From assembly GCA_902773635.1 (NCBI GenBank), contig CACYFH010000003.1, forward strand, positions 26,614-90,613: a stretch of DNA of 64,000 bases, read 5' to 3'. Source of the DNA: an uncultured Ruminococcus sp. GTDB taxonomy: Bacteria > Bacillota > Clostridia > Oscillospirales > Acutalibacteraceae. Shown one piece after another: positions 1 through 64,000 of the stretch (positions are counted from its first letter, which is position 1; each line of letters begins with the position of its first letter). The notes beneath the pieces are model-generated. The model made no database searches. It was not told the DNA's origin and worked only from the letters and a program-made list of their open reading frames with translations. The position numbers and the translations under genes were made by a program.

Positions 1-244
1 ACGCGCCGCTCTCTGCCCAGTGGCAGTTCTGCGCGCCGACTTTGATGTTAGTATCTCTTGTTGCCTCAATAGCGATGCCGAGATCTACATAAGGTACACA
101 GATTATGACCTCGCAGTTCGCGTCGGCTACGAGAGGCTTGATCTCCTCGATCAGAGAGGTTGCTTCACTGGGAGTCTTGTTCATCTTCCAGTTGCCGGCG
201 ATGATGGTTTTTCTCATACCTTTGGTTAATGCGTCAAGTAACAT
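1..244 (-). CDS. tpiA: Triosephosphate isomerase, 5' part (cut by window edge)
   Basis: Interconverts dihydroxyacetone phosphate and glyceraldehyde-3-phosphate in glycolysis. Only the amino-terminal 81 codons are in the window. They contain the family signature AGNWKMN near residue 16 and the later VGAQNCHW segment. Two starts are possible. The ATG at 244 has an AAAGGA ribosome site about 9 bases upstream. An internal ATG at 217 gives the more usual MRKTIIAGNWKMN beginning but has poor spacing. I use 244. It lies 64 bases downstream of pgk on the same strand, the common clostridial pgk-tpiA order, so co-transcription from the pgk promoter is likely. Confidence 0.93.
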   Translation of the reverse strand, partial: MLLDALTKGMRKTIIAGNWKMNKTPSEATSLIEEIKPLVADANCEVIICVPYVDLGIAIEATRDTNIKVGAQNCHWAESGA

Positions 245-308
245 AGTAAAATTCCTTTCTATGATGGTAACAGAGGGCGACGTAGAGCCGCCCTCCTTCA
301 TTTACAGA

Positions 309-1520
309 TTAATCCTTATCAGCGATAGCCGCGATACCGGGCAGGACCTTGCCCTCGAGGTACTCGAGTGAAGCGCCGCCGCCGGTGGAGATATGGCTCA
401 TCTTGTCGGCAAAGCCGAGGTTGACGACAGCCGCAGCGGAGTCGCCGCCGCCGATGATGGTGGTAGCGTCGGTCTCAGCCAGCGCCTTCGCGACAGCGAT
501 GGTGCCCTCAGCGAGGATCGGGTTCTCAAATACGCCCATCGGACCGTTCCAGACAACGGTCTTGGCGCTCTTGACAGCCTCAGCATACAGCTCTCTGGTC
601 TTGGGGCCGATGTCCAGACCCATGCAGGTCTCCGGGATCTCGCCCGCATCGAATACCTCGGTGTCGATCGGCGCGTCGATCGGATCGGGGAACGCCTTGG
701 TGCAGACGGTGTCAACCGGCAGGAGGAGCTTCTTGCCGAGCTCCTCAGCCTTCTTGATCATCTCGAGGCAGTAGTCGAGCTTGGTGTCGTCTACCAGAGA
801 GGTGCCGATCGCCTTGCCCTGCGCCTTTAAGAAGGTGTAGGCCATGCCGCCGCCGATGATGAGGGTGTCGCACTTCTCGAGCAGGTTGGAGATAACGTTC
901 AGCTTGTCCGCTACCTTAGCGCCGCCAAGGATCGCAACGAAGGGACGAACCGGAGCCTCAACCGCGTTGCCGAGGTAGTCGATCTCCTTCTGCATGAGGT
1001 AACCGACAGCGGTCTCCTTGATGTGATCGGTCACGCCGACGGTGGAGCAGTGAGCGCGGTGAGCGGAGCCGAAAGCGTCCATGACGAATACGTCCGCGAG
1101 AGAAGCCAGCTCAGAGCTGAACGGCTCGAGGTTCTTGGTCTCTTCCTTGCGGAAACGGGTGTTCTGGAGCAGAACAACGTCGCCGTCCTTCATAGCGGCT
1201 ACGGCGGCCTTCGCGTTCTCGCCGACGACCTCGTCGTCATTTGCAAAAACGACTTCCTGACCGAGCAGCTCGGAGAGGCGAACCGCAACGGGAGCGAGGG
1301 AGAACTTCTCCTCGGGGCCGTTCTTCGGCTTGCCCAGGTGAGAGCAGAGGATAAGCTGACCGCCGTCAGCGATGATCTTCTTGATGGTGGGGAGCGCTGC
1401 GGTGATACGGTTGTCGTTGGTGATCACGCCGTCCTTGAGCGGAACGTTGAAATCACAGCGGCAGAGTACCTTTTTGCCCTTGAAGTTGATGTCATCAACG
1501 GTGTACTTGTTGAGTTTCAT
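309..1520 (-). CDS. pgk: Phosphoglycerate kinase
   Basis: Transfers phosphate from 1,3-bisphosphoglycerate to ADP in cytoplasmic glycolysis. The 403-residue length is normal. The protein starts [19 protein letters not shown] and carries the substrate-binding segment CRCDFNVP near residue 22, a SHLGKP motif near residue 60 and the nucleotide-binding WNGPMGVFE and GGGDSAAA segments in the C-terminal domain. The frame stays open to 1604, but the ATG at 1520 is preferred because a GAAAGGATG ribosome site precedes it and homologues begin there. It is followed by tpiA. Confidence 0.97.
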
Positions 1521-1608
1521 GATAAAAACATCCTTTCTTCGTATCGGTATCCGCTGAATGTTAGCTTCATCTAACCGTGCAGACCCGATACCATAATTTA
1601 ACATGTTA

Positions 1609-1638
1609 ATTATATACCAGATCGCAGTCTATTTGCAA
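1609..1638 (-). promoter_or_regulatory. Probable sigma-A promoter of pgk-tpiA
   Basis: On the minus strand TTGCAA (1638-1633) and TATAAT (1614-1609) are separated by 18 bases, about 90 bases upstream of the pgk start. Bases 1639-1859 beyond it show no convincing gene or repeat. Confidence 0.6.
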
Positions 1639-1859
1639 TACCAAAAGAGAATTATTATGTGCTTTTTTGTGAGATTTGTTAGGTGTTTGCCTTTGCTTAC
1701 CGACATCCGGTACAGTTTCCTGACAAGATAAGAGAAACAGCGACATTTTCCGTGATGACAAAAGCGTTACACCCTCCGCACAAGTATTAAAAAAGAGGCT
1801 GAAAACCGCCGGCAAAACCATACATTTTCACTAAAAATAATTACAAAAAGTTTTTTCGG

Positions 1860-1888
1860 TTGACTTTACGCCGCGGATGGTTTATCTT
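1860..1888 (+). promoter_or_regulatory. Possible promoter of murA
   Basis: TTGACT at 1860-1865 and TATCTT at 1883-1888 are separated by 17 bases. A TATTATAGA run just downstream gives an alternative -10 with poorer spacing. Confidence 0.4.
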
Positions 1889-1997
1889 ATTATAGAACCA
1901 TAATAGGCTCAGTGCCCTCTTATGATCCTTTGACTCATACGCGGAACATCCTCCGCGTGCCATATACACTCAGTTTGAATTGAGGAAGTGTACGATT

Positions 1998-3290
1998 TTG
2001 GAAAAGATTATCATCAACGGCGGAAAGCCCCTTTTCGGCGAGGTCACCGTCAGCGGCGCGAAGAACGCGGCTGTGGCGATCATCCCGGCTGTCGTTCTGT
2101 GCGACGAGCCGTGCCGTATCGAGAATATACCGAATATCTCCGACGTCTCCCTGATCGCGACGATCCTGAAGGAAATGGGCGCGATGGTGCGCCGCGTCGA
2201 CAAGAACACGCTCGATATCGACCCGCGCCCCATTAATACCTATGAGGCGACCGGCGAGAGCGTGTGCGGCATGCGTGCGTCCTATTACCTGCTCGGCGCG
2301 CTTCTGGGCCGCTTCCATAATGCGAAGGTCGCCCTGCCCGGCGGCTGTAACTTCGGCGTCCGTCCCATCGACCAGCACTTGAAGGGCTTCGCTCTCATGG
2401 GCGCCCACAATGAGCTTGTCAACGGCGCTGTCATCGAGAGCACGACCTCCGGCTCCTTCCACGGTGCGCGCGTCTATTTCGATACCGTTTCTGTCGGCTC
2501 CACCATCAACCTGATGCTCGCCGCTGTCAAGGCGGAGGGTCAGACGATCCTCGAGAACGCCGCCAAGGAGCCGCATATCGTCGACCTTGCGAACTTCTTG
2601 AACTCTATGGGCGCGAACATCCGCGGCGCCGGTACGGACGTCATCAAGATCCGCGGCGTCGAGTATCTCCACGGCGTGACCTATTCCATCATCCCCGACC
2701 AGATCGAGGCGGGCACCTATATGGCTGCCGCCGCCGCGACGCGCGGCAAGATCACCGTCCGCAACATCACTCCGAAGCACTTAGAGAGTATCTCCTCCAA
2801 GCTCAGAGAAATGGGCTGTGAGGTCGATGAATATGATGAAGCTGTCGTCGTCGACGCGACCAAGCGTCCGCTGAGCAGCGTGAACATCAAGACCATGCCC
2901 CATCCCGGCTTCCCGACCGACTGCCAGCCCCAGTTCGTGGCGCTTCTGTCCACCGTGAAGGGTATCTCCATCGTCAACGAGAGCGTGTGGGATAACCGCT
3001 ACCAGTACGTCAGCGAGCTTGTCCGCATGGGCGCGAAGATCTCCGTCGAAGGCCGTCTCGCCATCGTCGAGGGCGGTACGCTCGTCGGCGCTCCCGTCAA
3101 GGCTACCGACCTGCGCGCAGGCGCGGCGATGGTGATCGCGGGACTTGTCGCCGAGGGCACGACCAATATCTCCAACATCAAGTACATCGAGCGCGGCTAC
3201 TCCGACGTGGTGACGAAGTTCCAGAGCCTCGGCGCCGATATCAAAAAGATCTACTATCCCGATAACGAGACTGCCGCAACAACGGCATAA
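1998..3290 (+). CDS. murA: UDP-N-acetylglucosamine 1-carboxyvinyltransferase
   Basis: Catalyses the first committed step of peptidoglycan synthesis, adding enolpyruvate from PEP to UDP-GlcNAc in the cytoplasm. The 430-residue protein begins EKIIINGGKPLFGEV and has KNAAVA near residue 22 and the active-site loop PGGCNFGVRPID with cysteine 117, the residue normally attacked by fosfomycin. The start is a TTG at 1998, placed 9 bases after a GAGGAAG ribosome site. The frame is open back to another TTG at 1980, but that one would include the ribosome site itself. A hairpin terminator follows, so it is probably monocistronic. Confidence 0.96.
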   Translation: MEKIIINGGKPLFGEVTVSGAKNAAVAIIPAVVLCDEPCRIENIPNISDVSLIATILKEMGAMVRRVDKNTLDIDPRPINTYEATGESVCGMRASYYLLGALLGRFHNAKVALPGGCNFGVRPIDQHLKGFALMGAHNELVNGAVIESTTSGSFHGARVYFDTVSVGSTINLMLAAVKAEGQTILENAAKEPHIVDLANFLNSMGANIRGAGTDVIKIRGVEYLHGVTYSIIPDQIEAGTYMAAAAATRGKITVRNITPKHLESISSKLREMGCEVDEYDEAVVVDATKRPLSSVNIKTMPHPGFPTDCQPQFVALLSTVKGISIVNESVWDNRYQYVSELVRMGAKISVEGRLAIVEGGTLVGAPVKATDLRAGAAMVIAGLVAEGTTNISNIKYIERGYSDVVTKFQSLGADIKKIYYPDNETAATTA

Positions 3291-3292
3291 GA

Positions 3293-3320
3293 GAAAGCCA
3301 CCGCAGGGTGGCTTCTTTTA
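3293..3320 (+). terminator. Rho-independent terminator after murA
   Basis: An AAGCCACC / GGTGGCTT stem with a three-base loop is followed by a T-rich tract immediately after the murA stop. Confidence 0.8.
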
Positions 3321-3376
3321 GTGAATAGGGAATAGAGAATAGAGAATAGAAACGGGTGGGCTTTGCCCACACCCGA
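3321..3376 (+). repeat. Heptanucleotide array plus hairpin
   Basis: Units of the form GAATAGR repeat every 7 bases at 3321-3352. A hairpin with arms CGGGTGGG and CCCACACCCG follows before the next gene. This is one member of the window-wide 7-base-period arrays. Confidence 0.75.
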
Positions 3377-3408
3377 TGATTAGTTTTTAACCGAGGAGTT
3401 TCAGATAA

Positions 3409-4197
3409 ATGGCAAAAATCGTACCGCTCTTCTCTTCGAGCAAGGGCAATTCCTATTATATCCAGGGCAACAGCTCCGCGATCCTGATCGACGCGGGACG
3501 CAACCTCAAACAGCTCGAGCTTGCGCTGTCGGCGAACTACCTGTCCATGCAGAACGTGCGGGCGATCTTCGTGACCCACGAGCACTCCGACCACATCAGC
3601 GCCTTGAAGGTGCTTTTGAAGCGCTACGATATCCCGCTCTACACCTCGCGCGGCACGCTCGACTACCTGACCCGCACCGACAAGGTGCCCGCGTCTGCTC
3701 GACTGAACGTGATCACGGACGCGGTCGAGACCGCAGGCTTCCGCGTCGAGCGCGTGGAGACCTCCCACGACGCCGCCGAGCCGTGCGGCTATTTCGTCAC
3801 CACCCCCGACGGCAGGCGCATGAGCCTTGTCACCGATACCGGCTATCTCACCCAAAACGCGCGTCAGGCGCTCTCCCGCTCTCACCTTGCGGTCATCGAG
3901 TCCAACCATGATATCGACATGCTCCGCGAGGGCATGTATCCGTATATCCTCAAACAGCGCATCCTCTCCGACAGCGGACACCTGAGCAACGCCGCCTGCG
4001 CCGAAGCCCTTCCCGATTTCGTCGGCTCGGGACTGACCCGCATCATTCTCGGTCATCTAAGCGAGGAGAACAACACCCCGCACCTCGCGCTGAACGAGTC
4101 GATCGACGCCCTCTCTCACGCCGGAATGGTACGCAATTCCGACTACCTGATCGACGTCGCTCCCGTCGCCACCAACGGCAAGTCCGTCTTATTCTGA
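3409..4197 (+). CDS. Metallo-beta-lactamase fold hydrolase, YycJ/WalJ-like
   Basis: A 262-residue cytoplasmic metal-dependent hydrolase. The N-terminus PLFSSSKGNSYYI is typical of the YycJ/WalJ branch. The zinc-binding signature THEHSDH lies near residue 63, and a GHLSEENN segment with a further metal-ligand histidine lies near the end. Members of this branch are linked to cell wall or DNA homeostasis and often sit beside walRK or rlmH. Here rlmH follows after about 77 bases, matching the Bacillus neighbourhood. A GAGGAG ribosome site supports the ATG. The exact substrate cannot be read from sequence. Confidence 0.88.
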   Translation: MAKIVPLFSSSKGNSYYIQGNSSAILIDAGRNLKQLELALSANYLSMQNVRAIFVTHEHSDHISALKVLLKRYDIPLYTSRGTLDYLTRTDKVPASARLNVITDAVETAGFRVERVETSHDAAEPCGYFVTTPDGRRMSLVTDTGYLTQNARQALSRSHLAVIESNHDIDMLREGMYPYILKQRILSDSGHLSNAACAEALPDFVGSGLTRIILGHLSEENNTPHLALNESIDALSHAGMVRNSDYLIDVAPVATNGKSVLF

Positions 4198-4274
4198 CCC
4201 TTCTTCGTCCTATTTTCCTTTCGCAATCCCACAAAGAGGAGCAGGGCGAATCATCCCATAATCAGGAGAACACT

Positions 4275-4754
4275 ATGCTCACCATCAATATCATCTGCGT
4301 CGGCAAGCTCAAGGAAGCCTACCTGCGCGACGCGATCGAAGAATACAGCAAGCGCATGAAGCCGCTGTGCAGGCTCAGTATCATCGAGCTCCCCGAGGAG
4401 CGTGTCAGCGACAACCCCTCGCCCGCCCAGATCACCCACACCGTCGCCGCCGAGAGCGACCGCATCATGCAGAAGCTCGGCAAGGGCGACTATGTGATCG
4501 CCATGTGCGTTGAGGGCAGGAGCATCAGCTCCGAGGAATTCTCCCAAAGGCTCGAGAGCGTCTCCATGCAGACCAGCACCGTCGACCTGATCATCGGCGG
4601 AAGCTGGGGACTGAGCGACGCGCTGAAAGCCCGCGCCGACTTCAAGCTGAGCATGGGGAAGATGACCTTTCCCCACCAGCTCTGCCGCGTGATGCTCCTC
4701 GAACAGCTCTACCGCGCTTTCCAAATCAGCAAGGGTACAAAATACCACAAATAG
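4275..4754 (+). CDS. rlmH: 23S rRNA (pseudouridine1915-N3)-methyltransferase
   Basis: SPOUT-family enzyme that methylates pseudouridine 1915 in helix 69 of 23S rRNA on the assembled 70S ribosome. The length of 159 residues is standard. Conserved pieces are the N-terminal VGKLKEAY, the knot glycines in IIGGSWGLS near residue 105 and the C-terminal FPHQLCRVMLLEQLYRAF with terminal KYHK. AGGAG lies upstream of the ATG. The next gene starts 8 bases downstream, so the two are probably co-transcribed. Confidence 0.96.
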   Translation: MLTINIICVGKLKEAYLRDAIEEYSKRMKPLCRLSIIELPEERVSDNPSPAQITHTVAAESDRIMQKLGKGDYVIAMCVEGRSISSEEFSQRLESVSMQTSTVDLIIGGSWGLSDALKARADFKLSMGKMTFPHQLCRVMLLEQLYRAFQISKGTKYHK

Positions 4755-4762
4755 GTGATCAT

Positions 4763-5218
4763 ATGAAACACGAAATCATCCCGCTCAGCTTAGCCGATTA
4801 TCAAAAGTGCGGCAACATTTGGGATATGCAGGAGAAGCCCGACCTCGCGGCGCAATTCTACCGCGAGCTGCAAAGCGGCAACCGCACCACCTACGTCTAT
4901 ATGATCAACGGTGAATTCATCGGCGAGATCTCCACTGTGAAGGATTCCGGCGACAGCGATTACACTATCCCGAACCGCCGTCTCTACCTCTCCCGCCTGA
5001 TCGTCAAGTCCGAGTACAGACGGCAGGGAATCGGCAGGCTCCTGACCGATCACGTTGCAGAAAAGGCAAAAGCACTCGGCTATTGCGAACTGTCCGTCGG
5101 CGTCGATTTGGATAACTACGCCGCTTTGAAGCTGTATATCGAAGTCGGTTTCGATAAAATCCTCTTTATCGGCGAGGATGAATACGGAAGATACGTCAAG
5201 CTCTTAAAATCGCTGTGA
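4763..5218 (+). CDS. GNAT family N-acetyltransferase
   Basis: A 151-residue acetyl-CoA-dependent acetyltransferase of unknown substrate. The acetyl-CoA pyrophosphate loop is seen as YRRQGIGRLL near residue 93, preceded by the beta-strand LSRLIVKSE and followed by the VGVDLDNYAALKLY helix typical of the fold. It lies just 8 bases after rlmH and is followed by the toxin-antitoxin cassette. Whether the target is a protein, amino acid or drug is not visible. Confidence 0.85.
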   Translation: MKHEIIPLSLADYQKCGNIWDMQEKPDLAAQFYRELQSGNRTTYVYMINGEFIGEISTVKDSGDSDYTIPNRRLYLSRLIVKSEYRRQGIGRLLTDHVAEKAKALGYCELSVGVDLDNYAALKLYIEVGFDKILFIGEDEYGRYVKLLKSL

Positions 5219-5234
5219 TTTTTCAGAGAACGCA

Positions 5235-5262
5235 TTGACAAATGTATAAAAAACGCTATAAT
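5235..5262 (+). promoter_or_regulatory. Strong promoter of the antisense antitoxin RNA
   Basis: Perfect consensus TTGACA (5235-5240) and TATAAT (5257-5262) with a 16-base spacer. It fires toward the 3' end of the small toxin gene on the opposite strand and precedes no open reading frame of its own. Confidence 0.75.
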
Positions 5263-5268
5263 AAAGAT

Positions 5269-5352
5269 ACAAGGAGTTATCCGATAGACGGTTAGCCCTC
5301 GATATGGTTAAAAATAACCGCTACCTTTGGACGTGGGGCGGTTATTTTTTAT
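5269..5352 (+). ncRNA. Putative type I antitoxin antisense RNA (about 84 nt)
   Basis: A short untranslated transcript is predicted from the consensus promoter just upstream to the hairpin terminator ending near 5350. It is complementary to the last codons and 3' untranslated part of the toxin message, with about 45 bases of overlap. This is the geometry of known type I pairs such as TxpA/RatA and Fst/RNAII. Its first bases, CAAGGAGTTATC, are the same as the predicted 5' end of the toxin RNA. The RNA itself is inferred from promoter and terminator only. Confidence 0.6.
5310..5350. terminator. Bidirectional terminator shared by toxin and antitoxin RNAs
   Basis: Stem AAAAATAACCGC (5310-5321) pairs with GCGGTTATTTTTT (5338-5350). 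Poly-A on one side and poly-T on the other make it functional on both strands, ending both convergent RNAs. Confidence 0.8.
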
Positions 5353-5443
5353 GCGTAAACATTAATATCGTAAAGACGAGAGTAATGATTCCGACGACAA
5401 ACATAGCGAAACCGAAAAGATCGCTGTATGTAACGTACTGCAT
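5342..5443 (-). CDS. Holin-like type I toxin, small membrane peptide
   Basis: A 33-residue peptide starting MQYVTYSDLFGFAMF with one hydrophobic segment (residues 9-29) and a basic THKK tail. It resembles the putative holin-like toxin family of Firmicutes, which have the same VTYSDLF-type start and act at the membrane when overexpressed. An AAAGGAGGG ribosome site lies 6 bases before the ATG. A hairpin with arms CAGAGGG and CCCTCTG sits just upstream and may limit translation. Its stop codon lies within the shared terminator, opposite the antisense RNA. Family assignment is from memory of the motif; function is inferred. Confidence 0.72.
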   Translation of the reverse strand: MQYVTYSDLFGFAMFVVGIITLVFTILMFTHKK

Positions 5444-5542
5444 AACAATCCCTCCTTTACCTGAGCATCAGAGGGACTATGCCCTCTGTGAAAAAAGAGG
5501 ACAAACCGCCTACCGTATATGGAGATAACTCCTTGCACTGAT

Positions 5543-5571
5543 AGTTTAGCAAATAAGATAGAAAAAGTAAA
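5543..5571 (-). promoter_or_regulatory. Promoter of the toxin mRNA
   Basis: On the minus strand TTTACT (5571-5566) and TAAACT (5548-5543) are separated by exactly 17 bases. The predicted transcript starts about 6 bases downstream and has a leader of about 95 bases before the toxin ATG. Confidence 0.55.
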
Positions 5572-5630
5572 CTTTTACTACAATATCGTAATCTCAGATT
5601 ACGGCATATTCACGCTAGAAGGAGGACAAA

Positions 5631-7322
5631 ATGGCTTTTGACGGTATGATGATGACAATGGTGCGGCATGAGCTCTGTGCGGCTCTCTGCGGCTCCCGCG
5701 TCACCCAGATCTACCAGCCCGCGCGCGACGAGCTGGTGTTCGCGTTCCGCACCCCGGACGGCGCGAAGAAGGTGCTGATTCGCCTCTCGGACAGCCCGCG
5801 CATCCATATCTCCTCCTGCTCGATCGAGAACCCGCCCGCGCCTCCGATGCTCTGTATGCTGCTGCGCAAGCGTCTCGGCGGCGCGCGTCTCGACGATGTG
5901 ACCCAGCCCGGCAACGAGCGCGTTATCTGCCTGCATTTCGAAGCCGTCAACGAGATCGGCGACCGCGAGAAGCTGCGCCTGTATATCGAGATCATGGGGC
6001 GCTATTCCAACGCCGTTCTGACGGACGGAGAGGATAAGGTGATCGAAGCCGTCCGCCGCATCGACTTCTCCGATTCCGAGGAGCGCGTCCTGCTTCCGAA
6101 GCTCCCCTACGAGCTTCCGAAAATGCAGGATAAGCTCTGTATCGAGACCGCCGAGCCGCAGGAGATCTGCGACCGCATCGAAGCTCTCGGCGGCGACGAC
6201 CGCGCCGTGCTCAGCGCGATCCAGGGCGTCTCCCCGATGATCGCCCGCGAGCTCTCCTACCGCGCGTCGCGCGGCGGCATGCTCCCGCAGATCACCGCCC
6301 TCAAAAAAGCAGTAGAGAGCGGCGTCTCCGAGCCGACCCTCGTCTATAAGACGGACGGCTCGCCGATGGACTTCTGCTTCATGGATATCCGCCAGTATGA
6401 GGGCGCGCTCACCGTCAAGCATTTCCCCACCTGCTCCGAACTGCTCGACGCATTTTTCAACGACCGCGACCGCCTCGCCCGCATGCGCGCGAAGTCCTCC
6501 GATCTCAATAAGCTCCTGAGCAACGCCATCGACCGCTTAGCCCGCAAGATCAACCTCCAGAAAGCGGATTTGAAGAAATGCGCCGACCGTGAAACGCTCC
6601 GCATCAAGGGCGATTTATTGCAGGCGAACCTCTACCGCATCGAGCGCGGCGCCTCTGCCGTGACGGTCGAGAATTTCTACGCCGAGGACAACGCGCCCAT
6701 GACTATCGCCCTCAATCCGACGATCTCTCCCGCGATGAACGCCCAGCGCTTTTACAAAGAGTATAACAAAGCCAAGACCCGCGAGACCATGCTCACCGCC
6801 CAGATCGAGAAGGCGGCGGCGGAGCTGTCCTATCTTGAGAGCGTTCAGGACGAGCTGACCCGCTGTGAGACGGAGGCGGAGCTTTCCGCCGTCCGCGCGG
6901 AGCTGCGCGAGCAGGGCTATCTGAAAGCCCAAAAGGGCGCCCAGAAGCGCAAGGACAAGCCCCTGCCCCCGATCGAGTATACCAGCTCCGACGGCTTCCG
7001 TATCCTCGTCGGCAGGAACAATAAACAGAACGATCAGCTCACCCTTCACACCGCCCAAAAGCGCGATATGTGGCTCCATACTAAAGGCATCCACGGCACC
7101 CACGTCATCATCTGCGCCGAGGGCAGAGAGATCACCGAGACCGCGATCGTAGAAGCCGCGCGTCTCGCCGCCGCTCACAGCAAGGGCAGGGACAGCGCCC
7201 AGGTGCCCGTCGATTACACCCTCGTCAAGAACGTCAGCAAGCCCGCCGGCGCCCTTCCCGGCAAGGTGATCTACGTCAACTACCGCACCGTCTACGTCAC
7301 CCCCGAGAAGCGCGGAGAATAA
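5631..7322 (+). CDS. rqcH: RqcH / NFACT-family ribosome rescue factor
   Basis: Bacterial homologue of Rqc2. It binds obstructed 50S subunits with peptidyl-tRNA and recruits tRNA-Ala to add C-terminal alanine tails that mark stalled peptides for degradation; older annotations call it fibronectin-binding protein A. The 563 residues show the NFACT-N start MAFDGMMMTMVRHEL, an IGDREKL segment near residue 105 carrying the DR pair, a helix-hairpin-helix and coiled-coil middle (about 270-420) and the NFACT-R domain near the end with WLHTKGIHGTHVII. A GGAGG site precedes the ATG. It appears monocistronic. Confidence 0.94.
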   Translation: MAFDGMMMTMVRHELCAALCGSRVTQIYQPARDELVFAFRTPDGAKKVLIRLSDSPRIHISSCSIENPPAPPMLCMLLRKRLGGARLDDVTQPGNERVICLHFEAVNEIGDREKLRLYIEIMGRYSNAVLTDGEDKVIEAVRRIDFSDSEERVLLPKLPYELPKMQDKLCIETAEPQEICDRIEALGGDDRAVLSAIQGVSPMIARELSYRASRGGMLPQITALKKAVESGVSEPTLVYKTDGSPMDFCFMDIRQYEGALTVKHFPTCSELLDAFFNDRDRLARMRAKSSDLNKLLSNAIDRLARKINLQKADLKKCADRETLRIKGDLLQANLYRIERGASAVTVENFYAEDNAPMTIALNPTISPAMNAQRFYKEYNKAKTRETMLTAQIEKAAAELSYLESVQDELTRCETEAELSAVRAELREQGYLKAQKGAQKRKDKPLPPIEYTSSDGFRILVGRNNKQNDQLTLHTAQKRDMWLHTKGIHGTHVIICAEGREITETAIVEAARLAAAHSKGRDSAQVPVDYTLVKNVSKPAGALPGKVIYVNYRTVYVTPEKRGE

Positions 7323-7333
7323 GGAGACTGTTA

Positions 7334-7417
7334 TGGCTTTTGACTGCGGCTTTACAAATGGAAAGAACCGGTTTCGCTACCGCGCGACAGCGCTTTTCCA
7401 AGGCTCCCTTTGGTAAA
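7334..7417 (+). pseudogene. Amino-terminal fossil of a NUDIX-type hydrolase, truncated by a repeat
   Basis: Eleven bases after rqcH, an AAGGAG site and ATG start a frame reading MAFDCGFTNGKNRFRYRA, which resembles the N-terminus of clostridial NUDIX hydrolases (the G..RFRYR strand). After about 22 codons it runs into a copy of palindromic repeat A at 7399 and stops within it at 7417. No NUDIX box or other remainder is visible downstream. I read this as a gene whose 3' part was lost or replaced at the repeat junction. The family match is by eye and not certain. Confidence 0.5.
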
Positions 7418-7456
7418 GGGAGCTGTCATCGAACTCGTTCGATGACTGAGGGATTG
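7399..7456 (+). repeat. Palindromic repeat A (GGCTCCCTTTGG... type)
   Basis: Two stacked hairpins: GCTCCCTTT/AAAGGGAGC and TCATCGAAC/GTTCGATGA, then GACTGAGGGATTG. The same framework recurs near 16.9, 23.0, 27.4, 28.8, 29.4 and (inverted) 61.4 kb. Bases 7457-7654 downstream hold no gene I can support. Confidence 0.85.
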
Positions 7457-7654
7457 CATGAATTGTTTGAGGCGGACACGCGTGTCCGCCGAGTATCTCA
7501 ATACAATACATTGGCGGTTTTTGCAACGTTTTCTATAAGGTGGTTGCTTCGCAACATTTATACAATCCATCCGAGCTTGCTTTGCTGTTGGGAGGCAGAT
7601 AAACGTCTTTGTCTCTTTTGATTATCTTATAATTGATAGTTTTTTCTACAGTCC

Positions 7655-7676
7655 AGCCTCCCTGCGGAGGCTTTTT
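7655..7676 (+). terminator. Rho-independent terminator, plus strand
   Basis: GCCTCC/GGAGGC stem with a four-base loop followed by CTTTTTC. Confidence 0.6.
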
Positions 7677-7682
7677 CTATAC

Positions 7683-7712
7683 AGAAAAACAGCGCCCCTT
7701 ATGGGACGCTGT
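7683..7712 (-). terminator. Terminator of the sigma-zinc ribbon operon
   Basis: On the minus strand an ACAGCG/CGCTGT stem is followed by TTTTTC, 14 bases after the zinc-ribbon stop codon. Confidence 0.65.
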
Positions 7713-7725
7713 AAGCAATTTTACT

Positions 7726-8025
7726 TTATTCCTCAGCTTGTGCTGCTTCTTCAGCTGCTTTTCTCTTAGCAAAGCATTCGCTGCAATAGTAATCCTTGCC
7801 TTCCATCGGCTTGAATGGGATATGTGCCTCGCCGCCACAGTCTGCACACACGGTCGTGTGCATCTCACGATTAGCCCTGATTGCATTTTTGCGAGCGACA
7901 CGGCAGTCCTTGCAGCGCTGGGGCTCATTTACAAAACCTTTCTCTGCATAGAACTCCTGCTCGCCGGCTGTGAACACGAATTCGTTTCCACAGTCCTTGC
8001 AACGGAGAATCTTGTCTTCGTACAT
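7726..8025 (-). CDS. Zinc-ribbon domain protein
   Basis: A 99-residue cytoplasmic protein with three CxxC-type pairs: CKDC near residue 9 with CKDC near 38, and CADC near 60 with CSEC near 81. This predicts two zinc ribbons of the kind found in small clostridial proteins annotated as probable zinc-ribbon domain. The C-terminus is an Ala/Glu-rich helix. The start at 8025 has a GAGGT site 8 bases upstream; the frame extends to 8076 but without a better site. It follows the sigma factor gene after 29 bases, so the two are likely one operon. No catalytic motif is present, and nucleic acid or protein binding is only a guess. Confidence 0.8.
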   Translation of the reverse strand: MYEDKILRCKDCGNEFVFTAGEQEFYAEKGFVNEPQRCKDCRVARKNAIRANREMHTTVCADCGGEAHIPFKPMEGKDYYCSECFAKRKAAEEAAQAEE

Positions 8026-8054
8026 AGCGTGTACCTCACTTTTTGGTATATATT

Positions 8055-8684
8055 TTACCCCGCGGCGGAGTTGCACCGTCTGATTTCTCTTCGGGGTGTA
8101 TTACCTGAAAGCTTTTGACGTATACGGGTCTGTGCATTGTCAACTGATTTTAAGGATATATTCAGCCGCCCAGATATTTCCTTGTACGTATAGCCGGAAA
8201 GGTGCAAAATCGCTACTTTGTACTCCAGTTCGGATAGGCTGTCCTTGAGGATGCGATGCAAGCCGTCGATGTATTCTTTCGTCTCCACCAACTCAGGTAG
8301 GGAAGTTACGGTGGGATCGAAAGCGGCGTCCTGCTCTTCCTCGATAGACACGATATTGCGGGCGGCAGTCCCTTTGCGCGCGGCGTCTCTCATGAGGGAG
8401 CGGTAGCGATTGGAGACGCAGAGCATGAGGTAGTTCTTGAAGCTCGCGCCCTTCTCGCTGTCATAGCTGCGACAGGCGGAGAGCAGCGCGACCATGCCCT
8501 CCTGGATGAGGTCGTTGTCGTCGGCGTCGCCTGAGATACCGCGATATTTCTTAGCGGCTGAGCTGATCAGCCCCAAGTACCTCGACACCAGCTTTTCGAA
8601 AGCCGCTTCACTGCCGCCGAGGAATTCACGGATGAGCTCCTCGTCGCTTTGCTGCTGTGTCGGTTGAACGGTATTTTTATTCAG
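8055..8684 (-). CDS. Sigma-70 family RNA polymerase sigma factor, SigH-like
   Basis: A 209-residue sigma factor. Region 2 carries DLIQEGMVALLSACRSYD, and region 4 is a helix-turn-helix reading YTYKEISGRLNISLKSVDNA. Length, the lack of region 1.1 and the SDEELI start resemble SigH (sigma-30), which drives early sporulation and transition-state genes. No ATG fits near the start. A CTG at 8684, 7 bases after GAGGTG, is the best candidate; the frame extends to 8858 through residues unlike the family. The exact subfamily is inferred. Confidence 0.8.
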   Translation of the reverse strand: MNKNTVQPTQQQSDEELIREFLGGSEAAFEKLVSRYLGLISSAAKKYRGISGDADDNDLIQEGMVALLSACRSYDSEKGASFKNYLMLCVSNRYRSLMRDAARKGTAARNIVSIEEEQDAAFDPTVTSLPELVETKEYIDGLHRILKDSLSELEYKVAILHLSGYTYKEISGRLNISLKSVDNAQTRIRQKLSGNTPRREIRRCNSAAG

Positions 8685-8847
8685 GTCGCTGCACCTCGCA
8701 ATAGTTTGTCTATTTAAAGTAATAATATACAATATGCCGCCAAAAGTCAACAGGTTTTTCAAAACAAAACGAAAGGAAAAGATTACAAATTCATCACATA
8801 AGTGAATATTTTGTGCATGTTCAACAGTATTTTTCCTCAAATTTTGG

Positions 8848-8877
8848 TTTACAAACATATCCTGCTTATGTTATAAT
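8848..8877 (+). promoter_or_regulatory. Promoter of comM
   Basis: TTTACA (8848-8853) and TATAAT (8872-8877) with an 18-base spacer lie about 58 bases before the comM start. Confidence 0.65.
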
Positions 8878-8934
8878 GCAAGTGTAGATTTTCGAACATA
8901 AAAACGAACCGAATCACGTCAAAAGGAGCGGGAA

Positions 8935-10458
8935 ATGGTAGTAAAATGCAACAGCCTCGGGCTTTTCGGACTCAATACCTATGCCATCGAGATCGAAGCG
9001 GATCTGTCCTTCGGCTTCGCCGCCTTCGATATCGTCGGGCTTCCCGACGCCGCCGTCAAGGAGAGCCGCGACCGCGTGCGCTCCGCGATGAAGAACTGCG
9101 GCTTTGACTTCCCCGATACCCGCCTCGTACTCAATCTCGCTCCCGCGGATATCAAGAAGGAAGGACCTCTCTACGACCTTCCCATCCTGATCGCCGTGCT
9201 CAAGGCGACCCGCAACCTCAGCGCCAACACCGACGACTCCGCCTTCATCGGCGAGCTGTCTCTTTCGGGCGAGCTGCGGAGCATCAACGGCGTTCTCCCC
9301 ATGGCGATCGCCGCGCGCGAGTTGGGGTTGAAAAAGCTCTACGTCCCCGCCGCGAACGCGAACGAGGGCGCCGTCGTCGAGGGGATCGAGGTCTACGGTG
9401 TGCATGATGTTTTCGAGCTTCTCGACCATTTGTCGGGGCGGAACCGCATGCTCCCGACCGTGTTTGAGCCGATGGAGAATTCCGTGCAGACCGCGCTCGA
9501 CTTTTCTCAGGTGAAGGGTCAGGCGGAAGCGAAACGCGCTTTAGAGATCGCCGCCGCGGGCGGTCACAACGTCCTTTTGATCGGCTCGCCCGGCGCGGGC
9601 AAGAGCATGCTCGCCAAGCGCGTCGTCACCATCCTGCCGCAGATGACCTTTGACGAGACCATCGAGACCACGAAGATCCATTCCATCGCCGGAACGCTGA
9701 AAAAGGGTGCGGGCTTGGTCACCCGGCGACCCTTCCGCTCGCCCCATCATACCATCAGCCGTGTCGGACTTTCCGGCGGCGGCACCACCCCCAAGCCCGG
9801 CGAGATCTCCCTCGCCCACAACGGCGTGCTCTTTCTCGATGAACTGCCCGAGTTCCAGCGCTCTACCTTAGAGGTTCTGCGCCAGCCGCTCGAGGACGGC
9901 GTCGTCTCCATCTCCCGCGCCCACGGCACCTATACCTACCCCTCCCGGTTCACCCTGATCGCCGCGATGAACCCCTGTCCCTGCGGCTACTTTAATCATC
10001 CCAAGAAGACGTGCACCTGCACGGAGAACGCCGTGCATAAATATCTCAACCGTATCTCGGGACCTCTGCTCGACCGCATCGACATCCATATCGAGGTGCC
10101 GCCCGTGGAGTATGAGGAGCTGACCGCCAAGAGCGGGGAGGAGACCTCCGCGTCCATCCGCAGGAGGGTCGACGCGGCGCGCGCTATCCAGACCGCGCGC
10201 TTCAAGGGCACATCCGTCACCTGCAACGCCCATATCGACTCCTCCATGTTTGAAGAAGTCTGTGCGATGGATGAGAAGGCGGAGCGCATTTTAAAACAAG
10301 CCTTTGATAAGCTCGGCATGACCGCCCGCGCCTATGACCGCGTCCTCAAGGTCGCCCGCACCATCGCCGACCTCGACGCGAGCGACTTGATCCGTGCCGC
10401 CCATATCGCAGAAGCCATCCAGTACCGCTCCCTCGACCGCAAATACTGGCACGATTAA
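8935..10458 (+). CDS. comM: ComM/YifB family AAA+ ATPase (Mg-chelatase-like)
   Basis: A 507-residue AAA+ protein. In naturally competent bacteria, ComM is a hexameric helicase promoting branch migration during integration of transformed DNA; in other species its role is unclear. The N-terminal YifB domain shows GLPDAAVKESRDRVRSA. The Mg-chelatase-like ATPase core has Walker A GSPGAGKS near residue 218 and Walker B GVLFLDELPEF near 296, with a CPCGYFNHP...CTC cysteine cluster near 347. The C-terminal lid domain follows. An AAGGAGCGGG site supports the ATG. Confidence 0.94.
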   Translation: MVVKCNSLGLFGLNTYAIEIEADLSFGFAAFDIVGLPDAAVKESRDRVRSAMKNCGFDFPDTRLVLNLAPADIKKEGPLYDLPILIAVLKATRNLSANTDDSAFIGELSLSGELRSINGVLPMAIAARELGLKKLYVPAANANEGAVVEGIEVYGVHDVFELLDHLSGRNRMLPTVFEPMENSVQTALDFSQVKGQAEAKRALEIAAAGGHNVLLIGSPGAGKSMLAKRVVTILPQMTFDETIETTKIHSIAGTLKKGAGLVTRRPFRSPHHTISRVGLSGGGTTPKPGEISLAHNGVLFLDELPEFQRSTLEVLRQPLEDGVVSISRAHGTYTYPSRFTLIAAMNPCPCGYFNHPKKTCTCTENAVHKYLNRISGPLLDRIDIHIEVPPVEYEELTAKSGEETSASIRRRVDAARAIQTARFKGTSVTCNAHIDSSMFEEVCAMDEKAERILKQAFDKLGMTARAYDRVLKVARTIADLDASDLIRAAHIAEAIQYRSLDRKYWHD

Positions 10459-10510
10459 AAAGAATCATCTATTGTATTTTCTCATTTCCCGTGTTATAAT
10501 AATAAGTGCC

Positions 10511-10632
10511 AATAACCACCAACTAGCAACTAGCGACTAGCAACTAGCGACTAGCAACCAGCAACCACCAACCAGCAACTAGCAACTAGCGACTAGCGAC
10601 TAGCAACTAGCAACCAGTAACTACCAACCAAA
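10511..10632 (+). repeat. Heptanucleotide tandem array, RACTAGC type
   Basis: About 17 consecutive 7-base units (AACTAGC, GACTAGC, AACCAGC, AACCACC) run without phase change from 10511 to the AAAGGAGG ribosome site of the next gene. Confidence 0.9.
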
Positions 10633-10645
10633 GGAGGTCATTCCC

Positions 10646-10840
10646 ATGATCACAAAAGAATCCATCATCGGCGACGTTCTGGATCAGTACCCCGCCACCG
10701 CTCCCCTGTTCCTGCAGATGGGCATGCACTGTCTCGGCTGTCCCGCTTCTCGCGGCGAGAGCATCGAGGAAGCCTGCATGGTCCACGGCGCAGACGCCGG
10801 CAAGCTCGTGGAAGCGCTGAACAAGGCTGTCGGCGCATGA
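10646..10840 (+). CDS. DUF1858 domain protein
   Basis: A 64-residue single-domain protein, with MITKESIIGDVLDQYP at the start and the characteristic GMHCLGCPAS cysteine pair near residue 27. This family is also found fused to hybrid-cluster proteins and is thought to form a redox-active disulfide. AAAGGAGG lies upstream. Its last codons overlap the start of trmK by four bases (ATGA), so translation is probably coupled. The reason for pairing a redox-type domain with tRNA methylation is unknown. Confidence 0.88.
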   Translation: MITKESIIGDVLDQYPATAPLFLQMGMHCLGCPASRGESIEEACMVHGADAGKLVEALNKAVGA

Positions 10841-11502
10841 ACCCCATAATAAGACCGAACGGGCGGCTGTCCTTGTGCGCGGATGATGTACGCGAGGGCA
10901 GCCGCCTTGCGGATATCGGGACAGATCACGCCTATCTTCCCATCGCGCTTTGCCTGAGCGGGAAGATCCCTTCCGCCCTCGCCTGCGATATCAACCCCCA
11001 TCCGTTACGCTCCGCTCAGGAGAATATCGCGAGGTACGGGCTGGGCGAGAGAATCGCGACCCGCCTCTCCGACGGCTTGCAAAAGGTCTCACCCGACGAG
11101 GTCGACGATATCGTGATCGCGGGTATGGGCGGCGAGCTGATCCGCGATATCCTGCGCGCCGCGCCGTGGGTGAAGGACGCTGAAAAGCGCCTGATCCTGC
11201 AGCCCATGACCCACCACGACGACCTGATCCTTTGGCTGTATGAGAACGGCTTTGCGATCGAGCGCCAGCGCGCCGTCCTGGATGAAGGAAAGTACTATAC
11301 CGTGCTGTGCACGCGCTATGACGGCGCAGCGAGAGAATGCAGCTTGCTAAAAGCGACCGTCGGCGCGCTCGATGTGCGCGAGCCGTCCGCGCGCGGCTTT
11401 CTTCTGCGCTGTCTGAGCAATCTGCGCAATAAAAGCAGGGGAGACGCTTCCCTGCTGTCTACCGTGAGAGAACTGGAGGAGATCTTGGATGAAGCTGAAT
11501 GA
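10837..11502 (+). CDS. trmK: tRNA (adenine22-N1)-methyltransferase
   Basis: Methylates N1 of adenine 22 in the D-loop of tRNAs using S-adenosylmethionine. The 221-residue Rossmann-fold enzyme has the SAM-binding motif LADIGTDHAYLPI near residue 27 and the catalytic-loop region DIVIAGMGGELI near residue 90, both hallmarks of TrmK. The start overlaps the preceding stop as ATGA. The 3' end overlaps the next gene by 14 bases, the usual trmK-nif3 pairing. Confidence 0.94.
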   Translation: MNPIIRPNGRLSLCADDVREGSRLADIGTDHAYLPIALCLSGKIPSALACDINPHPLRSAQENIARYGLGERIATRLSDGLQKVSPDEVDDIVIAGMGGELIRDILRAAPWVKDAEKRLILQPMTHHDDLILWLYENGFAIERQRAVLDEGKYYTVLCTRYDGAARECSLLKATVGALDVREPSARGFLLRCLSNLRNKSRGDASLLSTVRELEEILDEAE

Positions 11503-12232
11503 GCTGATCGCATTTGCTCAGACTGTCGCGCCGTTCGGGACAGCCGAGGAATGGGACAATGTCGGACTGTTGGTCGGCGGCGGCTTCGCCGAGGTCAGCC
11601 GCGTCCTGCTCGCGCTGGATATCACTCCCGCCGTTGTGCGTGAAGCGCATGAGAAGGGCGCCCAACTGATCATCAGCCACCACCCCGTGATCTTCCGCCC
11701 CATCGGACGCCTTGACCCCGACAGCGCCGAGTACCTGCTCGCGCGTTACGGGATCGCCGCCCTGTGCCTGCATACCAACCTCGACCGCGCCGCCCACGGC
11801 GTGAATACCGCTCTCGGAAAAGCCCTGAGACTGCAAAACACAAAGCTCTATCCCGAGGAATTTCTTCTCGTCGGCGAGACGGAACGCGCGTATTCAGCGG
11901 AGGAATTCGCCGCTTTTGTCAAGGAACGCCTGCGCGCTCCCTCCGTGCGCTATACGGACGGCAGGGTCACGCGCGTCGCCGTGTCCTCCGGAGGCGGCGG
12001 CGAGGGCGTGGAACTATGTGCAAAATACGGCTGCGACGCCTTCGTCACCGGCGAGCTCAAGCACCATCAGTATCTTTTTGCCGCTGATCACAACATCGCC
12101 GCCTTCGACGCGGGACATTTCTCCACCGAGGACGTCGTCATTCCGCCCTTGCGCGAGCTCCTGCAGACCCGTTTCCCCCATGAGGAATTCCTCGTCAGCA
12201 AGGTCTGCGCCTGTCCCTATAAAGCGCTCTGA
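11489..12232 (+). CDS. Nif3-like dinuclear metal centre protein (YqfO family)
   Basis: A 247-residue member of the Nif3/DUF34 family, which forms toroidal hexamers with two bound metals. Possible metal ligands are in ISHHPVIFRP near residue 57, CLHTNLD near 92 and the later GELKHHQ and GHFSTE histidines and acids near 194-210. The short form without the PII-like insertion is seen here. It is often labelled GTP cyclohydrolase I type 2, but the physiological role is unsettled. It overlaps trmK and is the last gene of the operon; a terminator follows. Confidence 0.93.
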   Translation: MKLNELIAFAQTVAPFGTAEEWDNVGLLVGGGFAEVSRVLLALDITPAVVREAHEKGAQLIISHHPVIFRPIGRLDPDSAEYLLARYGIAALCLHTNLDRAAHGVNTALGKALRLQNTKLYPEEFLLVGETERAYSAEEFAAFVKERLRAPSVRYTDGRVTRVAVSSGGGGEGVELCAKYGCDAFVTGELKHHQYLFAADHNIAAFDAGHFSTEDVVIPPLRELLQTRFPHEEFLVSKVCACPYKAL

Positions 12233-12241
12233 AAAGAAATA

Positions 12242-12282
12242 CAACGCCTGTGTCACGAAAAACGGCACAGGCGTTACTTTTG
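12242..12282 (+). terminator. Terminator after the trmK-nif3 operon
   Basis: AACGCCTGTG pairs with CACAGGCGTT around a 13-base loop, followed by ACTTTTG. Confidence 0.7.
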
Positions 12283-12376
12283 CCCCCAAAAAAGAAATAA
12301 CATGGTAACATCATTAACAAATTGTAAATTTTATACCGAAAAGATAAAGATTTTGCCATATATATGTAAAAAACAA

Positions 12377-12405
12377 TTGCAAAAACCACAAGCCTTTGTT
12401 ATAAT
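12377..12405 (+). promoter_or_regulatory. Promoter of trmB
   Basis: TTGCAA (12377-12382) and TATAAT (12400-12405) have an ideal 17-base spacer. Confidence 0.7.
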
Positions 12406-12474
12406 ATTGTAGTGTATATAACTATATGATGTGATACTATGGCTTTTTGCGGTATCGCGTCGGGACGAGGTCTT

Positions 12475-13128
12475 ATGAGAATCAGGAAGAAAAAGTGGGC
12501 GGAACCCGAGCTCAACGCCTGCCGCTATTATATCCAGGAGCCGACGGCTTTTCGCGGAAGATGGAAGGAATTTTTCGGCAACGATCACCCCATTGAGCTG
12601 GAGATCGGCTGCGGGAAATGCACCTTCATCGCTGAGAAGGCAAAGCGCAATCCCGATATCAACTACATCGCCGTGGACATCAAGAACGATATGCTCGGCG
12701 TCGGCAGACGCAACATCGAGCGCATCTTCGCTCAAGCTCAGATGCCCGTTCGGAACATCGCTCTGGTTCGCTTCAACGTCGAGGAGCTCGACAAGATCAT
12801 CGCGCCCGAGGACGGTATCGCCGTCATGTACATCAATTTCTGCAACCCCTGGCCGCGCCTCAAGCACAACAAGCGCCGCCTGACCTACCCGAGGAAGCTG
12901 ACCATGTACCGCGACTTTTTGACGAGCGACGCCGTGATCTACTTCAAGACGGACGACGACGGACTGTTCGAGGACAGTGTAGGCTATTTTGAAGAGGCGA
13001 AGTACCGCATCCGCTACATCACCCGCGACCTGCACCACAGCGACGTGACGGACAACATCGTCACCGAGCATGAGCAGATGTTCACCGACGAGGGCATCCC
13101 GATCAAATATCTGGAAGCCACCGTCTGA
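12475..13128 (+). CDS. trmB: tRNA (guanine46-N7)-methyltransferase
   Basis: Forms m7G46 in the variable loop of tRNAs. The 217-residue SAM-dependent enzyme starts MRIRKKKWAEPEL and has the SAM motif LEIGCGKCTFI near residue 43, the AVDIK acidic loop and the family signature INFCNPWPRLKHNKRRL near residue 122 (usually F-x-D-P-W-P; here asparagine replaces aspartate). The ATG at 12475 is chosen over one at 12439 because GACGAGG precedes it and homologues begin there. Confidence 0.94.
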   Translation: MRIRKKKWAEPELNACRYYIQEPTAFRGRWKEFFGNDHPIELEIGCGKCTFIAEKAKRNPDINYIAVDIKNDMLGVGRRNIERIFAQAQMPVRNIALVRFNVEELDKIIAPEDGIAVMYINFCNPWPRLKHNKRRLTYPRKLTMYRDFLTSDAVIYFKTDDDGLFEDSVGYFEEAKYRIRYITRDLHHSDVTDNIVTEHEQMFTDEGIPIKYLEATV

Positions 13129-13130
13129 GT

Positions 13131-13218
13131 TCAGTGGACAGTGGATAGTGGTCAGTGGACAGTGATTAGTGACTAGTGACTAGTGATTAGTGACCAGCGA
13201 CTAGCAACCAGCAACTAG
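13131..13218 (+). repeat. Heptanucleotide tandem array, YAGTGAY type
   Basis: About twelve 7-base units (CAGTGGA, TAGTGAC, CAGCGAC, TAGCAAC) run in phase between trmB and the ribosome site of the next gene. The unit drifts from TAGTG to TAGCA along the array. Confidence 0.9.
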
Positions 13219-13238
13219 ATTCCCAAGGAGGCAAGAGC

Positions 13239-14540
13239 ATGAAACGACTGCGACTGATGATCGCCGTACTGACAGCGGCTGTACTGCTGTCGGGCTGTCG
13301 TGCGCTCAGTCTCTACGGACCCGATATCCTCACTCCGCCCCGCGCTTCCGGCGGACGCGCGGAGATCCAGCACATGATCGAGGAGGACGCGGGCGGCGGC
13401 TATACGCTGATCTACCCTTCCTCAGGAGACTACAAGAGCGGCGTCCTGCTCTATGATCTTGACCATAACGGCGCCGAGGAGGCGATCGCCCTCTATGCCT
13501 CGACCGGCGGCTCTGCAAAGCTCCTTTGCGCCGCGTCCAAGGGCGACGCCTTCAGCCTGATCGGTTCGGCGGAGCTTCCTTCCTCCAACGTCAACAGCCT
13601 GCGCTTTGCGGACGTTGACGGCGACGGCAGGGATGAGATCGTCGTCAGCTGTGACGCCGGCGCTCCTATCGCATCCCTCAACGCCTATCTCGTCGGCGAG
13701 GAGCTTACCCGCGTGAGGATCGCGGAGGGCTTCACGGATTTCGTGACCGGCGATTTTGACGGCGACGGCGCGGGCGACGTGCTCCTTCTGATGCCCCATA
13801 GCGAGAACGTGACCGCCAAGGCGATCCTGATGAGCTATTCGGGCGGCAGCTTCTCCGGCAAGAGCGAGATCGAGATCGACTCCGAGGTCTATTTCTACGA
13901 CCGCCTGTATTTCGGCGCTCTCGGGAAGGACGTCGTCGGCGCGGCAGCGGACGGCGTGCTCGAGAACGGCGACCATACCACCCAGCTTCTGTGCTACGAT
14001 CCGGGCGCCAAGACCCTGCTCAATCCCCTGTATATCTTCTCGGGCTATTCCGACACGCGCCGCTCCGAGAGAGTGTTCAGCCGCGATATCAACGACGACG
14101 GTGTGATCGAATATCCTCTCTGCGATCCGATGGAGGCGGAGAAGGGCGCCGATCCCGCGAGCGTCTGCACCCGCATCGTCTGGTGCGATTATGATTACGA
14201 CCAGATGCTTCCCGATCCTGTTGGCAGCGCGATCTACTGCGAACCGCTCGGCTGCATGCTGATGATCCGCGACGAGCTGGTCGATTCGCTGACAGCGCGC
14301 GTCGAGGACGGCGTGATGACCGTTTACTCCCTGAGTCACAAGGGCGCGGAGCCGGTCGTCGGAGCGATTCAGCTCACCGTCAAGCACTACGATCACGGCA
14401 GCTTTGACAGCAGCCTGATCCCCGAAGCGGTGCTCTATGAGAGCAGCACCGACGTGTTCACCTATATCCTTCCGGATAAGTCGGTGTTCACTCCCGATGA
14501 TGTAAAAAACAGCTTTACGCTGATGAATAATACCCAGTAA
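13239..14540 (+). CDS. Lipoprotein with FG-GAP/VCBS-like calcium-binding repeats
   Basis: A 433-residue exported lipoprotein with signal peptide and lipobox LLSGC, cysteine 20. Several Dx[DN]xDG loops resembling FG-GAP/VCBS or EF-hand-like calcium sites occur at residues 73-81, 125-133, 172-180 and near 287 (DINDDGVIE), suggesting a beta-propeller on the outer membrane face. It lies 27 bases upstream of the response regulator and in the same orientation as the histidine kinase. It could be a sensory accessory protein or a co-regulated envelope component. No enzyme motif is seen, and the ligand is unknown. Confidence 0.75.
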   Translation: MKRLRLMIAVLTAAVLLSGCRALSLYGPDILTPPRASGGRAEIQHMIEEDAGGGYTLIYPSSGDYKSGVLLYDLDHNGAEEAIALYASTGGSAKLLCAASKGDAFSLIGSAELPSSNVNSLRFADVDGDGRDEIVVSCDAGAPIASLNAYLVGEELTRVRIAEGFTDFVTGDFDGDGAGDVLLLMPHSENVTAKAILMSYSGGSFSGKSEIEIDSEVYFYDRLYFGALGKDVVGAAADGVLENGDHTTQLLCYDPGAKTLLNPLYIFSGYSDTRRSERVFSRDINDDGVIEYPLCDPMEAEKGADPASVCTRIVWCDYDYDQMLPDPVGSAIYCEPLGCMLMIRDELVDSLTARVEDGVMTVYSLSHKGAEPVVGAIQLTVKHYDHGSFDSSLIPEAVLYESSTDVFTYILPDKSVFTPDDVKNSFTLMNNTQ

Positions 14541-14567
14541 ATCACAACCTGAACGGAGGTTATCATT

Positions 14568-15272
14568 ATGAAAAAGATTCTTGTATGTGAGGACGAAGCC
14601 GCCATCCGCGATTTCGTGGTCATCAACCTGAGAAGAGCGGGCTATGAGGTCGTCGAAGCCGACTGCGGCGAGATGGCGCTCGAGAAGTACGAGGAGCACA
14701 ACGGCGATTTCGACGTCGCGATCCTCGACATCATGATGCCCGGTATCGACGGTCTGCAGGTCTGCAAGGAGCTGAGGAACAAGAATTCCGGCATCGGCAT
14801 CATCATGCTGTCCGCCCGTACCCAGGAGATGGACAAGGTCACCGGTCTGATGCTCGGCGCGGATGATTACATCACCAAGCCCTTCTCTCCCTCTGAGCTG
14901 ACCGCGCGCGTCGATTCTCTCTATCGCCGCGTCTCCCTCTCCGAGCAGAAGAGCGAGAACAACTTCAAGGAGGAGCTCCAGAGCGGTATCTTCACCCTGA
15001 ACCTCAGGAACCGCGCCCTGATGAAGAACGGCAAGATGATCGAGCTGACCCAGGTCGAGTTCCAGATCATGGAGTATTTCTTCTCCAATCCCGGCGTTGC
15101 TCTCGACCGCACCGATATCCTCAACCACGTCTGGGGCGAGGCGTATGTCGGTGAGGAGAAGATCGTCGACGTCAATATCCGCCGCCTGCGTATGAAGGTC
15201 GAGGACGAGCCCTCCAACCCCAAGTACATCGTCACCGTCTGGGGTCTCGGCTATAAGTGGGACACGGTGTGA
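14568..15272 (+). CDS. OmpR/PhoB-family response regulator
   Basis: A 234-residue DNA-binding regulator. The receiver domain (1-120) has the acidic pocket CEDE at 7-10, phosphoacceptor aspartate 54 in ILDIMMP and lysine in YITKPFSPSEL. The C-terminal winged helix (about 135-232) ends with the usual VWGLGYKW motif. It has an AACGGAGG ribosome site. The cognate kinase starts 195 bases downstream after a repeat-filled gap. Target genes cannot be read from sequence. Confidence 0.93.
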   Translation: MKKILVCEDEAAIRDFVVINLRRAGYEVVEADCGEMALEKYEEHNGDFDVAILDIMMPGIDGLQVCKELRNKNSGIGIIMLSARTQEMDKVTGLMLGADDYITKPFSPSELTARVDSLYRRVSLSEQKSENNFKEELQSGIFTLNLRNRALMKNGKMIELTQVEFQIMEYFFSNPGVALDRTDILNHVWGEAYVGEEKIVDVNIRRLRMKVEDEPSNPKYIVTVWGLGYKWDTV

Positions 15273-15287
15273 TTTGCTTTGCAAATC

Positions 15288-15447
15288 AAAGAATAAAGAA
15301 TAGAGAATAGTGAATAAAGAAGAATGAAGGGAAATCCTGAAGGATTTTGGATCGGTATGCCCTGTTATTGACCGCAGACTTCCTATTGATCGGGTGAGGG
15401 CGGAGCCCTCCCATCACCATTCACCGTTCTCCATTCACCATTTACCA
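15288..15447 (+). repeat. Two heptanucleotide arrays between regulator and kinase
   Basis: GAATAAA/GAATAGA units repeat every 7 bases at 15288-15329, and CCATTCA/CCGTTCT units at 15412-15447. A hairpin GGGCGGAG/CTCCC-type sequence lies between them. This splits an otherwise ordinary two-component operon. Confidence 0.75.
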
Positions 15448-15467
15448 AAACGAAAGGAGTGAGCGTT

Positions 15468-16934
15468 ATGTTCAAGGGTATCAACAAAAGATGGCTGATC
15501 AATACCTTCGGCGTTGTATTGGCGATCATTATTCTTTTGGTGGTCACCCTTTCCGTAGCGATCCACTCCTTATGCTATACGACCGTGGAGGCGGCTCTGC
15601 GTTCCCGGAGCAACGAGCTCTCGGTCGTCTTTCCCGATTATACGGCGGAGAGCACGGACAGCTTTCTGACCGCCGCCTCGCTCTATGCCGCCGATTTTGA
15701 CCACAAGGACGAGATGGAGATCGAGGTCGTCAACGCCGCGGGGCGTGTCGTGACGACTTCCACCGGCTTCGGCGCTCAGGATGAGATCGCACCCGATTTC
15801 GCCGACGCCGTCAAGGCTGAGGACAACGCGATCCGCTACGTCGGGCGCGCTCCCTCCGGGGAGAAGATCATGGCGGTGACCCGCGTGATCCGCAACCTCC
15901 AGGGCACGGAGCTGGGCGCGGTGCGCTATGTGTCCTCTCTTCGCAACGCGGACGGCAGAGTCCTGCTCTATACCCTGATCGCGTCCGCAGTGGGACTTCT
16001 GATCATCGCCGTCGTCGCCCTTTCGGGACATTATTTCATCCGCTCCATCACCAAGCCCGTCCAACAGATGACCGAGACCGCCCGCCGTATCGCGCAGGGC
16101 GACTTTTCCGCCAAGATCGACAAGACCTATGACGATGAGATCGGCGAGCTCTGCGACAGCATCAACGATATGGCAAAGGAGCTGGACGCGAACGAGAAGC
16201 TGAAAAACGACTTCATCTCCCGCGTCTCCCATGAGCTGCGTACTCCCCTGACCGCCATCAAGGGCTGGGCGGAGACGATGCAGTACGGTGTGCCCGACCG
16301 CATCACGCTTGAGAAGGGCATGAGCGTCATCGTGAAGGAAAGCTCCCGCCTGACCTCTCTGGTCGAGGAGCTGCTCGATTTCTCCAAGCTCCAGAGCGGT
16401 CGCCTTACCATGCAGATGGCGCGTATGGATATCCTCGCCGAGATCGACGAGGCGGTCTATATGCTCAAGGAGCGCGCCCTCTCGGAGGGCAAGCACCTGC
16501 TCTATGACGACCCCGAGGATATGCCGATCATCTACGGCGACCGCAACCGTCTCAAGCAGGTTTTCCTCAACATCATCGACAACGCGCTGAAATACACCCC
16601 CGAGGGCGGTATGATCGGTGTACAGGTATATGAAGACTTCAAGGATCATACCGTGAAGGTCGTCGTCGCCGACAACGGCTGCGGCATCAACGCGGAGGAT
16701 CTCCCCAAGGTCAAGGACAAATTCTATAAAGCGAACCAGAAGATCAACGGCTCCGGCATCGGCTTGGCGGTAGCCGACGAGATCATCAAAATGCACAAGG
16801 GCACGCTCGATATCGAGAGCTCGCCCGAGGTCGGCACGACCGTCACCATCACCATCCCCATTTTTAACGAGGCCGCCGCGCTGGACGACGACACCCAGCC
16901 CTTAGGCGGTATCACCCCCACAACCGCGCCGTAA
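15468..16934 (+). CDS. Membrane sensor histidine kinase (HAMP-HisKA-HATPase)
   Basis: A 488-residue kinase. The first membrane helix is near residues 12-32, then an extracellular sensor region of about 130 residues and a second helix near 170-190. A HAMP linker (FIRSITKPVQQM) follows, then an H-box FISRVSHELRTPLTAI and ATPase motifs NIIDNALKYTP (N), ADNGCGI (G1) and GSGIGLAV (G2). The ATG at 15468 has AAAGGAG 8 bases upstream; an in-frame GTG nine bases earlier overlaps that site. It pairs with the response regulator upstream. The stimulus is unknown. The architecture resembles WalK/PhoR-type kinases. Confidence 0.93.
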   Translation: MFKGINKRWLINTFGVVLAIIILLVVTLSVAIHSLCYTTVEAALRSRSNELSVVFPDYTAESTDSFLTAASLYAADFDHKDEMEIEVVNAAGRVVTTSTGFGAQDEIAPDFADAVKAEDNAIRYVGRAPSGEKIMAVTRVIRNLQGTELGAVRYVSSLRNADGRVLLYTLIASAVGLLIIAVVALSGHYFIRSITKPVQQMTETARRIAQGDFSAKIDKTYDDEIGELCDSINDMAKELDANEKLKNDFISRVSHELRTPLTAIKGWAETMQYGVPDRITLEKGMSVIVKESSRLTSLVEELLDFSKLQSGRLTMQMARMDILAEIDEAVYMLKERALSEGKHLLYDDPEDMPIIYGDRNRLKQVFLNIIDNALKYTPEGGMIGVQVYEDFKDHTVKVVVADNGCGINAEDLPKVKDKFYKANQKINGSGIGLAVADEIIKMHKGTLDIESSPEVGTTVTITIPIFNEAAALDDDTQPLGGITPTTAP

Positions 16935-17012
16935 GGCTCCCTTTGGTAAAGGGAGCTGTCGCCTTTAGGCGACTGAGGGATTGTATAAATGATTGACCGA
17001 AGGGAGATTCCA
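16934..17012 (+). repeat. Palindromic repeat A
   Basis: Starts at the histidine kinase stop codon. GGCTCCCTTT/AAAGGGAGC and GTCGCC/GGCGAC hairpins are followed by GACTGAGGGATTG and a GACCGAAGGGAGAT tail. Confidence 0.85.
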
Positions 17013-17054
17013 AAAAAGAGATTCTTCATCGGTCACCGACAAAGAAGGTATGTT

Positions 17055-18119
17055 ATGAAAAAACAAAACGACAGAAAGCAGCAGAAGCGCATCACCTCCA
17101 TCGGCGGCTCTGCGCTGATCGAAGGCATCATGATGCGCGGCCCCAAGCGCACTACCGTCGCCTGCAGGGTCGATAAAGACACCATCCATACGGAGGACAT
17201 TGAGGTCAAGCCTCTGGTCAAATCCAAGTTCTGGAAGCTCCCCCTGATCCGCGGTATCGCGGGCATGATCGACAGCATGCGCCTGAGCTACAAGGCGCTG
17301 GGTCTCTCCGCCGACAAGGCGATGGAGGCGGGTCTTGTCGAGGAGGAGGAGCCGTCTAAATTCGGGAAATGGCTCGATAAGACCTTCGGCGACAAGCTCA
17401 TGAACGTCATCATGGTCATCGCCTCCGTCCTCGGTATCGCCCTAGCCTTAGGCTTGTTCGTGTTCCTGCCGAACGCCCTGTTCGACTGGACGCTCGGCGG
17501 TCTCTTCGTCCAGAAGGATCCTGCGTCCGGCGCGGCAGTCCTCGACGCCGCGGGCAAGGTGACCTACACCGTCGCCGGCCAGATCGCGAAGTCCGCCTTC
17601 GCCGGCGTTCTGAAGATCGTCCTCTTCATCTGCTACCTGCTTCTGGTCTCGCTGATGAAGGATATGCGCCGCGTGTTCCAGTATCACGGCGCGGAGCACA
17701 AAACCATTTTCTGCTATGAGAACGACGAGGAGCTGACCGTCGCGAACGTCCGCAAGCAGATCCGTTTCCATCCCCGCTGCGGCACCTCATTCTTAGTCGT
17801 CACCCTCCTCGTGAGTATCTTCGTCGGTATGTTCATCCCGGTCGCCCCCTTCGGTGTGAAGATCCTCAGCCCGATCTTCAAGCTCCTGCTCGTCCCCGTG
17901 ATGGTGGGCTTGGGCTATGAGTTCATCAAGCTCTGCGGCCGCCATGACAACAAGCTGACCCGCTTCCTCGCGACCCCCGGTCTCTGGGCACAGCGCATCA
18001 CCACCAAAGAACCCGATGACGAGATGATCGAGTGCGCGATCGCCGCGATGAAGGCGGTGATCCCCGATGACGGCTCCGACATCCTCACAGACTGTACTTG
18101 CGCTGCTGCGCAGAGCTGA
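17055..18119 (+). CDS. DUF1385 membrane protein (YqhQ family)
   Basis: A 354-residue membrane protein of unknown function, widespread in Firmicutes. The N-terminal motif GGSALIEGIMMRGP lies near residue 17, three or four membrane helices follow between about 125 and 290, and the conserved block QYHGAEHKTIFCYE with CGTSFL lies near 215-255. The ATG at 17055 is preferred (AGAAGG site upstream) over one at 16989 inside the repeat tail. Its end overlaps prmC by 53 bases. YqhQ beside prmC (and often prfA) is a conserved arrangement, though prfA is absent here. Confidence 0.9.
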   Translation: MKKQNDRKQQKRITSIGGSALIEGIMMRGPKRTTVACRVDKDTIHTEDIEVKPLVKSKFWKLPLIRGIAGMIDSMRLSYKALGLSADKAMEAGLVEEEEPSKFGKWLDKTFGDKLMNVIMVIASVLGIALALGLFVFLPNALFDWTLGGLFVQKDPASGAAVLDAAGKVTYTVAGQIAKSAFAGVLKIVLFICYLLLVSLMKDMRRVFQYHGAEHKTIFCYENDEELTVANVRKQIRFHPRCGTSFLVVTLLVSIFVGMFIPVAPFGVKILSPIFKLLLVPVMVGLGYEFIKLCGRHDNKLTRFLATPGLWAQRITTKEPDDEMIECAIAAMKAVIPDDGSDILTDCTCAAAQS

Positions 18120-18936
18120 GTCCATCCTCTCAGAAAACGATATTGATAACCCTTCCGCCGACGCGCGGGAGATAACGGCGGCGGCTCTCGGCTGTCCGCC
18201 GTCCGCACTGCGCCTTCATTATGAAGAAGAAGCCCCCGACAGCATCAGCTCAGAGGTGCACCGCATGCTGAGCCTGCGTATCAAGGGCGAACCCATCCAG
18301 TATATCATCGGCTCATGGAGCTTCATGGGCCGCGACTACAAGGTCGGCGCGGGCGTGCTCATTCCCCGCGACGACACAGAGGTCGTCGTGAATGAAGCCC
18401 TCCGCCTGATCCGCGATCTACAATCTCCCCGCGTGATCGACCTTTGCTCCGGCTCCGGCGTCATCGCCGTCACCATCAAGAAGGAGCGTCCCGACGCGAG
18501 GGTCTGCGCGGTCGAGAAAAGCCCGGAGGCCTGCGCCTACCTGCGCCTCAACACCGCCCGCAACAGCGCGGATATCACCGTCTGCGAGCGCGATATTTTT
18601 GACCTGTACCGCGAGCTTGACGACAACACCTTCGACCTGATCGTCTCCAACCCGCCCTATATCCGTTCCTCCGAGATTGCGACCCTGCAAAAGGAAGTTC
18701 AATTTGAACCGCGGATGGCGCTCGACGGGGGAGAGAGCGGCTTCGATTTCTATGAGAAGATCATCGACCTCTGGACGACCAAGCTCGCTCCCGGCGGCTT
18801 CATCGCCTTCGAGATCGGCGAAGACCAGTTCGACCGCATCGCCGCCCTCTTGAAAGCGCACAGCTATACCGAGATCAAAGGCTACCCCGACATCCAGGGC
18901 GTCACCCGCGCCGTCACCGCACATAGGAACATCTAG
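18067..18936 (+). CDS. prmC: Peptide chain release factor N5-glutamine methyltransferase
   Basis: Methylates the GGQ-motif glutamine of release factors RF1 and RF2 to support termination. The 289 residues have a helical N-terminal domain (1-85), SAM-binding VIDLCSGSGVIAV near residue 125 and the catalytic NPPY motif in LIVSNPPYIRSSE near residue 195. The ATG at 18067 lies inside the DUF1385 gene, a 53-base overlap suggesting coupled translation. Confidence 0.94.
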   Translation: MTAPTSSQTVLALLRRAESILSENDIDNPSADAREITAAALGCPPSALRLHYEEEAPDSISSEVHRMLSLRIKGEPIQYIIGSWSFMGRDYKVGAGVLIPRDDTEVVVNEALRLIRDLQSPRVIDLCSGSGVIAVTIKKERPDARVCAVEKSPEACAYLRLNTARNSADITVCERDIFDLYRELDDNTFDLIVSNPPYIRSSEIATLQKEVQFEPRMALDGGESGFDFYEKIIDLWTTKLAPGGFIAFEIGEDQFDRIAALLKAHSYTEIKGYPDIQGVTRAVTAHRNI

Positions 18937-18965
18937 TAGGGGGCGTCGCCCTCGACGCCCCGCAT
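18936..18965 (+). repeat. Repeat C (GTAGGGGG..GCCCTCGACGCCCC)
   Basis: A short inverted repeat immediately after prmC. The same GTAGGG(G)-GACG-type unit recurs at 26.5-26.8, 33.4, 36.5-36.9, 48.3-48.5 and 54.3 kb. Confidence 0.65.
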
Positions 18966-19041
18966 CTTTTCCGATATATGTCTCTCATTGTAAAACCGTG
19001 AAACGTATGTCGTCAAACCTCGCCTTTTTGTTCGAAAATCC

Positions 19042-19070
19042 TTGCATATTTCAAACATATATGCTATAAT
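19042..19070 (+). promoter_or_regulatory. Promoter of recA-recX
   Basis: TTGCAT (19042-19047) and TATAAT (19065-19070) with a 17-base spacer. No clean Gram-positive LexA box (GAAC-N4-GTTC) overlaps it. Confidence 0.7.
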
Positions 19071-19110
19071 ATATCCATAAAAAATCCAGAAACCAAAGGA
19101 GAAAATCACC

Positions 19111-20226
19111 ATGGCTCTTGATAAGAATAAGGCTTTGGAAACCGCATTGTCCCAGATCGAGAAGCAGTTCGGCAAGGGCGCCGTCATGCGCCTCGGCCAG
19201 AATTCCCATATGAACGTCGAGCACATCTCGACCGGCTCTCTGAGCCTCGATATCGCGCTCGGTATCGGCGGTTTGCCGCGCGGCAGAATCGTCGAGATCT
19301 ACGGACCGGAGAGCTCCGGTAAGACCACCCTCTCTCTGCATTGTATCGCCGAGGGCCAGAAGAACGGCGGCAACGTCGCCTTCATCGACGTAGAGCACGC
19401 GCTCGATCCCGTCTATGCCGCCGCGCTCGGCGTCGACGTCGATTCCCTGCTCGTCTCCCAGCCCGACACCGGCGAGGACGCGCTCGAGATCGCCGAGGCC
19501 CTGATCCGTTCCGGCGCCATCGACGTCATCGTCATCGACTCCGTCGCCGCGCTGGTTCCCAAGGCTGAGATCGAGGGCGATATGGGCGACAGCCACGTCG
19601 GTCTGCAGGCGCGCCTGATGTCTCAGGCTCTCCGCAAGCTCGCCGGCGCGATCAACAAGTCCAACTGCGTCGCCATCTTCATCAACCAGCTCCGTGAGAA
19701 GGTCGGCGTGATGTACGGCAACCCCGAGGTCACCACCGGCGGCCGCGCGCTGAAATTCTATTCCTCCGTCCGTATTGACATCCGCCGCATCGAGACCTTG
19801 AAGGTCAACGGCGAGATGGTCGGCTCCCGCACAAGAGCGAAGGTCGTCAAGAACAAGATCGCCCCGCCCTTCCGCGAGGCGGAATTCGATATCATGTACG
19901 GCGAGGGCATCAGCCGCATCGGCGAGCTGATCGACCTTGCCGTGAAGGCTGACGTCGTCCAGAAGAGCGGCGCGTGGTTCTACTACGGTGAGACCCGTCT
20001 CGGACAGGGTCGCGACAACGTCAAGGAGCTCCTCAAGAGCAACGACGACCTCCGCAAGGAGATCGAAGCGAAGCTCTGGGAGAACGTCGATAAGCTCACT
20101 TCCTCCCGCACCGCGAAGAAGGCTGTGAAGGCGACCGCCGCCGCAGCCCCCGCTCCCGCGCCCGAGGAAGCTCCCGCTCCCGCTAAGAAGAAAAGCGCCA
20201 AGATCGACATCCTTGTTGAAGACTGA
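19111..20226 (+). CDS. recA: Recombinase A
   Basis: Forms ATP-dependent filaments on single-stranded DNA for strand exchange and SOS induction. The 371 residues contain Walker [10 protein letters not shown] (65-73), the VFIDVEHAL-type segment, Walker [11 protein letters not shown], loop L1 near [10 protein letters not shown] and loop L2 following [16 protein letters not shown]. The C-terminal tail from about residue 335 is an Ala/Pro/Lys linker ending in acidic residues. No intein is present. The stop codon overlaps the recX ATG by one base. Confidence 0.98.
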
Positions 20227-20840
20227 TGCGCATAACCGCTGTTGAGCCCCGCCGAAAGGGGCTCTCTGCGCTCTATATCGACGGAGAATTGGCGGTGAAG
20301 CTCGACACCGAGGTGATCCTGTCCCACCGCTTCGACGTGGGGCGTGAGATCACGGACGATCAACTCCGCGCCTGCATCCTCGACTCCGATATGAAGCGCT
20401 GTAAGGACAAGGCGCTGTGGCTGATCTCCTTTCGCGACCACAGCCGCCGCGAGCTGTACGACAAGCTCCGCAGGGACTACAGCGAGGAGAGCTGTGAGCG
20501 CGCCCTCGACCGCTTGGAGGAGCTCGGTCTCGTGGACGACGGGCGCTACGCCCGCCGCTATGCCGCCGACCTGATCAGCGTCAAGCGCCTTCCCGCGCGC
20601 GGCGTCCGCCAAAAGCTCTTTGAGAAGGGCGTCGACCGCGACCTGATCGACGAGGTGCTCTCCGAGATCGAGGTCGACGAGGAGGAACAGATCCGCTCCA
20701 TCGTAGAGAAAAAGTACGCAAATGCCCTGAACGATGAAAAAGGGCGCCGCCGCGCCGTGAACGCGCTGATGCGCATGGGCTTCTCCTATGCCGACATAAA
20801 AAGCGCCCTCAGAGAATATATAGAACTAGAGGACAACTAA
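20226..20840 (+). CDS. recX: Regulatory protein RecX
   Basis: Binds RecA filaments and limits their activity. The 204-residue helical protein has the family motifs RSHRELYDKL-like (here HSRRELYDKLRRDY near residue 75), LEELGLVDDGRYARRYA near 97 and ALMRMGFSYADIKSAL near the end. It starts by a one-base overlap with recA, so expression is coupled to recA. Confidence 0.93.
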   Translation: MRITAVEPRRKGLSALYIDGELAVKLDTEVILSHRFDVGREITDDQLRACILDSDMKRCKDKALWLISFRDHSRRELYDKLRRDYSEESCERALDRLEELGLVDDGRYARRYAADLISVKRLPARGVRQKLFEKGVDRDLIDEVLSEIEVDEEEQIRSIVEKKYANALNDEKGRRRAVNALMRMGFSYADIKSALREYIELEDN

Positions 20841-20923
20841 GAAATAAGAAGTAAGAAATAAGAAATAACACAGTCTCGGTTTATAATCATCCGTTCTTCA
20901 TTCTTATTTCTTCATTCTTATTT
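20839..20923 (+). repeat. Two heptanucleotide arrays of inverted sense
   Basis: AGAAATA/AGAAGTA units run at 20839-20870, and TTCTTCA/TTCTTAT units at 20893-20923. The second is roughly the complement of the first, so the pair could fold into an imperfect hairpin between recX and rimO. Confidence 0.7.
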
Positions 20924-20944
20924 ACTAAAGAGGGAATGATAACA

Positions 20945-22273
20945 ATGCCGAATACCGTTGGAATCGTCTCTCTCGGCTGCGCGAAGAACCGCGTAGACGC
21001 CGAGATGATGATGTATCAGTTAAATCAAGCAGGCTTCAAGCTCATTCAGGACGCCGCGATGGCGGACGCCGCCATCATCAATACCTGCGGCTTCATCGAG
21101 TCCGCCAAGCAGGAGAGCATCGACGAGATCTTAGAGCTTGCCCAATTGAAAAAGGAAGGCAAGATCAAGGCGATCATCGTGACCGGTTGTCTCGCCGAAC
21201 GTTACAACAGCCAGGTCATGCAGGAGCTTTCCGAGGTCGACGCCGTCATCGGCATCGGCAAGAACGCCGATATCGCCGAGGTCGTCCGCCGTGCCCTCGA
21301 CGGCGAGAAGGTCGAGTCCTTCCCCGATAAGATGAACCTGCCGATGGAGGGCGGCCGCGTCCAGAGCACCGAGCAGCATTGGGCGTATCTCAAGATCGCC
21401 GACGGCTGTGACAACTGCTGTACCTACTGCGCCATCCCCCTGATCCGCGGCTCCTTCCGCTCCCGCAAGATGGAAGCGATCGTCGCCGAAGCCGAAAGAC
21501 TTGTACATAACGGCGTGCGCGAGCTGAACGTCATCGCGCAGGACACCACGCGCTACGGCGAGGATAACTATGGAAAGCTCATGCTCCCCGAGCTCCTGCG
21601 CCGTCTGTGCAGGATCGAGGACCTCAAATGGATTCGCGTCCTCTATTGCTATCCCGACCGCCTGACCGACGAGCTTCTCGACACCATCCGCGAGGAGGAG
21701 AAGATCGTCAAATATATCGACCTGCCGCTCCAGCATTGTGAGGGCAGAGTGCTCAAGGCCATGAACCGCCGCGGCGATAAGGAGAGCCTGCTTGCTCTTG
21801 TTCGCCACATCCGCGAGAAGATCCCCGGCGTCGTGCTGAGAACCACCCTGATCGCGGGCTTCCCCGGCGAGACGGAGGAGGATTTCGCGTCCCTGAGCGA
21901 TTTCGTCGCCCAAACGCGCTTTGAGCGTCTCGGCTGCTTCGCCTATTCTCAGGAGGAGGATACCCCTGCCGCCTTACTCCCCGACCAGATCGACGAGGAT
22001 GTAAAGAACCGCCGCGCCGAGCTGATCTCGGAGCAGGAAGCGCTGATCATGGATACTTGGTGCGCGTCTCAGATCGGCAAGGAGATCGACGTGCTGGTCG
22101 ACGGCTTCGACCGTTATGCCGAGTGCTTCTTCGGACGCTCCGTCTACGACGCGCCCGAGGTCGATCCCAACGTGTTCTTCACCGTCTCCGACCGCAAGCC
22201 GCACCCCGGCGAGCTGGTGCGCGTCCGCGTCACCGACCACCTCGACTGCGACCTCACCGGCGAAATGCTCTAA
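20945..22273 (+). CDS. rimO: Ribosomal protein S12 methylthiotransferase
   Basis: Radical-SAM enzyme adding a methylthio group to the conserved aspartate of ribosomal protein S12. The 442 residues have an N-terminal MTTase domain with cluster cysteines in VSLGCAKNRVD, NTCGFIE and VTGCLAERY, the radical-SAM motif CDNCCTYCAIP near residue 155 and a C-terminal TRAM domain. The ATG at 20945 is chosen because AGAGGG lies 10 bases upstream; the in-frame ATG at 20936 overlaps that site. RimO is favoured over MiaB by the short N-terminus and the RFERLGCFAYSQEEDTPA segment. Confidence 0.95.
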   Translation: MPNTVGIVSLGCAKNRVDAEMMMYQLNQAGFKLIQDAAMADAAIINTCGFIESAKQESIDEILELAQLKKEGKIKAIIVTGCLAERYNSQVMQELSEVDAVIGIGKNADIAEVVRRALDGEKVESFPDKMNLPMEGGRVQSTEQHWAYLKIADGCDNCCTYCAIPLIRGSFRSRKMEAIVAEAERLVHNGVRELNVIAQDTTRYGEDNYGKLMLPELLRRLCRIEDLKWIRVLYCYPDRLTDELLDTIREEEKIVKYIDLPLQHCEGRVLKAMNRRGDKESLLALVRHIREKIPGVVLRTTLIAGFPGETEEDFASLSDFVAQTRFERLGCFAYSQEEDTPAALLPDQIDEDVKNRRAELISEQEALIMDTWCASQIGKEIDVLVDGFDRYAECFFGRSVYDAPEVDPNVFFTVSDRKPHPGELVRVRVTDHLDCDLTGEML

Positions 22274-22288
22274 GCCATAGAAATAACT

Positions 22289-22332
22289 GTCATTGCGAGG
22301 AGCGGGTTTTCCCGCGACGCGGCAATCCCACA
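22289..22332 (+). repeat. Palindromic repeat B (CATTGCGAGG..GGCAATCCCAC)
   Basis: CATTGCG and the distal CGGCAATCC arms flank an inner GCGGG/CCCGC hairpin. Other copies are at 25629 and, inverted, at 53713. Confidence 0.8.
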
Positions 22333-22390
22333 AAGGGTTCATGCCTGTTTTCGGTGCGCTCATTCTTCCAACAACAGAAAGGTCTTACCT

Positions 22391-23032
22391 ATGAAAAAAA
22401 TCAACCTGCCCAATAAACTGACGCTCCTGCGGATCATCCTCGTTCCGTTCGTGATCGCCGCGATCCTGATCCGGTTCCCCTTCCATTATCTGGTCGCGGG
22501 GATATTGTTCGGTATCGCCTCCATCACCGACGCCCTCGACGGCAGGATCGCCCGCCGCGACAACCTGATCACCGATTTCGGCAAGTTCGCCGACCCCCTC
22601 GCGGATAAGATCCTCGTGATCTCCGTGCTCGTCTGCTTCGTCAAGTTCGGTCTCTGCGGCGCCGTTCCGCTGATCATTATCATCTTCCGCGAGTTCGCCG
22701 TCACCTCCGTGCGCCTGGTCGCCTCCGCAAAGGGCAAGGTCATCGCCGCCAATATGTGGGGCAAGGTCAAGACCGTCTCCCAGATCGCCGCGATCGTGAC
22801 AATCTTCGTATTACAGACCGCTTTGGATATTATATCTCTCGCTATGGTGGGCCGGATCCTTCCGAACGGCGACCTCGATCTTTACAACTGGACGGCGTAC
22901 CATACCCTCGGCACGATCTCCGATGTGTTCAATATCATCGGTCAGGTGCTCCTCTGGATCGTCGCGATCATCACCGTGATCTCCGGCGTCAAGTACCTCG
23001 TCGACAACAAAGAAGTCATTTCCGATATGTAA
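22391..23032 (+). CDS. pgsA: CDP-diacylglycerol--glycerol-3-phosphate 3-phosphatidyltransferase
   Basis: Integral membrane enzyme making phosphatidylglycerophosphate, precursor of phosphatidylglycerol and cardiolipin. The 213-residue protein begins INLPNKLTLLRI and carries the CDP-alcohol phosphotransferase signature, DG-x2-AR-x8-G-x3-D-x3-D, as DALDGRIARRDNLITDFGKF followed by ADPLADK near residues 47-72. Four to six hydrophobic helices are visible. The C-terminal tail is somewhat extended. It follows rimO after a repeat B copy. Confidence 0.93.
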   Translation: MKKINLPNKLTLLRIILVPFVIAAILIRFPFHYLVAGILFGIASITDALDGRIARRDNLITDFGKFADPLADKILVISVLVCFVKFGLCGAVPLIIIIFREFAVTSVRLVASAKGKVIAANMWGKVKTVSQIAAIVTIFVLQTALDIISLAMVGRILPNGDLDLYNWTAYHTLGTISDVFNIIGQVLLWIVAIITVISGVKYLVDNKEVISDM

Positions 23033-23036
23033 GCCA

Positions 23037-23115
23037 AGGCTCCCTTTGGTAAAGGGAGCTCCCGCGACTAAGCGGGTGAGGGATTGTAAAATTGCTCGAC
23101 CGAAGGGAGATACCA
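23037..23115 (+). repeat. Palindromic repeat A
   Basis: GGCTCCCTTT/AAAGGGAGC hairpin, CCCGC/GCGGG hairpin, GTGAGGGATTG and a CGACCGAAGGGAGATACC tail directly after pgsA. Confidence 0.85.
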
Positions 23116-23135
23116 AAATCTCTCAAAAGAAAGAG

Positions 23136-23164
23136 TTGCAAAATCACGCGCAATCGTATATAAT
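23136..23164 (+). promoter_or_regulatory. Promoter of the T-box-controlled cysE-cysS operon
   Basis: TTGCAA (23136-23141) and TATAAT (23159-23164) with a 17-base spacer, immediately before the T-box leader. Confidence 0.75.
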
Positions 23165-23170
23165 AGGATA

Positions 23171-23422
23171 GATATGAAAAGGCAAGGATTAGGAGAGTAG
23201 TCCCGCGGAAGCTGACAGAGAGGACGGCAAATGCTGAAAGCCGTCTGAGCGAAAGCCGGATGAAATGCACCTATGAGCCCGCGGCGGGAAAGGATATCAC
23301 AGTCCCGCGTATCGCCGCGCGTCAGCCCGCGTTAAGGGCACAAAGAGCGTTATATATCGGTATAACGCTGAATTTGGGTGGAACCACGGCGCTGTCGTCC
23401 CTTCGGACGGCGGCGTATTTTA
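23171..23422 (+). promoter_or_regulatory. T-box leader specific for tRNA-Cys, with terminator
   Basis: Stem I shows GGAGAGTA near 23191, the AGAGAG and distal-loop ATGCTGAAAG elements, and a specifier-loop TGAAATGCACC with codon UGC (23266-23268), which is cysteine. The diagnostic T-box sequence GGGTGGAACCACGG is at 23376-23389. A terminator stem CGCTGTCGTCC/GGACGGCGGCG followed by TATTTTATT ends near 23422. Uncharged tRNA-Cys should favour the antiterminator and turn on cysE-cysS. The specifier fits the downstream genes, which supports the reading. Confidence 0.92.
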
Positions 23423-23492
23423 TTGGGTGCGGGCACAGCCCGCCCAAAACTCCTCATTCCTCATTCCTAATTCCTAATTAAAGGATGATTCT

Positions 23493-24158
23493 ATGTTCGA
23501 CACACTGAGAGCCGACCTTGGCGCTGTGATGCAGCGCGACCCGGCGGCACGCAACAAAATGGAGGTTTTCTTCCTCTATTCCGGCTACAAGGCGGTACGC
23601 AAATATCGCCGCGCGCATTGGTTTCATCAGCATCATATGAAGTTCATCGCCCGCTGGCTGAGCCAGAGAGCGCGCCATAAAACGGGCGTGGAGATCCACC
23701 CCGGCGCGACCATCGGCAAGGGGCTCGTCATCGACCACGGCATGGGCGTCGTCATCGGCGAGACCACCGTCATCGGCGAGAATTGCCTGATCTACCAGAA
23801 CGTCACCCTCGGCGGTACGGGCAAGGATCACGGCAAGCGCCATCCCACCCTCGGCGACAACGTCATGGTCGGCTCCGGCGCGAAGGTTCTCGGACCCTTC
23901 AAGGTCGGCGACAATTCCCGCATCGCGGCGGGCGCGGTCGTCCTCACCGAGATCCCGCCCAACTCCACCGCCGTCGGCGTACCTGCGCGCGTCGTCCGCA
24001 TCAACGGAATGCGCCTCGATCCCCTCGACCAGATCCACTACAGCGACCCCGTCGCCCAGGAGCTGTGCCGTATGCACAGCGAGATCCAGCTCCTGCATAA
24101 CGAGGTACAGCATATGAAAAAACAGATCTCCAAAGGAAAGGAAGTTGAAAGCAAATGA
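23493..24158 (+). CDS. cysE: Serine O-acetyltransferase
   Basis: Acetylates L-serine from acetyl-CoA, the first step of cysteine synthesis. The 221 residues have a helical N-terminal part (1-65) and a left-handed beta-helix of hexapeptide repeats, with GVEIHPGATIGKGLVIDHG near 68 and the VIGETTVIGENCLIYQNVT and GGTGKDHGKRHP segments typical of SAT. It is the first gene after the cysteine T-box and overlaps cysS by four bases, so cysteine supply and tRNA charging are regulated together. Confidence 0.96.
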   Translation: MFDTLRADLGAVMQRDPAARNKMEVFFLYSGYKAVRKYRRAHWFHQHHMKFIARWLSQRARHKTGVEIHPGATIGKGLVIDHGMGVVIGETTVIGENCLIYQNVTLGGTGKDHGKRHPTLGDNVMVGSGAKVLGPFKVGDNSRIAAGAVVLTEIPPNSTAVGVPARVVRINGMRLDPLDQIHYSDPVAQELCRMHSEIQLLHNEVQHMKKQISKGKEVESK

Positions 24159-25615
24159 TCTTATATAACACCCTCGGCGGCAAACGCATGGAATTCGTCC
24201 CGCACGAAGCGGGCAAGGTGAAGATGTATACCTGCGGCCCGACCGTCTACCATTACGCCCATATCGGTAATCTCCGCACCTACATCATGGAGGACGTCCT
24301 CGAGAAGTACCTCCGCTATGCAGGTTACGACGTCCTCCGCATCATGAACATCACCGACGTCGGCCACCTCAGCTCCGACGCCGACACCGGCGAGGACAAG
24401 ATGCTCGCCGGCGCGAAGCGCGAGCACAAGTCCGTCATGGATATCGCCAAATTCTACACCGACGCCTTCTTCTCCGACGCCGAGAAGCTGAATATCAAGA
24501 AGCCCGACGTCGTCGAGCCCGCCACCAACTGCATTCCCGAGTTCATTCACATGGTGGAGACCCTGCTCGAGAAGGGCTACGCCTACCTTGCGGGCGGCAA
24601 CGTCTATTTCGATTCCTCCAAGCTCGAGAACTACTACGTTTTCGGCAACATGAACGAGGAGGAACTGCAGGTCGGTGTGCGCGAGGACGTTACCGAGGAC
24701 AGCAACAAGCGCAACAAAAACGATTTCGTCCTCTGGTTTACCCAGAGCAAATTTGAGGATCAGGCTCTGAAGTGGGAGTCTCCGTGGGGTCTGGGCTATC
24801 CCGGCTGGCACATCGAGTGCTCCGCCATCTCCATCAAGCACGCCGGCGAGTATCTCGACATCCATTGCGGCGGCATCGACAACGCCTTCCCGCATCATAC
24901 CAATGAGATCGCCCAGAGTGAAGCCTACCTCGGCCATCAGTGGTGCCCCTATTGGTTCCATGTGCTCCACCTGCTCGACAAGCGCGGCAAAATGAGCAAG
25001 TCTAAGGGCGGCTTCCTCACCGTCTCCCTGCTTGAAGAAAAGGGCTACGACCCGCTCGCCTACCGCTTCTTCTGCCTGCAGTCCCACTACCGCAAGCCGC
25101 TGGTATTCTCCTTTGAGAACCTCGACAACACCGTCCAGGCGTACAATAAGCTCGTCGCGAAGATCGTCAAGCTCAGCGCCGACGGCGAGCCCGATCTCGA
25201 AGCCGCCAAGCCCTATCAGGAGAAGTTCAAGGCGGCTCTCGACAACGATCTGAACACCTCCCTCGCCGTGACAGCCCTCTACGACGTGCTCAAGGGCGAT
25301 ATCTCCGACGCGACCAAGCGCTATCTGATCGCCGATTTCGACCGCGTCCTCTCTCTCGGCTTGCTGGAAGCCGCCGACAGAGAGCTCCAAAAGGCAGCCG
25401 CTGCAGAAGCGCAGAAGACAGCCCGTCAGGAAGCCTATCTCGCTGAGAAAGGTCTCTCCAAGGCGTGGGTCGAGGACATGATCGCACAGCGCGCCGCCGC
25501 GAAAGCGGAGAAGAATTGGGCAGAAGCCGACCGCATCCGCGACGAGCTGCTCGAAAAATGCATCGTCATCAAGGACAGCAAAGCCGGCGCCACTTGGGAA
25601 CTGAAAGAAAACTGA
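24155..25615 (+). CDS. cysS: Cysteinyl-tRNA synthetase
   Basis: Class I synthetase charging tRNA-Cys. The 486 residues have the N-terminal catalytic motif YTCGPTVYHYAHIGNLRTY with zinc-ligand cysteine and the HIGH-type HIGN, the WHIECSA zinc-site cysteine near residue 223 and the KMSKS loop GKMSKSKGG near residue 276. The DALR and anticodon-binding region occupies the last 130 residues. The ATGA overlap with cysE indicates translational coupling. Confidence 0.97.
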   Translation: MILYNTLGGKRMEFVPHEAGKVKMYTCGPTVYHYAHIGNLRTYIMEDVLEKYLRYAGYDVLRIMNITDVGHLSSDADTGEDKMLAGAKREHKSVMDIAKFYTDAFFSDAEKLNIKKPDVVEPATNCIPEFIHMVETLLEKGYAYLAGGNVYFDSSKLENYYVFGNMNEEELQVGVREDVTEDSNKRNKNDFVLWFTQSKFEDQALKWESPWGLGYPGWHIECSAISIKHAGEYLDIHCGGIDNAFPHHTNEIAQSEAYLGHQWCPYWFHVLHLLDKRGKMSKSKGGFLTVSLLEEKGYDPLAYRFFCLQSHYRKPLVFSFENLDNTVQAYNKLVAKIVKLSADGEPDLEAAKPYQEKFKAALDNDLNTSLAVTALYDVLKGDISDATKRYLIADFDRVLSLGLLEAADRELQKAAAAEAQKTARQEAYLAEKGLSKAWVEDMIAQRAAAKAEKNWAEADRIRDELLEKCIVIKDSKAGATWELKEN

Positions 25616-25628
25616 TACAAAATCTCGC

Positions 25629-25667
25629 GTCATTGCGAGCCCCTTTAGGGGCGTGGCAATCCCACTA
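25629..25667 (+). repeat. Palindromic repeat B
   Basis: CATTGCGAGCCCC...GGGGCGTGGCAATCCCAC after cysS. Confidence 0.75.
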
Positions 25668-25676
25668 TCTCGTTAA

Positions 25677-25710
25677 AAATGCAGAGCCGGTTTGTCAGCT
25701 CTGCATTTTT
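25677..25710 (+). terminator. Terminator of cysE-cysS
   Basis: ATGCAGAGC pairs with GCTCTGCAT, followed by a run of T, 60 bases after the cysS stop. Confidence 0.85.
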
Positions 25711-25745
25711 GCGTAATCGCCGGCATATATTATACCGGTGATATT

Positions 25746-26513
25746 ATGCGATATATGATCCTGACCCGACGCAGACTCGGCGTCCTCTTTTCCTGCATGC
25801 TGATCGTCGTGCTCGCGGCGCTCGTTTTCACCTCCACCGCCGGCAGGGTGGTCGAGACGATGGCGGGCGCCGACCGAGAGATCCCGATCTATTACGTCGA
25901 TACGACGGAGAAGGTCTGCGCCGTCTCCTTCGACGCGGCGTGGGGCAATGAGCAGACGGATACCCTTCTCGATATCCTCGACGAATATAAGGTCAAGAGC
26001 ACCTTTTTCCTCGTTCAGCAGTGGGTCGATAAGTACCCCGACGACGTGAAGGAGATCTATTCCCGCGGTCACGACGTGGGCAACCACAGCGCGACCCATC
26101 CGCACATGGCGACCCTCAGCGCCGAGGAACAGCTCGAGGAGATCCGCTCCTGCAACGCCGCTGTCGAGGGCTTGACCGGCAAGTGCCCGACCCTCTTCCG
26201 CGCCCCCTACGGCGAGTATAACGATAATCTGGTGAAGAACCTCAGGAGCGAGGGCATGTACTGCGTTCAGTGGAACATCGACTCTCTCGACTGGAAGGAC
26301 CCGACCCCGGATGAAATGGTCGAGCGGATCAAGAGTAAGCTCTGCCCCGGCTCGATCATCCTCATGCACAACGGCGCGGCCAACACCCCCGAAGCCCTCC
26401 CGCGCATCTTAGAAATGATCCAAAGCGAGGGCTACACCATCGTCCCGATCAGCGAGATCATCCCCCCGGGCGACTACCACACCGACCACGAGGGCAAGAT
26501 GATCCTGGATTAA
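25746..26513 (+). CDS. Polysaccharide deacetylase, PdaB-like
   Basis: A 255-residue membrane-anchored NodB-fold deacetylase. One N-terminal membrane helix (about 12-32) is followed by the catalytic domain with motif 1 VSFDAAWGNEQTD, motif 2 zinc histidines HSATHPH, motif 3 RAPYGEYND, motif 4 DSLDWKD and motif 5 LMHNGA. The SFDAAWG form, lacking the second aspartate of the usual DDG, is seen in the sporulation-linked PdaB branch, so a role in spore or wall peptidoglycan modification is likely. The ATG at 25746 has only a weak GGTGAT site. Confidence 0.88.
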   Translation: MRYMILTRRRLGVLFSCMLIVVLAALVFTSTAGRVVETMAGADREIPIYYVDTTEKVCAVSFDAAWGNEQTDTLLDILDEYKVKSTFFLVQQWVDKYPDDVKEIYSRGHDVGNHSATHPHMATLSAEEQLEEIRSCNAAVEGLTGKCPTLFRAPYGEYNDNLVKNLRSEGMYCVQWNIDSLDWKDPTPDEMVERIKSKLCPGSIILMHNGAANTPEALPRILEMIQSEGYTIVPISEIIPPGDYHTDHEGKMILD

Positions 26514-26521
26514 GAACAAGA

Positions 26522-26790
26522 CGTAGGGATGACCAGCAGTGGCGCTTAGCCAATCGCGGATAGATCCGCGATTGGAGCGCTGTTGCATGGGAGTTGTATG
26601 CCAAATCAAAGATTTGGACAACTCCTCAATTGGTCATCCGCAAAATGCCGGGCGTTTGATTATATCTGTAGGGGACGTCGCCCTCGACGTCCCGCGACGG
26701 GCTGTGCAAACAGATCAAACCATAGATAGGAATTACAACGCTCCTGCATACGGACGGTCTATGACCGTCCCTACAGTTTATCATTACTCA
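26522..26790 (+). repeat. Gene-free stretch with repeat C units and a hairpin
   Basis: Holds GTAGGG-type repeat C units (near 26524, 26670-26700 and 26750-26775), a large imperfect inverted repeat built from CAATCGCGGATAG/CGCGATTGGAGC, and TTGGACAACTCC. No coding frame is convincing. Confidence 0.6.
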
Positions 26791-26798
26791 TCTACAAA

Positions 26799-26829
26799 CA
26801 AAAACGAGCGGCACAAACCGCTCGTTTTT
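26799..26829. terminator. Bidirectional terminator
   Basis: AAAACGAGCGG pairs with CCGCTCGTTTT around a six-base loop, three bases past the stop of the minus-strand gene. Confidence 0.85.
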
Positions 26830-26831
26830 CA

Positions 26832-27338
26832 TTACATATTATACTGTATCGCGTCGAGCACCTGTTCCTTCAGGCGGTCGAGAGGGCTTTTATCGGGGAT
26901 CAACTCGTCCTTACCGAAGGTGTGCTGCGGCAGGGAGGAAGCGGAGTTGAAGCTCTTCATACGGATGACGATGCGCTCATTCTTGACGAGGTCAAAGAGC
27001 TTGTCGATGGTCGGACAGGTCTGCACCGCGCGGATGAGCTGTTCCTTCGTGTGTCTTTGCGGTTGATACGGCGGCTGATTCGGGGAGGGCTCGCCTCTGA
27101 GCCTTGCCGCGTCCATGACCGCCTGACGCACCTGGATTTTCAGGCTGTCGAGCGGGGAAAGGTCGGGGATCTGCTTGGGAGCTTGCTTCGGGAGCGAGGA
27201 AGCGGAGTTGAAGCTCTGCATCTGGATCACGATACCTTCGTTCTTAACGATGGCGAAAAGCCGGTCAATTGACGGACAAAGCTCGATCGCACGCAGGATC
27301 TGTTCGGTTGTGTGTTTGCGGTAGCCGTTAGATTGCAA
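26832..27338 (-). CDS. Unknown protein with an internal tandem domain duplication
   Basis: A 168-residue soluble protein I do not recognise. It consists of two copies of a roughly 68-residue unit, residues 9-76 and 96-164, joined by a proline/glutamine-rich linker. Each copy reads HTxEQ..RA...CP(S/T)IDxLF.(I/L)VKNExIVI and then SFNSASSLP and SPLDxLKxQV. The first half resembles a helix pair, and the SFNSASSLP part is invariant. The start is TTG at 27338 with AGGAGGTG seven bases upstream. There is no signal peptide or membrane helix. It is monocistronic between two terminator/repeat regions. Function cannot be inferred. Confidence 0.8.
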   Translation of the reverse strand: MQSNGYRKHTTEQILRAIELCPSIDRLFAIVKNEGIVIQMQSFNSASSLPKQAPKQIPDLSPLDSLKIQVRQAVMDAARLRGEPSPNQPPYQPQRHTKEQLIRAVQTCPTIDKLFDLVKNERIVIRMKSFNSASSLPQHTFGKDELIPDKSPLDRLKEQVLDAIQYNM

Positions 27339-27376
27339 AAGCTCACCTCCTGTTACAAAGTGATTAAGCTAAGCTT

Positions 27377-27455
27377 AGGCTCCCTTTGGTAAAGGGAGCT
27401 GTCCCCATGAGGGGACTGAGGGATTGTATCAATTGACCGAGCGTCAGCGAGATAC
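27377..27455 (+). repeat. Palindromic repeat A with GACCGAGCGTCAGCGAGATAC tail
   Basis: GGCTCCCTTT/AAAGGGAGC and GTCCCC/GGGGAC hairpins, then GACTGAGGGATTG and a tail of the subtype also present at 29.4 kb. Confidence 0.85.
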
Positions 27456-27557
27456 TTTTTAACTAATGGATACTGACCTACGGTTAACCGTATTCATTGG
27501 TATTATAACTGAAAATGAACTGATTTTCAAGAAAATTTAAACTTATTATGAAGTTTA

Positions 27558-27586
27558 TTTACAATTTTCGGCTTTTGTGGTATTCT
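27558..27586 (+). promoter_or_regulatory. Promoter of the GH25 gene
   Basis: TTTACA (27558-27563) and TATTCT (27581-27586) with a 17-base spacer. Confidence 0.55.
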
Positions 27587-27619
27587 TAATGTACATTTTT
27601 TGGTTAAGAAGGAGCATTT

Positions 27620-28762
27620 ATGGCTTATTTAGATGATAATAACGAGAACCTGACTTCTCAGGGCGACCCGCTGGAGAAGCTCGACCGCGAGCTTGCGGAA
27701 CTGCGGGCGACGCTCGAGCAGATGGACGTGGACGGAAAGCTCCCCGAGGAGGAGATCCCCGCGGATAACTTGCAACAGGACAAGCCCGAACCCGAGCCCG
27801 CCGAGGAAGCGGAAGAAGCGGTCAAAGTCACCAAATCCGCTTCCGATCTGGCAAGCCCCATAAAGCCCGAACCCCCTAAGAAAAGCCGCGCGCCGCTGAT
27901 CGCCGTGATCATCGTGCTGTGCGTCGCCCTCGTGGGCGGTATCGGCTTCGGTATCTACAGAGCCGTTTCCTCTCAGACCCGGTCTCAGGAGACAGACGCC
28001 GCCCAAGGCGAGCTCGTGACCATCAATGATTCCGAGATGGGAACGGTCACGCTCCGACCTGTAGAGGGCGCCGAGATCAGCACCTACAGCGCAGAGAATC
28101 TCAAAAAGGACGCGAACGGCTACTACGAATACTATGAGAACGGCAAGAAGATATCTCACCTCGGCGTCGATCTGAGCGAGTACCAGGGCGAGGTCGATTT
28201 TGAGAAGGTCAAGGCTTCGGGCGTAGAATTCGTCATGCTCCGCATCGGCGGGCGCTTTTACGGAGCCGAGGGTAAGCTCTATGAGGACGGCGCGTTTGAT
28301 ACCTACTATGAGCAGGCGAAGGCGGCAGGTCTCAAGGTTGGCGCGTACTACTTCTCTCAGGCGGCGAGCGTCGCGGACGCACAGGAGGAAGCCGCTCAGA
28401 CGATCAAAAAGCTCAACGGCAGAACGCTCGATTACCCCGTCGCCTTCGACTGGGAGAACATCGGCGATGATGAAGCCCGCACCGACGGCGTCACCGGCGC
28501 AGAGCTGACGAGTATCGCGGAAGCCTTCTGCGACGCGATCAATGAAGCGGGCTACAAGTCGATCGTCTACGCGAACGCGGGTCAGATGTTCGTCATGTAT
28601 GATTTCGAGACCATGAAGAACTATGATTTCTGGCTTGCCGACTACCGCGAATTCCCGACGATGTACTATAACTACGATATGTGGCAGTACGCCACCGACG
28701 GCGCCGTCGACGGCATCGAGGGCGAAGTCGACCTGAACATCAGCTTCACGGATTTTACATAG
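27620..28762 (+). CDS. Membrane-anchored GH25 family lysozyme
   Basis: A 380-residue muramidase-type protein. A cytoplasmic N-terminal region of about 90 residues is highly charged with a coiled-coil-like stretch (LEKLDRELAELRATLEQM). It is followed by one membrane helix (about 92-115), a linker, and the GH25 catalytic domain from about 170 with HLGVDLSEYQGEVDFEKVK, AYYFSQA, VAFDWENIGDDE and the C-terminal YDMWQYA. The acidic active-site residues of the family are in place. The domain should face outside and cleave MurNAc-GlcNAc bonds during wall remodelling. The long acidic cytoplasmic part is unusual for a plain lysozyme. Confidence 0.9.
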   Translation: MAYLDDNNENLTSQGDPLEKLDRELAELRATLEQMDVDGKLPEEEIPADNLQQDKPEPEPAEEAEEAVKVTKSASDLASPIKPEPPKKSRAPLIAVIIVLCVALVGGIGFGIYRAVSSQTRSQETDAAQGELVTINDSEMGTVTLRPVEGAEISTYSAENLKKDANGYYEYYENGKKISHLGVDLSEYQGEVDFEKVKASGVEFVMLRIGGRFYGAEGKLYEDGAFDTYYEQAKAAGLKVGAYYFSQAASVADAQEEAAQTIKKLNGRTLDYPVAFDWENIGDDEARTDGVTGAELTSIAEAFCDAINEAGYKSIVYANAGQMFVMYDFETMKNYDFWLADYREFPTMYYNYDMWQYATDGAVDGIEGEVDLNISFTDFT

Positions 28763-28817
28763 CCTCCCTTTTCTAAGGGAGCTGTCAGTGGACGCTTATG
28801 TCCGCCTGACTGAGGGT
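28762..28817 (+). repeat. Degenerate palindromic repeat A
   Basis: GCCTCCCTTTTCTAAGGGAGC and GTCAGTGGACG...CGCCTGACTGAGGG in the gap between the GH25 gene and luxS; it may act as a terminator. Confidence 0.6.
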
Positions 28818-28845
28818 TAAATATAAAAACAAATTGGAGGAACCT

Positions 28846-29370
28846 ATGAAAACCATCGAAAGCTTTTCCGTAGACCATACCCGCATTATCCCCGGCATCT
28901 TCAAGAGCCGTGCGGATCACGTCGGCGGCGATACGGTCACGACCTATGATATCCGGCTGAAAAAGCCCAACCGCGAGCCCGTGATCGACGTGGCGGCAAT
29001 GCACTCGCTCGAGCACATCATCGCGACCTACCTTCGCAACGATCCCGACTGGCAGGATGAGGTCATCTACTGGGGACCGATGGGCTGTCTGACCGGCTTC
29101 TACCTGATTTTGAAGGGCAGCCGCTCCCCGCGCGAGATATACGACCTGCTCCTTCGCGCCTTCAAGGCGGTTGCGGACGCGGACACCGTCCCCGGCGCGA
29201 CGCCCGTCAACTGCGGCCATTACCTGATGCATAACCTCAACATGGCGAAGTGGTACGCCGCTGAGTTCGCTTCCTATCTGGAGGAGAACGGTTCTAAGGA
29301 CGAGATCTTCGAGTACCCCAAGACCGAGCGCCTCGTCACGGATGAAGGTCATCATTTCTATGATTCGTAA
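28846..29370 (+). CDS. luxS: S-ribosylhomocysteine lyase
   Basis: Cleaves S-ribosylhomocysteine to homocysteine and DPD, the precursor of autoinducer-2, in the activated methyl cycle. The 174 residues show the iron/zinc-binding HSLEHI (about 57-62), the GPMGCLTGFYLI segment with the conserved catalytic cysteine near 84 and NCGHYLMHNL near 125 carrying the third metal ligand. The ATG at 28846 follows a GGAGG site; the frame reaches 28834 through the site itself. No pfs gene is adjacent. Confidence 0.95.
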   Translation: MKTIESFSVDHTRIIPGIFKSRADHVGGDTVTTYDIRLKKPNREPVIDVAAMHSLEHIIATYLRNDPDWQDEVIYWGPMGCLTGFYLILKGSRSPREIYDLLLRAFKAVADADTVPGATPVNCGHYLMHNLNMAKWYAAEFASYLEENGSKDEIFEYPKTERLVTDEGHHFYDS

Positions 29371-29382
29371 ACACGGATTTTC

Positions 29383-29562
29383 AGATAAGAAATAAGAACC
29401 CTTCCGAGTTCAATATCATTAAGTTAGGCAGAGGCTCCCTTTGGTAAAGGGAGCTGTCGGCGTTAGCCGACTGAGGGATTGCATCAATTGACCGAGCGTC
29501 AGCGAGATACATTTCTTAACTTAATGATATTGCCTTCCGGGTTCTTATTTCTTCGTTTGTTT
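29383..29562. repeat. Repeat A copy enclosed in a long inverted repeat
   Basis: A repeat A copy (29432-29510) is flanked by inverted arms. The left arm, about 29383-29428, includes AAGAAATAAGAACCC and CAATATCATTAAGTTA; the right arm, about 29516-29562, is its complement with few mismatches. The whole 180 bases could form one long hairpin or a miniature-element-like unit. Confidence 0.75.
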
Positions 29563-29772
29563 TTATTGAAACATTTCCTTTGTGCTGTTGAAAAGATCCT
29601 CCATCGCGTCGGCTACCTTGCCCGCCTTTTTCTGCAGGGTGCGCTTGCTGTTGTTCATCAGTACCGCCGAGACCGCGCTGACCGCGACGCCCGCCGCGAG
29701 ACCGCCGAGGATGCACTTTAAGTGACCGCCCTTCTTTTCGTTACAGCAGTTGTTACCTTTTGATTTTTGCAT
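29563..29772 (-). CDS. Small membrane protein of unknown function
   Basis: A 69-residue protein with an AAAAGGAGG ribosome site 7 bases before its ATG, which argues it is real. It starts MQKSKGNNCCNEKKGG, then has one glycine/alanine-rich membrane helix (about 20-40, CILGGLAAGVAVSAVSAVL) and a basic amphipathic tail. It is similar in layout to YtxH-like proteins, but no firm family is recognised. It is transcribed divergently from trmL, 74 bases apart. Confidence 0.7.
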   Translation of the reverse strand: MQKSKGNNCCNEKKGGHLKCILGGLAAGVAVSAVSAVLMNNSKRTLQKKAGKVADAMEDLFNSTKEMFQ

Positions 29773-29846
29773 GCGTTTTACCTCCTTTTGAGGTTATTTT
29801 TCGCAAAAATCATTCAAAATATTCCGAAAAAATGAGGTTGTGAATT

Positions 29847-30377
29847 TTGGAAAAAAACGAGAAAAAAACGCTGAATATCGTTCTTTTTGAGCCGGAAATC
29901 CCTCAAAACACGGGAAATATCGCCCGAACCTGCGCCGCGACCGGCGCAAGGCTCCATCTGGTGCGCCCCTTCGGTTTTGAGATCACCGACCGCAATTTAA
30001 AGCGCGCCGGACTGGATTACTGGTATCTGGTGGATATCACCTACTACGACAGCATCGACGATTTTTTTGAGAAAACCGCAGGCGGTGAGTACTTTTTCTT
30101 CTCCACCAAGGCGCGAAAGACCCACAGCGAGGTCAGCTACCCCGACGGCGCGTACATCATCTTCGGCAAGGAGACCCGCGGTATCCCGGAGCACGTTCTC
30201 ATGCGCTATCCCGACCGCTGCGTCCGCATCCCGATGATCGACGAGGCGCGTTCGCTGAATCTCGCGAACTCCGTCGCCGTCGGGTGCTACGAGGTGCTCC
30301 GACAGTGGAACTACCCCGAATTGCAGACAAAGGGCGAGCTCCACCGTCACAAGTGGCAAGCAACCGATGACCGCTAA
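29847..30377 (+). CDS. trmL: tRNA (cytidine34-2'-O)-methyltransferase
   Basis: SPOUT-family enzyme 2'-O-methylating the wobble base of tRNA-Leu. The 176 residues have motif 1 FEPEIPQNTGNIARTCAATG near residue 14, motif 2 YIIFGKETRGIPE near 104 and motif 3 RIPMIDEARSLNLANSVAVG near 128. The start is TTG at 29847 after a TGAGGTTG site. The C-terminus runs directly into a heptanucleotide array that begins at the stop codon. Confidence 0.94.
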   Translation: MEKNEKKTLNIVLFEPEIPQNTGNIARTCAATGARLHLVRPFGFEITDRNLKRAGLDYWYLVDITYYDSIDDFFEKTAGGEYFFFSTKARKTHSEVSYPDGAYIIFGKETRGIPEHVLMRYPDRCVRIPMIDEARSLNLANSVAVGCYEVLRQWNYPELQTKGELHRHKWQATDDR

Positions 30378-30436
30378 CCACCAACTACCAATTATCAACT
30401 ACCAACCAGCAACTAGCGACCGGCAACTAACAACCC
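30374..30436 (+). repeat. Heptanucleotide tandem array, AACTACC/AACCAGC type
   Basis: Nine 7-base units from the trmL stop onward (AACCACC, AACTACC, AATTATC, AACCAGC, GACCGGC). Confidence 0.85.
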
Positions 30437-30518
30437 TTTTAGTGAATTTACATGTACAATCGGTCTGATCCTTGTACACTTTGCCGATTTTGCGTGTTTT
30501 TTCTTTTGCGGAAAATAA

Positions 30519-30547
30519 TTGACAATTCAATAGAGTATTATTACATT
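30519..30547 (+). promoter_or_regulatory. Promoter of the Na/Pi cotransporter
   Basis: TTGACA (30519-30524) and TACATT (30542-30547) with a 17-base spacer. Confidence 0.6.
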
Positions 30548-30642
30548 AGGGTAATTTGATGATTACCCGCGATTGTAAACAGGATATCGCTGAGCGGTAT
30601 CCGCATTACAGCTCGTTTGAGCTGCATTCTACGGAGTTACAT

Positions 30643-32292
30643 ATGAATCTGGTTGAATTGTTATTTACGGTTTTGGGTGGTCTGGGATTGTTTTTCCTGG
30701 GCATGAAGTACATGGGCGAAGGACTGGAGCTCGCCGCCGGAAACAAGCTGAGAGCGCTTTTGGAGAAAATCACCTCCAACAAGTATCTCGGTATGCTGGT
30801 CGGCTTGGTCGTCACGGCGGTGATCCAAAGCTCGTCGGCTACCGACGCGATGCTGGTCGGCTTTACGAACGCGGGTCTTATGGAGCTTGCTCAAACGGTC
30901 GGCATCCTCTTCGGCGCTAAGATCGGAACCTGCGTTACCTCGGTGCTGCTGTCGTTTGATATCAAGACCATTGTTCCGCTGTTCATCTTCCTCGGCGTTA
31001 TCGTCATGATGTTCGTCAAGAAGAACAACTACAAGTATTACGGTCAGATCCTCGCGGGCTTCGGCATTCTCTTTTTCGGTATGAGCATGATGTCCGGCGC
31101 GCTGAAGAGCCTGAACGAGGACGGCCTGATCAACAACATTCTCTCCAGCATCAACAACCCCTTTGTGGGTGTGCTGATCGGAACTGCCGTGACCGCGGTA
31201 ATCCAAAGCTCCTCCGCTTCCGTGGGTATTCTGATGGCGCTGGGTGCAGCGGGCGCGATCAACGTGGAGCAGGCGATCTTTATCGTTTACGGCATGAATC
31301 TCGGCGCGTGTATGCCGGCGTTCCTGTCCGCCGCGGGCGCGAAGCGCAACGCAAAACAGGTTGCGATCCTGAATATGCTGATCACGCTGTCCGGCGTGAT
31401 CGTGATCGTACCGCTGACGATGCTCCTTCCCGTGGCGAGTACGATTGAAAAAATCCTGCCCGGCAACGCCGCCGCGCAGATATCGGCTTCTCATATCTTC
31501 TTCAACGTCGTGATGATGGTGCTTCTGCTGCCGTTCTCAAATCTGCTCGTCAAGCTGACGCAGAAGATCCTGCCTTATCATGAGGACCCGGAGAAGGACA
31601 AGATGGCGGTCGAATTCATCGACAACCGTATTCTGACCACGCCTCCGATGGCGGTATTGCAGTGTGAGAAGGAGGTCGCCCGCATGAGCCGCCTCGTTCA
31701 GAAGAACTATAACCGCGCGATGATCGCGTTCTTTGATAGGGACGTGGATTCCATCGGAAAGGTGCTCGAACGCGAGAAGGTCATCGACTTTTTGAGTAAA
31801 GAGATCACGGACTACATCGTAAAGCTCAACGCTTTGGACGTTAAGGATCACGACCGTCAGGTCGTAGCGGCGATGTACAGCGCGATCCAGGATCTGGAGC
31901 GTATCGGCGACCATGCGGAGAATATCGTCGAATATGCGCGATCGGTCATAGAGGAGAACCTGCAGTTCTCCGAGGACGCACAGAAGGAGCTGCACGACAT
32001 CGTTGACAAGTGCCGCTCGCTCATGGAGCTGAGCTTTGCGATGTTCAACGCGCAGGGCGCTTCCCCCGAGCTGATCGAGCACATCATCAAGATCGAGGAC
32101 AGCGTAGACGACGCGAAGGACGAGTACAAGCAGCGCCACATCACCCGTATGGACGCGGGTATCTGTGACGCGGTCGCCGGCACGACCTTCCTGAACATGC
32201 TCATCGACATCGAGCGTATCGGCGACCACGCGATCAACGTGGCGTTCGCCATCCCGAACCGCCAGCAGAGCGTGATCTCCACGGCAGTATAA
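30643..32292 (+). CDS. Na+/phosphate cotransporter family protein with PhoU-like domain
   Basis: A 549-residue membrane transporter of the NptA/YjbB type. Residues 1-310 hold the two repeated transport halves, each with a QSSSA motif (VIQSSSATDAML and VIQSSSASVGIL) and eight or more helices, starting with GGLGLFFLGMKYMGEGLE. Residues 350-549 form a PhoU-like helical bundle with LERIGDHAENI and IERIGDHAINV. Such proteins move phosphate with sodium, possibly outward, with the PhoU part regulating. The ATG at 30643 has a CGGAG site; an ATG at 30556 gives an atypical extension. Confidence 0.92.
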   Translation: MNLVELLFTVLGGLGLFFLGMKYMGEGLELAAGNKLRALLEKITSNKYLGMLVGLVVTAVIQSSSATDAMLVGFTNAGLMELAQTVGILFGAKIGTCVTSVLLSFDIKTIVPLFIFLGVIVMMFVKKNNYKYYGQILAGFGILFFGMSMMSGALKSLNEDGLINNILSSINNPFVGVLIGTAVTAVIQSSSASVGILMALGAAGAINVEQAIFIVYGMNLGACMPAFLSAAGAKRNAKQVAILNMLITLSGVIVIVPLTMLLPVASTIEKILPGNAAAQISASHIFFNVVMMVLLLPFSNLLVKLTQKILPYHEDPEKDKMAVEFIDNRILTTPPMAVLQCEKEVARMSRLVQKNYNRAMIAFFDRDVDSIGKVLEREKVIDFLSKEITDYIVKLNALDVKDHDRQVVAAMYSAIQDLERIGDHAENIVEYARSVIEENLQFSEDAQKELHDIVDKCRSLMELSFAMFNAQGASPELIEHIIKIEDSVDDAKDEYKQRHITRMDAGICDAVAGTTFLNMLIDIERIGDHAINVAFAIPNRQQSVISTAV

Positions 32293-32341
32293 TAATTGTA
32301 TAAGTAAGGCGGCGAGGTAACTCGCCGCTGACAGCAGCGGC

Positions 32342-32373
32342 ATGCGCCTGTCTAAAGATGTAGACAGGCGCAT
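32342..32373 (+). terminator. Strong hairpin after the Na/Pi gene
   Basis: ATGCGCCTGTCTA pairs perfectly with TAGACAGGCGCAT. The following tract is weak (TATATG), so it may be a processing or stability hairpin rather than a true terminator. Confidence 0.6.
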
Positions 32374-32464
32374 TATATGTATCTGTATAACAGCGGCTTG
32401 CTGATGCAGGAGACGATCGGAGATAAGATTCTCAATAATAGCTATACTAAGGAAGTGTCGATTT

Positions 32465-33160
32465 ATGTTTTACATCATCAGAATTATATTCATTGTCATT
32501 GTGGTATTACCGCTTGGATTAATAGTAATCAAGCATTTCAGGAGGCAGATAGCAAAGGGAAAAAAATACACCAAGCTTCAGTATTATGTTATCGTTTACA
32601 GCATCACGCTGTCTGTTTTCCTGTTATCTGCGCTCAGTTTTATTCCGTTTGAAGCATCTTTTATCAGATTTGATTCCGTTGAGGATTCATTAAAATATAA
32701 ATGGATCGACACAAAAAATATTACCGTCCATTATGAGGATGACTGCGCCTTTGCGGCAAGGGGTTTAAGGGATTTATATGCATTTGATAAGAATAATGAC
32801 GGTTTTGGATTCGTGAACAATCACGCAAAGAAGGAAATTTATCATAACTATGCTGTTGAAGATAATATTTATCTTGATTTGCACGCTGTGTATCAAAAAG
32901 ACGATAATAAAACTTTTTATGTGTTGAACTATTATAATAAAGACTATCAAGAGGGTTTTATTGATTGCGAAAGTTTAGATTTCAATTATTTTGCTGAACC
33001 GGAATACGACTTTAAAAATCTCGACCTTTACACCAAATATCAAAAATATGCCGTATGTGACGGTGAACCCTTAAAGATCATCAAGTTGAAATACGGCGAT
33101 CTGCAGGAGACGCTGGTCATAGGAAATAAGATTGTGATAAACAATGTTCTTTATTATTGA
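32465..33160 (+). CDS. AT-rich orphan membrane protein
   Basis: A 231-residue protein I do not recognise. There are two N-terminal membrane helices (about 2-24 and 42-63), then an extracellular domain of about 165 residues rich in Asp, Asn, Tyr and Lys. The gene is far more AT-rich than its neighbours, with A/T-ending codons dominating, unlike the GC-ending usage elsewhere; this suggests recent acquisition. A TAAGGAAG ribosome site lies upstream of the ATG. It sits beside a field of duplicated hairpins and repeat fragments. Confidence 0.7.
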   Translation: MFYIIRIIFIVIVVLPLGLIVIKHFRRQIAKGKKYTKLQYYVIVYSITLSVFLLSALSFIPFEASFIRFDSVEDSLKYKWIDTKNITVHYEDDCAFAARGLRDLYAFDKNNDGFGFVNNHAKKEIYHNYAVEDNIYLDLHAVYQKDDNKTFYVLNYYNKDYQEGFIDCESLDFNYFAEPEYDFKNLDLYTKYQKYAVCDGEPLKIIKLKYGDLQETLVIGNKIVINNVLYY

Positions 33161-33253
33161 CGGCTCGATTTTTTCTAATGTGCACTTCATTTTTTTGATA
33201 TTCATTCTTACTTATAGGAATCGTTAAACCCTTCTTAATAAAATCGAATATAC

Positions 33254-33296
33254 AAATAAAAGCTGTCAGTTTTTCCGAGACTGACAGCTTTTATTT
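33254..33296 (+). terminator. Terminator-like hairpin, copy 1 of an exact duplicate
   Basis: AAAAGCTGTCAG/CTGACAGCTTTT stem followed by ATTT, downstream of the AT-rich gene. The same 43 bases recur at 33654. Confidence 0.8.
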
Positions 33297-33653
33297 CAGA
33301 CTGTAGAAAAACCTTTCCAGCCCCTTCTGACGGGCACGCGGCAGGACTACTAACAGGGATATTTGCTGTAGTGATAGATTGTAGGGACGGTCATTGACCG
33401 TCCGCGTGTAGGAGCGTATTATTTCCTATCTGCGGCTTAATCTGCTATCAACGCCCGGCATTCTGCGGATGACCAATGGTCATCCCTACGATCATCCTAC
33501 AACGTTCATCGAGGCAGTCGTGGATTATTACAATGCGTTGCGTTATCTCTTCCCCGCAGAAAGATAATTACTCCTCACTGATGTGCATGTTGCCGCTCCC
33601 GCGACATGCATGTCCGTCAGAGGGTGCTCGCAAACTATTTTTTCGACAAACTG
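33297..33653 (+). other. Gene-free segment between duplicated hairpins
   Basis: No convincing coding frame. It contains a repeat C unit at about 33381-33410 (GTAGGGACGGTCATTGACCG) and scattered short matches to other intergenic DNA in this window, such as a TTTTTTCGACAAACTG-like piece also seen near 57.5 kb. Confidence 0.6.
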
Positions 33654-33696
33654 AAATAAAAGCTGTCAGTTTTTCCGAGACTGACAGCTTTTATTT
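33654..33696 (+). terminator. Terminator-like hairpin, copy 2
   Basis: Identical over 43 bases to 33254-33296. No gene ends just before it, so it probably arose by duplication of the first copy. Confidence 0.75.
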
Positions 33697-33796
33697 ATAA
33701 CCAGTGATCAAACGATGTTCAGGAGGAGTAAATTAGGGCTAAAACCGAGTAAATAAACCGTTTCCCTTCAAAAAGTGGCAAAACCGCATAAAGCCT

Positions 33797-33824
33797 AAGA
33801 TTCTTCGCTGCGCTCAGGATGACA
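33797..33824 (-). repeat. Repeat F (CTGTCATCCTGAG type), inverted copy
   Basis: CTGTCATCCTGAGCGCAGCG... on the minus strand. Another copy lies at 57572. Confidence 0.6.
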
Positions 33825-33885
33825 GACTTACTGAAAAGTTACAGAAAAACAACTAAATTAGATTCACGTGATACCGTGACGGTCT

Positions 33886-34566
33886 TTATTTCTTTTTCAG
33901 CGTCCGGAGGTAGGCTTTCTGCTCGGAGGTGACGCGGTAGCTTTCGATCGCCTTTTGGATCGCCTTGTTGTGCGTCCATTTCTCGAGCCTTGTGTTCTCG
34001 ATGAAGGGGAGGGTCGCGGCGTACTGCTTCGCGAGAGCGGTTGCAAAATACCACGCCTGCATCATGCGGACGTAGTATTCATCGCTCTGTATTGCGGCGA
34101 CCTTCTCAAGATAAGCGGGCTTGAAGCGGTCGTCGAGAAAATAGTTCATCAGGCAGAGGACGCCGTAACGAACGGTGTAGGGGTGGTCGTCGCTGAGCCA
34201 GCTGTCGATGTGGGGGAGGAGCGCTTCGGGCGCTTTGTCAAAGGCTTTGATCCGCATGGAATCCGTCAGCGCCCAGCTGTTGAGATAAGGGAGCAGGCGG
34301 TCGACCTGTGTGACCGCTTGCTCAAAATCCTTTATGAAGCCGATCAGGAAGGCGTGAAGCAGGTATTCCTCAAAATACGCATGGGGCAGGACGGAGAGGA
34401 ACGCCGCGGCTTCATCCGTGCCTTTCAGCTCCTTTGCGAGCTGTCTGAGGGCGGGGATACGCACGCCGATGATCGTTTCGGGATTGACGGAGGGATTGAG
34501 CTTGACGGAACCCGCCTGATAGCCCTTGTCCTGCAAGGCGAATAGCTTTTGTTGCACCGTGGTCAT
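33886..34566 (-). CDS. DNA alkylation repair protein (AlkD-like HEAT-repeat family)
   Basis: A 226-residue all-helical protein of the AlkD/AlkC superfamily, which scans and excises alkylated bases. Typical features are GVRIPALRQLAKELKG near residue 34, YFEEYLLHAFLIG near 64, NSWALTDSM near 95 and YTVRYGVLCLMNYFLDD near 130. It starts one base after the trxB stop, so both are transcribed together. Family members of this length in gut Clostridia are common; glycosylase activity on a specific lesion is not proven by sequence. Confidence 0.88.
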   Translation of the reverse strand: MTTVQQKLFALQDKGYQAGSVKLNPSVNPETIIGVRIPALRQLAKELKGTDEAAAFLSVLPHAYFEEYLLHAFLIGFIKDFEQAVTQVDRLLPYLNSWALTDSMRIKAFDKAPEALLPHIDSWLSDDHPYTVRYGVLCLMNYFLDDRFKPAYLEKVAAIQSDEYYVRMMQAWYFATALAKQYAATLPFIENTRLEKWTHNKAIQKAIESYRVTSEQKAYLRTLKKK

Positions 34567-34567
34567 C

Positions 34568-35479
34568 TTACTTTCCCATTTTCAGGTACTCGTGCGCGGC
34601 TGTCGCTGCCTGAGCGCCGTCGGCGCAGGCGGTGACGATTTGTCGCAGAGATTTCTGTCTGGTGTCGCCCGCGGCGAAGAGACCGGGCGTGGCGGTGCGC
34701 ATCTCGCTGTCGGTGAGGATATAGCCGTTCCGATCCAGCTCGACGAGGCCGGAGAACAGGTCGTTGTCGGGGATCAGACCGATGGCTTCGAACACGCCGT
34801 TGACCTCGAGGTCATATACTTCCTCGGTGTCAAGGTTCTTGACCGTGAGCGCGGTGACGCGCTTCTCGCCCTTGATCTCGAGCGGGATGTGGCGCGGCAT
34901 GAGGCGTATGTTCTCAAAGTTGCCGAGCTGATCCATATAGCTCTTGGTGGCGGTCGGATAATCGCGGCGGTAGATCAGGTAGACTTCCTCGCAGAGATTC
35001 GCGAGGTAGATCGCGTCGCCGAGGGCGGAGTTGCCCGCGCCGATGACCGCGACCTTCTTCCTGCGGAAGAAGCCGCCGTCGCATACCGCGCACCAGCTGA
35101 TGCCGCGGCCGCGCAGGGTATCCTCGCCGGGAATCCCCAGCTCGCGGCGGCGAACGCCGTTGGCGATGATGACGGAGCGCGCTTCATAAGCGCCGCCGTC
35201 GGTGGTGACGGTGAAGATATCGCCGCTCTTGGTCAGGCTCAGTACGTTTGCGGAGGTGCTCTCCACACCGAGGGCGTCGACCTGCGCCTTCATGTCGGCG
35301 GCAAGCCGGAAGCCCTCGATCTCCTTGTAGGAGGGGTAGTTCTCGATCTTCGCCGTCAGCGCAGCCTGACCGCCGAAGCCGCCTTTCTCGATGATAAGGG
35401 TGGATAGTCCCGAACGCGCGGCGTAGATGGCGGCGGTCATGCCCGCGACGCCCCCGCCGATGATGATTAAATCGTGCAT
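34568..35479 (-). CDS. trxB: Thioredoxin-disulfide reductase
   Basis: FAD enzyme that reduces thioredoxin with NADPH. The 303 residues show the FAD-binding GGGVAGMTAA (8-17), the redox-active CAVCDG near residue 134 (CATC is commoner), the NADPH-binding VIGAGNSALGDA near 150 and the C-terminal GLFAAGDTR. A CAAAGGAGAAC-like site precedes the ATG. It is divergent from trxA, with a heptanucleotide array and promoter in the 163 bases between. Confidence 0.94.
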   Translation of the reverse strand: MHDLIIIGGGVAGMTAAIYAARSGLSTLIIEKGGFGGQAALTAKIENYPSYKEIEGFRLAADMKAQVDALGVESTSANVLSLTKSGDIFTVTTDGGAYEARSVIIANGVRRRELGIPGEDTLRGRGISWCAVCDGGFFRRKKVAVIGAGNSALGDAIYLANLCEEVYLIYRRDYPTATKSYMDQLGNFENIRLMPRHIPLEIKGEKRVTALTVKNLDTEEVYDLEVNGVFEAIGLIPDNDLFSGLVELDRNGYILTDSEMRTATPGLFAAGDTRQKSLRQIVTACADGAQAATAAHEYLKMGK

Positions 35480-35493
35480 AATTAGTTCTCCTT

Positions 35494-35549
35494 TGGTTAG
35501 TGGTCAGTGGTTAGTGGTCAGTGGTCAGTGGTTAGTGGTTAGTGGTTGC
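35494..35549 (+). repeat. Heptanucleotide tandem array, GGTYAGT type
   Basis: Eight alternating GGTTAGT/GGTCAGT units lie in the divergent trxB-trxA gap, just before the trxA promoter. Confidence 0.9.
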
Positions 35550-35602
35550 TTGACGTTGGTCACTAAAAATTTTGTTATACTATAGATTTTCTGTAATGAC
35601 TG

Positions 35603-35611
35603 TGCTATAAT
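35603..35611 (+). promoter_or_regulatory. Extended -10 promoter of trxA
   Basis: TGCTATAAT at 35603-35611 is an extended -10 element, about 32 bases before the trxA start. A second possible promoter, TTGACG (35550) with TATACT (35576), has a 20-base spacer and is weaker. Confidence 0.55.
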
Positions 35612-35642
35612 CAGGGTAACCTAAATAACGGAGGTATATACT

Positions 35643-35960
35643 ATGGCTGTACAGCATTTAACTGATAATAATTTTGAGTCCGCGATCGCGGGCGGCGTGG
35701 TGCTGGTCGACTTCTTCGCGACCTGGTGCGGTCCCTGCAAGATGCTCGGCCCGACCATCGAGGAGATCGGCGCAGAGTGCGACGGCTCGTTCTCCGTCTA
35801 CAAGGTCGATATCGACGAGTGTGAGGACACTGCGATGGACTACGCGATCATGAGCGTGCCGACCCTGATCATCTTCAAGGACGGCGGTGAGGCGGCGCGA
35901 CTGATCGGCGTTCAGCCCAAGACCGCGATCCTCGACGCGATCAAGCAGGTCATCGGTTAA
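35643..35960 (+). CDS. trxA: Thioredoxin
   Basis: A 105-residue cytoplasmic disulfide reductant with active site WCGPCK (28-33), the buried aspartate in VDFFATW and the cis-proline in MSVPTLIIF. It is divergent from its reductase gene. A TAACGGAGG site supports the ATG. Confidence 0.96.
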   Translation: MAVQHLTDNNFESAIAGGVVLVDFFATWCGPCKMLGPTIEEIGAECDGSFSVYKVDIDECEDTAMDYAIMSVPTLIIFKDGGEAARLIGVQPKTAILDAIKQVIG

Positions 35961-36000
35961 GGCGCGAACCCTTTCATCGGGGCACCTGTATGAACAAAGA

Positions 36001-36036
36001 CACCCACTGCGGTTTTGCAGTGGGTGATTTGTTTTA
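36001..36036 (+). terminator. Terminator of trxA
   Basis: CACCCACTGC pairs with GCAGTGGGTG, followed by ATTTGTTTT. It runs up to the stop codon of the convergent gene. Confidence 0.85.
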
Positions 36037-36405
36037 TTGGGCGTCGTAATGGAAATATTTTTTGATGGCGGCAAAGGACTTATCCGAGACGACGTGCTCC
36101 ATGCGGCAGGCGTCCTCAGAGGCGGTCTCTTCGTCTACGCCCATTTCCATGAGCATTTTGGTGAGGTACTGGTGGCGCTCGTAGATCTTCTCAGCAACTT
36201 CGCGGCCGGCTTCCGTCAGCATCAGACCGCCGCCGTCGCCTACGTCCACGAACCCGCCGTTGCGGAGCAGTCCGATGGCGCGGCTGACAGAGGGCTTGGA
36301 GAAGCCCATGTACTCGCCGACGTCGATCGCGCGGACGAAGCTCTTTTTCTGAGATAAGATCAGGATGGTCTCCAGGTACATCTCGCCGGATTCCTGCAGT
36401 CTCAT
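36034..36405 (-). CDS. DtxR/MntR-family metal-dependent regulator
   Basis: A 123-residue transcription regulator. The N-terminal winged helix reads MYLETILILSQ and the recognition region GFSKPSVSRAIGLL; then comes the dimerisation and metal-binding part with ERHQYLTKML and CRMEHVVSD, where the E-x2-H and C/M-E-H residues are typical metal ligands. It lacks the SH3-like domain, as MntR-type proteins do. The ATG at 36405 has GGAGG 8 bases upstream. It may sense Mn or Fe; targets are not visible here. Confidence 0.9.
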   Translation of the reverse strand: MRLQESGEMYLETILILSQKKSFVRAIDVGEYMGFSKPSVSRAIGLLRNGGFVDVGDGGGLMLTEAGREVAEKIYERHQYLTKMLMEMGVDEETASEDACRMEHVVSDKSFAAIKKYFHYDAQ

Positions 36406-36563
36406 GTGACATTCCTCCAATCTATGCTATCAGTTTAACACAAGCTAACGCAAAAATCAATCACCCAATGAAATTTACGTTTCTTTGGGTATATTATATT
36501 TGATAAAATATAATTTGTCAATAGGTAATTTTGTGAGGTTTGAAGGTTGGGGAGGGGTGACGT

Positions 36564-36753
36564 GGTGGCGGGTCGTCGGGGGTGTTGACCCCTACGGGAG
36601 TTGTGCTTCGCGGAGGGGGAGATATAGAGAGAAAGTCGCGGCGGGAGCATTCCTCGCCGGAGACGGCTCCTCCCCTTGTCCTTCGGACATTCCCCCAACG
36701 GGGGTACCCCCCGCCCTATGGGGTGAAAAAAGCGGGGTTGCCCCCGCCTTTTG
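36564..36753 (+). repeat. Repeat D, copy 1 (about 190 bases)
   Basis: A composite GC-rich block: GTGGCGGGTCGTCGGGGG, CTACGGG, GCTTCGCGGAGGGGGAGATA, the CGGCGGGAGCATTCCTCGCC segment, CTTGTCCTTCGGACATTCCC and a GGGGTGAAAAAAGCGGGG hairpin. Frames through it are not coding. Confidence 0.85.
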
Positions 36754-36897
36754 CGTGTTGATTTGATGATAGATTGATTATGGCGGGTCGTCGGGGGCGA
36801 CGACCCCTACAGGTGAGGTGGCGGGACGTCAAGGACGACGACCCCCTACGGGGCGTATATCGTGGGACGAAGCGGGCGTTGATCTCTACGGTGAGGT

Positions 36898-37084
36898 GGT
36901 GGCGGGTCGTCGAGGGCGTTGACTCCTACGGGAGTTGTGCTTCGCGGAAGGGGAGATATAGAGGGAAAGTCGCGGCGGGAGCATTCCTCGCCGGAGACGG
37001 CTCCTCCCCTTGTCCTTCGGACATTCCCCCAACGGGGGGTACCCCCGCCCTACGGGGTGAAAAAAGCGGGGTTGCCCCCGCTTT
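36898..37084 (+). repeat. Repeat D, copy 2
   Basis: Nearly identical to 36564-36753 over its whole length, in direct orientation. The 144 bases between the copies hold further repeat C units. Confidence 0.85.
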
Positions 37085-37091
37085 CTGTTTT

Positions 37092-37323
37092 TTGGTTGCT
37101 GGTTGTTGGTTGCTAGTAGCTGGTTGCTAGTTGCTGGTTGCTAGTTGCTAGTTGCTGGTTGCTGGTTGCTAGTTGCTGGTTGCTAGTTGCTAGTTGCTGG
37201 TTGCTGGTTGTTGGTTGCTAGTTGCTGGTTGCTGGTTGCTAGTTGCTAGTTGTTAATTGTTAGTTACTGGTCACTAATCACTAATCACTAATCACTAGCA
37301 ACTGGTCACTAACAACCGGTCAC
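37092..37323 (+). repeat. Longest heptanucleotide array (about 33 units)
   Basis: GGTTGCT, AGTTGCT and GGTTGTT units repeat every 7 bases, changing to GGTCACT/AATCACT near the end. The array abuts the murE stop codon at 37324. Confidence 0.92.
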
Positions 37324-38802
37324 TCAGTTGGGGTTTTCATCGTCGCGGTTGCCGTCGATGATGTCGGCGATGATCTCGCGCTCATCCATGTGGTACTTCA
37401 CGCCGCGGATCTCCTGGTAATCCTCATGGCCCTTGCCGGCGAGGACGATGATGTCGCCCGCTTCGGCGTTTTCGATGCAGTAGCGGATCGCGTCGATGCG
37501 GTTCGGGATGACGACGTAGTTGCCGCCGACCTTGTCGAGACCGACCTTGATGTCCGCGATGATGTCCATGACGTCCTCGTAGCGGCTGTTGTCCTCGGTG
37601 ACGACGGAGAGGTCGCTCAGTCTGCCGCTGACCTCGCCCATCTCAAAGCGGCGGGTCTTGGGGCGATTGCCGCCCGCGCCGAACATGGTGATCAGGCGGT
37701 GGGGCTTATACTCGCGCAGGGTGGAGAGGACGTTCTCCATCGAGACGGCGTTGTGGGCGTAGTCGATGAGCATGGTGTAGCGTCCGGGTACGGGCACGAC
37801 CTCGACCCTGCCCTTGACCTTCACGGTCTTGAGACCGGTGAGGATGTTCTCTTTGGTGATATCAAAGTGGCGGGTCACGGCGATCGCCGCGAGCGCGTTG
37901 TAGACAGAGAAGCGACCGGGGATGGCGACGTCGACGCTCAGCTCCTCTACGCCGGTGGTCTTGAAGTGGACGCCGATGAAGCTGCGCTTGGCGACAAGCT
38001 CGTCACCGTGGGCGACGAGGTCGGCGTTCTCGCTGTAGCCGTAGGTCTCGATCGCGCAGGTATGACCCTCGGTCACGCCCCGGGCGTTCTCGTCGTCGAT
38101 ATTGATGATGCCGGTCTTGCAGTGCTTGAAGAGGATGGACTTGCAGGCGAGGTACTCCGCCATGTCCTTGTGCTCGCTGTCGCCGATATGGTCGCTGGAG
38201 AAGTTGGTGAAGATGCCGTAGTCGAAGAGGATGCCGTCGGTGCGGTGCCATTTCAGACCCAGAGAGGACGCCTCGATGACCATCGCCTTGCAGCCCTCGT
38301 TGACCATGCGGCGCATCGCCTGCTGGATCTCGTAGCTCTCGGGGGTGGTGTTGTTGGTCTTGTAGATCTGGTCGTCGATGATGATGCCGAGGGTGCCGAT
38401 GGTGCCGGTCTTGATACCCGCGTTCTCGAGGATGGAGCGGATCATGGCGACGGTGGTGGTCTTGCCCTTGGTGCCGGTGATGGCGATGGTGGTCAGCTCC
38501 TCGGCGGGTCTGCCGAAGAACTCGACGCTCATCAGCGCGAGGGCGGCGCGGGCGTCCGCGACGCGGACAACGGTCACGCCGTCGTAGGAAATGCCCTCGT
38601 CCTCGACGATCAGCGCCTTTGCGCCGCGCTCCACCGCATCGGGGATGAACTTGTGGCCGTCCACGTTATAGCCCTTGAGGGCGACGAAGGCACAGCCCTT
38701 GACGACCTTGCGGCTGTCATAGATCACGTCCTTGATGTTGACGTCGAGGGAGCCGGAGTCGAGCGTATATTCACAATTTTTCAGTAAATCAATCAGTTTC
38801 AT
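37324..38802 (-). CDS. murE: UDP-MurNAc-tripeptide synthetase (MurE)
   Basis: Adds the third amino acid to UDP-MurNAc-L-Ala-D-Glu in the cytoplasm. The 492 residues have the N-terminal UDP-binding domain with DSRKVVKGCAFVAL near 29, ATP loop ITGTKGKTTT near 109, TPESYEIQQAM near 153 and the C-terminal domain with FGAGGNRPKTRR near 377. The substrate-selecting motif reads EDNSRYED where meso-DAP enzymes usually have DNPR; the arginine is retained, so meso-diaminopimelate is likely. The presence of ddh at 55.9 kb agrees. AGGAGG precedes the ATG. Confidence 0.93.
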   Translation of the reverse strand: MKLIDLLKNCEYTLDSGSLDVNIKDVIYDSRKVVKGCAFVALKGYNVDGHKFIPDAVERGAKALIVEDEGISYDGVTVVRVADARAALALMSVEFFGRPAEELTTIAITGTKGKTTTVAMIRSILENAGIKTGTIGTLGIIIDDQIYKTNNTTPESYEIQQAMRRMVNEGCKAMVIEASSLGLKWHRTDGILFDYGIFTNFSSDHIGDSEHKDMAEYLACKSILFKHCKTGIINIDDENARGVTEGHTCAIETYGYSENADLVAHGDELVAKRSFIGVHFKTTGVEELSVDVAIPGRFSVYNALAAIAVTRHFDITKENILTGLKTVKVKGRVEVVPVPGRYTMLIDYAHNAVSMENVLSTLREYKPHRLITMFGAGGNRPKTRRFEMGEVSGRLSDLSVVTEDNSRYEDVMDIIADIKVGLDKVGGNYVVIPNRIDAIRYCIENAEAGDIIVLAGKGHEDYQEIRGVKYHMDEREIIADIIDGNRDDENPN

Positions 38803-38840
38803 GGCGTATCCTCCTGTATCCGTATAAAAGTTACCCCTAT

Positions 38841-38870
38841 ATTATACATATAAATAGAGGGAATTGTCAA
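38841..38870 (-). promoter_or_regulatory. Promoter of murE
   Basis: Perfect TTGACA (38870-38865) and TATAAT (38846-38841) on the minus strand with an 18-base spacer. Confidence 0.75.
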
Positions 38871-39164
38871 TGCGTCAATTTCGGGGGGCGGAAGCCGATT
38901 TAGTGAAATTGTACGAAAATCCGTAGGAGTTTTTCATGTTTTGGATTTTAATTCTGATATAGAATTATTTTGACCTCCCCCGATGAAGAAGTGTCTGCCC
39001 TCGCGGGAGCGAACCTGACAGATTGCACAAAACGGCGTAGGTGAAAATCAACAAAGAAATAGCCCGTCTATTGTGTAATATAAACAGAAATTAAAATTTC
39101 AATAGTTAAAACATACAAATTGAAAGTCTCAAATTAATATTTTAGATAAAAAGTACAAAAGGAG
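38871..39164 (+). other. Gene-free leader region upstream of the sugar importer
   Basis: AT-rich DNA with an isolated GC-rich island (about 38979-39046) containing CTGCCCTCGCGGGAG. No open frame and no riboswitch class that I recognise. The remainder to 39164 is low-complexity A/T. Confidence 0.5.
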
Positions 39165-39194
39165 TTGAAATTGATGTAGCGTATATGGTAAAAT
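39165..39194 (+). promoter_or_regulatory. Possible promoter of the malEFG-like operon
   Basis: TTGAAA (39165-39170) and TAAAAT (39189-39194) with an 18-base spacer. No clear LacI/CcpA operator palindrome was identified beside it. Confidence 0.45.
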
Positions 39195-39274
39195 TTATAC
39201 AGTGATTAGGTGCGCCGATCCGGATTCTCGGTGAACCTATCCAAAAATATTTTTTGGAAAGAAGGAAATCCATC

Positions 39275-40570
39275 ATGAAAAAGATTATTGCGTTACTGCT
39301 GGCAGTTATGATGCTGGCCGGCGTGCTGGCAGCCTGCGGCGGCGGCTCCAACAACACGACCGACACCAGCAAGCCTGCTGAAGGCGGTGACACCAAGGCC
39401 GACGTAGAAGATCCCTTCTACGGCGAGGACAACATTTCCCTGCTGGTATGGGCGGCTGACAACGCTGTCAACACCACCAAGACCCTGTGCGACAACTTCA
39501 TCGCGAAGTACCCGAACAAGAAGATCACCATCGACGTCCAGACTCAGGGCGAAGGCGACGCTGCCGCTCAGGTTCTGAACGACGCTGACAAGGCTGCTGA
39601 CGTATTCAGCTTCGCTTGCGACCAGATCAACAGACTGGCTAAGGGCAAGGCTCTGGCTCCTGTTATCCCGGATTTCAAGGATGACGTCACCTCCCGCAAC
39701 ACCGAGTTCGCGGTTTCTACTGCTACTCTGAACGGCGAGCTGCTGGCTTACCCCGAGACCGGTGAGAACGGCTACTATCTCGTATACGACAAGGCTGTCG
39801 TTTCCGACGAGCAGGCTAAGACTCTCGAGGGCATCTTCGAGGCTTGCAAGGCTGCTAACAAGAAGTTCGTCATCGACGCCGGCAACGGTTTCTACTCCTG
39901 CATGTTCATCTACACCGGCGGCCTCAAGCTCGACGGTCTGACCGAGGACGGCACCCAGGTCTTCAACGCATATGACAAGGAAAAGGTTCTCGATTCTCTC
40001 GAGGCGTTTGCTAACCTGTTCCATCAGTACAGCGACATCTTCATGAGCGCTGACCCGGCTCGTATCGGTTCCGGTATGGCTGAGGATCCCTCCACTGTAG
40101 GCGCCGGCATCGACGGTTCCTGGAATGCTGCTACCGTAGCTTCTGTCCTGGGCGACAACTACGGCGCTGCGAAGCTCCCCACCATCAACATCAAGGGCAC
40201 CGACACCCAGATCATCTCCATGAACGGCTCCAAGCTCATCGGCGTAAACGCTCGCTCCAAGTTCCCTGAGGCTGCTCAGCTGCTGGCTAACTACCTCACC
40301 GACGAAGAGGCTGAGACCGCTCGTCTGGAAGAACTCTCCTGGCTGCCCTCCAACATCAAGGCTGCTGAGTCTGACATCGTTAAGAAGAACCCGGCTCTGT
40401 CCGCTCTGTCCGATCAGGCGCAGTTCTCCGAGCCTCAGATCAACATCGCTGACACCTTCTGGTCCCCGGTTGGTACCCTCGGCAACAAGCTCTTCAACAC
40501 CGATAAGTTCGACAGAGCTACCATCGAGAGCGAATTCGACAAGGCTATCTCCAACGTACTCGACGAATAA
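39275..40570 (+). CDS. Sugar ABC transporter substrate-binding lipoprotein (MalE-like)
   Basis: A 431-residue extracellular binding protein for a maltose/maltodextrin-type importer. The signal peptide ends in the lipobox VLAAC, cysteine 22, then a Ser/Thr/Gly linker and a family 1 solute-binding fold (LLVWAADNAVNTTKTLC near the start of the mature domain). The ATG at 39275 has AAGAAGG upstream. Codon use is notably biased (CTG, GCT), suggesting high expression. It is followed by two permeases and a secreted amylase, which supports starch-derived oligosaccharides as ligand. No malK-type ATPase is present; a shared MsmX-like ATPase elsewhere is assumed. Confidence 0.9.
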   Translation: MKKIIALLLAVMMLAGVLAACGGGSNNTTDTSKPAEGGDTKADVEDPFYGEDNISLLVWAADNAVNTTKTLCDNFIAKYPNKKITIDVQTQGEGDAAAQVLNDADKAADVFSFACDQINRLAKGKALAPVIPDFKDDVTSRNTEFAVSTATLNGELLAYPETGENGYYLVYDKAVVSDEQAKTLEGIFEACKAANKKFVIDAGNGFYSCMFIYTGGLKLDGLTEDGTQVFNAYDKEKVLDSLEAFANLFHQYSDIFMSADPARIGSGMAEDPSTVGAGIDGSWNAATVASVLGDNYGAAKLPTINIKGTDTQIISMNGSKLIGVNARSKFPEAAQLLANYLTDEEAETARLEELSWLPSNIKAAESDIVKKNPALSALSDQAQFSEPQINIADTFWSPVGTLGNKLFNTDKFDRATIESEFDKAISNVLDE

Positions 40571-40615
40571 TCTGTACGCGGATTGACCCCCAACACATTT
40601 TTTAGGATTTAACAG

Positions 40616-40644
40616 TCGGGCGGCAGTTCCCTAGCTGCCGCCCG
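40616..40644 (+). promoter_or_regulatory. Intercistronic hairpin between malE-like and malF-like genes
   Basis: TCGGGCGGCAG pairs perfectly with CTGCCGCCCGA without a following T tract. Such hairpins often stabilise the upstream binding-protein message so that it is made in excess of the permeases. Confidence 0.65.
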
Positions 40645-40726
40645 ATGACGACAACATACTGTATCTGTCCGGCGTCTGTGGATACAGTAACACACAGACG
40701 CTGAACTCAAGCTGGGAGTTGAACTG

Positions 40727-42244
40727 ATGAAATTTATTGATTATGTGCAGCTCAACCCGTTCCAGAAATTCTGGTATAACCTCAAGAAGTTCTTCATCAA
40801 CCTGCCTTCCAACCTTGGAAAGATCTTCAAGGCGATCGGCCGCTTCTTCAAGAAGATGTTCGTCGGCATCGGTAAGGGCTTCGCGGGCTACTTCTCCAGA
40901 TTCGTCAAGGGCGATTGGGCTACGAAAATTTCTTACCTCATTATGGGCTTTGGCAATATTGTCAAGGGCCAGATCATCAAGGGACTGATCTTCCTTGCGA
41001 CCGAGGTGCTCTTCATTCTCTATATGATCGGCTTCGGTTGGGATAAGATCTACAATCTCGGTTTCTTCAACCACGGAACCATCGGCTTCAGGGAAGAGGG
41101 TTACGGCATCAACCCCGTTACCGGTCGTCCCGGCCGTATCGAAGGTGACGACTCGATGAAGCTCTTGCTCTACGGAGTTATGACGCTCATCATCATCGGT
41201 ATCTTCTTTGCTATTTATATTGCGAACACCAAGTCTGCCTATAAAGCGCAGCAGCTCAAGGCTGCGGGCGAACCGCTGCCCAAGCTCAAGGATGAGTTCA
41301 AGGAATTCTTTGATGACAAGTTCCATGTAACGCTCCTCGCGTTCCCGACTCTGACCATCTCCATCTTCACCATCCTGCCGCTGCTGTTCATGATCCTGAT
41401 CGCGTTCACGAACTATGACCACTCCCACATCGGTACGCTGTTCCAGTGGGTCGGTCTCAAGACGTTCGGCGACGTATTCTCGAACTCCGGCGCTGCTTCC
41501 ATGGGCAAGACCTTCGTAGAACTTGTTAAATGGACGCTTATCTGGGCGGTACTGGCTACGGTACTCAACTATATCCTCGGTATGGTTGTCGCCCTTATGA
41601 TAAACAAGAAGGGCATCAAGCTCAAGGCTCTGTGGAGAACCCTCTTCGTCGTTACCGTTGCGGTACCGCAGTTCGTTACCCTGCTGCTCATGAGCCAGAT
41701 GCTGGACGTCAACGGCGGTGCGATCAACGTTCTGCTCCATGACGTTCTTCACTGGACGCCCGAATACATCAACTTCCTCGGCGGCGATCCGTGGGTCGCG
41801 CGTATCACGGTCATCGTGGTCAATATCTGGGTCGGTATCCCGTACACCATCCTGATCACCTCCGGTATTCTGATGAACATCCCGGCTGACCTGTACGAGT
41901 CCGCTACCATCGACGGCGCAGGCCCTGTGAAGTCCTTCACGAAGATCACCCTGCCTTACATGCTGTTCGTAACGACTCCGTATCTGATCACCAGCTTCGT
42001 AGGCAATATCAACAACTTTAATGTTATCTACCTGTTGACGGCGAACCTGCAGAACTCCAACGACCTGTATCAGGCGGGCTACACCGACCTGCTGGTCACC
42101 TGGCTGTTCAAGCTGACGATGAACTCTCAGGACTACAACTTCGCCGCAGCTATCGGTATCTTGGTATTCATCGTGTGCGCGACTGTCTCGCTGCTCACCT
42201 TCAACCTTACCAAGTCCGCTAAGAACGAGGAGGAATTCTCATGA
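40727..42244 (+). CDS. Sugar ABC transporter permease (MalF-like)
   Basis: A 505-residue membrane subunit. An amphipathic N-terminus of about 60 residues is followed by about eight helices and the binding-protein-dependent permease domain in the C-terminal half, with the EAA loop DLYESATIDGAGPVKSFTKI near residue 388, which contacts the ATPase. The extended N-terminal part is typical of maltodextrin permeases from gut Clostridia. It overlaps the next permease by four bases (ATGA). Confidence 0.92.
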   Translation: MKFIDYVQLNPFQKFWYNLKKFFINLPSNLGKIFKAIGRFFKKMFVGIGKGFAGYFSRFVKGDWATKISYLIMGFGNIVKGQIIKGLIFLATEVLFILYMIGFGWDKIYNLGFFNHGTIGFREEGYGINPVTGRPGRIEGDDSMKLLLYGVMTLIIIGIFFAIYIANTKSAYKAQQLKAAGEPLPKLKDEFKEFFDDKFHVTLLAFPTLTISIFTILPLLFMILIAFTNYDHSHIGTLFQWVGLKTFGDVFSNSGAASMGKTFVELVKWTLIWAVLATVLNYILGMVVALMINKKGIKLKALWRTLFVVTVAVPQFVTLLLMSQMLDVNGGAINVLLHDVLHWTPEYINFLGGDPWVARITVIVVNIWVGIPYTILITSGILMNIPADLYESATIDGAGPVKSFTKITLPYMLFVTTPYLITSFVGNINNFNVIYLLTANLQNSNDLYQAGYTDLLVTWLFKLTMNSQDYNFAAAIGILVFIVCATVSLLTFNLTKSAKNEEEFS

Positions 42245-43104
42245 TTAAGAATTACAAGGTTCGTAGAATTACCTCGAATATCATTATCTACATTCTCCTC
42301 GGCGGCCTCGGCCTTATCTGGATCTCTCCGCTGGTTTACCTCGTGCTGCACTCCTTCCGCTACGAGGGTCTGGCGTACGTTACCTACCTGTTCCCGAAGC
42401 AGTTATCCTTCAAGAACTACATCGACCTGTTCACTGTCACCGCTGACAGCTCCCTGAACTTCCCGAGATGGTTCCTGAACACCTTTATCGTTGCGGTCTT
42501 CAGCTGCATTATCTCCACCCTTGCCGTTATGATGGTTTCCTATGCGTTCAGCCGTCTGCGTTTCAAGGCGAGAAAGCCGCTGATCAACATCGGCATGATC
42601 CTGGGCATGTTCCCCGGCTTCATGACCATGATCGCGATCTACTACCTGCTGAAGGCGATGGGCCTTCTGGAGCTGCCTCTGGTTGCTCTGGTTATCTGCT
42701 ACTCCGCAGGCGCAGGCCTCGGTTATCAGATCAGTAAGGGCTTCTTTGATACGATCCCGCGCGCGCTCGACGAGGCTGCGACCATCGACGGCGCTACGCG
42801 CAACCAGATCTTCTGGAAGATCATCCTCCCGATGTCTAAGCCGATCATCGTCTACACCGTCCTGACCTCCTTTATCGGTCCCTGGACTGACTTCATTCTG
42901 GCGAAGATCATCGTCGGTAAGGATATCCCGAACTACACTGTTGCCATCGGTCTGCAGATGCTGATCGACTCTGACCACGTTCTGAACAACTTCAAGAAGT
43001 TCCTCGCGGGCTCTGTTGTCGTAGCTGTCCCGATCACCACTCTGTTCCTGTTCTTACAGAGATATTACGTTGAAGGCGTTACCGCCGGCGGCGTAAAGGG
43101 CTAA
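42241..43104 (+). CDS. Sugar ABC transporter permease (MalG-like)
   Basis: The second permease, 287 residues, with six predicted helices and the EAA loop ALDEAATIDGATRNQIFWKI near residue 175. The final YYVEGVTAGGVKG tail is the characteristic MalG ending. It forms the channel with the MalF-like protein. A terminator follows. Confidence 0.93.
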   Translation: MIKNYKVRRITSNIIIYILLGGLGLIWISPLVYLVLHSFRYEGLAYVTYLFPKQLSFKNYIDLFTVTADSSLNFPRWFLNTFIVAVFSCIISTLAVMMVSYAFSRLRFKARKPLINIGMILGMFPGFMTMIAIYYLLKAMGLLELPLVALVICYSAGAGLGYQISKGFFDTIPRALDEAATIDGATRNQIFWKIILPMSKPIIVYTVLTSFIGPWTDFILAKIIVGKDIPNYTVAIGLQMLIDSDHVLNNFKKFLAGSVVVAVPITTLFLFLQRYYVEGVTAGGVKG

Positions 43105-43118
43105 GCAATAAAACCAAG

Positions 43119-43150
43119 AAAGGGCGGAGCTTCTCCGCCCTTTTGTTGTT
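43119..43150 (+). terminator. Terminator of the malEFG-like operon
   Basis: AGGGCGGA/TCCGCCCT stem followed by TTTTGTTGTT. Confidence 0.85.
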
Positions 43151-43249
43151 ATGATCTTTCTTTGGAGGGAGAGCGCTGTACGGGGGCATTCTGATGAGTC
43201 GGAAGCGTTTCTTCGCTATCACATGAGTTGATATTTCAGAAGGGTTTCC

Positions 43250-43304
43250 ACCTCATCCGGCCAATTCGCAAGCGAATTGCCCACCTTCCCCTCAAGGGGA
43301 AGGC
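43250..43304 (+). repeat. Repeat E (CACCTCATCC..CCTTCCCCTCAAGGGG)
   Basis: Two hairpins, CAATTCGCAAGCGAATTG and CTTCCCCTCAAGGGGAAG, directly upstream of the amylase gene. Related units are common in intergenic DNA of gut Firmicutes. Confidence 0.7.
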
Positions 43305-43350
43305 TTGGCGCTGCTCTCCTCATCAAAATTCTAGGTGAAAAGGTGATTCA

Positions 43351-44997
43351 ATGAAAAAGGTTCTATCACTAATCCTCGCGGTCTGCATGATCGCTTCCGT
43401 TCTTGCCGCGTGCAATCAGCCGAAAGGCTCCGGCGAAGGGGACAAAACCTCCTCCGATTCGACGCAGAAGCAGGAGCAAACCACTGCGAATCCCGTGGAC
43501 ACGCTCACCGCTGAGAAATCCACCGACAAATATCGCAACTACTATCAGGTCTGGATCGGCTCGTTCCATGACACCAATGACGACGGCATCGGCGACCTGA
43601 AGGGTATCATCGAGAAGCTCGACTACATCAACGACGGCGACCCGAATTCCGGTGACGACCTCGGCGCGGACGGCATCTGGCTCTCGCCGATGATGCCTTC
43701 TTCCACTTATCACAAGTATAACGTGGAGAACTACTTTGAGATCGACCCGCAGTTCGGCACGCTGGAGGATTTCGACACCCTGCTGGCTGAGTGCCACAAG
43801 CGCGGGATCGTCGTGATCATCGACCTCGTTATCAACCACGCGGGTGCGGGTCACGAGTACTTCCAGAAGGCTTGCGACGAGCTCAGAGAGGGCAAGGAGG
43901 ACGGCTACGCGCGCTACTTCAACTTCTCGAAGAAGCAGGATTCCGTCTACCAGCACGCGGTCAGCGGCTCGGATTACTATTATCAGGGTGATTTCTGGGA
44001 TCAGATGCCCGACTGGAATCTGAGCTTCGAGGGCACGCGCGAATACTTTGAGGAGATCGCGAAGTTCTGGCTCGACAAGGGCGTGGACGGTTTCCGTCTC
44101 GACGCAGTCAAGTACTTTGAGGATTCCCACACCGACGGCGTGGAGTTCCTCAAATGGTTCTATGAGATGGCGCAGAAGTACAAGCCCGACGTCTACATGG
44201 TCGGCGAGGACTGGGACGACGCGGGCAACATCTACGATATGTATGAGAGCGGCATCGACAGCCTGTTCAACTTCAAATTCGCCAACTCCGGCGGCGAGTT
44301 CCTCGTCGGCTCTCACGGCATGGTTGCCGAGACCGTTGAGAAGCTCAAGAAGTATGATAACAATATCAAGAAGCGTAACGCGAACGCCATCAACGCGAAC
44401 TTCCTGACCAACCATGATATGAACCGCCTGTACAGCATGATCGACGAGGCGGACAACAAGATGGCGGCGGCGCTCTATATGCTCGCTCCGGGCAACGCCT
44501 TCACCTACTACGGCGAGGAGATCGGCATCGAATCCGACGGCAGCAAGGACGAGTACAAGCGCACCGCGATGATCTGGGACAGCGAGAACCTGCCGAAGAT
44601 CAACTCCACCGGCATCGGCTATCCGAGTGACACGGAGCTGGGCGGCGTGAAGCAGCAGCTCGCGCAGGAGCACAGCCTGCTGAACGTTTACCGCAACCTG
44701 ATCAAGATCCGTATGCAGAATCCTGAGATCGCGCGCGGTGATTTTGACGAGGTCGTGGACATGGATGACCCGATGGTCGGCGCGTTCGTGCTGAAATACG
44801 GCGATTCCCGCGTGATGATCATTCACAACGGCGACGAGGCGGCGAAGGAGCTGACCATCGACGCGATCAAGAACCCCGAGCTCAGGGGATGGTCGATCGC
44901 CGATGAGGCCGCAACGCCCGCGACGGATACGCCTGTCCTGGACGGCACGGCGCTCAAGCTGCCCGCGCGCACATCCGTTGTGCTCAAGGAAAACTGA
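43351..44997 (+). CDS. Secreted GH13 alpha-amylase lipoprotein
   Basis: A 548-residue extracellular starch-degrading enzyme. The lipobox VLAAC (cysteine 21) anchors it to the membrane after a Ser/Thr/Gln linker. The GH13 barrel from about residue 60 shows region I DLVINHAG, region II with nucleophile GFRLDAVKYF, region III acid/base MVGEDWD and region IV FLTNHDM; the N-terminal YYQVWIGSFHDTNDDGIGDL is typical. The C-terminal beta domain is short. It acts with the upstream importer. The repeat E upstream and its own ribosome site (AAAAGGTGA) suggest separate transcription. Confidence 0.93.
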   Translation: MKKVLSLILAVCMIASVLAACNQPKGSGEGDKTSSDSTQKQEQTTANPVDTLTAEKSTDKYRNYYQVWIGSFHDTNDDGIGDLKGIIEKLDYINDGDPNSGDDLGADGIWLSPMMPSSTYHKYNVENYFEIDPQFGTLEDFDTLLAECHKRGIVVIIDLVINHAGAGHEYFQKACDELREGKEDGYARYFNFSKKQDSVYQHAVSGSDYYYQGDFWDQMPDWNLSFEGTREYFEEIAKFWLDKGVDGFRLDAVKYFEDSHTDGVEFLKWFYEMAQKYKPDVYMVGEDWDDAGNIYDMYESGIDSLFNFKFANSGGEFLVGSHGMVAETVEKLKKYDNNIKKRNANAINANFLTNHDMNRLYSMIDEADNKMAAALYMLAPGNAFTYYGEEIGIESDGSKDEYKRTAMIWDSENLPKINSTGIGYPSDTELGGVKQQLAQEHSLLNVYRNLIKIRMQNPEIARGDFDEVVDMDDPMVGAFVLKYGDSRVMIIHNGDEAAKELTIDAIKNPELRGWSIADEAATPATDTPVLDGTALKLPARTSVVLKEN

Positions 44998-45016
44998 GTT
45001 TGCATCATATGCTCCA

Positions 45017-45049
45017 AGGGCTGCGAGAGATCGCAGCCCTGTTTTTTAT
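45017..45049 (+). terminator. Terminator of the amylase gene
   Basis: GGGCTGCGA/TCGCAGCCC stem with a four-base loop followed by TGTTTTTTATT. Confidence 0.9.
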
Positions 45050-45060
45050 TTCCGCATAGG

Positions 45061-45090
45061 TGAATCAAAAGGTGTTTTTGGGTATCTAAT
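45061..45090 (+). promoter_or_regulatory. Putative ECF-type promoter of sigma module 1
   Basis: TGAATC (45061-45066), 17 bases, then ATCTAAT (45084-45090), 21 bases before the anti-sigma gene. The same TGAAYC-N17-MTCTAAT pattern precedes module 2, which suggests recognition by the encoded ECF sigma factors. Confidence 0.5.
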
Positions 45091-45111
45091 GAATAAAAAA
45101 GGAGTGACAGT

Positions 45112-46494
45112 ATGAGAGAAAAGGATATCCGGGAGCTTTACCCGATTACACCGCAGGCTCATGCGCGGATCGCCGCGACGCTTGAGAAGCTGCCGCAGGA
45201 GGCGGACTTTAGACGGGTGAGACGACTGCGCAGGATTGCTGCGGCGGCTGTGGCGGCGATCCTGATCGCCGCGCTGACAACCGCGGCTTATGCGACGAAT
45301 CTTTTCGGGATCATCTCGAAGAAGGTCGGCAACTACGGACTGAATATCAGTGTGGTGAAGGAGACTGAGGCGGCGGACTCTCCGACAGCGGAGACTTTCG
45401 CGCCGGGTCAAAGGCACGTTCGCCTCAAGCTCGGCTACACCCCGGATGGCTACATGCCCATCACCGGGGAGGACGGCTTTACCGAGCCGTATAAATACAG
45501 CTATGGCGGCAAGCCGGAGGGCGACCGCTGGGGTTTTTCTTTTCTGCTCTACAGCGCGGACAGCTACAGCATAACTGAGACCGGGATCGTGGATTCGCAT
45601 GAGGAGACTGTCGACGGGCGCAAAATCATTTTCATGACCCAGCAGGACGACGAGGAGGGTGCGTTTGTGCAGTACCTCGCGGCAAAGTATTTTGACGATT
45701 TTGATACGGTTGTGGTCGGCTACTGTGCGAATGAAACGGAGCTTGCTAAGATTATGCGCACGTTGGAGCTGGAGGAAGATACGGATTATGCGGAGCCGGA
45801 GACCTTTGCAGATGAATTTTATGTTCCGGAGGACGATTATGCCTTTCTCGGATATGATGATAACTACAGCTCCGTAAATGTGGGTGAGAGCTTCGGCTAC
45901 TCGCCGGCAGTGTATGACGACGGCAGAGTGCAAGAGCCGGAATTCACTTTATCGGTGGAGAGTATCGAGGAGCGTGACAGCGCGGAGGGCTTGGAGCGCG
46001 GCTCCTTCCTCTACGGCGACCGTTATTCCGAATATTTTGACGGTGACGGGAAGCTGATCGCGGAATATCTGCGGGACGATCAGGAGAACGGCGACGGAAT
46101 CAATGAGCTGACGCGACGATGGCAGACACAGACCGAACGGCATTTCATCCTCGTGACGGTCAAGGCGACGGCGAATCAGGATATGGAGTATTTTAACGGG
46201 TTCAAAATATGGAGCGCGCCGCTTATTCAGCAGAACGGCGGATGGGGTCATCCCGATACCCGCGGCCGCGCGGTGCTGATCTACTCTGACGGCGCGGAGT
46301 ATTCCGATCACGCGTGGCGTAAGGGCGAATCGCGAAGCCTGACCTATGGCGTTGCGGTGGATGACGAGGCGCTCGATATGGCTTGTCTGATGTTTGAGAC
46401 CGATAAGACGGTCATAGATCATTCGGCACAGACCGCGAAGCGTGTGACTGAGCACGCAGTCGTGAAGCTGAAGGGCGGTGCCGGGCATGACTAA
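45112..46494 (+). CDS. Putative membrane anti-sigma factor of module 1
   Basis: A 460-residue single-pass membrane protein. A cytoplasmic N-terminus of about 43 residues (ITPQAHARIAATLEKLP) is followed by a membrane helix (about 44-66) and a large extracellular region with a DUF4367-like segment near 90-205 and a beta-rich C-terminal part. This layout and the overlap with an ECF sigma gene suggest an anti-sigma factor related to DUF4179-type proteins. No zinc-anti-sigma HxxxCxxC motif is seen. Unusually, it precedes the sigma gene. It is related in design to the protein at 49214-50563. Confidence 0.75.
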   Translation: MREKDIRELYPITPQAHARIAATLEKLPQEADFRRVRRLRRIAAAAVAAILIAALTTAAYATNLFGIISKKVGNYGLNISVVKETEAADSPTAETFAPGQRHVRLKLGYTPDGYMPITGEDGFTEPYKYSYGGKPEGDRWGFSFLLYSADSYSITETGIVDSHEETVDGRKIIFMTQQDDEEGAFVQYLAAKYFDDFDTVVVGYCANETELAKIMRTLELEEDTDYAEPETFADEFYVPEDDYAFLGYDDNYSSVNVGESFGYSPAVYDDGRVQEPEFTLSVESIEERDSAEGLERGSFLYGDRYSEYFDGDGKLIAEYLRDDQENGDGINELTRRWQTQTERHFILVTVKATANQDMEYFNGFKIWSAPLIQQNGGWGHPDTRGRAVLIYSDGAEYSDHAWRKGESRSLTYGVAVDDEALDMACLMFETDKTVIDHSAQTAKRVTEHAVVKLKGGAGHD

Positions 46495-46945
46495 GGAGCA
46501 ATTTACCGCTCAGGTGTTATCCGCTGAGGAAATGCTGTACAAGGTTGCCATGACGATGCTGAGGAATGAGGACGATGCGCTCGACGCGATCCAGAACGCC
46601 GTGCTGAGGGCGTATGAGCGCCTTGACACGCTTAAAAAAGAAGAATACTTCCGAACATGGGTCACGCGCATTTTGATCAATGTCTGTAACCGACAGCTCA
46701 GGTTGCGGAAGAAAACCGCAGCGTATCATGAAACACAGCAGGCTGCCGCCTCCCCGCAGGAGGCGGCGGAGGTGCGCGCGGCGGTCGAGGGCTTGCCGAT
46801 GAAGCTCAGGCAGGTCGTCGTACTCTATTATATGCAGGATTTTTCAACGAAGGAGATCGCTTCTATTCTCCGTATCCCAAAGGGCACGGTGCTCAGCAGG
46901 CTGAGCAGGGCGAGAGAATTGCTGAAAGCGGAATTGGACGATTGA
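46487..46945 (+). CDS. ECF RNA polymerase sigma factor, module 1
   Basis: A 152-residue sigma-70 family factor of the ECF group. Region 2 has VAMTMLRNEDDALDAIQNAV and EYFRTWVTRILINVC; region 4 has LPMKLRQVVVLYYMQDFSTK and the helix-turn-helix IASILRIPKGTVLSRLSRAR. The ATG at 46487 lies within the last codons of the anti-sigma gene, so the two are translated together. It is paralogous to the factor at 48751-49221. Confidence 0.93.
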   Translation: MTKEQFTAQVLSAEEMLYKVAMTMLRNEDDALDAIQNAVLRAYERLDTLKKEEYFRTWVTRILINVCNRQLRLRKKTAAYHETQQAAASPQEAAEVRAAVEGLPMKLRQVVVLYYMQDFSTKEIASILRIPKGTVLSRLSRARELLKAELDD

Positions 46946-46962
46946 GCGTTTGAATAATAAAT

Positions 46963-46980
46963 TGCAAAGAAAACTTTGCA
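46963..46980 (+). promoter_or_regulatory. Operator palindrome 1 of the regulator promoter
   Basis: TGCAAAG-AAAA-CTTTGCA, a perfect 7-base inverted repeat upstream of the -35 element. Confidence 0.65.
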
Positions 46981-46987
46981 AAAGGTA

Positions 46988-47016
46988 TTGACAAGTAAAC
47001 TTGGCAGTAGTATAAT
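46988..47016 (+). promoter_or_regulatory. Consensus promoter with overlapping operator 2
   Basis: Perfect TTGACA (46988-46993) and TATAAT (47011-47016) with 17 bases between. The operator TGACAAG-TAAA-CTTGGCA (46989-47006, one mismatch) covers the -35 element. Confidence 0.75.
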
Positions 47017-47029
47017 GACATCAACAAAA

Positions 47030-47047
47030 TGACAAGAAAACTTGTCA
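47030..47047 (+). promoter_or_regulatory. Operator palindrome 3
   Basis: TGACAAG-AAAA-CTTGTCA, a perfect inverted repeat between the promoter and the ribosome site of the downstream gene. Confidence 0.65.
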
Positions 47048-47061
47048 AAGGAGACGTTTTT

Positions 47062-47391
47062 ATGAATAGAGAGGATATTTTGAGACAAGCTCAGAGCGAA
47101 GGCAAAGGGAAGGACTATGCCGATATCGAGGCTCAGAAAAGCGGTACCCGCGTCGCGTACTATGTCGCGGTGCTTCTGGTCATTATCGTTGATATCGTCA
47201 ACGGTTTTGTCATGGGTTACGTCAACCGCGGAATGGATTTTGTCCTGTTCACCATGGCGTTCGTTGCCTTCTTGACCAAGTATATCAAGCTGCGTAAACG
47301 CCACGAGCTGATCGTCGCGATTATGTGGGGCTTGTTGGCGATAATGATGCTCGTTCTCTGGATCCTCCAGCTCTGCGGGGTGATGAGATAA
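47062..47391 (+). CDS. Small three-helix membrane protein (DUF6442-like)
   Basis: A 109-residue protein starting MNREDILRQAQSEGKGKDY, with three predicted helices (about 30-52, 56-72 and 82-105). It resembles the DUF6442 family that is typically paired with a small XRE regulator; the family label is from memory. AAAGGAG precedes the ATG at 47062. Its stop overlaps the ATG of the regulator by one base (TAATG). Function unknown; it may be a toxin-like, sensor or membrane stress protein controlled by its partner. Confidence 0.75.
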   Translation: MNREDILRQAQSEGKGKDYADIEAQKSGTRVAYYVAVLLVIIVDIVNGFVMGYVNRGMDFVLFTMAFVAFLTKYIKLRKRHELIVAIMWGLLAIMMLVLWILQLCGVMR

Positions 47392-47597
47392 TGGACAGCG
47401 GATTGGTTTTGAAAAACAACCTTGCCGCGATCCGCAAGGAGAAAAAGCTCTCGCAGGCGGAGCTTGCGAAGCTCGTCGGCGTGTCGCGCAACACGATCAG
47501 CTCCATCGAGACCGGGCAATTCAACCCGACCGCGAAGCTCGCGCTGATACTTTGTATCGCGCTGGACAGAAAATTCGAGGAGATATTCTATTTTTGA
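47391..47597 (+). CDS. XRE-family transcription regulator
   Basis: A 68-residue helix-turn-helix protein of the YozG/SinR-like short type. The DNA-binding core is LAAIRKEKKLSQAELAKLVG followed by VSRNTISSIETGQFNPT, ending CIALDRKFEEIFYF, a tail typical of the small family. Translation is coupled to the membrane protein (TAATG). The three palindromes at the operon promoter are natural candidates for its binding sites, implying autorepression. Confidence 0.92.
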   Translation: MDSGLVLKNNLAAIRKEKKLSQAELAKLVGVSRNTISSIETGQFNPTAKLALILCIALDRKFEEIFYF

Positions 47598-47682
47598 TGT
47601 GGTATAATAACCGTATAATTACGGTTATTATCAATTTATATGCCCGCCCGGTTTGTCGCGTTGCGACAACGGGCGATGGCTG

Positions 47683-47719
47683 ATTATACCACAACTCCTT
47701 TGGAGTTATGGTATAATAA
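47683..47719 (+). promoter_or_regulatory. Long inverted repeat containing the -10 of the flavodoxin gene
   Basis: ATTATACCACAACTCC and GGAGTTATGGTATAAT form a 16-base stem with one mismatch. TATAAT in the right arm is about 20 bases before the start codon. The flanking motif TGGTATAATAACCG occurs at both 47600 and 47709. It could be an operator or a hairpin element. Confidence 0.5.
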
Positions 47720-47737
47720 CCGCGAAAGGGTGATATT

Positions 47738-48226
47738 ATGAAAACAGCGATCGCCTACTATTCGATGAGCGGGAACACCGAGGAAACGGCTCAAAAAATC
47801 GCGAAAAAGCTCGGCGCGGCGCTCATTCGCATTGATCCTGAGAAGGAATATCCGAACAAAGGCCTGCGCAAGTTCATCTGGGGCGGCAAGAGCGCCGTGA
47901 TGGGCGAGACCCCGGCGCTGCAGAGCTACAGCTTCAGCGGAGATTTCGAGAATGTTATTATCGGCACGCCTGTTTGGGCAAGCAACATCGCGCCGCCGAT
48001 CAGGACCTTTATCAAGGAAAACAGGGACAAGCTCAACGGCAAGAGCATATCAGCCTTCGTTTGCTGTTCCGGCGGCGGAGCTGAGAAGGCTCTCGGTAAG
48101 CTCAAGGAAGCGCTCGGCGTGAACAAGCTGGACGCGGAGATGGTACTGATCGATCCGAAGGACAAGCCGTCAGCGGAGAACGACACGAAAATCAGCATGT
48201 TTTGCGGGAATCCAATTGAATTATAA
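47738..48226 (+). CDS. Flavodoxin family protein
   Basis: A 162-residue FMN-binding-type protein. The phosphate-binding loop is YYSMSGNTEETA near residue 8, and the second and third flavin loops correspond to GTPVWASNIAPPIRTF near 79 and VCCSGGGAEKALG near 109. Such proteins act as electron carriers or quinone/NADPH reductases. It is monocistronic with a terminator after it. The redox partner is not visible nearby. Confidence 0.9.
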   Translation: MKTAIAYYSMSGNTEETAQKIAKKLGAALIRIDPEKEYPNKGLRKFIWGGKSAVMGETPALQSYSFSGDFENVIIGTPVWASNIAPPIRTFIKENRDKLNGKSISAFVCCSGGGAEKALGKLKEALGVNKLDAEMVLIDPKDKPSAENDTKISMFCGNPIEL

Positions 48227-48233
48227 ATGATAG

Positions 48234-48268
48234 GAAGGCTGAGGAACGTGAGTTCCTCAGCCTTTTAC
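48234..48268 (+). terminator. Terminator of the flavodoxin gene
   Basis: AAGGCTGAGGAA pairs with TTCCTCAGCCTT followed by TTAC. The stem is almost the same as that after glmM (50649-50680). Confidence 0.85.
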
Positions 48269-48275
48269 GTTTTGC

Positions 48276-48440
48276 GGAGCGGGACGTCGCGAGCGTCGTC
48301 CCCTACGGGGGTTGTGCTTTGCGGAGGGAGAGATATAGAGGAAAAGTCTCGGCGGGAGCATTCCTCGCCGGAGACGGCTCCTCCCCTTGTCCTTCGGACA
48401 TTCCCCCAACGGGGGTACCCCCGCCCTACGGGGGGTGGGT
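48276..48440 (+). repeat. Repeat D, copy 3
   Basis: Matches the repeat D core at 36.6 and 36.9 kb: GGTTGTGCTTTGCGGAGGG, the GGCGGGAGCATTCCTCGCC segment and CTTGTCCTTCGGACATTCCC. Confidence 0.8.
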
Positions 48441-48536
48441 GGTGGAGGAAGGGTTTCGGGGCGACGAGGGCGTCGCCCCCTACAGGATTTGGAATAGAAG
48501 TATGATATGCTCCGCGGTATGCTTTGATGGAGTGGA

Positions 48537-48625
48537 AAGGTCTCGGCGGGAGCATTCCTCGCCGGAGACGGCTCCTCCCCTTGTCCTTCGGACATTCCTC
48601 CAACGGGGGTACCCCCGCCCTACGA
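48537..48625 (+). repeat. Repeat D, copy 4 (partial)
   Basis: Holds only the central part from GGCGGGAGCATTCC to CCCCGCCCTACG. Further fragments continue to about 48765. The stretch 48269-48750 has no gene I can support. Confidence 0.75.
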
Positions 48626-48750
48626 TTTCGACAGACGTTTTGTAGAGTGGGATGTCGGATACGCGTATCACGGCGTCGTCCCCTACATGGGATATGCTTC
48701 GCGGAAGAGGGGATATGGCGGAAGGGTTTTCGGACGAGCAATGCTCGTCC

Positions 48751-49221
48751 CTACGGGGTTAATGCTTCGCGGAGGAGGGTGCGGGCTTTGTTGAGGCGGC
48801 TTTTCACGGTTCCGTCGGGGATATGGAGGATGCTGCTGATATCTTTTACGGAGTAATCTTCGACATAGAACAAAAGCACCGTCAGGCGGAGCTTCTCCGG
48901 GAGGCGGTCGATCGCTTCGCCGATCTCGACGGAGAGGTAGGGGTTATCGCGCGACGCGATATCGGGGAGGGCGTCCCCGATATCGGCATAGCGTCTGCGT
49001 CGGCGCAGCGTTTTCTTACATTCGTTGATCAGGATGCGCATGAGCCACGCGCCGAAATACCGCTCTTGACGGAGCTGGGAGCGCTTCTCAAAGGCTCTCA
49101 GGATGGCTTCATGTACCGCGTCCTGCGCGTCGTGCTCGTTTTTCAGCATCGCCATCGAGACGCGGTAGAGGGCGTCCGTTTGCGCTGATACGAGCATCTC
49201 AAAGCTGTGGTTATCAAGCAT
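48751..49221 (-). CDS. ECF RNA polymerase sigma factor, module 2
   Basis: A 156-residue ECF sigma factor. Region 2 has VSMAMLKNEHDAQDAVHEAI and RYFGAWLMRILINECKK; region 4 has LPEKLRLTVLLFYVEDYSVK and the helix-turn-helix ISSILHIPDGTVKSRLNKAR. It is clearly paralogous to the factor at 46487-46945. The ATG overlaps the end of its anti-sigma gene by 8 bases. Its 3' end runs close to the repeat D field. Confidence 0.93.
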   Translation of the reverse strand: MLDNHSFEMLVSAQTDALYRVSMAMLKNEHDAQDAVHEAILRAFEKRSQLRQERYFGAWLMRILINECKKTLRRRRRYADIGDALPDIASRDNPYLSVEIGEAIDRLPEKLRLTVLLFYVEDYSVKDISSILHIPDGTVKSRLNKARTLLREALTP

Positions 49222-50563
49222 CGTTCTGCACCTTGAAGAGGTAGATTGTCTGATAGCCCTCGCCCTCGGGCGCGGGATCGACGACGTCGGAAACGCCGTA
49301 GAGCGTGAAATACGCCTTGTCGAGCATGTCGGTATCGACGCGCGAGCCGATCGTCACGGTGAGGGTCTCGTGCGCGTGAAGGGTGAGGATGCAGAAGCCC
49401 TTGCCCGCGCCGTGCGGCGTCATGTAGGCGAGCTCTCCGTCGCATAGATCGGTCATGTAGACCTTGTTCTCGAGGTCGACGATGGTCGCCTGTGTGTAGT
49501 TGCCTTTGCTGTCGCGGTTGTAGACGTTGATATGGTAGGGGACGTAGAGCTCGATATCTTTGTCGCTGAGGTTCGTATAGGTGAGGTCGGCGAGCACCAG
49601 CGTTTGGTTCTTTTGCTCCGTGTTCAGCAGCTCGTCCGTGCTGTCGAAGCCGTCGCCGTCTTTGATGGTGTTGACGGTGTTCGGGTTCAGATCACCGTTG
49701 TCGTCAGCGATCTCATACTTGCCGAACGCCGACGCGAAATCCGCTTCATCCAGATCGGAGATATTGTCGAGGGTGCGGACGTTGCTGAGCTGAGCGGTAT
49801 AGCGGTTGCCCTCGTCGGTGAAGGTCAGCTTTGTGCTGAGCGGGTGCTCGACGTAGGTTTCATCATAGGTATAGGCGGGCTGCTCCTTCGGGCGTTCGTC
49901 GGAGGGGGTGTCGAGATAGGTGAAGTCGGTTGCGGTGCCCTCGGTGAAGGTGATTCCCTTGACGAAGCTCTCGAGCTGGGCGTCGGTGACGTCCTTGTGG
50001 TAGATCAGCAGGAACACGTTCACATCCTCGTAGTAGACGTAGAGGCGGCTCCATGCGCCGTCGATCATCCTGACCTCGTAAGCCTGATGACCGTCGACCA
50101 CGCGCTCCTCGACACTCTCGACGTTGCCGATGTACTCCTTCATATCCACGGCGTTGTAGAAGCGCATGGGGTAGAGGGAGAAGCCGTCGGTGAATTTTTC
50201 GCTCGCGCTGACGCTGTAGAACTTCATGTTGTCGGGCTCGGGGGACATCGCCGCGAAGCCATCGGGGGTTTTGACGTGCATCTTGACGTATTCGGGGTAA
50301 TCTGCCTTTTCCTTTCGCTCCACGCCGATCTCCAGACCGTAGCTGTCGACGGGCTTCGCGATCAGCTCATAGAGCTTGGTCGCGCCGAACACGGCGGAGG
50401 GGATCAGCGCCGCGACCAGCACGCAGGCGAGGGCGATCTTGAAGCCCTTTGACAGATGCTTTTTGCGGGCGGGGGCGGCTTGTGCTTCGCGGACGGCTTC
50501 CTCTACGGCGTAGCGGAAGCGGTCGGGTGTGGGCTTGAAGGCGGTTTTCAGTTGTTCTTTCAT
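49214..50563 (-). CDS. Putative membrane anti-sigma factor of module 2
   Basis: A 449-residue single-pass membrane protein. A cytoplasmic part of about 40 residues (FKPTPDRFRYAVEEAVREAQ) is followed by a membrane helix (about 42-62) and a large extracellular region, with a DUF4367-like stretch around 75-215 and a C-terminal beta-sandwich with YTNLSDKDIELYVPYHINVY. It parallels the module 1 protein in length, layout and position upstream of its sigma gene. The signal it senses is unknown. Confidence 0.75.
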   Translation of the reverse strand: MKEQLKTAFKPTPDRFRYAVEEAVREAQAAPARKKHLSKGFKIALACVLVAALIPSAVFGATKLYELIAKPVDSYGLEIGVERKEKADYPEYVKMHVKTPDGFAAMSPEPDNMKFYSVSASEKFTDGFSLYPMRFYNAVDMKEYIGNVESVEERVVDGHQAYEVRMIDGAWSRLYVYYEDVNVFLLIYHKDVTDAQLESFVKGITFTEGTATDFTYLDTPSDERPKEQPAYTYDETYVEHPLSTKLTFTDEGNRYTAQLSNVRTLDNISDLDEADFASAFGKYEIADDNGDLNPNTVNTIKDGDGFDSTDELLNTEQKNQTLVLADLTYTNLSDKDIELYVPYHINVYNRDSKGNYTQATIVDLENKVYMTDLCDGELAYMTPHGAGKGFCILTLHAHETLTVTIGSRVDTDMLDKAYFTLYGVSDVVDPAPEGEGYQTIYLFKVQNDA

Positions 50564-50602
50564 GCTTATCGCTCCTAACGTTTTTGAATCGCGATTCTGT
50601 CT

Positions 50603-50632
50603 ATTAGAGCGTTTTGAGGGTGGAAAGGTTCA
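50603..50632 (-). promoter_or_regulatory. Putative ECF-type promoter of sigma module 2
   Basis: On the minus strand TGAACC (50632-50627), 17 bases, then CTCTAAT (50609-50603), matching the module 1 motif in sequence and spacing. Confidence 0.5.
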
Positions 50633-50648
50633 TTATATTTTCGAGTGA

Positions 50649-50680
50649 CAAAAAGGCTGAGGATGTGTGTCCTCAGCCTT
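50649..50680 (-). terminator. Terminator of the nagB-glmM operon
   Basis: On the minus strand AAGGCTGAGGA pairs with TCCTCAGCCTT, followed by TTTGT. Bases 50681-50864 between it and glmM hold only a fragment of GC-rich repeat. Confidence 0.8.
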
Positions 50681-50864
50681 GATGCTTTATGTGGTTTTCA
50701 ACAAATCAGGAATAAAACGTAACCTTTCGGAATTCATGCTTAGAGCTTTAGCTGAGGCATTTCGGCGGGAGCAAGCCCCCGCCCTACGGACAACCTTCAA
50801 CGGGGTTTGACATCCGAAAGTGCTTATATGCTGTTTTCAGTTGATCGGGGAAAGGGTGCGAGCC

Positions 50865-52211
50865 TTACGCGAGGTGACCCTTCTTGGTGATGACGTCGAT
50901 GACTTCGTCGACGTACTTCTCGCAGACTTCGTCGGAGCCAGCTTCGACCATGACGCGGATGACGGGCTCGGTACCGCTCTCGCGGACGAGGATGCGTCCG
51001 TCCTCGCCGAGCTCGGCGGCGACCTTCGCGACGGCTGCCTGCACGTCGGGGTCGTTCTGCGCGTCGGGCTTGGATTTTACGCGGACGTTCTTGAGCACCT
51101 GCGGATAGAATACGCAGGGAGCCGCCAGCTCGCTCATGGGCTTCTCCTTCGCGAGCATGACTTCCATCATCTTGAGAGAGGTGAGGATGCCGTCGCCGGT
51201 GGTGGCATACTTGCTGAAGATGATATGGCCGCTCTGCTCGCCGCCGATGCGGTTGCCGGTCTGAACCATGTTCTCGTAAACGTACTTGTCGCCGACCTTG
51301 GTCTTTTCATACTCGATACCGACCTTGTCGAGCGCCTTGTAGAGGCCGAAGTTCGACATGATGGTGGTGACGACCTTGTTGTTCAGGAGCTTTCCGCGCT
51401 CCTTCATGTACAGGCCGTAGACGTAGAGGATGTGGTCGCCGGTGACGACGTTGCCCTTCTCGTCAACGCAGAGGCAGCGGTCGGCGTCGCCGTCATAGGC
51501 AAAGCCGATATCCAGCCCCTTCTCCACGACGAACTTCTGTAAGTGCTCGATATGGGTGGAGCCGCAGTCGGTGTTGATGTTATAGCCGTCGGGAGCGTCG
51601 TTGATGACGTAGGTTTTGGCGCCGAGGGCATTGAACACGCCCTTAGCGATATTCCACGCGGCGCCGTTCGCGACGTCGAGACCGACCTTCACGCCCTTGA
51701 AGCTGTACTTGCTCATGGAGATCAGATAGCCGATGTAGCGGTTACGACCCTCAACGTAGTCGACCGTTCTGCCGATGTTCTCGCGCTCGGCGACGGGGAT
51801 GTCGATCTTGCCGTCGATGTATTCCTCGACCTTTAAGAGGGTCTCCTCCTCCATCTTCTCGCCGTTGCCGTTGAGCACCTTGATGCCGTTGTCATAGAAC
51901 GGGTTGTGCGACGCGGAGATCATGATACCGCAGTCGAAGTCGTCGATGCGGGTGATGTAGGCGACGGAGGGGGTGGTGGTGACGTGCATGATGTAGGCGT
52001 CTGCGCCGCTTGCCATCAGGCCGGTGCAGAGCGCATACTCGAACATGTAGGAAGAACGGCGGGTGTCCTTACCGATGAGCACCTTCGCCTTCTTGCCCTG
52101 ATTCGCGCCGTAATACCAGCCTAAGAAGCGACCGATCTTGATGGCGTGGTCAAAGGTCAGATCCTTGTTGGCTTCGCCGCGGAAGCCGTCTGTACCAAAA
52201 TACTTGCCCAT
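50865..52211 (-). CDS. glmM: Phosphoglucosamine mutase
   Basis: Interconverts glucosamine-6-phosphate and glucosamine-1-phosphate on the way to UDP-GlcNAc. The 448 residues show the N-terminal GKYFGTDGFRGEAN, the phosphoserine loop ISASHNPFYDNGIKV near residue 97, metal loop DGDADRC near 240 and sugar/phosphate-binding ESGTEPVIRVM near 413. The start MGKYFGTDGFRG is standard for GlmM rather than general phosphomannomutases. It is the last gene of the operon nagB - GlmU C-terminal-like gene - glmM that follows the glmS-type ribozyme. Confidence 0.94.
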   Translation of the reverse strand: MGKYFGTDGFRGEANKDLTFDHAIKIGRFLGWYYGANQGKKAKVLIGKDTRRSSYMFEYALCTGLMASGADAYIMHVTTTPSVAYITRIDDFDCGIMISASHNPFYDNGIKVLNGNGEKMEEETLLKVEEYIDGKIDIPVAERENIGRTVDYVEGRNRYIGYLISMSKYSFKGVKVGLDVANGAAWNIAKGVFNALGAKTYVINDAPDGYNINTDCGSTHIEHLQKFVVEKGLDIGFAYDGDADRCLCVDEKGNVVTGDHILYVYGLYMKERGKLLNNKVVTTIMSNFGLYKALDKVGIEYEKTKVGDKYVYENMVQTGNRIGGEQSGHIIFSKYATTGDGILTSLKMMEVMLAKEKPMSELAAPCVFYPQVLKNVRVKSKPDAQNDPDVQAAVAKVAAELGEDGRILVRESGTEPVIRVMVEAGSDEVCEKYVDEVIDVITKKGHLA

Positions 52212-52217
52212 GTGGGA

Positions 52218-52874
52218 TTACCTCTTTTCTACGATTTCTCCGCTGTTTTTGTAAATGCAGTTCTCCGGAACGACGCCGCGCACGCAGGAGGTGGGGTAGA
52301 CGTTGGAGTGTCTGCCGATGACGGTGCCGGGGTTGCAGACGGCGTTGCAGCCGACCTCAACGTAATCGCCCAGCATCGCGCCGAACTTCTTGAGTCCGGT
52401 CTCGATCTTCTCGGTGCCGTTGTGAACGACGACGAGCTGCTTGTCGGACTTGACGTTGGAGGTGATGGAGCCGGCGCCCATGTGGGAGAAGTAGCCGAGG
52501 ATGGAGTCGCCGACGTAGTTGTAGTGCGGGGTCTGCACATGATCGAACAGGATGACGTTCTTGAGCTCCGCGGAGTTGCCGACGACGCAGTCAGCGCCGA
52601 CGAGAGCCGAACCGCGGATGAACGCGCACTGGCGCACCTCGGTGTTCGGCCCGATGATGCAGGGAGCGCCGAGATAGGCGGAGTCAAAGACCTTCGCGGT
52701 CTTGTGTACCCAAACCTGGGGAGCGCGCTCCTCATAATCGTCGCCGAGGGTCGCGCCAAGGGCGATGATCATGTCCTTGATGCCCTTGAGAGCCTCCCAA
52801 GGATAAGTGAACTGAGAAAGATAATCTTTCGCTAAAGTGTGGTCAAGGTCATATAAGTCCTTGATAGTATACAT
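52218..52874 (-). CDS. Left-handed beta-helix protein like the GlmU acetyltransferase domain
   Basis: A 218-residue protein, probably acting on glucosamine-1-phosphate. After a helical N-terminus (1-60) comes a hexapeptide-repeat beta-helix (about 65-215). The GlmU acetyltransferase active-site pattern H-x2-Y-VGD...GAG-x-IT-x-N is preserved as HYNYVGDSILG and HMGAGSITSN. The N-terminal uridyltransferase domain of GlmU is absent. The ATG at 52874 has AGGAG nearby and overlaps the nagB stop by one base. Its place between nagB and glmM supports GlcN-1-P N-acetylation. Databases often label such proteins UDP-GlcNAc pyrophosphorylase, which the sequence does not support. Confidence 0.82.
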   Translation of the reverse strand: MYTIKDLYDLDHTLAKDYLSQFTYPWEALKGIKDMIIALGATLGDDYEERAPQVWVHKTAKVFDSAYLGAPCIIGPNTEVRQCAFIRGSALVGADCVVGNSAELKNVILFDHVQTPHYNYVGDSILGYFSHMGAGSITSNVKSDKQLVVVHNGTEKIETGLKKFGAMLGDYVEVGCNAVCNPGTVIGRHSNVYPTSCVRGVVPENCIYKNSGEIVEKR

Positions 52875-53665
52875 TACAGTCTCTCCTTCTTCTCGATATC
52901 GAGGAAGTATTTGTAAGCGCCGACGGTCAGCTCGTCGCAAGCCGCCTCATCGCAGGCGATGATCGCGCCGTTGTGCATCTGGAGTGCGGAGCAGGTCCAC
53001 TTGTGGCTGACAGAGCCCTCTACGGTCTCAGCCAGAGCCTTCGCCTTGTTGTGGCCGTTGATCAGGATGAGAACTTCCTTGGAGTCGGTAACAGTACCTA
53101 CGCCGACGGAAAGCGCCTGAGCGGGAACAGCCTCGGGATCGTTGCCGAAGAAGCGGGAGTTGACGATGCGGGTGTCGGTGGTCAGGTTGCGGACGCCGGT
53201 GCGGGAGGAAAGGCTGGTGAACGGCTCGTTGAACGCGATGTGGCCGTCAACGCCGATACCGCCCATGAAGAGGTCGATGCCGCCGTAGGAAGCGATCTTC
53301 TCCTCATAGCGGGCGCACTCGCCCTCGGGATCGTCGGTCATGCCGTTGAGGATGTTGATGTTCTCGGGCTTCATATCGACGAGGTGGTTGAAGAAATTGT
53401 CGTGCATGAAGTACCAGTAGCTCTGGTCATGCTCGTGGGGCAGGCCGAGATATTCGTCCATGTTGAAGGTGACGACGTTCGCGAAGCTGACCTCGCCCGC
53501 CTTGTTCATGCGGGCAAGCTCCTTGTATACGCCGATGGGGGAGGAGCCGGTCGGCAGACCGAGGATGAAGGGGCGATCCTCCTTGTGGGCGTTGATCTTG
53601 GCGGCGATGTAGTTCGCAGCCCATTTGCACATTTTATCGTAATTGTCCTGAATAATAACTCTCAT
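52874..53665 (-). CDS. nagB: Glucosamine-6-phosphate deaminase/isomerase
   Basis: Reversibly converts glucosamine-6-phosphate to fructose-6-phosphate and ammonia. The 263 residues have the phosphate loop [11 protein letters not shown] near 39, catalytic-aspartate region FNMDEYLGL near 70 and [14 protein letters not shown] near 136 with the active-site histidine and glutamate. It is usually catabolic and linked to nagA or PTS genes. Here nagA is absent and the gene leads an operon with an acetyltransferase-like gene and glmM, behind a glmS-type ribozyme. A biosynthetic direction is therefore plausible. GGAGGT precedes the ATG. Confidence 0.95.
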
Positions 53666-53712
53666 TGTTTACCTCCATATGTTGTTGGTAGTCGTTGGAG
53701 GCTTCTCCGCTT

Positions 53713-53752
53713 TGTGGGATTGCCACGGCTGCGGCGCAGCCTCGCAATGACA
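53713..53752 (-). repeat. Palindromic repeat B, inverted copy, in the nagB leader
   Basis: CATTGCGAGG...CGTGGCAATCCCAC on the minus strand, lying between the ribozyme and nagB, so it is part of the nagB leader RNA. Confidence 0.75.
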
Positions 53753-53814
53753 AATATTTTACGTTGAGCAGGTGTTGGGAAAACCTCTGTTACAGTGTTG
53801 ATTCTGCTTTTTCT

Positions 53815-54022
53815 TTTCTCCCTGACGGCGCACCCTTCGCAGCAGTTCTTTATCGTAAATACCTTCCGAGTATACCCATGCGCTGCATTCGCCGTGGCGG
53901 CATCCGCCGAATCTTTCGATAACCGCCAACCTCGTCAACCGTTTCCGGTCCCGGCGCTAACAAACTCCCTGATCCTCCTTCTGCGGAGCTGTTTTACTAT
54001 ATGGGGAGGTTCCGGCGCTTTA
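53815..54022 (-). ncRNA. glmS-type self-cleaving ribozyme upstream of nagB
   Basis: On the minus strand the scissile site is A-GCGCCGGAAC, with predicted cleavage between 54019 and 54018. The conserved core follows in order: TTAGCGCCGGGACCGGAAA (P2/P2.1), GGTTGACGAGG, then TTATCGAAAGATTCGGCGGA with flanking GGCGG/CCGCC arms, and an extended P3 closed by ACGGCG/CGCCGT. These match the glmS ribozyme consensus, which uses GlcN6P as cofactor for self-cleavage. No glmS gene follows; the next gene is nagB, about 150 bases downstream. Edges are approximate. Confidence 0.93.
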
Positions 54023-54065
54023 TGCCTTTTTTGGCTTTAAAACAGGAAAAACCCCATTCCTATGA

Positions 54066-54094
54066 ATTTTACCATATATAGAGGTAAAAGTCAA
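54066..54094 (-). promoter_or_regulatory. Promoter of the ribozyme-nagB operon
   Basis: On the minus strand TTGACT (54094-54089) and TAAAAT (54071-54066) with a 17-base spacer. Transcription would begin about 40 bases before the ribozyme cleavage site. Confidence 0.7.
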
Positions 54095-54095
54095 G

Positions 54096-54220
54096 GATGG
54101 GGTTGGGGTGGTTGGGAGTTTAGGGGTTGGGGTGGTTGGGAGTTAGGTGTGTTGGGGTGGTTGGGGGTTAGGAGTTGGGAGTTAGGAGTTAGGAGTTGGG
54201 AGTTGGGAGTTAGGAGTTGT
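54096..54220 (+). repeat. Heptanucleotide tandem array, GAGTTRG type
   Basis: GGTTGGG, GAGTTAG and GAGTTGG units repeat every 7 bases up to the -35 box of the ribozyme promoter. Confidence 0.9.
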
Positions 54221-54263
54221 CCTCCTATCTGCGGTGTTATCTTGATTAAATGCCCGGCAGTCT

Positions 54264-54300
54264 CGGGGCGACGAGGGCGTCGCCCCCTACGGGATATCGT
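54264..54300 (+). repeat. Repeat C unit
   Basis: GGGGCGACGAGGGCGTCGCC with CCCTACGGG, just outside the HdeD-like gene. Confidence 0.6.
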
Positions 54301-54309
54301 CAGGATTGA

Positions 54310-55677
54310 TCAGATATTCGCGTCGGTTTTCTTGCCGGTGAGCTGATCGTTCAGGACGATGTCCTTGGAGAGAATGTAGGCTGTCTTGCGGACGACGCGG
54401 GTGCTCTTGCGGCGGAACATGTTCTCGAGCATGTTATAATATGCGCCGGGGGTGCGGAGTCCGGAGAAGGAGATCGCGTCGATGCCCGATTCGGAGAGCA
54501 GCCAGTCCGCAAAGCGCACGCAGTTGGTGTTGATGCCGAAGTAGCGGCGGAACATGCCCTTCTGCACGACGTAAACCTCGCCGCCTAAGCGGACGATGTT
54601 GCTCGCGCTGTCCTTGCAGTTCTCGGCGTCTTCGCCTCTGCCTTCCTTCACGGCTTTATCATACTCGGATTCGAGCTTGGTGCTGTTATTGAGCGTTTCC
54701 TCGATCTTCTCCTTGATAGTCTCGAGCTGCTGACCCGAGAAGCATACGCCGTAGCCGATGACGTACTTCTCCTGCACGTCGAGGCAGTGCTTGAGATAGG
54801 GGAGCTTGGAGACCCTGATCATCGTGCCCTGGGAGATGAAGCCGCCCAGCTTCACGGAGCTGGGGTCGTAGGTGCCGTAGGAAAAGACTGTGTCGCCGAT
54901 GGAGATATCCACATGGCCGAACTTGTTGACGCCCTGGGTGGTCAGGTGCACCATGATCTCGGCGTTGATATGGTCGAAGTCCTTCTGCTCCTTCTCCATC
55001 ACGATCATGCCGTGTTCGAGCTTGCCTTGCTCGCGCATATCGTTGATATCGGCGACGAGATTGGCGGGCTTCAGGGCAGTGAAGATGTTCGGCATCGCGA
55101 AGTGGACGCGGCGTCTGAGCCTGCCCTCGCTGAGGTCGGACTCGAAGATCGCGGCAAAGGCGTCGAACAGCATCGTCACGGCGTAGAAAATCAGGTAGCA
55201 GCCCGCGACGGTGGTCAGGAACTCGAAGTTGGTGATCGGGTGGATCAGCAGGAAGAGCGCGAACACGATGCAGAATATCGCCGAGATGCCGTTGCGGAAC
55301 TTGCCGGGAATGTTGTTGATGAAGCAGTTCGCGCAGATCATCAGGCGGAGTATGCCCATCAAAAGCGCAACAGCGCCGACGAGGATGCTCGGCACGACAG
55401 CCGCGGCGTTCGGGTCGATATCAAAGGTCATCAGCGCGATCGCGGCGACCCACGTCACGCCCAGCACGATCATGCCCTCTTTGATCTTTCTGCGGTTCAC
55501 CGACTGCAAAAAGCGGATGCCGCCGTAGACGATCAGAAGCGCCGTGAAGGCGAAGAACAGGAGGTACTCGATCCAGTCGCCCGACATGATGATCAGAAGA
55601 ACGCCCGCGGCAAGAAGCGCGAATGCCGCGATCATCGTTAGGATCGGGATCTTGTGTCTGATTTTGGTAACGTTCAT
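54310..55677 (-). CDS. HdeD-like membrane domain fused to a papain-like (permuted NlpC/P60-type) domain
   Basis: A 455-residue protein. Residues 10-180 form six membrane helices in three pairs, as in HdeD/DUF308 proteins. Residues 230-425 are a soluble domain with GHVDISIGDTVFSYGTYD (histidine 255) and NTNCVRFADWLL (cysteine 386). The order histidine-then-cysteine with an N-C-x2-F motif resembles permuted papain-fold hydrolases such as YiiX, LRAT or PPPDE proteins. The domain could be a cysteine peptidase, amidase or acyltransferase. The ATG at 55677 has AAGGGGCGG upstream. The fusion is not one I recognise. Confidence 0.75.
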   Translation of the reverse strand: MNVTKIRHKIPILTMIAAFALLAAGVLLIIMSGDWIEYLLFFAFTALLIVYGGIRFLQSVNRRKIKEGMIVLGVTWVAAIALMTFDIDPNAAAVVPSILVGAVALLMGILRLMICANCFINNIPGKFRNGISAIFCIVFALFLLIHPITNFEFLTTVAGCYLIFYAVTMLFDAFAAIFESDLSEGRLRRRVHFAMPNIFTALKPANLVADINDMREQGKLEHGMIVMEKEQKDFDHINAEIMVHLTTQGVNKFGHVDISIGDTVFSYGTYDPSSVKLGGFISQGTMIRVSKLPYLKHCLDVQEKYVIGYGVCFSGQQLETIKEKIEETLNNSTKLESEYDKAVKEGRGEDAENCKDSASNIVRLGGEVYVVQKGMFRRYFGINTNCVRFADWLLSESGIDAISFSGLRTPGAYYNMLENMFRRKSTRVVRKTAYILSKDIVLNDQLTGKKTDANI

Positions 55678-55776
55678 ATATTTCCGCCCCTTTATATCTG
55701 ATATAATCAGTATAACACGCGAAAGGGGCGTTTGCAATCATAAGTTGCGATGTTTGAGCTTTTTTCAGTCCTGTAC

Positions 55777-55805
55777 TTGCATTTCACGCGGTAATGTGTT
55801 AAAAT
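55777..55805 (+). promoter_or_regulatory. Promoter of ddh
   Basis: TTGCAT (55777-55782) and TAAAAT (55800-55805) with a 17-base spacer. Confidence 0.65.
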
Positions 55806-55867
55806 GGCAAAGAATACAAACCGCTGACATACGGTCACCGGTGACTGAAAACGGAGGTAATGAAAAA

Positions 55868-56845
55868 ATGATCAAAATCGGAATTCTCGGATACGGCAAC
55901 CTCGGCAGAGGCGTTGAGGCGGCTGTAAAAATGAACAGCGATCTGGAGCTCGTCGCGGTCTACACCCGCCGCGACCCCGCCTCGCTCAAGATCAACACCG
56001 AGGGTGTGGAGGTGCGCCCGGTCGCTCTGCTCGAAGAAGGCAAGGAGGAGATCGACGTGCTCGTGATCTGCGGCGGTTCGGCGACCGACCTGCCTGAGAT
56101 GACCCCGAAGTTCGCTTCCCTCTACAATGTGATCGACAGCTTTGACACCCATGCGCGCATCCCGGAGCATTTCGCGAATGTGGACGCCGCCGCGAAGAAA
56201 GCCGGAAAGATCGGCATTATCTCCGCGGGCTGGGATCCGGGCATGTTCTCGCTCAACCGCGTGTATGCGGACGCTGTGCTCCCCTGCGGCAAGGCTTATA
56301 CCTTCTGGGGCAAGGGCGTCAGCCAGGGTCACTCCGACGCGGTGCGCCGCATCGAGGGCGTGAAGGACGCGCGTCAGTATACCATCCCTGTTGAAGCGGC
56401 GGTCGACGCTGTCCGCAGCGGCTCTCAGCCGGAGCTGACTACCCGCCAGAAGCACACCCGCCTCTGCTATGTTGTTGCTGAGGAAGGCGCTGACAAGGCG
56501 GCGATCGAGAAGGCGATCGTCACCATGCCCAACTACTTTGACGAGTATGACACCACCGTAGAGTTCATCACCGAGGAGGAGATGAAGCGCGACCACAGCG
56601 GTCTGCCCCACGGCGGTATGGTCATCCACAGCGGCGTGACCTCCGAGGGCACCAAGCATGTGATCGAATACAGCCTGAAGCTGGATTCCAACCCTGAGTT
56701 CACCGGCTCTGTGCTTGCCGCGTGCGCGAGAGCAGCTTACCGTATGAATCAGGAGGGCGTCTGCGGCGCTAAGACCCTGTTCGATATCGCGCCCGCTTAT
56801 CTCTCGGCGCATTCTGCCGACGAGCTCCGCGCGCATTTTCTGTAA
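55868..56845 (+). CDS. ddh: meso-Diaminopimelate D-dehydrogenase
   Basis: NADPH enzyme making meso-diaminopimelate directly from tetrahydrodipicolinate and ammonia, for lysine and cell wall. The 325 residues have the nucleotide loop ILGYGNLGRGVE near residue 5, CGGSATDLPEM near 67, SAGWDPGMFSLNRVY near 124 and the GKGVSQGHSDAVRRI segment near 150 conserved in Ddh. The frame is open upstream to 55544, but the ATG at 55868 follows an ACGGAGG site and matches homologue starts. It suggests a wall built with meso-DAP, consistent with MurE. Confidence 0.95.
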   Translation: MIKIGILGYGNLGRGVEAAVKMNSDLELVAVYTRRDPASLKINTEGVEVRPVALLEEGKEEIDVLVICGGSATDLPEMTPKFASLYNVIDSFDTHARIPEHFANVDAAAKKAGKIGIISAGWDPGMFSLNRVYADAVLPCGKAYTFWGKGVSQGHSDAVRRIEGVKDARQYTIPVEAAVDAVRSGSQPELTTRQKHTRLCYVVAEEGADKAAIEKAIVTMPNYFDEYDTTVEFITEEEMKRDHSGLPHGGMVIHSGVTSEGTKHVIEYSLKLDSNPEFTGSVLAACARAAYRMNQEGVCGAKTLFDIAPAYLSAHSADELRAHFL

Positions 56846-56932
56846 GAATTTGTATTGTCGTCATCAATGACCGGTATTCTCGGGACGTCATAAATGTCGT
56901 CCTCTATGGATGACACAAGGATTTGATGAACA

Positions 56933-56962
56933 ACGCCCCGGGCGGTCTGCTCGGGGCATTAT
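56933..56962 (+). terminator. Terminator-like hairpin between ddh and the editing protein
   Basis: GCCCCG pairs with CGGGGC and is followed by ATTATTA, only 19 bases before the next start codon. Confidence 0.55.
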
Positions 56963-56980
56963 TATGAAATGAGGGTTTCA

Positions 56981-57529
56981 ATGGAATTGTATCACGGCTC
57001 TCCCGAGACGATGGAGGGCAGGAGCGACCGCGAGGTGCGTTCCTATGAACTGCTTGATCGGCTTCATATCGACTTTGACCGCACCGATCACTTTGATACG
57101 CCCGCGACGACGATGGAGGTCTGTGCCGAGGTGGACGCGGTGCTGGGGGTGAAGATCTGTAAGAATCTTTTCCTCTGCAACCGTCAGAAAACGGCATTTT
57201 ACCTGCTGATCATGCCGGGCGACAAGCCCTTCAAGACCAAGGAGCTGTCCGGACAAATGGGCATCAGCCGACTGAGCTTTGCCGACGAGAACGCGATGGC
57301 GGAGTTCCTCGACGTGCGCCCCGGGAGTGTGTCGGTGCTCGGTTTGATGAACGATCACGAGAAGCGCGTGACGCTGGTCGTGGACGAGGACGTTTTGCAT
57401 GAGGAAATGTTCGGCTGTCACCCCTGTGAGAACACGAGCTCTATCCGCTTCAAGACCGCCGATCTCACGGAGAAGCTGCTCCCCGCGCTGGGGGTTACAC
57501 CGACGGTTGTGAGACTGGTCGGGGAATGA
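56981..57529 (+). CDS. Prolyl-tRNA editing protein (YbaK/ProX family)
   Basis: A 182-residue deacylase that hydrolyses mischarged aminoacyl-tRNA, usually Ala-tRNA-Pro. The YbaK/EbsC fold is seen in DHFDTPATTMEVCAEVDAVL near 35-55, the catalytic-lysine strand GVKICKNLFLCNRQK near 57, and GSVSVLGLMNDHEKRV near 113. This version matches the free-standing ProX/PrdX type. The ATG at 56981 follows a GAGGG site; an ATG at 56969 overlaps that site. Confidence 0.92.
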   Translation: MELYHGSPETMEGRSDREVRSYELLDRLHIDFDRTDHFDTPATTMEVCAEVDAVLGVKICKNLFLCNRQKTAFYLLIMPGDKPFKTKELSGQMGISRLSFADENAMAEFLDVRPGSVSVLGLMNDHEKRVTLVVDEDVLHEEMFGCHPCENTSSIRFKTADLTEKLLPALGVTPTVVRLVGE

Positions 57530-57718
57530 AAAAAACCAGCTTGTCGAAAAAGAGTAGCTAAACATTTCCTCCTGTCATCCTGAGGGCTTGCCCGAAGGAT
57601 CTTATCGTGCAATCTATCTACTTTAATTACACCTAACATGTGTAATCTGACGGAAAAGGGAGCACTTTCAGATTCTTCGCTAATCGCTCAGAATTGGCGA
57701 TACTACCGGTCTTTTTCA

Positions 57719-57733
57719 ATGGTGGAGAATGCT
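57719..57733 (-). repeat. 15-base copy of the tRNA-Val 3' end
   Basis: ATGGTGGAGAATGCT here equals 57958-57972, the 3' acceptor end and CCA of the tRNA-Val gene, in direct orientation 239 bases apart. Confidence 0.7.
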
Positions 57734-57916
57734 TAGGCTTTATATGTCGGTACCGTCTGCCTCGTCTTCGGATCGTCACCTTCTGACACACCGCCTATCT
57801 GCGCTCTCCCTAAAAACGCCATCCCATGGCGTTTTTACCTGCGATGTGCGCTGACGCTTACATCTTGGCACGGTCGCCTTCGAGCCACAGCAGTCTCCAC
57901 TTTGCTTGCAAATATG

Positions 57917-57952
57917 ACAAAACAGGGAGCGCCAAAAGGTGCTCCCTGTTTT
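57917..57952 (-). terminator. Terminator of tRNA-Val
   Basis: On the minus strand AAAACAGGGAGC pairs with GCTCCCTGTTTT, beginning 6 bases after the tRNA 3' end. Confidence 0.85.
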
Positions 57953-57958
57953 GTTTTA

Positions 57959-58035
57959 TGGTGGAGAATGCTGGACTCGAACCAGTGACCTCCTGCGTGT
58001 GAAGCAGGCGCTCTAACCAGCTGAGCTAATCCTCC
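57959..58035 (-). tRNA. tRNA-Val, anticodon CAC
   Basis: A full cloverleaf on the minus strand. The acceptor is GGAGGAT/ATTCTCC with one G-U pair, the D arm GCTC/GAGC, and the anticodon arm CCTGC-TTCACAC-GCAGG, whose loop gives anticodon CAC (valine, codon GUG). The T arm is ACTGG-TTCGAGT-CCAGC with an A-C mismatch at its first pair. CCA is encoded. It is 77 bases with CCA and is followed by a terminator. Confidence 0.96.
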
Positions 58036-58077
58036 GTTGCTGTTGCTCCATTATTGTACCGCAGGGAGCGGAAAATG

Positions 58078-59043
58078 TCAAGTCGAATTTCGGGGGATCG
58101 TGAACAGGATTTTTTCGATCGGGTCACCGCTGTAGAAATCATAGCCTTGAAAGATCGTTTTGTCGTCGTAGACTTCGACGTGATAGCCCTGTGCACAATG
58201 GGGACGGAAGGTGCGGTCGAGGGTGAAGCCGCCGCTTTTGTCCGCGATGATGCGGGTCGTGCCTGCGAGAGCGGGGACGTGGAGCATGCGGCAGGCTTCG
58301 TTTGCGAAATTTACGTTGTCGGCGAAGTCGACGTGCGTGTGGCCGGAGAGCCAGATGATGTTTTTGCGGCTTTCGATCAGCGCCTTGAAGCGGCGGTTGC
58401 CGGGAAAGGGCTTGCCGCATTCATCCTGCATGCGGATGGAGCCTGCGTAGGCGGGGGAGTCGGTGCGGTCGCCCGCGCCGTAGGCGTAGATCGGGGCGTG
58501 CTGGATCAGGAAGATCCGTCTGCTTTCCTTTGTACGCTTTTCGACAAGGCGCTCGACCCAGTCCATCTGCTCGGCGGAGAAGTTGTCGAGGAGGTTGGCG
58601 TCCGCGCCGTTCTCGAGCGCCATGAAGATGAAGCTGTCGCCGCAGGTCGGGTCGAGGTATTCGTAGTAGGTCTTGCCTGAGGGGAGGTTGACGGGCTTGT
58701 GTTCCAAGCCGGCGTAGGCGAGAAATTCGCCGAGAGAGTGGGAGAGGGTACAGCCGTACTTCGCGCAGCGGGTCTCGTGGTTGCCGAGCGCCTCGAGGAT
58801 CAAGCCGTCATAGCCCGACTGCGCGATCAGCTCGCGGTAGCGGCGCCATTCGGCTGTGCCGCCGGAGGCGTTCGTGATCTGGTCGCCCGCGCTGATGATG
58901 AAGCGGCAGCCGAGGTTGTTGATGGTTTTCAAGCTGTGGAGGAAGTTATCCTCCGCATAGGTGAAATAGGTCTTTTTGCCGCCGTCCTCGAGGTCGATGT
59001 GCACGTCGGAGATGACGGCGAAGCGGTAGAGCGGGGCGGTCAT
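58078..59043 (-). CDS. Calcineurin-like metallophosphoesterase
   Basis: A 321-residue cytoplasmic phosphoesterase. Metal-binding motifs are in order: FAVISDVHIDL (motif I, near 8), SAGDQITNASG (II, near 50), ALGNHETR (III, near 83), QHAPIYA (IV, near 181) and SGHTHVDFA (V, near 234). The substrate could be a nucleotide, phosphoprotein or phospholipid. The ATG at 59043 overlaps the P-type ATPase stop (ATGA), so it is co-translated with the pump. The open frame to 59397 is shadow sequence. Confidence 0.88.
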   Translation of the reverse strand: MTAPLYRFAVISDVHIDLEDGGKKTYFTYAEDNFLHSLKTINNLGCRFIISAGDQITNASGGTAEWRRYRELIAQSGYDGLILEALGNHETRCAKYGCTLSHSLGEFLAYAGLEHKPVNLPSGKTYYEYLDPTCGDSFIFMALENGADANLLDNFSAEQMDWVERLVEKRTKESRRIFLIQHAPIYAYGAGDRTDSPAYAGSIRMQDECGKPFPGNRRFKALIESRKNIIWLSGHTHVDFADNVNFANEACRMLHVPALAGTTRIIADKSGGFTLDRTFRPHCAQGYHVEVYDDKTIFQGYDFYSGDPIEKILFTIPRNST

Positions 59044-61394
59044 TCCGCCTTCACCGAACGGCGCTTGAACTTCTCGATCATCCTGTCGGCGACCGTGTAG
59101 AGCACGTTGAACACGATGAAGAAGCCGCCGCCGGAGATCAGCAGGAGGATCAGCGCTCTGCCGTGGAGCGGGACGAGGTTGAAGAAGCCGCCGAAGAATA
59201 CGAAAGCGATCGTCAGCCCGAGAACACAGAGGATCAGCATGCCGATGCGAAGCGGGTTGAAGGGGATGGAAAGGCGCACGATCAGCATCAGGCAGATCAG
59301 CGCGGTCACATAGACGGCGATGGTGGAGAGATCCTCCTGCGCCACGCCCGCGAAATTGCTCAGCGAGGCGGTGAGGATGATATTCAGCGCGATACACAGC
59401 GCCGCGGGAGCGGCTCGCGCGATGATATTAAAGGTGAAGTTGCCGCGCACGATGCTCTTGTTGGGCTGGAGCGCGAGGACGAAGGAGGGGAAGCCGACAG
59501 TCAGCGCGCCGATCAGGGTGAGCTGGATCGGCTCGAACGGATAGCGCAGGGCGGAGAAGAGGAAGAACACCGAGAGGATGATGGAGTAGATGGTCTTGAC
59601 AAGGTAGAGCGAGGAGCTGCACTCGATGTTGTTGATGGTGCGGCGACCCTCCGCAACGACATGCGGCATGGAGGCGAAGTCGTTGTTGACAAGCACAAGC
59701 TGGGAGACGTTGCGGGCGGCTTCACTGCCCGCCGCCATCGCGACGGAGCAATCCGCTTCCTTGAGGGCGAGGACGTCGTTCACGCCGTCGCCGGTCATCG
59801 CGACCTTGTGGCCGTTCTTCTTCAGGGCGATGACGAGCTTCTTCTTCTGGGCGGGAGTGACGCGACCGAATACGTTGCAGTCCTCCGCGACCTTTTCCAG
59901 CTCTTCATCGGTCGTGACGGTGGACATATCCACGGCGCGCTCGGCGCCCTCGATACCGCAGTCCTTCGCGATATTCTGTACGGTGCCGACGCTGTCGCCG
60001 GAGATGACCTTGAGGGTCACGCCCTGCTCCTTGAAGTAGTTCACGGTCTCGCAGACGTTGTCGCGGAGCTGATCCTGAATGAGGATCAGCGCCATCGGGC
60101 GGAGGTCGCCGGGGAGGGTGTTGCCTTCGAGCGCGGTGTTTGAGGAAGCCAGAACGAGGACGCGGACGGTCTCGGTGAGGTCGTTGATAGTCTCGAAAAC
60201 GCGGGCGTACTTCTCCTGATCGGTCAGGACGAATTCCGCCGCGCCGATGATATAGCTTTTGCCGCTGTCAAAGCTGCCGCCCGACCACTTGGTCTCCGAG
60301 GAGAAGGGGATAAAGCTATGCGCGGCTTCGGGCTTTGTGCCTTGGGAGAAGTCGGCGACAGCTTGCAGGGTGGCGTTTTGGTCGTCGCTTGCCGAGACGA
60401 TGGAGGAGAGGGCGGTCTTGATCTCACTCTCGGCGGTATCGAAGGGGATGACGTCGCGGACGTTCATCTTCTCGGCGGTGAGGGTGCCGGTCTTGTCCAG
60501 ACAGATCACGTCTACCCGCGCAAGGGTCTCGATGCAGTACATCTCGTTGATCAGGACCTTCTTCTTCGCGAGACGGATGACGGAGACGGCGAGGACGGTG
60601 GAGGTCAGCAGGATCATGCCGCCGGGGATCATGCCGACGAGAGCGCCGACGGTGCTGACGACGGTGTCGCGGATCGCCTCATGGCGCACGAAATACTTGA
60701 TCACGAACATCAGAACGCCGATGGGGAAGATCGCGGCGGTGCAGAGCTTGATGATGAAATTGAAGGAGCTGAGGATCTGGGAGGTATTCTTTTTGAGATA
60801 CTTCGCTTCGTTATTGATCTTGGCGGCGTAGCTGTCCGCGCCGACGCGGTTGACGCGGCAGCAGCAGCTGCCGCCGGATATGAAGCTGCCGGAGAGGAGC
60901 TCGTCGCCCTCCGCCTTCGCGATCAGGTCGGATTCGCCGGTGAGCAGGCTCTCGTTCGCATAACAGCCGCCCTGCACGAGGATGCAGTCGGCGGGCACCT
61001 GGTTCCCGCGCGAGAGCAGGATGATATCGTCGAGCACCAGCTCGTCCTTGGAGAGCCGGACGGTCTTGCCGTCGCGCAGGACGGATAATTTGCTTTCGGT
61101 GAGGATGGTCAGAGCGTCCACGCTCTTCTTGGAGCGGATCTCCTGCACGATGCCGATGACGGTGTTGAACACGACCACGCCGATGAACAGCATGTTCTTG
61201 TAGGAGCCGACAAGTAGCAGAAGGATGAACAACAGGACGTTGATCCCGTTGAACACGGTGCAGATATTGTCGATAAAAATACGCTTGACGGATTTGGTCT
61301 TGACGGTCGAGGAGGTGTTGACCTTGCCCTCGGCGACGCGCTGTCTGACCTGCTCAGAAGTCAGTCCGGTGAGATTTTGCGGGGTGTTTTCCAT
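59040..61394 (-). CDS. P-type cation-transporting ATPase (CtpE-like)
   Basis: A 784-residue membrane pump. It has about ten helices, the actuator loop LLTGESDLIAK, the helix-4 segment MIPGGMILLTSTV (where P2-type pumps have PEG), the phosphorylation motif ICLDKTGTLT near residue 280 and the hinge AMTGDGVNDVLALKEADCSV near 540. The pattern around helix 4 resembles CtpE-type pumps linked to calcium uptake or export, but the transported ion is not settled. The ATG at 61394 has AGGGAG upstream; the longer frame to 61496 lies in a repeat. Confidence 0.9.
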   Translation of the reverse strand: MENTPQNLTGLTSEQVRQRVAEGKVNTSSTVKTKSVKRIFIDNICTVFNGINVLLFILLLLVGSYKNMLFIGVVVFNTVIGIVQEIRSKKSVDALTILTESKLSVLRDGKTVRLSKDELVLDDIILLSRGNQVPADCILVQGGCYANESLLTGESDLIAKAEGDELLSGSFISGGSCCCRVNRVGADSYAAKINNEAKYLKKNTSQILSSFNFIIKLCTAAIFPIGVLMFVIKYFVRHEAIRDTVVSTVGALVGMIPGGMILLTSTVLAVSVIRLAKKKVLINEMYCIETLARVDVICLDKTGTLTAEKMNVRDVIPFDTAESEIKTALSSIVSASDDQNATLQAVADFSQGTKPEAAHSFIPFSSETKWSGGSFDSGKSYIIGAAEFVLTDQEKYARVFETINDLTETVRVLVLASSNTALEGNTLPGDLRPMALILIQDQLRDNVCETVNYFKEQGVTLKVISGDSVGTVQNIAKDCGIEGAERAVDMSTVTTDEELEKVAEDCNVFGRVTPAQKKKLVIALKKNGHKVAMTGDGVNDVLALKEADCSVAMAAGSEAARNVSQLVLVNNDFASMPHVVAEGRRTINNIECSSSLYLVKTIYSIILSVFFLFSALRYPFEPIQLTLIGALTVGFPSFVLALQPNKSIVRGNFTFNIIARAAPAALCIALNIILTASLSNFAGVAQEDLSTIAVYVTALICLMLIVRLSIPFNPLRIGMLILCVLGLTIAFVFFGGFFNLVPLHGRALILLLISGGGFFIVFNVLYTVADRMIEKFKRRSVKAE

Positions 61395-61535
61395 TTGTTT
61401 CTCCCTTTGGTCGATCAATTGATGCAATCCCTCAGTCACCTGACACACATGTCGGGCGACAGCTCTCCGCTGTATGGATTCTGTGAACCAAAACAAGTTT
61501 TGGACAGAATCTCACCTTTACAAAAGGGAGCCTTT
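61395..61535 (-). repeat. Degenerate palindromic repeat A, inverted and expanded
   Basis: Read on the minus strand it begins AGGCTCCCTTTTGTAAAGG, has an inserted inverted repeat around TTTTGTTTTGG, then GACTGAGGGATTGCATCAA and a GACCAAAGGGAGAAAC tail that provides the ribosome site of the P-type ATPase gene. Confidence 0.65.
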
Positions 61536-61638
61536 GAGTGTCCCGATTAGGGGTTATTTCTTATTTATCATACACCAAGAAATAAAAGTTGTCTATATCC
61601 AAATCGGGAATAAAGCGTGAATAAATCGTGAATCGGGC

Positions 61639-61667
61639 TTGACATTTCATGATAAAAGTTGTAGACT
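61639..61667 (+). promoter_or_regulatory. Promoter of the TPP-riboswitch operon
   Basis: TTGACA (61639-61644) and TAGACT (61662-61667) with a 17-base spacer, 10 bases before the riboswitch. Confidence 0.75.
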
Positions 61668-61677
61668 GAACAAAAAG

Positions 61678-61761
61678 CAGGGGAGTCCGCTCAAGCGGGC
61701 TGAGATTAGGCTGTGTTGCCTTGACCCTTTCACCTGATGCGGATCATGCCGACGTAGGAAG
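61678..61761 (+). promoter_or_regulatory. TPP riboswitch (THI element)
   Basis: Conserved pieces appear in order: CAGGGGAGTCCGC, GGGCTGAGATTAGG, then GACCCTTTCACCTGATGCGG and ATCATGCCGACGTAGGAAG. Thiamine pyrophosphate binding should favour the terminator just downstream and turn off the thiamine-precursor importer. Confidence 0.96.
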
Positions 61762-61779
61762 CTCATGATATAGTTTGTG

Positions 61780-61812
61780 GAGCACTGCGTTTATCCGCGG
61801 TGCTTTTTGTTT
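61780..61812 (+). terminator. Terminator controlled by the TPP riboswitch
   Basis: AGCACTGCG and CGCGGTGCT pair around a short loop and are followed by TTTTTGTTTTT. Confidence 0.85.
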
Positions 61813-61816
61813 TTAT

Positions 61817-61866
61817 TGGGGCAACCCCCGGTCGCCTGCGGCGACTGCCCCCTTAGAAAAGGGGGC
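61817..61866 (+). repeat. Hairpin repeat in the operon leader
   Basis: GTCGCCTGCGGCGAC and GCCCCCTTAGAAAAGGGGGC hairpins between the terminator and the first gene. They are similar in style to repeat A. Confidence 0.55.
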
Positions 61867-61892
61867 CTATACTTTGATCCAGGAGGAAGAAT

Positions 61893-62189
61893 ATGAACGC
61901 CAGTGTTGCTATCCAGACTTTACCCGAGGCGAAGAACGACGAGGAGCTGATCCGCATCGTCGACGAGGTCATCGCCTATATCAAGAGCACGGGACTGAAA
62001 TGCTACGTCGGTCCGTTCGAGACCGCTATTGAGGGCGACTATGACGAGCTGATGGACATCGTCAAGGAGTGCCAGCATATCGCGATCCGCGCGGGCGCGC
62101 CGTCTGTGCTCGCCTATATCAAGGTCGATTACCGCCCGGAGGGAGACGTGCTGACCATTGAACGCAAGGTTACGAAGCACCATCAGTAA
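61893..62189 (+). CDS. Thiamine-binding protein, MTH1187/YkoF-type
   Basis: A 98-residue ferredoxin-like-fold protein (MNASVAIQTLP start, ETAIEGDYDELMDIVKECQ near 48, the AGAPSVLAYIKVDYRP end). The family binds thiamine or related pyrimidines in the cytoplasm and is typically found with thiamine transport genes. Here it is the first gene after a TPP riboswitch and overlaps the next gene by 32 bases. An AGGAGGAAG site precedes the ATG. Confidence 0.9.
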   Translation: MNASVAIQTLPEAKNDEELIRIVDEVIAYIKSTGLKCYVGPFETAIEGDYDELMDIVKECQHIAIRAGAPSVLAYIKVDYRPEGDVLTIERKVTKHHQ

Positions 62190-62946
62190 GATCGCCTTTC
62201 CCGCGGCGGCGCTGATCCTGCTGGTGCTGATCTGGCAGCTGGTCTGCTCCGTCGGGAATGTGCCGAAATATATGCTGCCGTCGCCGGCGGACGTGATCAA
62301 AGCCTTCGGCGCGGACGGAGAGCTGATGCTCAGCCACGCGCGGGTGACGCTCACGGAGACCTTTATCGGGCTGTTCTTCGGCATCCTGATCGGCTTTCTG
62401 ATGGCAGTGGTGATGGATCGTTTATCTATCGTCAAAAAGATGCTCTATCCGCTGATCATCGTCAGCCAGACCATCCCGACGGTCGCGATCGCGCCGCTGC
62501 TGGTCATCTGGCTGGGGTATCAGATGCTCCCGAAGATCGTGCTGATCGTGCTGGTCGTGTTCTTTCCGATCACGATCAGTCTTTTGGAGGGCTTCTCCTC
62601 CGTGGACGGCGACACGGTGAACCTCATGCGCTCGATGGGCGCGAGCAGGCTGCAGATCTTCCGCTATGTGAAGCTGCCGAATTCTCTCGGGCAGTTCTTC
62701 TCGAGCTTGAAGATCTCTGTGTCCTATGCGGTCGTGAGCGCGGTCGTGAGCGAGTGGATCGGCGGCACGGAGGGGCTCGGGTGCTATATGACCCGCGTGA
62801 GGAAGTCCTTCTCATCCGATAAGATGTTCGCGGTGATCATCCTGATCTCCGTGATCAGCCTCATCCTGATATGGCTGACGACGGTGCTCCAGCACGCGTG
62901 CATGCCGTGGGAGAGAGCGGAGAAGAAGTCGGGTGTTAGGAGATAG
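62158..62946 (+). CDS. ABC transporter permease for thiamine precursor (ThiX-like)
   Basis: A 262-residue permease with six predicted helices and the binding-protein-dependent transport signature containing DGDTVNLMRSMGASRLQIFR near residue 155. It lies between the thiamine-binding protein and a ThiY-like binding lipoprotein, so it likely carries HMP (the thiamine pyrimidine). The start is a TTG at 62158 inside the upstream gene, with GGAGGGAG about 12 bases before; a later start cannot be excluded. The ATPase subunit must be outside the window. Confidence 0.88.
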   Translation: MNARLRSTISKIAFPAAALILLVLIWQLVCSVGNVPKYMLPSPADVIKAFGADGELMLSHARVTLTETFIGLFFGILIGFLMAVVMDRLSIVKKMLYPLIIVSQTIPTVAIAPLLVIWLGYQMLPKIVLIVLVVFFPITISLLEGFSSVDGDTVNLMRSMGASRLQIFRYVKLPNSLGQFFSSLKISVSYAVVSAVVSEWIGGTEGLGCYMTRVRKSFSSDKMFAVIILISVISLILIWLTTVLQHACMPWERAEKKSGVRR

Positions 62947-63102
62947 GAATTAGGAGTTAGGAATTAGGAATTAGGAATTAGGAATTAGGAGCGGGGTACC
63001 GGCAACCGGCAACCAGCAACCAGCGACTGGCAACCAGCGACTAGTGACTAGTGACTAGTGACTAGCGACTAGCGACCGGCGACTAGCAACCAGCAACTAC
63101 AA
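62943..63102 (+). repeat. Heptanucleotide arrays of two types
   Basis: AATTAGG/AGTTAGG units (62943-62990) are followed by AACCGGC, AACCAGC, GACTAGT and GACTAGC units (63000-63102), all with a 7-base period, up to the ribosome site of the next gene. Confidence 0.9.
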
Positions 63103-63117
63103 ACAAAAGGAGAATGT

Positions 63118-64000
63118 ATGATGAAAAAACTGATCGCTATGATTTTAGCCTGCGTACTGATCGCGGGCATCGCGGCGGGCTGCGGCGCGCAGAAGCCTGC
63201 CGAAAGCAAGACCGACGCGGCGACTGCGGACGCCGCCGAGAAAACGAAGATCACCTTCGTCCTCGACTGGACGCCCAACACCAATCACACGGGTCTGTAT
63301 GTCGCGCAGGAGAAGGGCTATTTTGCGGACGCGGGTCTCGACATCGAGATCGTTCAGCCGCCTGAGGACGGCGCGGAGATGCTCGTCGGCGCGGGCAAGG
63401 CGCAGTTCGGCGTATCCTTCCAGGATTCCATGCTCCCCGCTGTCGCGGGCGACGGCGCGATGCCGATCACGGCGGTCGCGGCGCTCGTTCAGCACAATAC
63501 CTCGGGCATCATCTCCCTGAAGGGTAAGGGCATGGACACCCCCAAGGGCATGGAAGGCAAGAAGTACGCGACCTGGGATCTGCCGATCGAGAAGGCGACC
63601 TTGAAGCAGGTCGTGGAGGCTGACGGCGGCGATTTCAGCAAGGTCGAGCTGATCCCCTCTACCGTGACGGATGAAGTCTCGGCTTTACAGTCGGGCACGG
63701 TCGACGCGATCTGGATCTTCTACGGCTGGGCAGGCGTTGCGACGGAGGTCGCGGGGCTCGAGACCGACTACTTCGCGTTCAAGGATATCGACCCTGTATT
63801 TGACTACTATACGCCCGTTATCATCGGCAACACCGACTGGATGAAGGCGAACCCCGACGCGGCGAAGGCCTTCCTCTCCGCGCTGAAAAAGGGCTATGAG
63901 TTCGCGATCGACGATCCCGACGCGGCGGCGGATATCCTCTTGAAGAACGCGCCCGAGCTGGACGAGACGCTGGTCAAGGCGAGCCAGAAGTACCTCTCCA
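63118..64000 (+). CDS. Thiamine-precursor binding lipoprotein (ThiY/NMT1-like), 5' part
   Basis: Extracellular substrate-binding subunit, cut by the window edge after 294 codons. The signal peptide ends in lipobox IAAGC (cysteine 22). The mature start TFVLDWTPNTNHTGLYVA followed by EKGYFADAGLDIEI is diagnostic for ThiY/NMT1 proteins that bind HMP or formylaminopyrimidine. AAAAGGAG lies upstream of two adjacent ATG codons (63118 and 63121); either could serve. It is third in the TPP-controlled operon. Confidence 0.93.
   Translation, partial: MMKKLIAMILACVLIAGIAAGCGAQKPAESKTDAATADAAEKTKITFVLDWTPNTNHTGLYVAQEKGYFADAGLDIEIVQPPEDGAEMLVGAGKAQFGVSFQDSMLPAVAGDGAMPITAVAALVQHNTSGIISLKGKGMDTPKGMEGKKYATWDLPIEKATLKQVVEADGGDFSKVELIPSTVTDEVSALQSGTVDAIWIFYGWAGVATEVAGLETDYFAFKDIDPVFDYYTPVIIGNTDWMKANPDAAKAFLSALKKGYEFAIDDPDAAADILLKNAPELDETLVKASQKYLS

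Follow-up and report, generated by a model that had tools for sequence, protein, structure and literature searches.

A glmS ribozyme precedes nagB, an acetyltransferase gene and glmM in an uncultured Ruminococcus: a putative feedback-controlled route into aminosugar synthesis

Known glmS ribozymes and NagB enzymes

The glmS ribozyme is the textbook example of one RNA bound to one gene, and in the 2011 survey by McCown et al. all but two copies were reportedly located in glmS mRNAs. The locus described here shares with the Bacillus subtilis-type system the ribozyme family (RF00234), the core, the cleavage motif and the position in the 5' leader of an aminosugar gene. It differs in that the ribozyme is linked to nagB, an acetyltransferase (AT) gene and glmM, not to glmS, in that nagB-type leaders have a conserved hairpin with a Shine-Dalgarno-like loop at the cleavage site, and in the expanded P3 arm of our species. 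The OFF control by GlcN6P via RNase J that excerpts of PMC3997798 describe for B. subtilis would be expected here as well. The same excerpts describe STAB-SD leaders, 5' stabilisers that, like ours, carry a strong Shine-Dalgarno sequence near the 5' end without a start codon; here, in contrast, that sequence lies in a hairpin loop that cleavage would remove, and its role may be a stabilising one. Titles and abstract openings of open-licence PMC papers contained no nagB-linked glmS ribozyme, and none is mentioned in the available portions of PMC11602151, PMC7967978 and PMC10668854.

Two described NagB enzymes frame the question of direction. The GlcN6P deaminase of Giardia lamblia is reported, in the accessible part of PMC4281351, to act in synthesis and to be insensitive to GlcNAc6P; it is eukaryotic, has no ribozyme, and keeps the equivalent of Arg158 while other activator residues are lost. 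Akkermansia muciniphila, according to excerpts of PMC5902328, has no GlmS and requires GlcNAc or GalNAc, and its NagB, which is not activated by GlcNAc6P, has Km values of 41 mM for NH4 and 5.5 mM for Fru6P and did not form GlcN6P at physiological levels. Its genome thus resembles those of a separate NagB clade described below in lacking glmS, and the excerpts mention no ribozyme.

The ribozyme, its leader and the operon

We analysed a 64,000-nucleotide stretch of DNA from an uncultured Ruminococcus sp. (the window). RF00234 matched its minus strand at 53828-53969 with 44.9 bits, above the gathering score of 37 (E 3.3e-7, whole window), which bears out a preliminary description that had placed a glmS ribozyme upstream of nagB and proposed checking it against the Rfam model. 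A model built from 18 relatives with a short P3 (R1) aligned all 135 of its positions at 53777-53962 with 129.8 bits, a longer span than that of Rfam, whose 3' end falls too early because of the expanded P3 arm in this species. This is the sole glmS ribozyme found in the 1.66-Mb genome, and 14 of the 15 ribozyme loci of the genus pass the gathering threshold. Both-side changes at 14 of 33 predicted pairs (18 sequences) support the helices in this subgroup by covariation.

Such a ribozyme could have lost or altered its ligand, and so act as a constitutive processor or maker of mRNA ends and not as a GlcN6P sensor. The nagB-type copies do score lower with Rfam (36-73 bits) than six glmS-linked copies outside the genus (75-98 bits). 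However, the expanded P3 arm accounts for the low scores of the window copy and its closest kin, and the catalytic core and the motif A-GCGCC are invariant in 31 of 31 rows of an alignment of relatives (A1). We consider a changed ligand very improbable.

Cleavage had been placed at 54019/54018 in the preliminary description, and alignment with relatives instead predicts 53958/53957. A further copy of the motif, AGCGCC at 54014-54019, has no counterpart within 150 nt upstream in any of 37 related loci, and we rejected it as the cleavage site. The 'clear promoter' of the same description exists as a promoter-like element, plausible but not significant, since one was found where 0.6 would be expected by chance.

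Table 1. Features of the operon and its leader (positions in the window)
Feature	Position	Strand	Evidence
Promoter-like TTGACT-17-TAAAAT, TG before second hexamer	54066..54094	-	1 found, 0.6 expected in shuffles
Pre-cleavage hairpin P0; 3' strand adjoins cleavage site	53959..53993	-	Covariation, 53 sequences
Predicted cleavage site A(53958)/G(53957) in A-GCGCC	53957..53958	-	Alignment A1 and Rfam alignments of relatives
glmS ribozyme (P1-P4.1), expanded P3 arm	53777..53962	-	RF00234 and R1
nagB ribosome-binding site GGAGG	53672..53676	-	Sequence
nagB, glucosamine-6-phosphate deaminase, 263 aa	52874..53665	-	TIGR00502, 379.9 bits (cut-off 236.9); PDB 7lqm, 2.8e-100
AT, stand-alone left-handed beta-helix acetyltransferase, 218 aa, GlmU/ST0452 C-terminal-like	52218..52874	-	TIGR03992, 137 bits; PDB 5z09, 2.5e-21
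glmM, phosphoglucosamine mutase, 448 aa	50865..52211	-	TIGR01455, 542.2 bits (cut-off 447.55)

A new detail is a covarying hairpin predicted directly against the cleavage site, here called P0. It covaries across 53 sequences, and in the window five of its six pairs form, one of them a G-U. Between its two strands lies a Shine-Dalgarno-like AGGAGG (53974-53979, minus strand); GGAGG or AGGAG occurs in 50 of the 53 leaders, as opposed to 16% of shuffles, and no start codon at a fixed spacing from it was seen when the leaders were inspected by eye. Stem length was compared with shuffled sequences in 36 leaders, 17 carriers being left out: stems of five pairs formed in 33 of 36 (50% of shuffled leaders) and stems of six pairs in 17 of 36 (24%). 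Because shuffled leaders often reach five to six pairs, stem length alone is weak proof of P0, and the evidence for it is the covariation.

Profile scores and coordinates confirmed the order first described, with the ribozyme followed by nagB, a GlmU-like AT gene and glmM at tight junctions: the nagB stop and the AT start codon ATG have base 52874 in common, and six bases separate the AT stop from the glmM start. AT falls below every curated NCBIfam cut-off, its best match being to part of TIGR03992 (profile positions 212-393; 137 vs 292 bits). At E<=1e-40, the GlmU matches of 17 of 22 genus genomes were confined to the uridylyltransferase half (positions 2-246 of 452), and five, among them the window genome (G000), gave no match at this threshold. 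This suggests that the stand-alone AT may supply the missing half of GlmU in the genus.

Recurrence of the ribozyme-nagB arrangement

The arrangement recurs in 15 of 36 genus genomes, each with a single ribozyme, at nagB. An R1 search of 80 named NagB loci found the ribozyme 33-297 nt upstream of the NagB/AT/GlmM module in 37. RF00234 independently matched 35 of 35 R1 carriers tested and 0 of 15 non-carriers tested; a regular-expression search for the core recovered 20 of the 37 carriers, and our counts rest on R1 and Rfam alone. One R1 match (L213; 16.8 bits, E 0.35) was rejected as chance.

The gene order bears on what the ribozyme controls. Its target could be glmM and AT, with NagB merely a passenger in the operon, as might be proposed from the seven of 37 loci in which AT (six) or GlmM (one) comes first after the ribozyme, or from locus L259 of genome G494, where a nagB-type ribozyme (130 bits) precedes AT-GlmM and nagB is absent from the 16-kb contig. 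Against this, nagB comes first in the other 30, and in five loci (L161, L163, L165, L180 and L186) the 6 kb that follow it contain no AT, glmM or glmS, which argues that nagB itself is a target. Shutting off GlmM while GlcN6P builds up would also be expected to worsen the build-up. We regard a passenger role as improbable.

NagB, AT and GlmM co-occur in every one of the six possible orders, with glmS as a fourth member in three loci (L173, L194 and L202). In genome G086, nagB and glmS are each preceded by a ribozyme of their own, and in G512, a congener of G494, a nagB-type ribozyme (127 bits) precedes glmS. As most of the genomes compared are MAGs, incompleteness or binning could account for absences and for the two-ribozyme genome. 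The NagB tree needs 13 changes of ribozyme label, four of them forced by starred branches (bootstrap not settled), and 20 of 69 rows in its operon clade are without a ribozyme; it cannot separate a single gain followed by losses from repeated gains.

The direction of NagB and the role of the operon

The window NagB resembles the E. coli-type hexameric enzyme in its full-length match to the TIGR00502 equivalog, and it retains Asp72, Asp141, His143 and Glu148 (E. coli numbering), which we take to be the catalytic residues. It differs from that enzyme in sharing an operon with glmM downstream of a glmS ribozyme, in coming from a genus where nagA gave no match, and in an altered GlcNAc6P activator site (S151T, R158G and K160R). 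The accessible part of PMC4281351 names seven residues that bind the activator in E. coli NagB, and these three positions belong to them. The changes are common to the aligned NagB rows of at least 66% identity, except L223 and L227.

The preliminary description had pointed to nagA and glmS as genes to look for. No nagA match at E<=1e-30 was found in the 36 genus genomes. The operon is indeed without glmS, and the window genome has no match over the cut-off, an absence that is undecidable at 74.85% completeness. The further proposal that NagB works in place of GlmS did not hold for most carriers and was rejected for them: glmS scores above the cut-off in 12 of the 15 genus carriers, in none of these with a ribozyme of its own, and in 26 of the 35 carriers reached through named loci.

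From these features we propose that the operon is a feedback-controlled, ammonia-using entry to aminosugar synthesis under a GlcN6P-responsive ribozyme, an explanation that we consider probable. NagB would convert fructose-6-phosphate and ammonium to GlcN6P, GlmM would convert GlcN6P to GlcN1P, and AT would convert GlcN1P to GlcNAc1P for a separate uridylyltransferase. Abundant GlcN6P would serve as the cofactor of the leader ribozyme, and the predicted cut would strip off the possibly stabilising 5' hairpin, together with the Shine-Dalgarno-like sequence in its loop, and expose the remaining 5'-OH end to RNase J, silencing the operon. In most carriers this pathway would run parallel to a glutamine-dependent GlmS without a ribozyme. 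The sequences themselves establish the ribozyme, the operon and its recurrence, the covariation, the residue changes and the gene content, from which we infer the GlcN6P response, the direction of NagB and the stabilising effect of the hairpin.

The opposite direction is suggested by the classical role of NagB as a deaminase (the TIGR00502 name; kinetics in excerpts of PMC5902328). NagB would then drain GlcN6P to fructose-6-phosphate, and high GlcN6P would turn the drain off, so that allocation to the cell wall would show positive feedback or bistability. Most carriers have glmS, as such a drain would allow, and nagA scores over the cut-off in 15 of the 35 carriers reached through named loci, in which catabolic use of NagB is possible. 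However, the genus is without a nagA match and the site for the catabolic signal is altered; the partners of NagB are forward-pathway enzymes, joined in three loci by glmS; and in G086, opposed enzymes under one OFF switch would be expected to cancel each other. We think a drain unlikely, and for the same reasons an anabolic NagB under product feedback appears to be the best reading.

Several observations count against an anabolic NagB. The Akkermansia enzyme, from a bacterium without GlmS, failed to make GlcN6P physiologically in the excerpts of PMC5902328. Because most carriers retain glmS, it is not evident that synthesis requires NagB. More than half of the named NagB loci (43 of 80) have no ribozyme, and 25 of these 43 have neither AT nor GlmM. 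S151T and K160R are conservative changes, and more distant NagBs (35-44% identity) are also without Arg158 and Lys160.

The repeated occurrence of the ribozyme before nagB amounts to a genetic argument for a 'deaminase' acting in synthesis and suggests an additional route into cell-wall sugars, one that would be fed by ammonia and controlled by a ribozyme. In which direction NagB runs, a long-standing question, becomes directly testable, and the pre-cleavage hairpin suggests a route from cleavage to mRNA decay. The arrangement is also relevant to efforts to develop agonists of the glmS ribozyme into antibacterials, and to metabolic models in which NagB has a catabolic role alone.

More tentatively, and with somewhat less than even confidence, we suggest a mobile gut module in which a NagB without the activator site makes GlcN6P from ammonia beside GlmS, under a transplanted ribozyme that cuts off a stabilising Shine-Dalgarno hairpin, while the NagB of a separate clade has fully taken over from GlmS. 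That clade has no ribozyme, and 18 of its 24 genomes are without glmS over the cut-off, which we also count in favour of an anabolic NagB. Among 23 relatives from the order, all four with a separate-clade NagB fall within the eight without glmS (post hoc Fisher p 0.008).

Ribozyme and operon in the window

As the preliminary description had it, the minus strand carries a glmS ribozyme ahead of nagB, a stand-alone acetyltransferase (AT) and glmM: the Rfam model RF00234 scored above its gathering score, and R1, a covariance model built on 18 relatives, matched at full length. A genome-wide search found one glmS ribozyme in total in this genome, at the nagB operon. Alignment with relatives shows that the P3 arm is expanded in the window species, so that the Rfam 3' boundary is misplaced; the expanded arm, about 50–70 nt, is shared with the closest kin (L021, L022, L148) and lowers Rfam scores and shifts boundaries in all of them. 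The gene junctions are as short as first described, with one base common to nagB and AT and a gap of 6 bases between AT and glmM. AT fell below every curated NCBIfam cut-off in a profile search.

Cleavage had been placed at 54019/54018, but the AGCGCC there (54014–54019) is a second copy, and none of 37 related loci has such a copy within 150 nt upstream. The "clear promoter" stands as a promoter-like site, but not as a clear one.

Features of the window, with the basis for each
Feature	Coordinates	Strand	Basis
glmS ribozyme, Rfam extent	53828–53969	-	RF00234, 44.9 bits (gathering score 37), E 3.3e-7 (whole window)
glmS ribozyme, R1 extent	53777–53962	-	129.8 bits, all 135 model positions matched
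Expanded P3 arm	53828–53900	-	
Predicted cleavage site	53958/53957	-	alignment with relatives
Promoter-like site	54094–54066	-	motif count no better than chance
nagB	53665–52874	-	TIGR00502, 379.9 bits
AT, beta-helix, stand-alone	52874–52218	-	similar to C-terminal part of archaeal/ST0452-type and GlmU proteins
glmM	52211–50865	-	TIGR01455, 542.2 bits
meso-Diaminopimelate dehydrogenase	55871–56845	+	TIGR01921, 430 bits
T-box leader	23176–23405	+	111 bits, above Rfam threshold
TPP riboswitch	61669–61777	+	64.5 bits, above Rfam threshold

The dehydrogenase, close to the nagB operon, is another ammonium-fixing cell-wall enzyme.

Recurrence of the ribozyme with nagB and glmS

Within the genus, 15 of 36 genomes carry the ribozyme, one apiece (14 above the gathering score) and only at nagB. 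In all 15 it adjoins an orthologue of the window NagB, followed by AT and glmM, although for G015 and G024, whose genes are split over two contigs, we infer the linkage to AT and glmM. At glmS loci, from 9 of the 12 glmS-bearing carriers and other available genus members, the best R1 match was 21 bits (E 0.027, L045).

Among the best 80 NagB loci of named genomes, R1 detected the ribozyme in 37; one further match was discarded (E 0.35). RF00234, used as an independent test, matched 35/35 tested carriers (34 above cut-off) and 0/15 tested non-carriers. The first gene after the ribozyme, 33–297 nt away, encodes NagB (30), AT (6) or GlmM (1). All six permutations of NagB, AT and GlmM occur, and glmS is part of the cluster in L173, L194 and L202. 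At five loci (L161, L163, L165, L180, L186) the ribozyme precedes nagB with AT, glmM and glmS absent over the next 6 kb; L184 resembles these, with just 2.1 kb of downstream sequence. Of the 43 ribozyme-free loci, 25 have NagB without AT and without GlmM. Counting by eye, a ruminant host or organ appears in the titles of 32 of the 80 records. In the NagB tree, one Flexilinea MAG and one Spirochaetales MAG fall within the operon clade, which suggests lateral transfer or misbinning.

In a sample of the class, R1 matched 65 of 391 genomes. The 30 best-scoring loci, a set that leans to nagB-type copies because of that choice, have glmS after the ribozyme in 25 cases, nagB or AT-glmM in 4 (L229, L230, L232 and L228, the last being the window itself) and neither in 1; the nagB setting is therefore a minority of the whole ribozyme family. 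Ribozymes of nagB type stand ahead of glmS in genome G512 (127 bits) and ahead of AT-GlmM in its congener G494 (130 bits), and G086 has two ribozymes, one 33 bases ahead of nagB and the other ahead of glmS. One RNA thus serves both genes. The ribozyme class is known, while the target enzyme NagB and the leader element appear new; in searches of open-licence papers, a set that excludes the 2011 glmS ribozyme survey, no report of a nagB-linked glmS ribozyme came up.

An orphan glmS ribozyme (78 bits) lies at L005 1501–1667 (minus strand; same place as L241). It follows a 4-alpha-glucanotransferase-like gene (malQ by eye) at a distance of about 110 nt, is faced by a convergent hydrolase-like gene, and has neither glmS nor nagB within 1.5 kb. 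Some genes look incomplete or split: nagB of G006 (L137 3325–4061) is without about 18 mid-protein residues, glmM of G027 (L133 2540–3776) reads as two overlapping pieces, and the NagB match at L232/L261 (G270, L261 7700–8032) is limited to the first 111 residues. These may be assembly errors or decay.

NagB alongside GlmS

The proposal that NagB works in place of GlmS fails in most carriers, since these retain glmS above cut-off: 12/15 in the genus and 26 of the 35 reached via named loci, some of which may belong to species already counted in the genus. In G033 glmS is in pieces, below cut-off; G000 (the window's genome) and G006 have none above it. The suggested search for the catabolic gene nagA gave no match (E<=1e-30) in the 36 genus genomes, while 15/23 order relatives have one, as do 15 of the 35 named-locus carriers above cut-off. 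GlmU in the genus is matched in 17/22 genomes, over the uridylyltransferase half alone.

Judging from sequence, the most economical account is that NagB would run forward, from ammonium to GlcN6P, feeding GlmM and AT, usually in parallel with GlmS and with product feedback on the operon through the ribozyme. Ammonia is abundant in the rumen, a setting that would favour this route. The main rival, a positive-feedback drain in which NagB consumes GlcN6P, is less likely: nagA was not matched in the genus, the partners of NagB are biosynthetic, and G086 carries ribozymes at both nagB and glmS. Against forward synthesis, Akkermansia NagB made no GlcN6P at physiological levels when measured (PMC5902328).

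The catalytic Asp72, Asp141, His143 and Glu148 are conserved in the alignment. Ser151, Arg158 and Lys160, among the seven activator-binding residues of E. coli NagB (PMC4281351), are replaced by Thr, Gly and Arg in rows of at least 66% identity, except the two Spirochaetota rows L223 and L227, which retain them. The Giardia deaminase, described as anabolic and GlcNAc6P-insensitive (PMC4281351), offers a parallel to the anabolic use proposed here. Since more distant NagBs likewise are without these residues, the change is consistent with anabolic use and no proof of it.

The NagB tree has a separate clade, supported and without the ribozyme, in which NagB may replace GlmS: 18/24 of its genomes are without glmS above cut-off (glmS-positive members: L201, L203, L204, L210, L216, L218). 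Among the 23 order relatives, the 4 carrying this NagB all fall among the 8 without glmS (post hoc p 0.008). Because nagA is often present in these genomes (above cut-off in 17/28), they might instead have an Akkermansia-like need for GlcNAc. G016 (99% complete) and G025 (83%), two genus members without glmS above cut-off, have a different NagB, 37–38% identical, directly after glmM (L114 2277–4427 and L116 8350–10500), perhaps a second recruitment.

A hairpin and Shine-Dalgarno-like motif in the leader

A hairpin, which we call P0, abuts the cleavage site on its 5' side. Across 53 distinct nagB-type leaders 86% of cells pair, and 6/6 tested pairs show changes on both sides, although the sixth pair fails in 23/53 rows. 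Both-side-change cells number 54, against 18.0 +/- 4.9 in shuffles that take no account of relatedness among leaders (0/500 reach 54) and 20 or 10 after a one-column shift of the partner. GGAGG or AGGAG is present in 50/53 of these 46-nt leaders (shuffle expectation 16%). In Bacillus, a strong Shine-Dalgarno sequence can act as an mRNA stabiliser even with no start codon (reviewed in PMC3997798); we infer that cleavage would remove such a P0/Shine-Dalgarno stabiliser and expose a 5'-OH end to RNase J. The 45 nt before the cleavage site also contain the motif in 12/24 glmS-linked leaders (6% in shuffles), with no obvious start codon in examples such as L001, L003, L004, L233, L234 and L244, whereas a stem of at least 6 pairs occurs in 2/24 of them (shuffles 19%) versus 17/36 nagB-type leaders (shuffles 24%).
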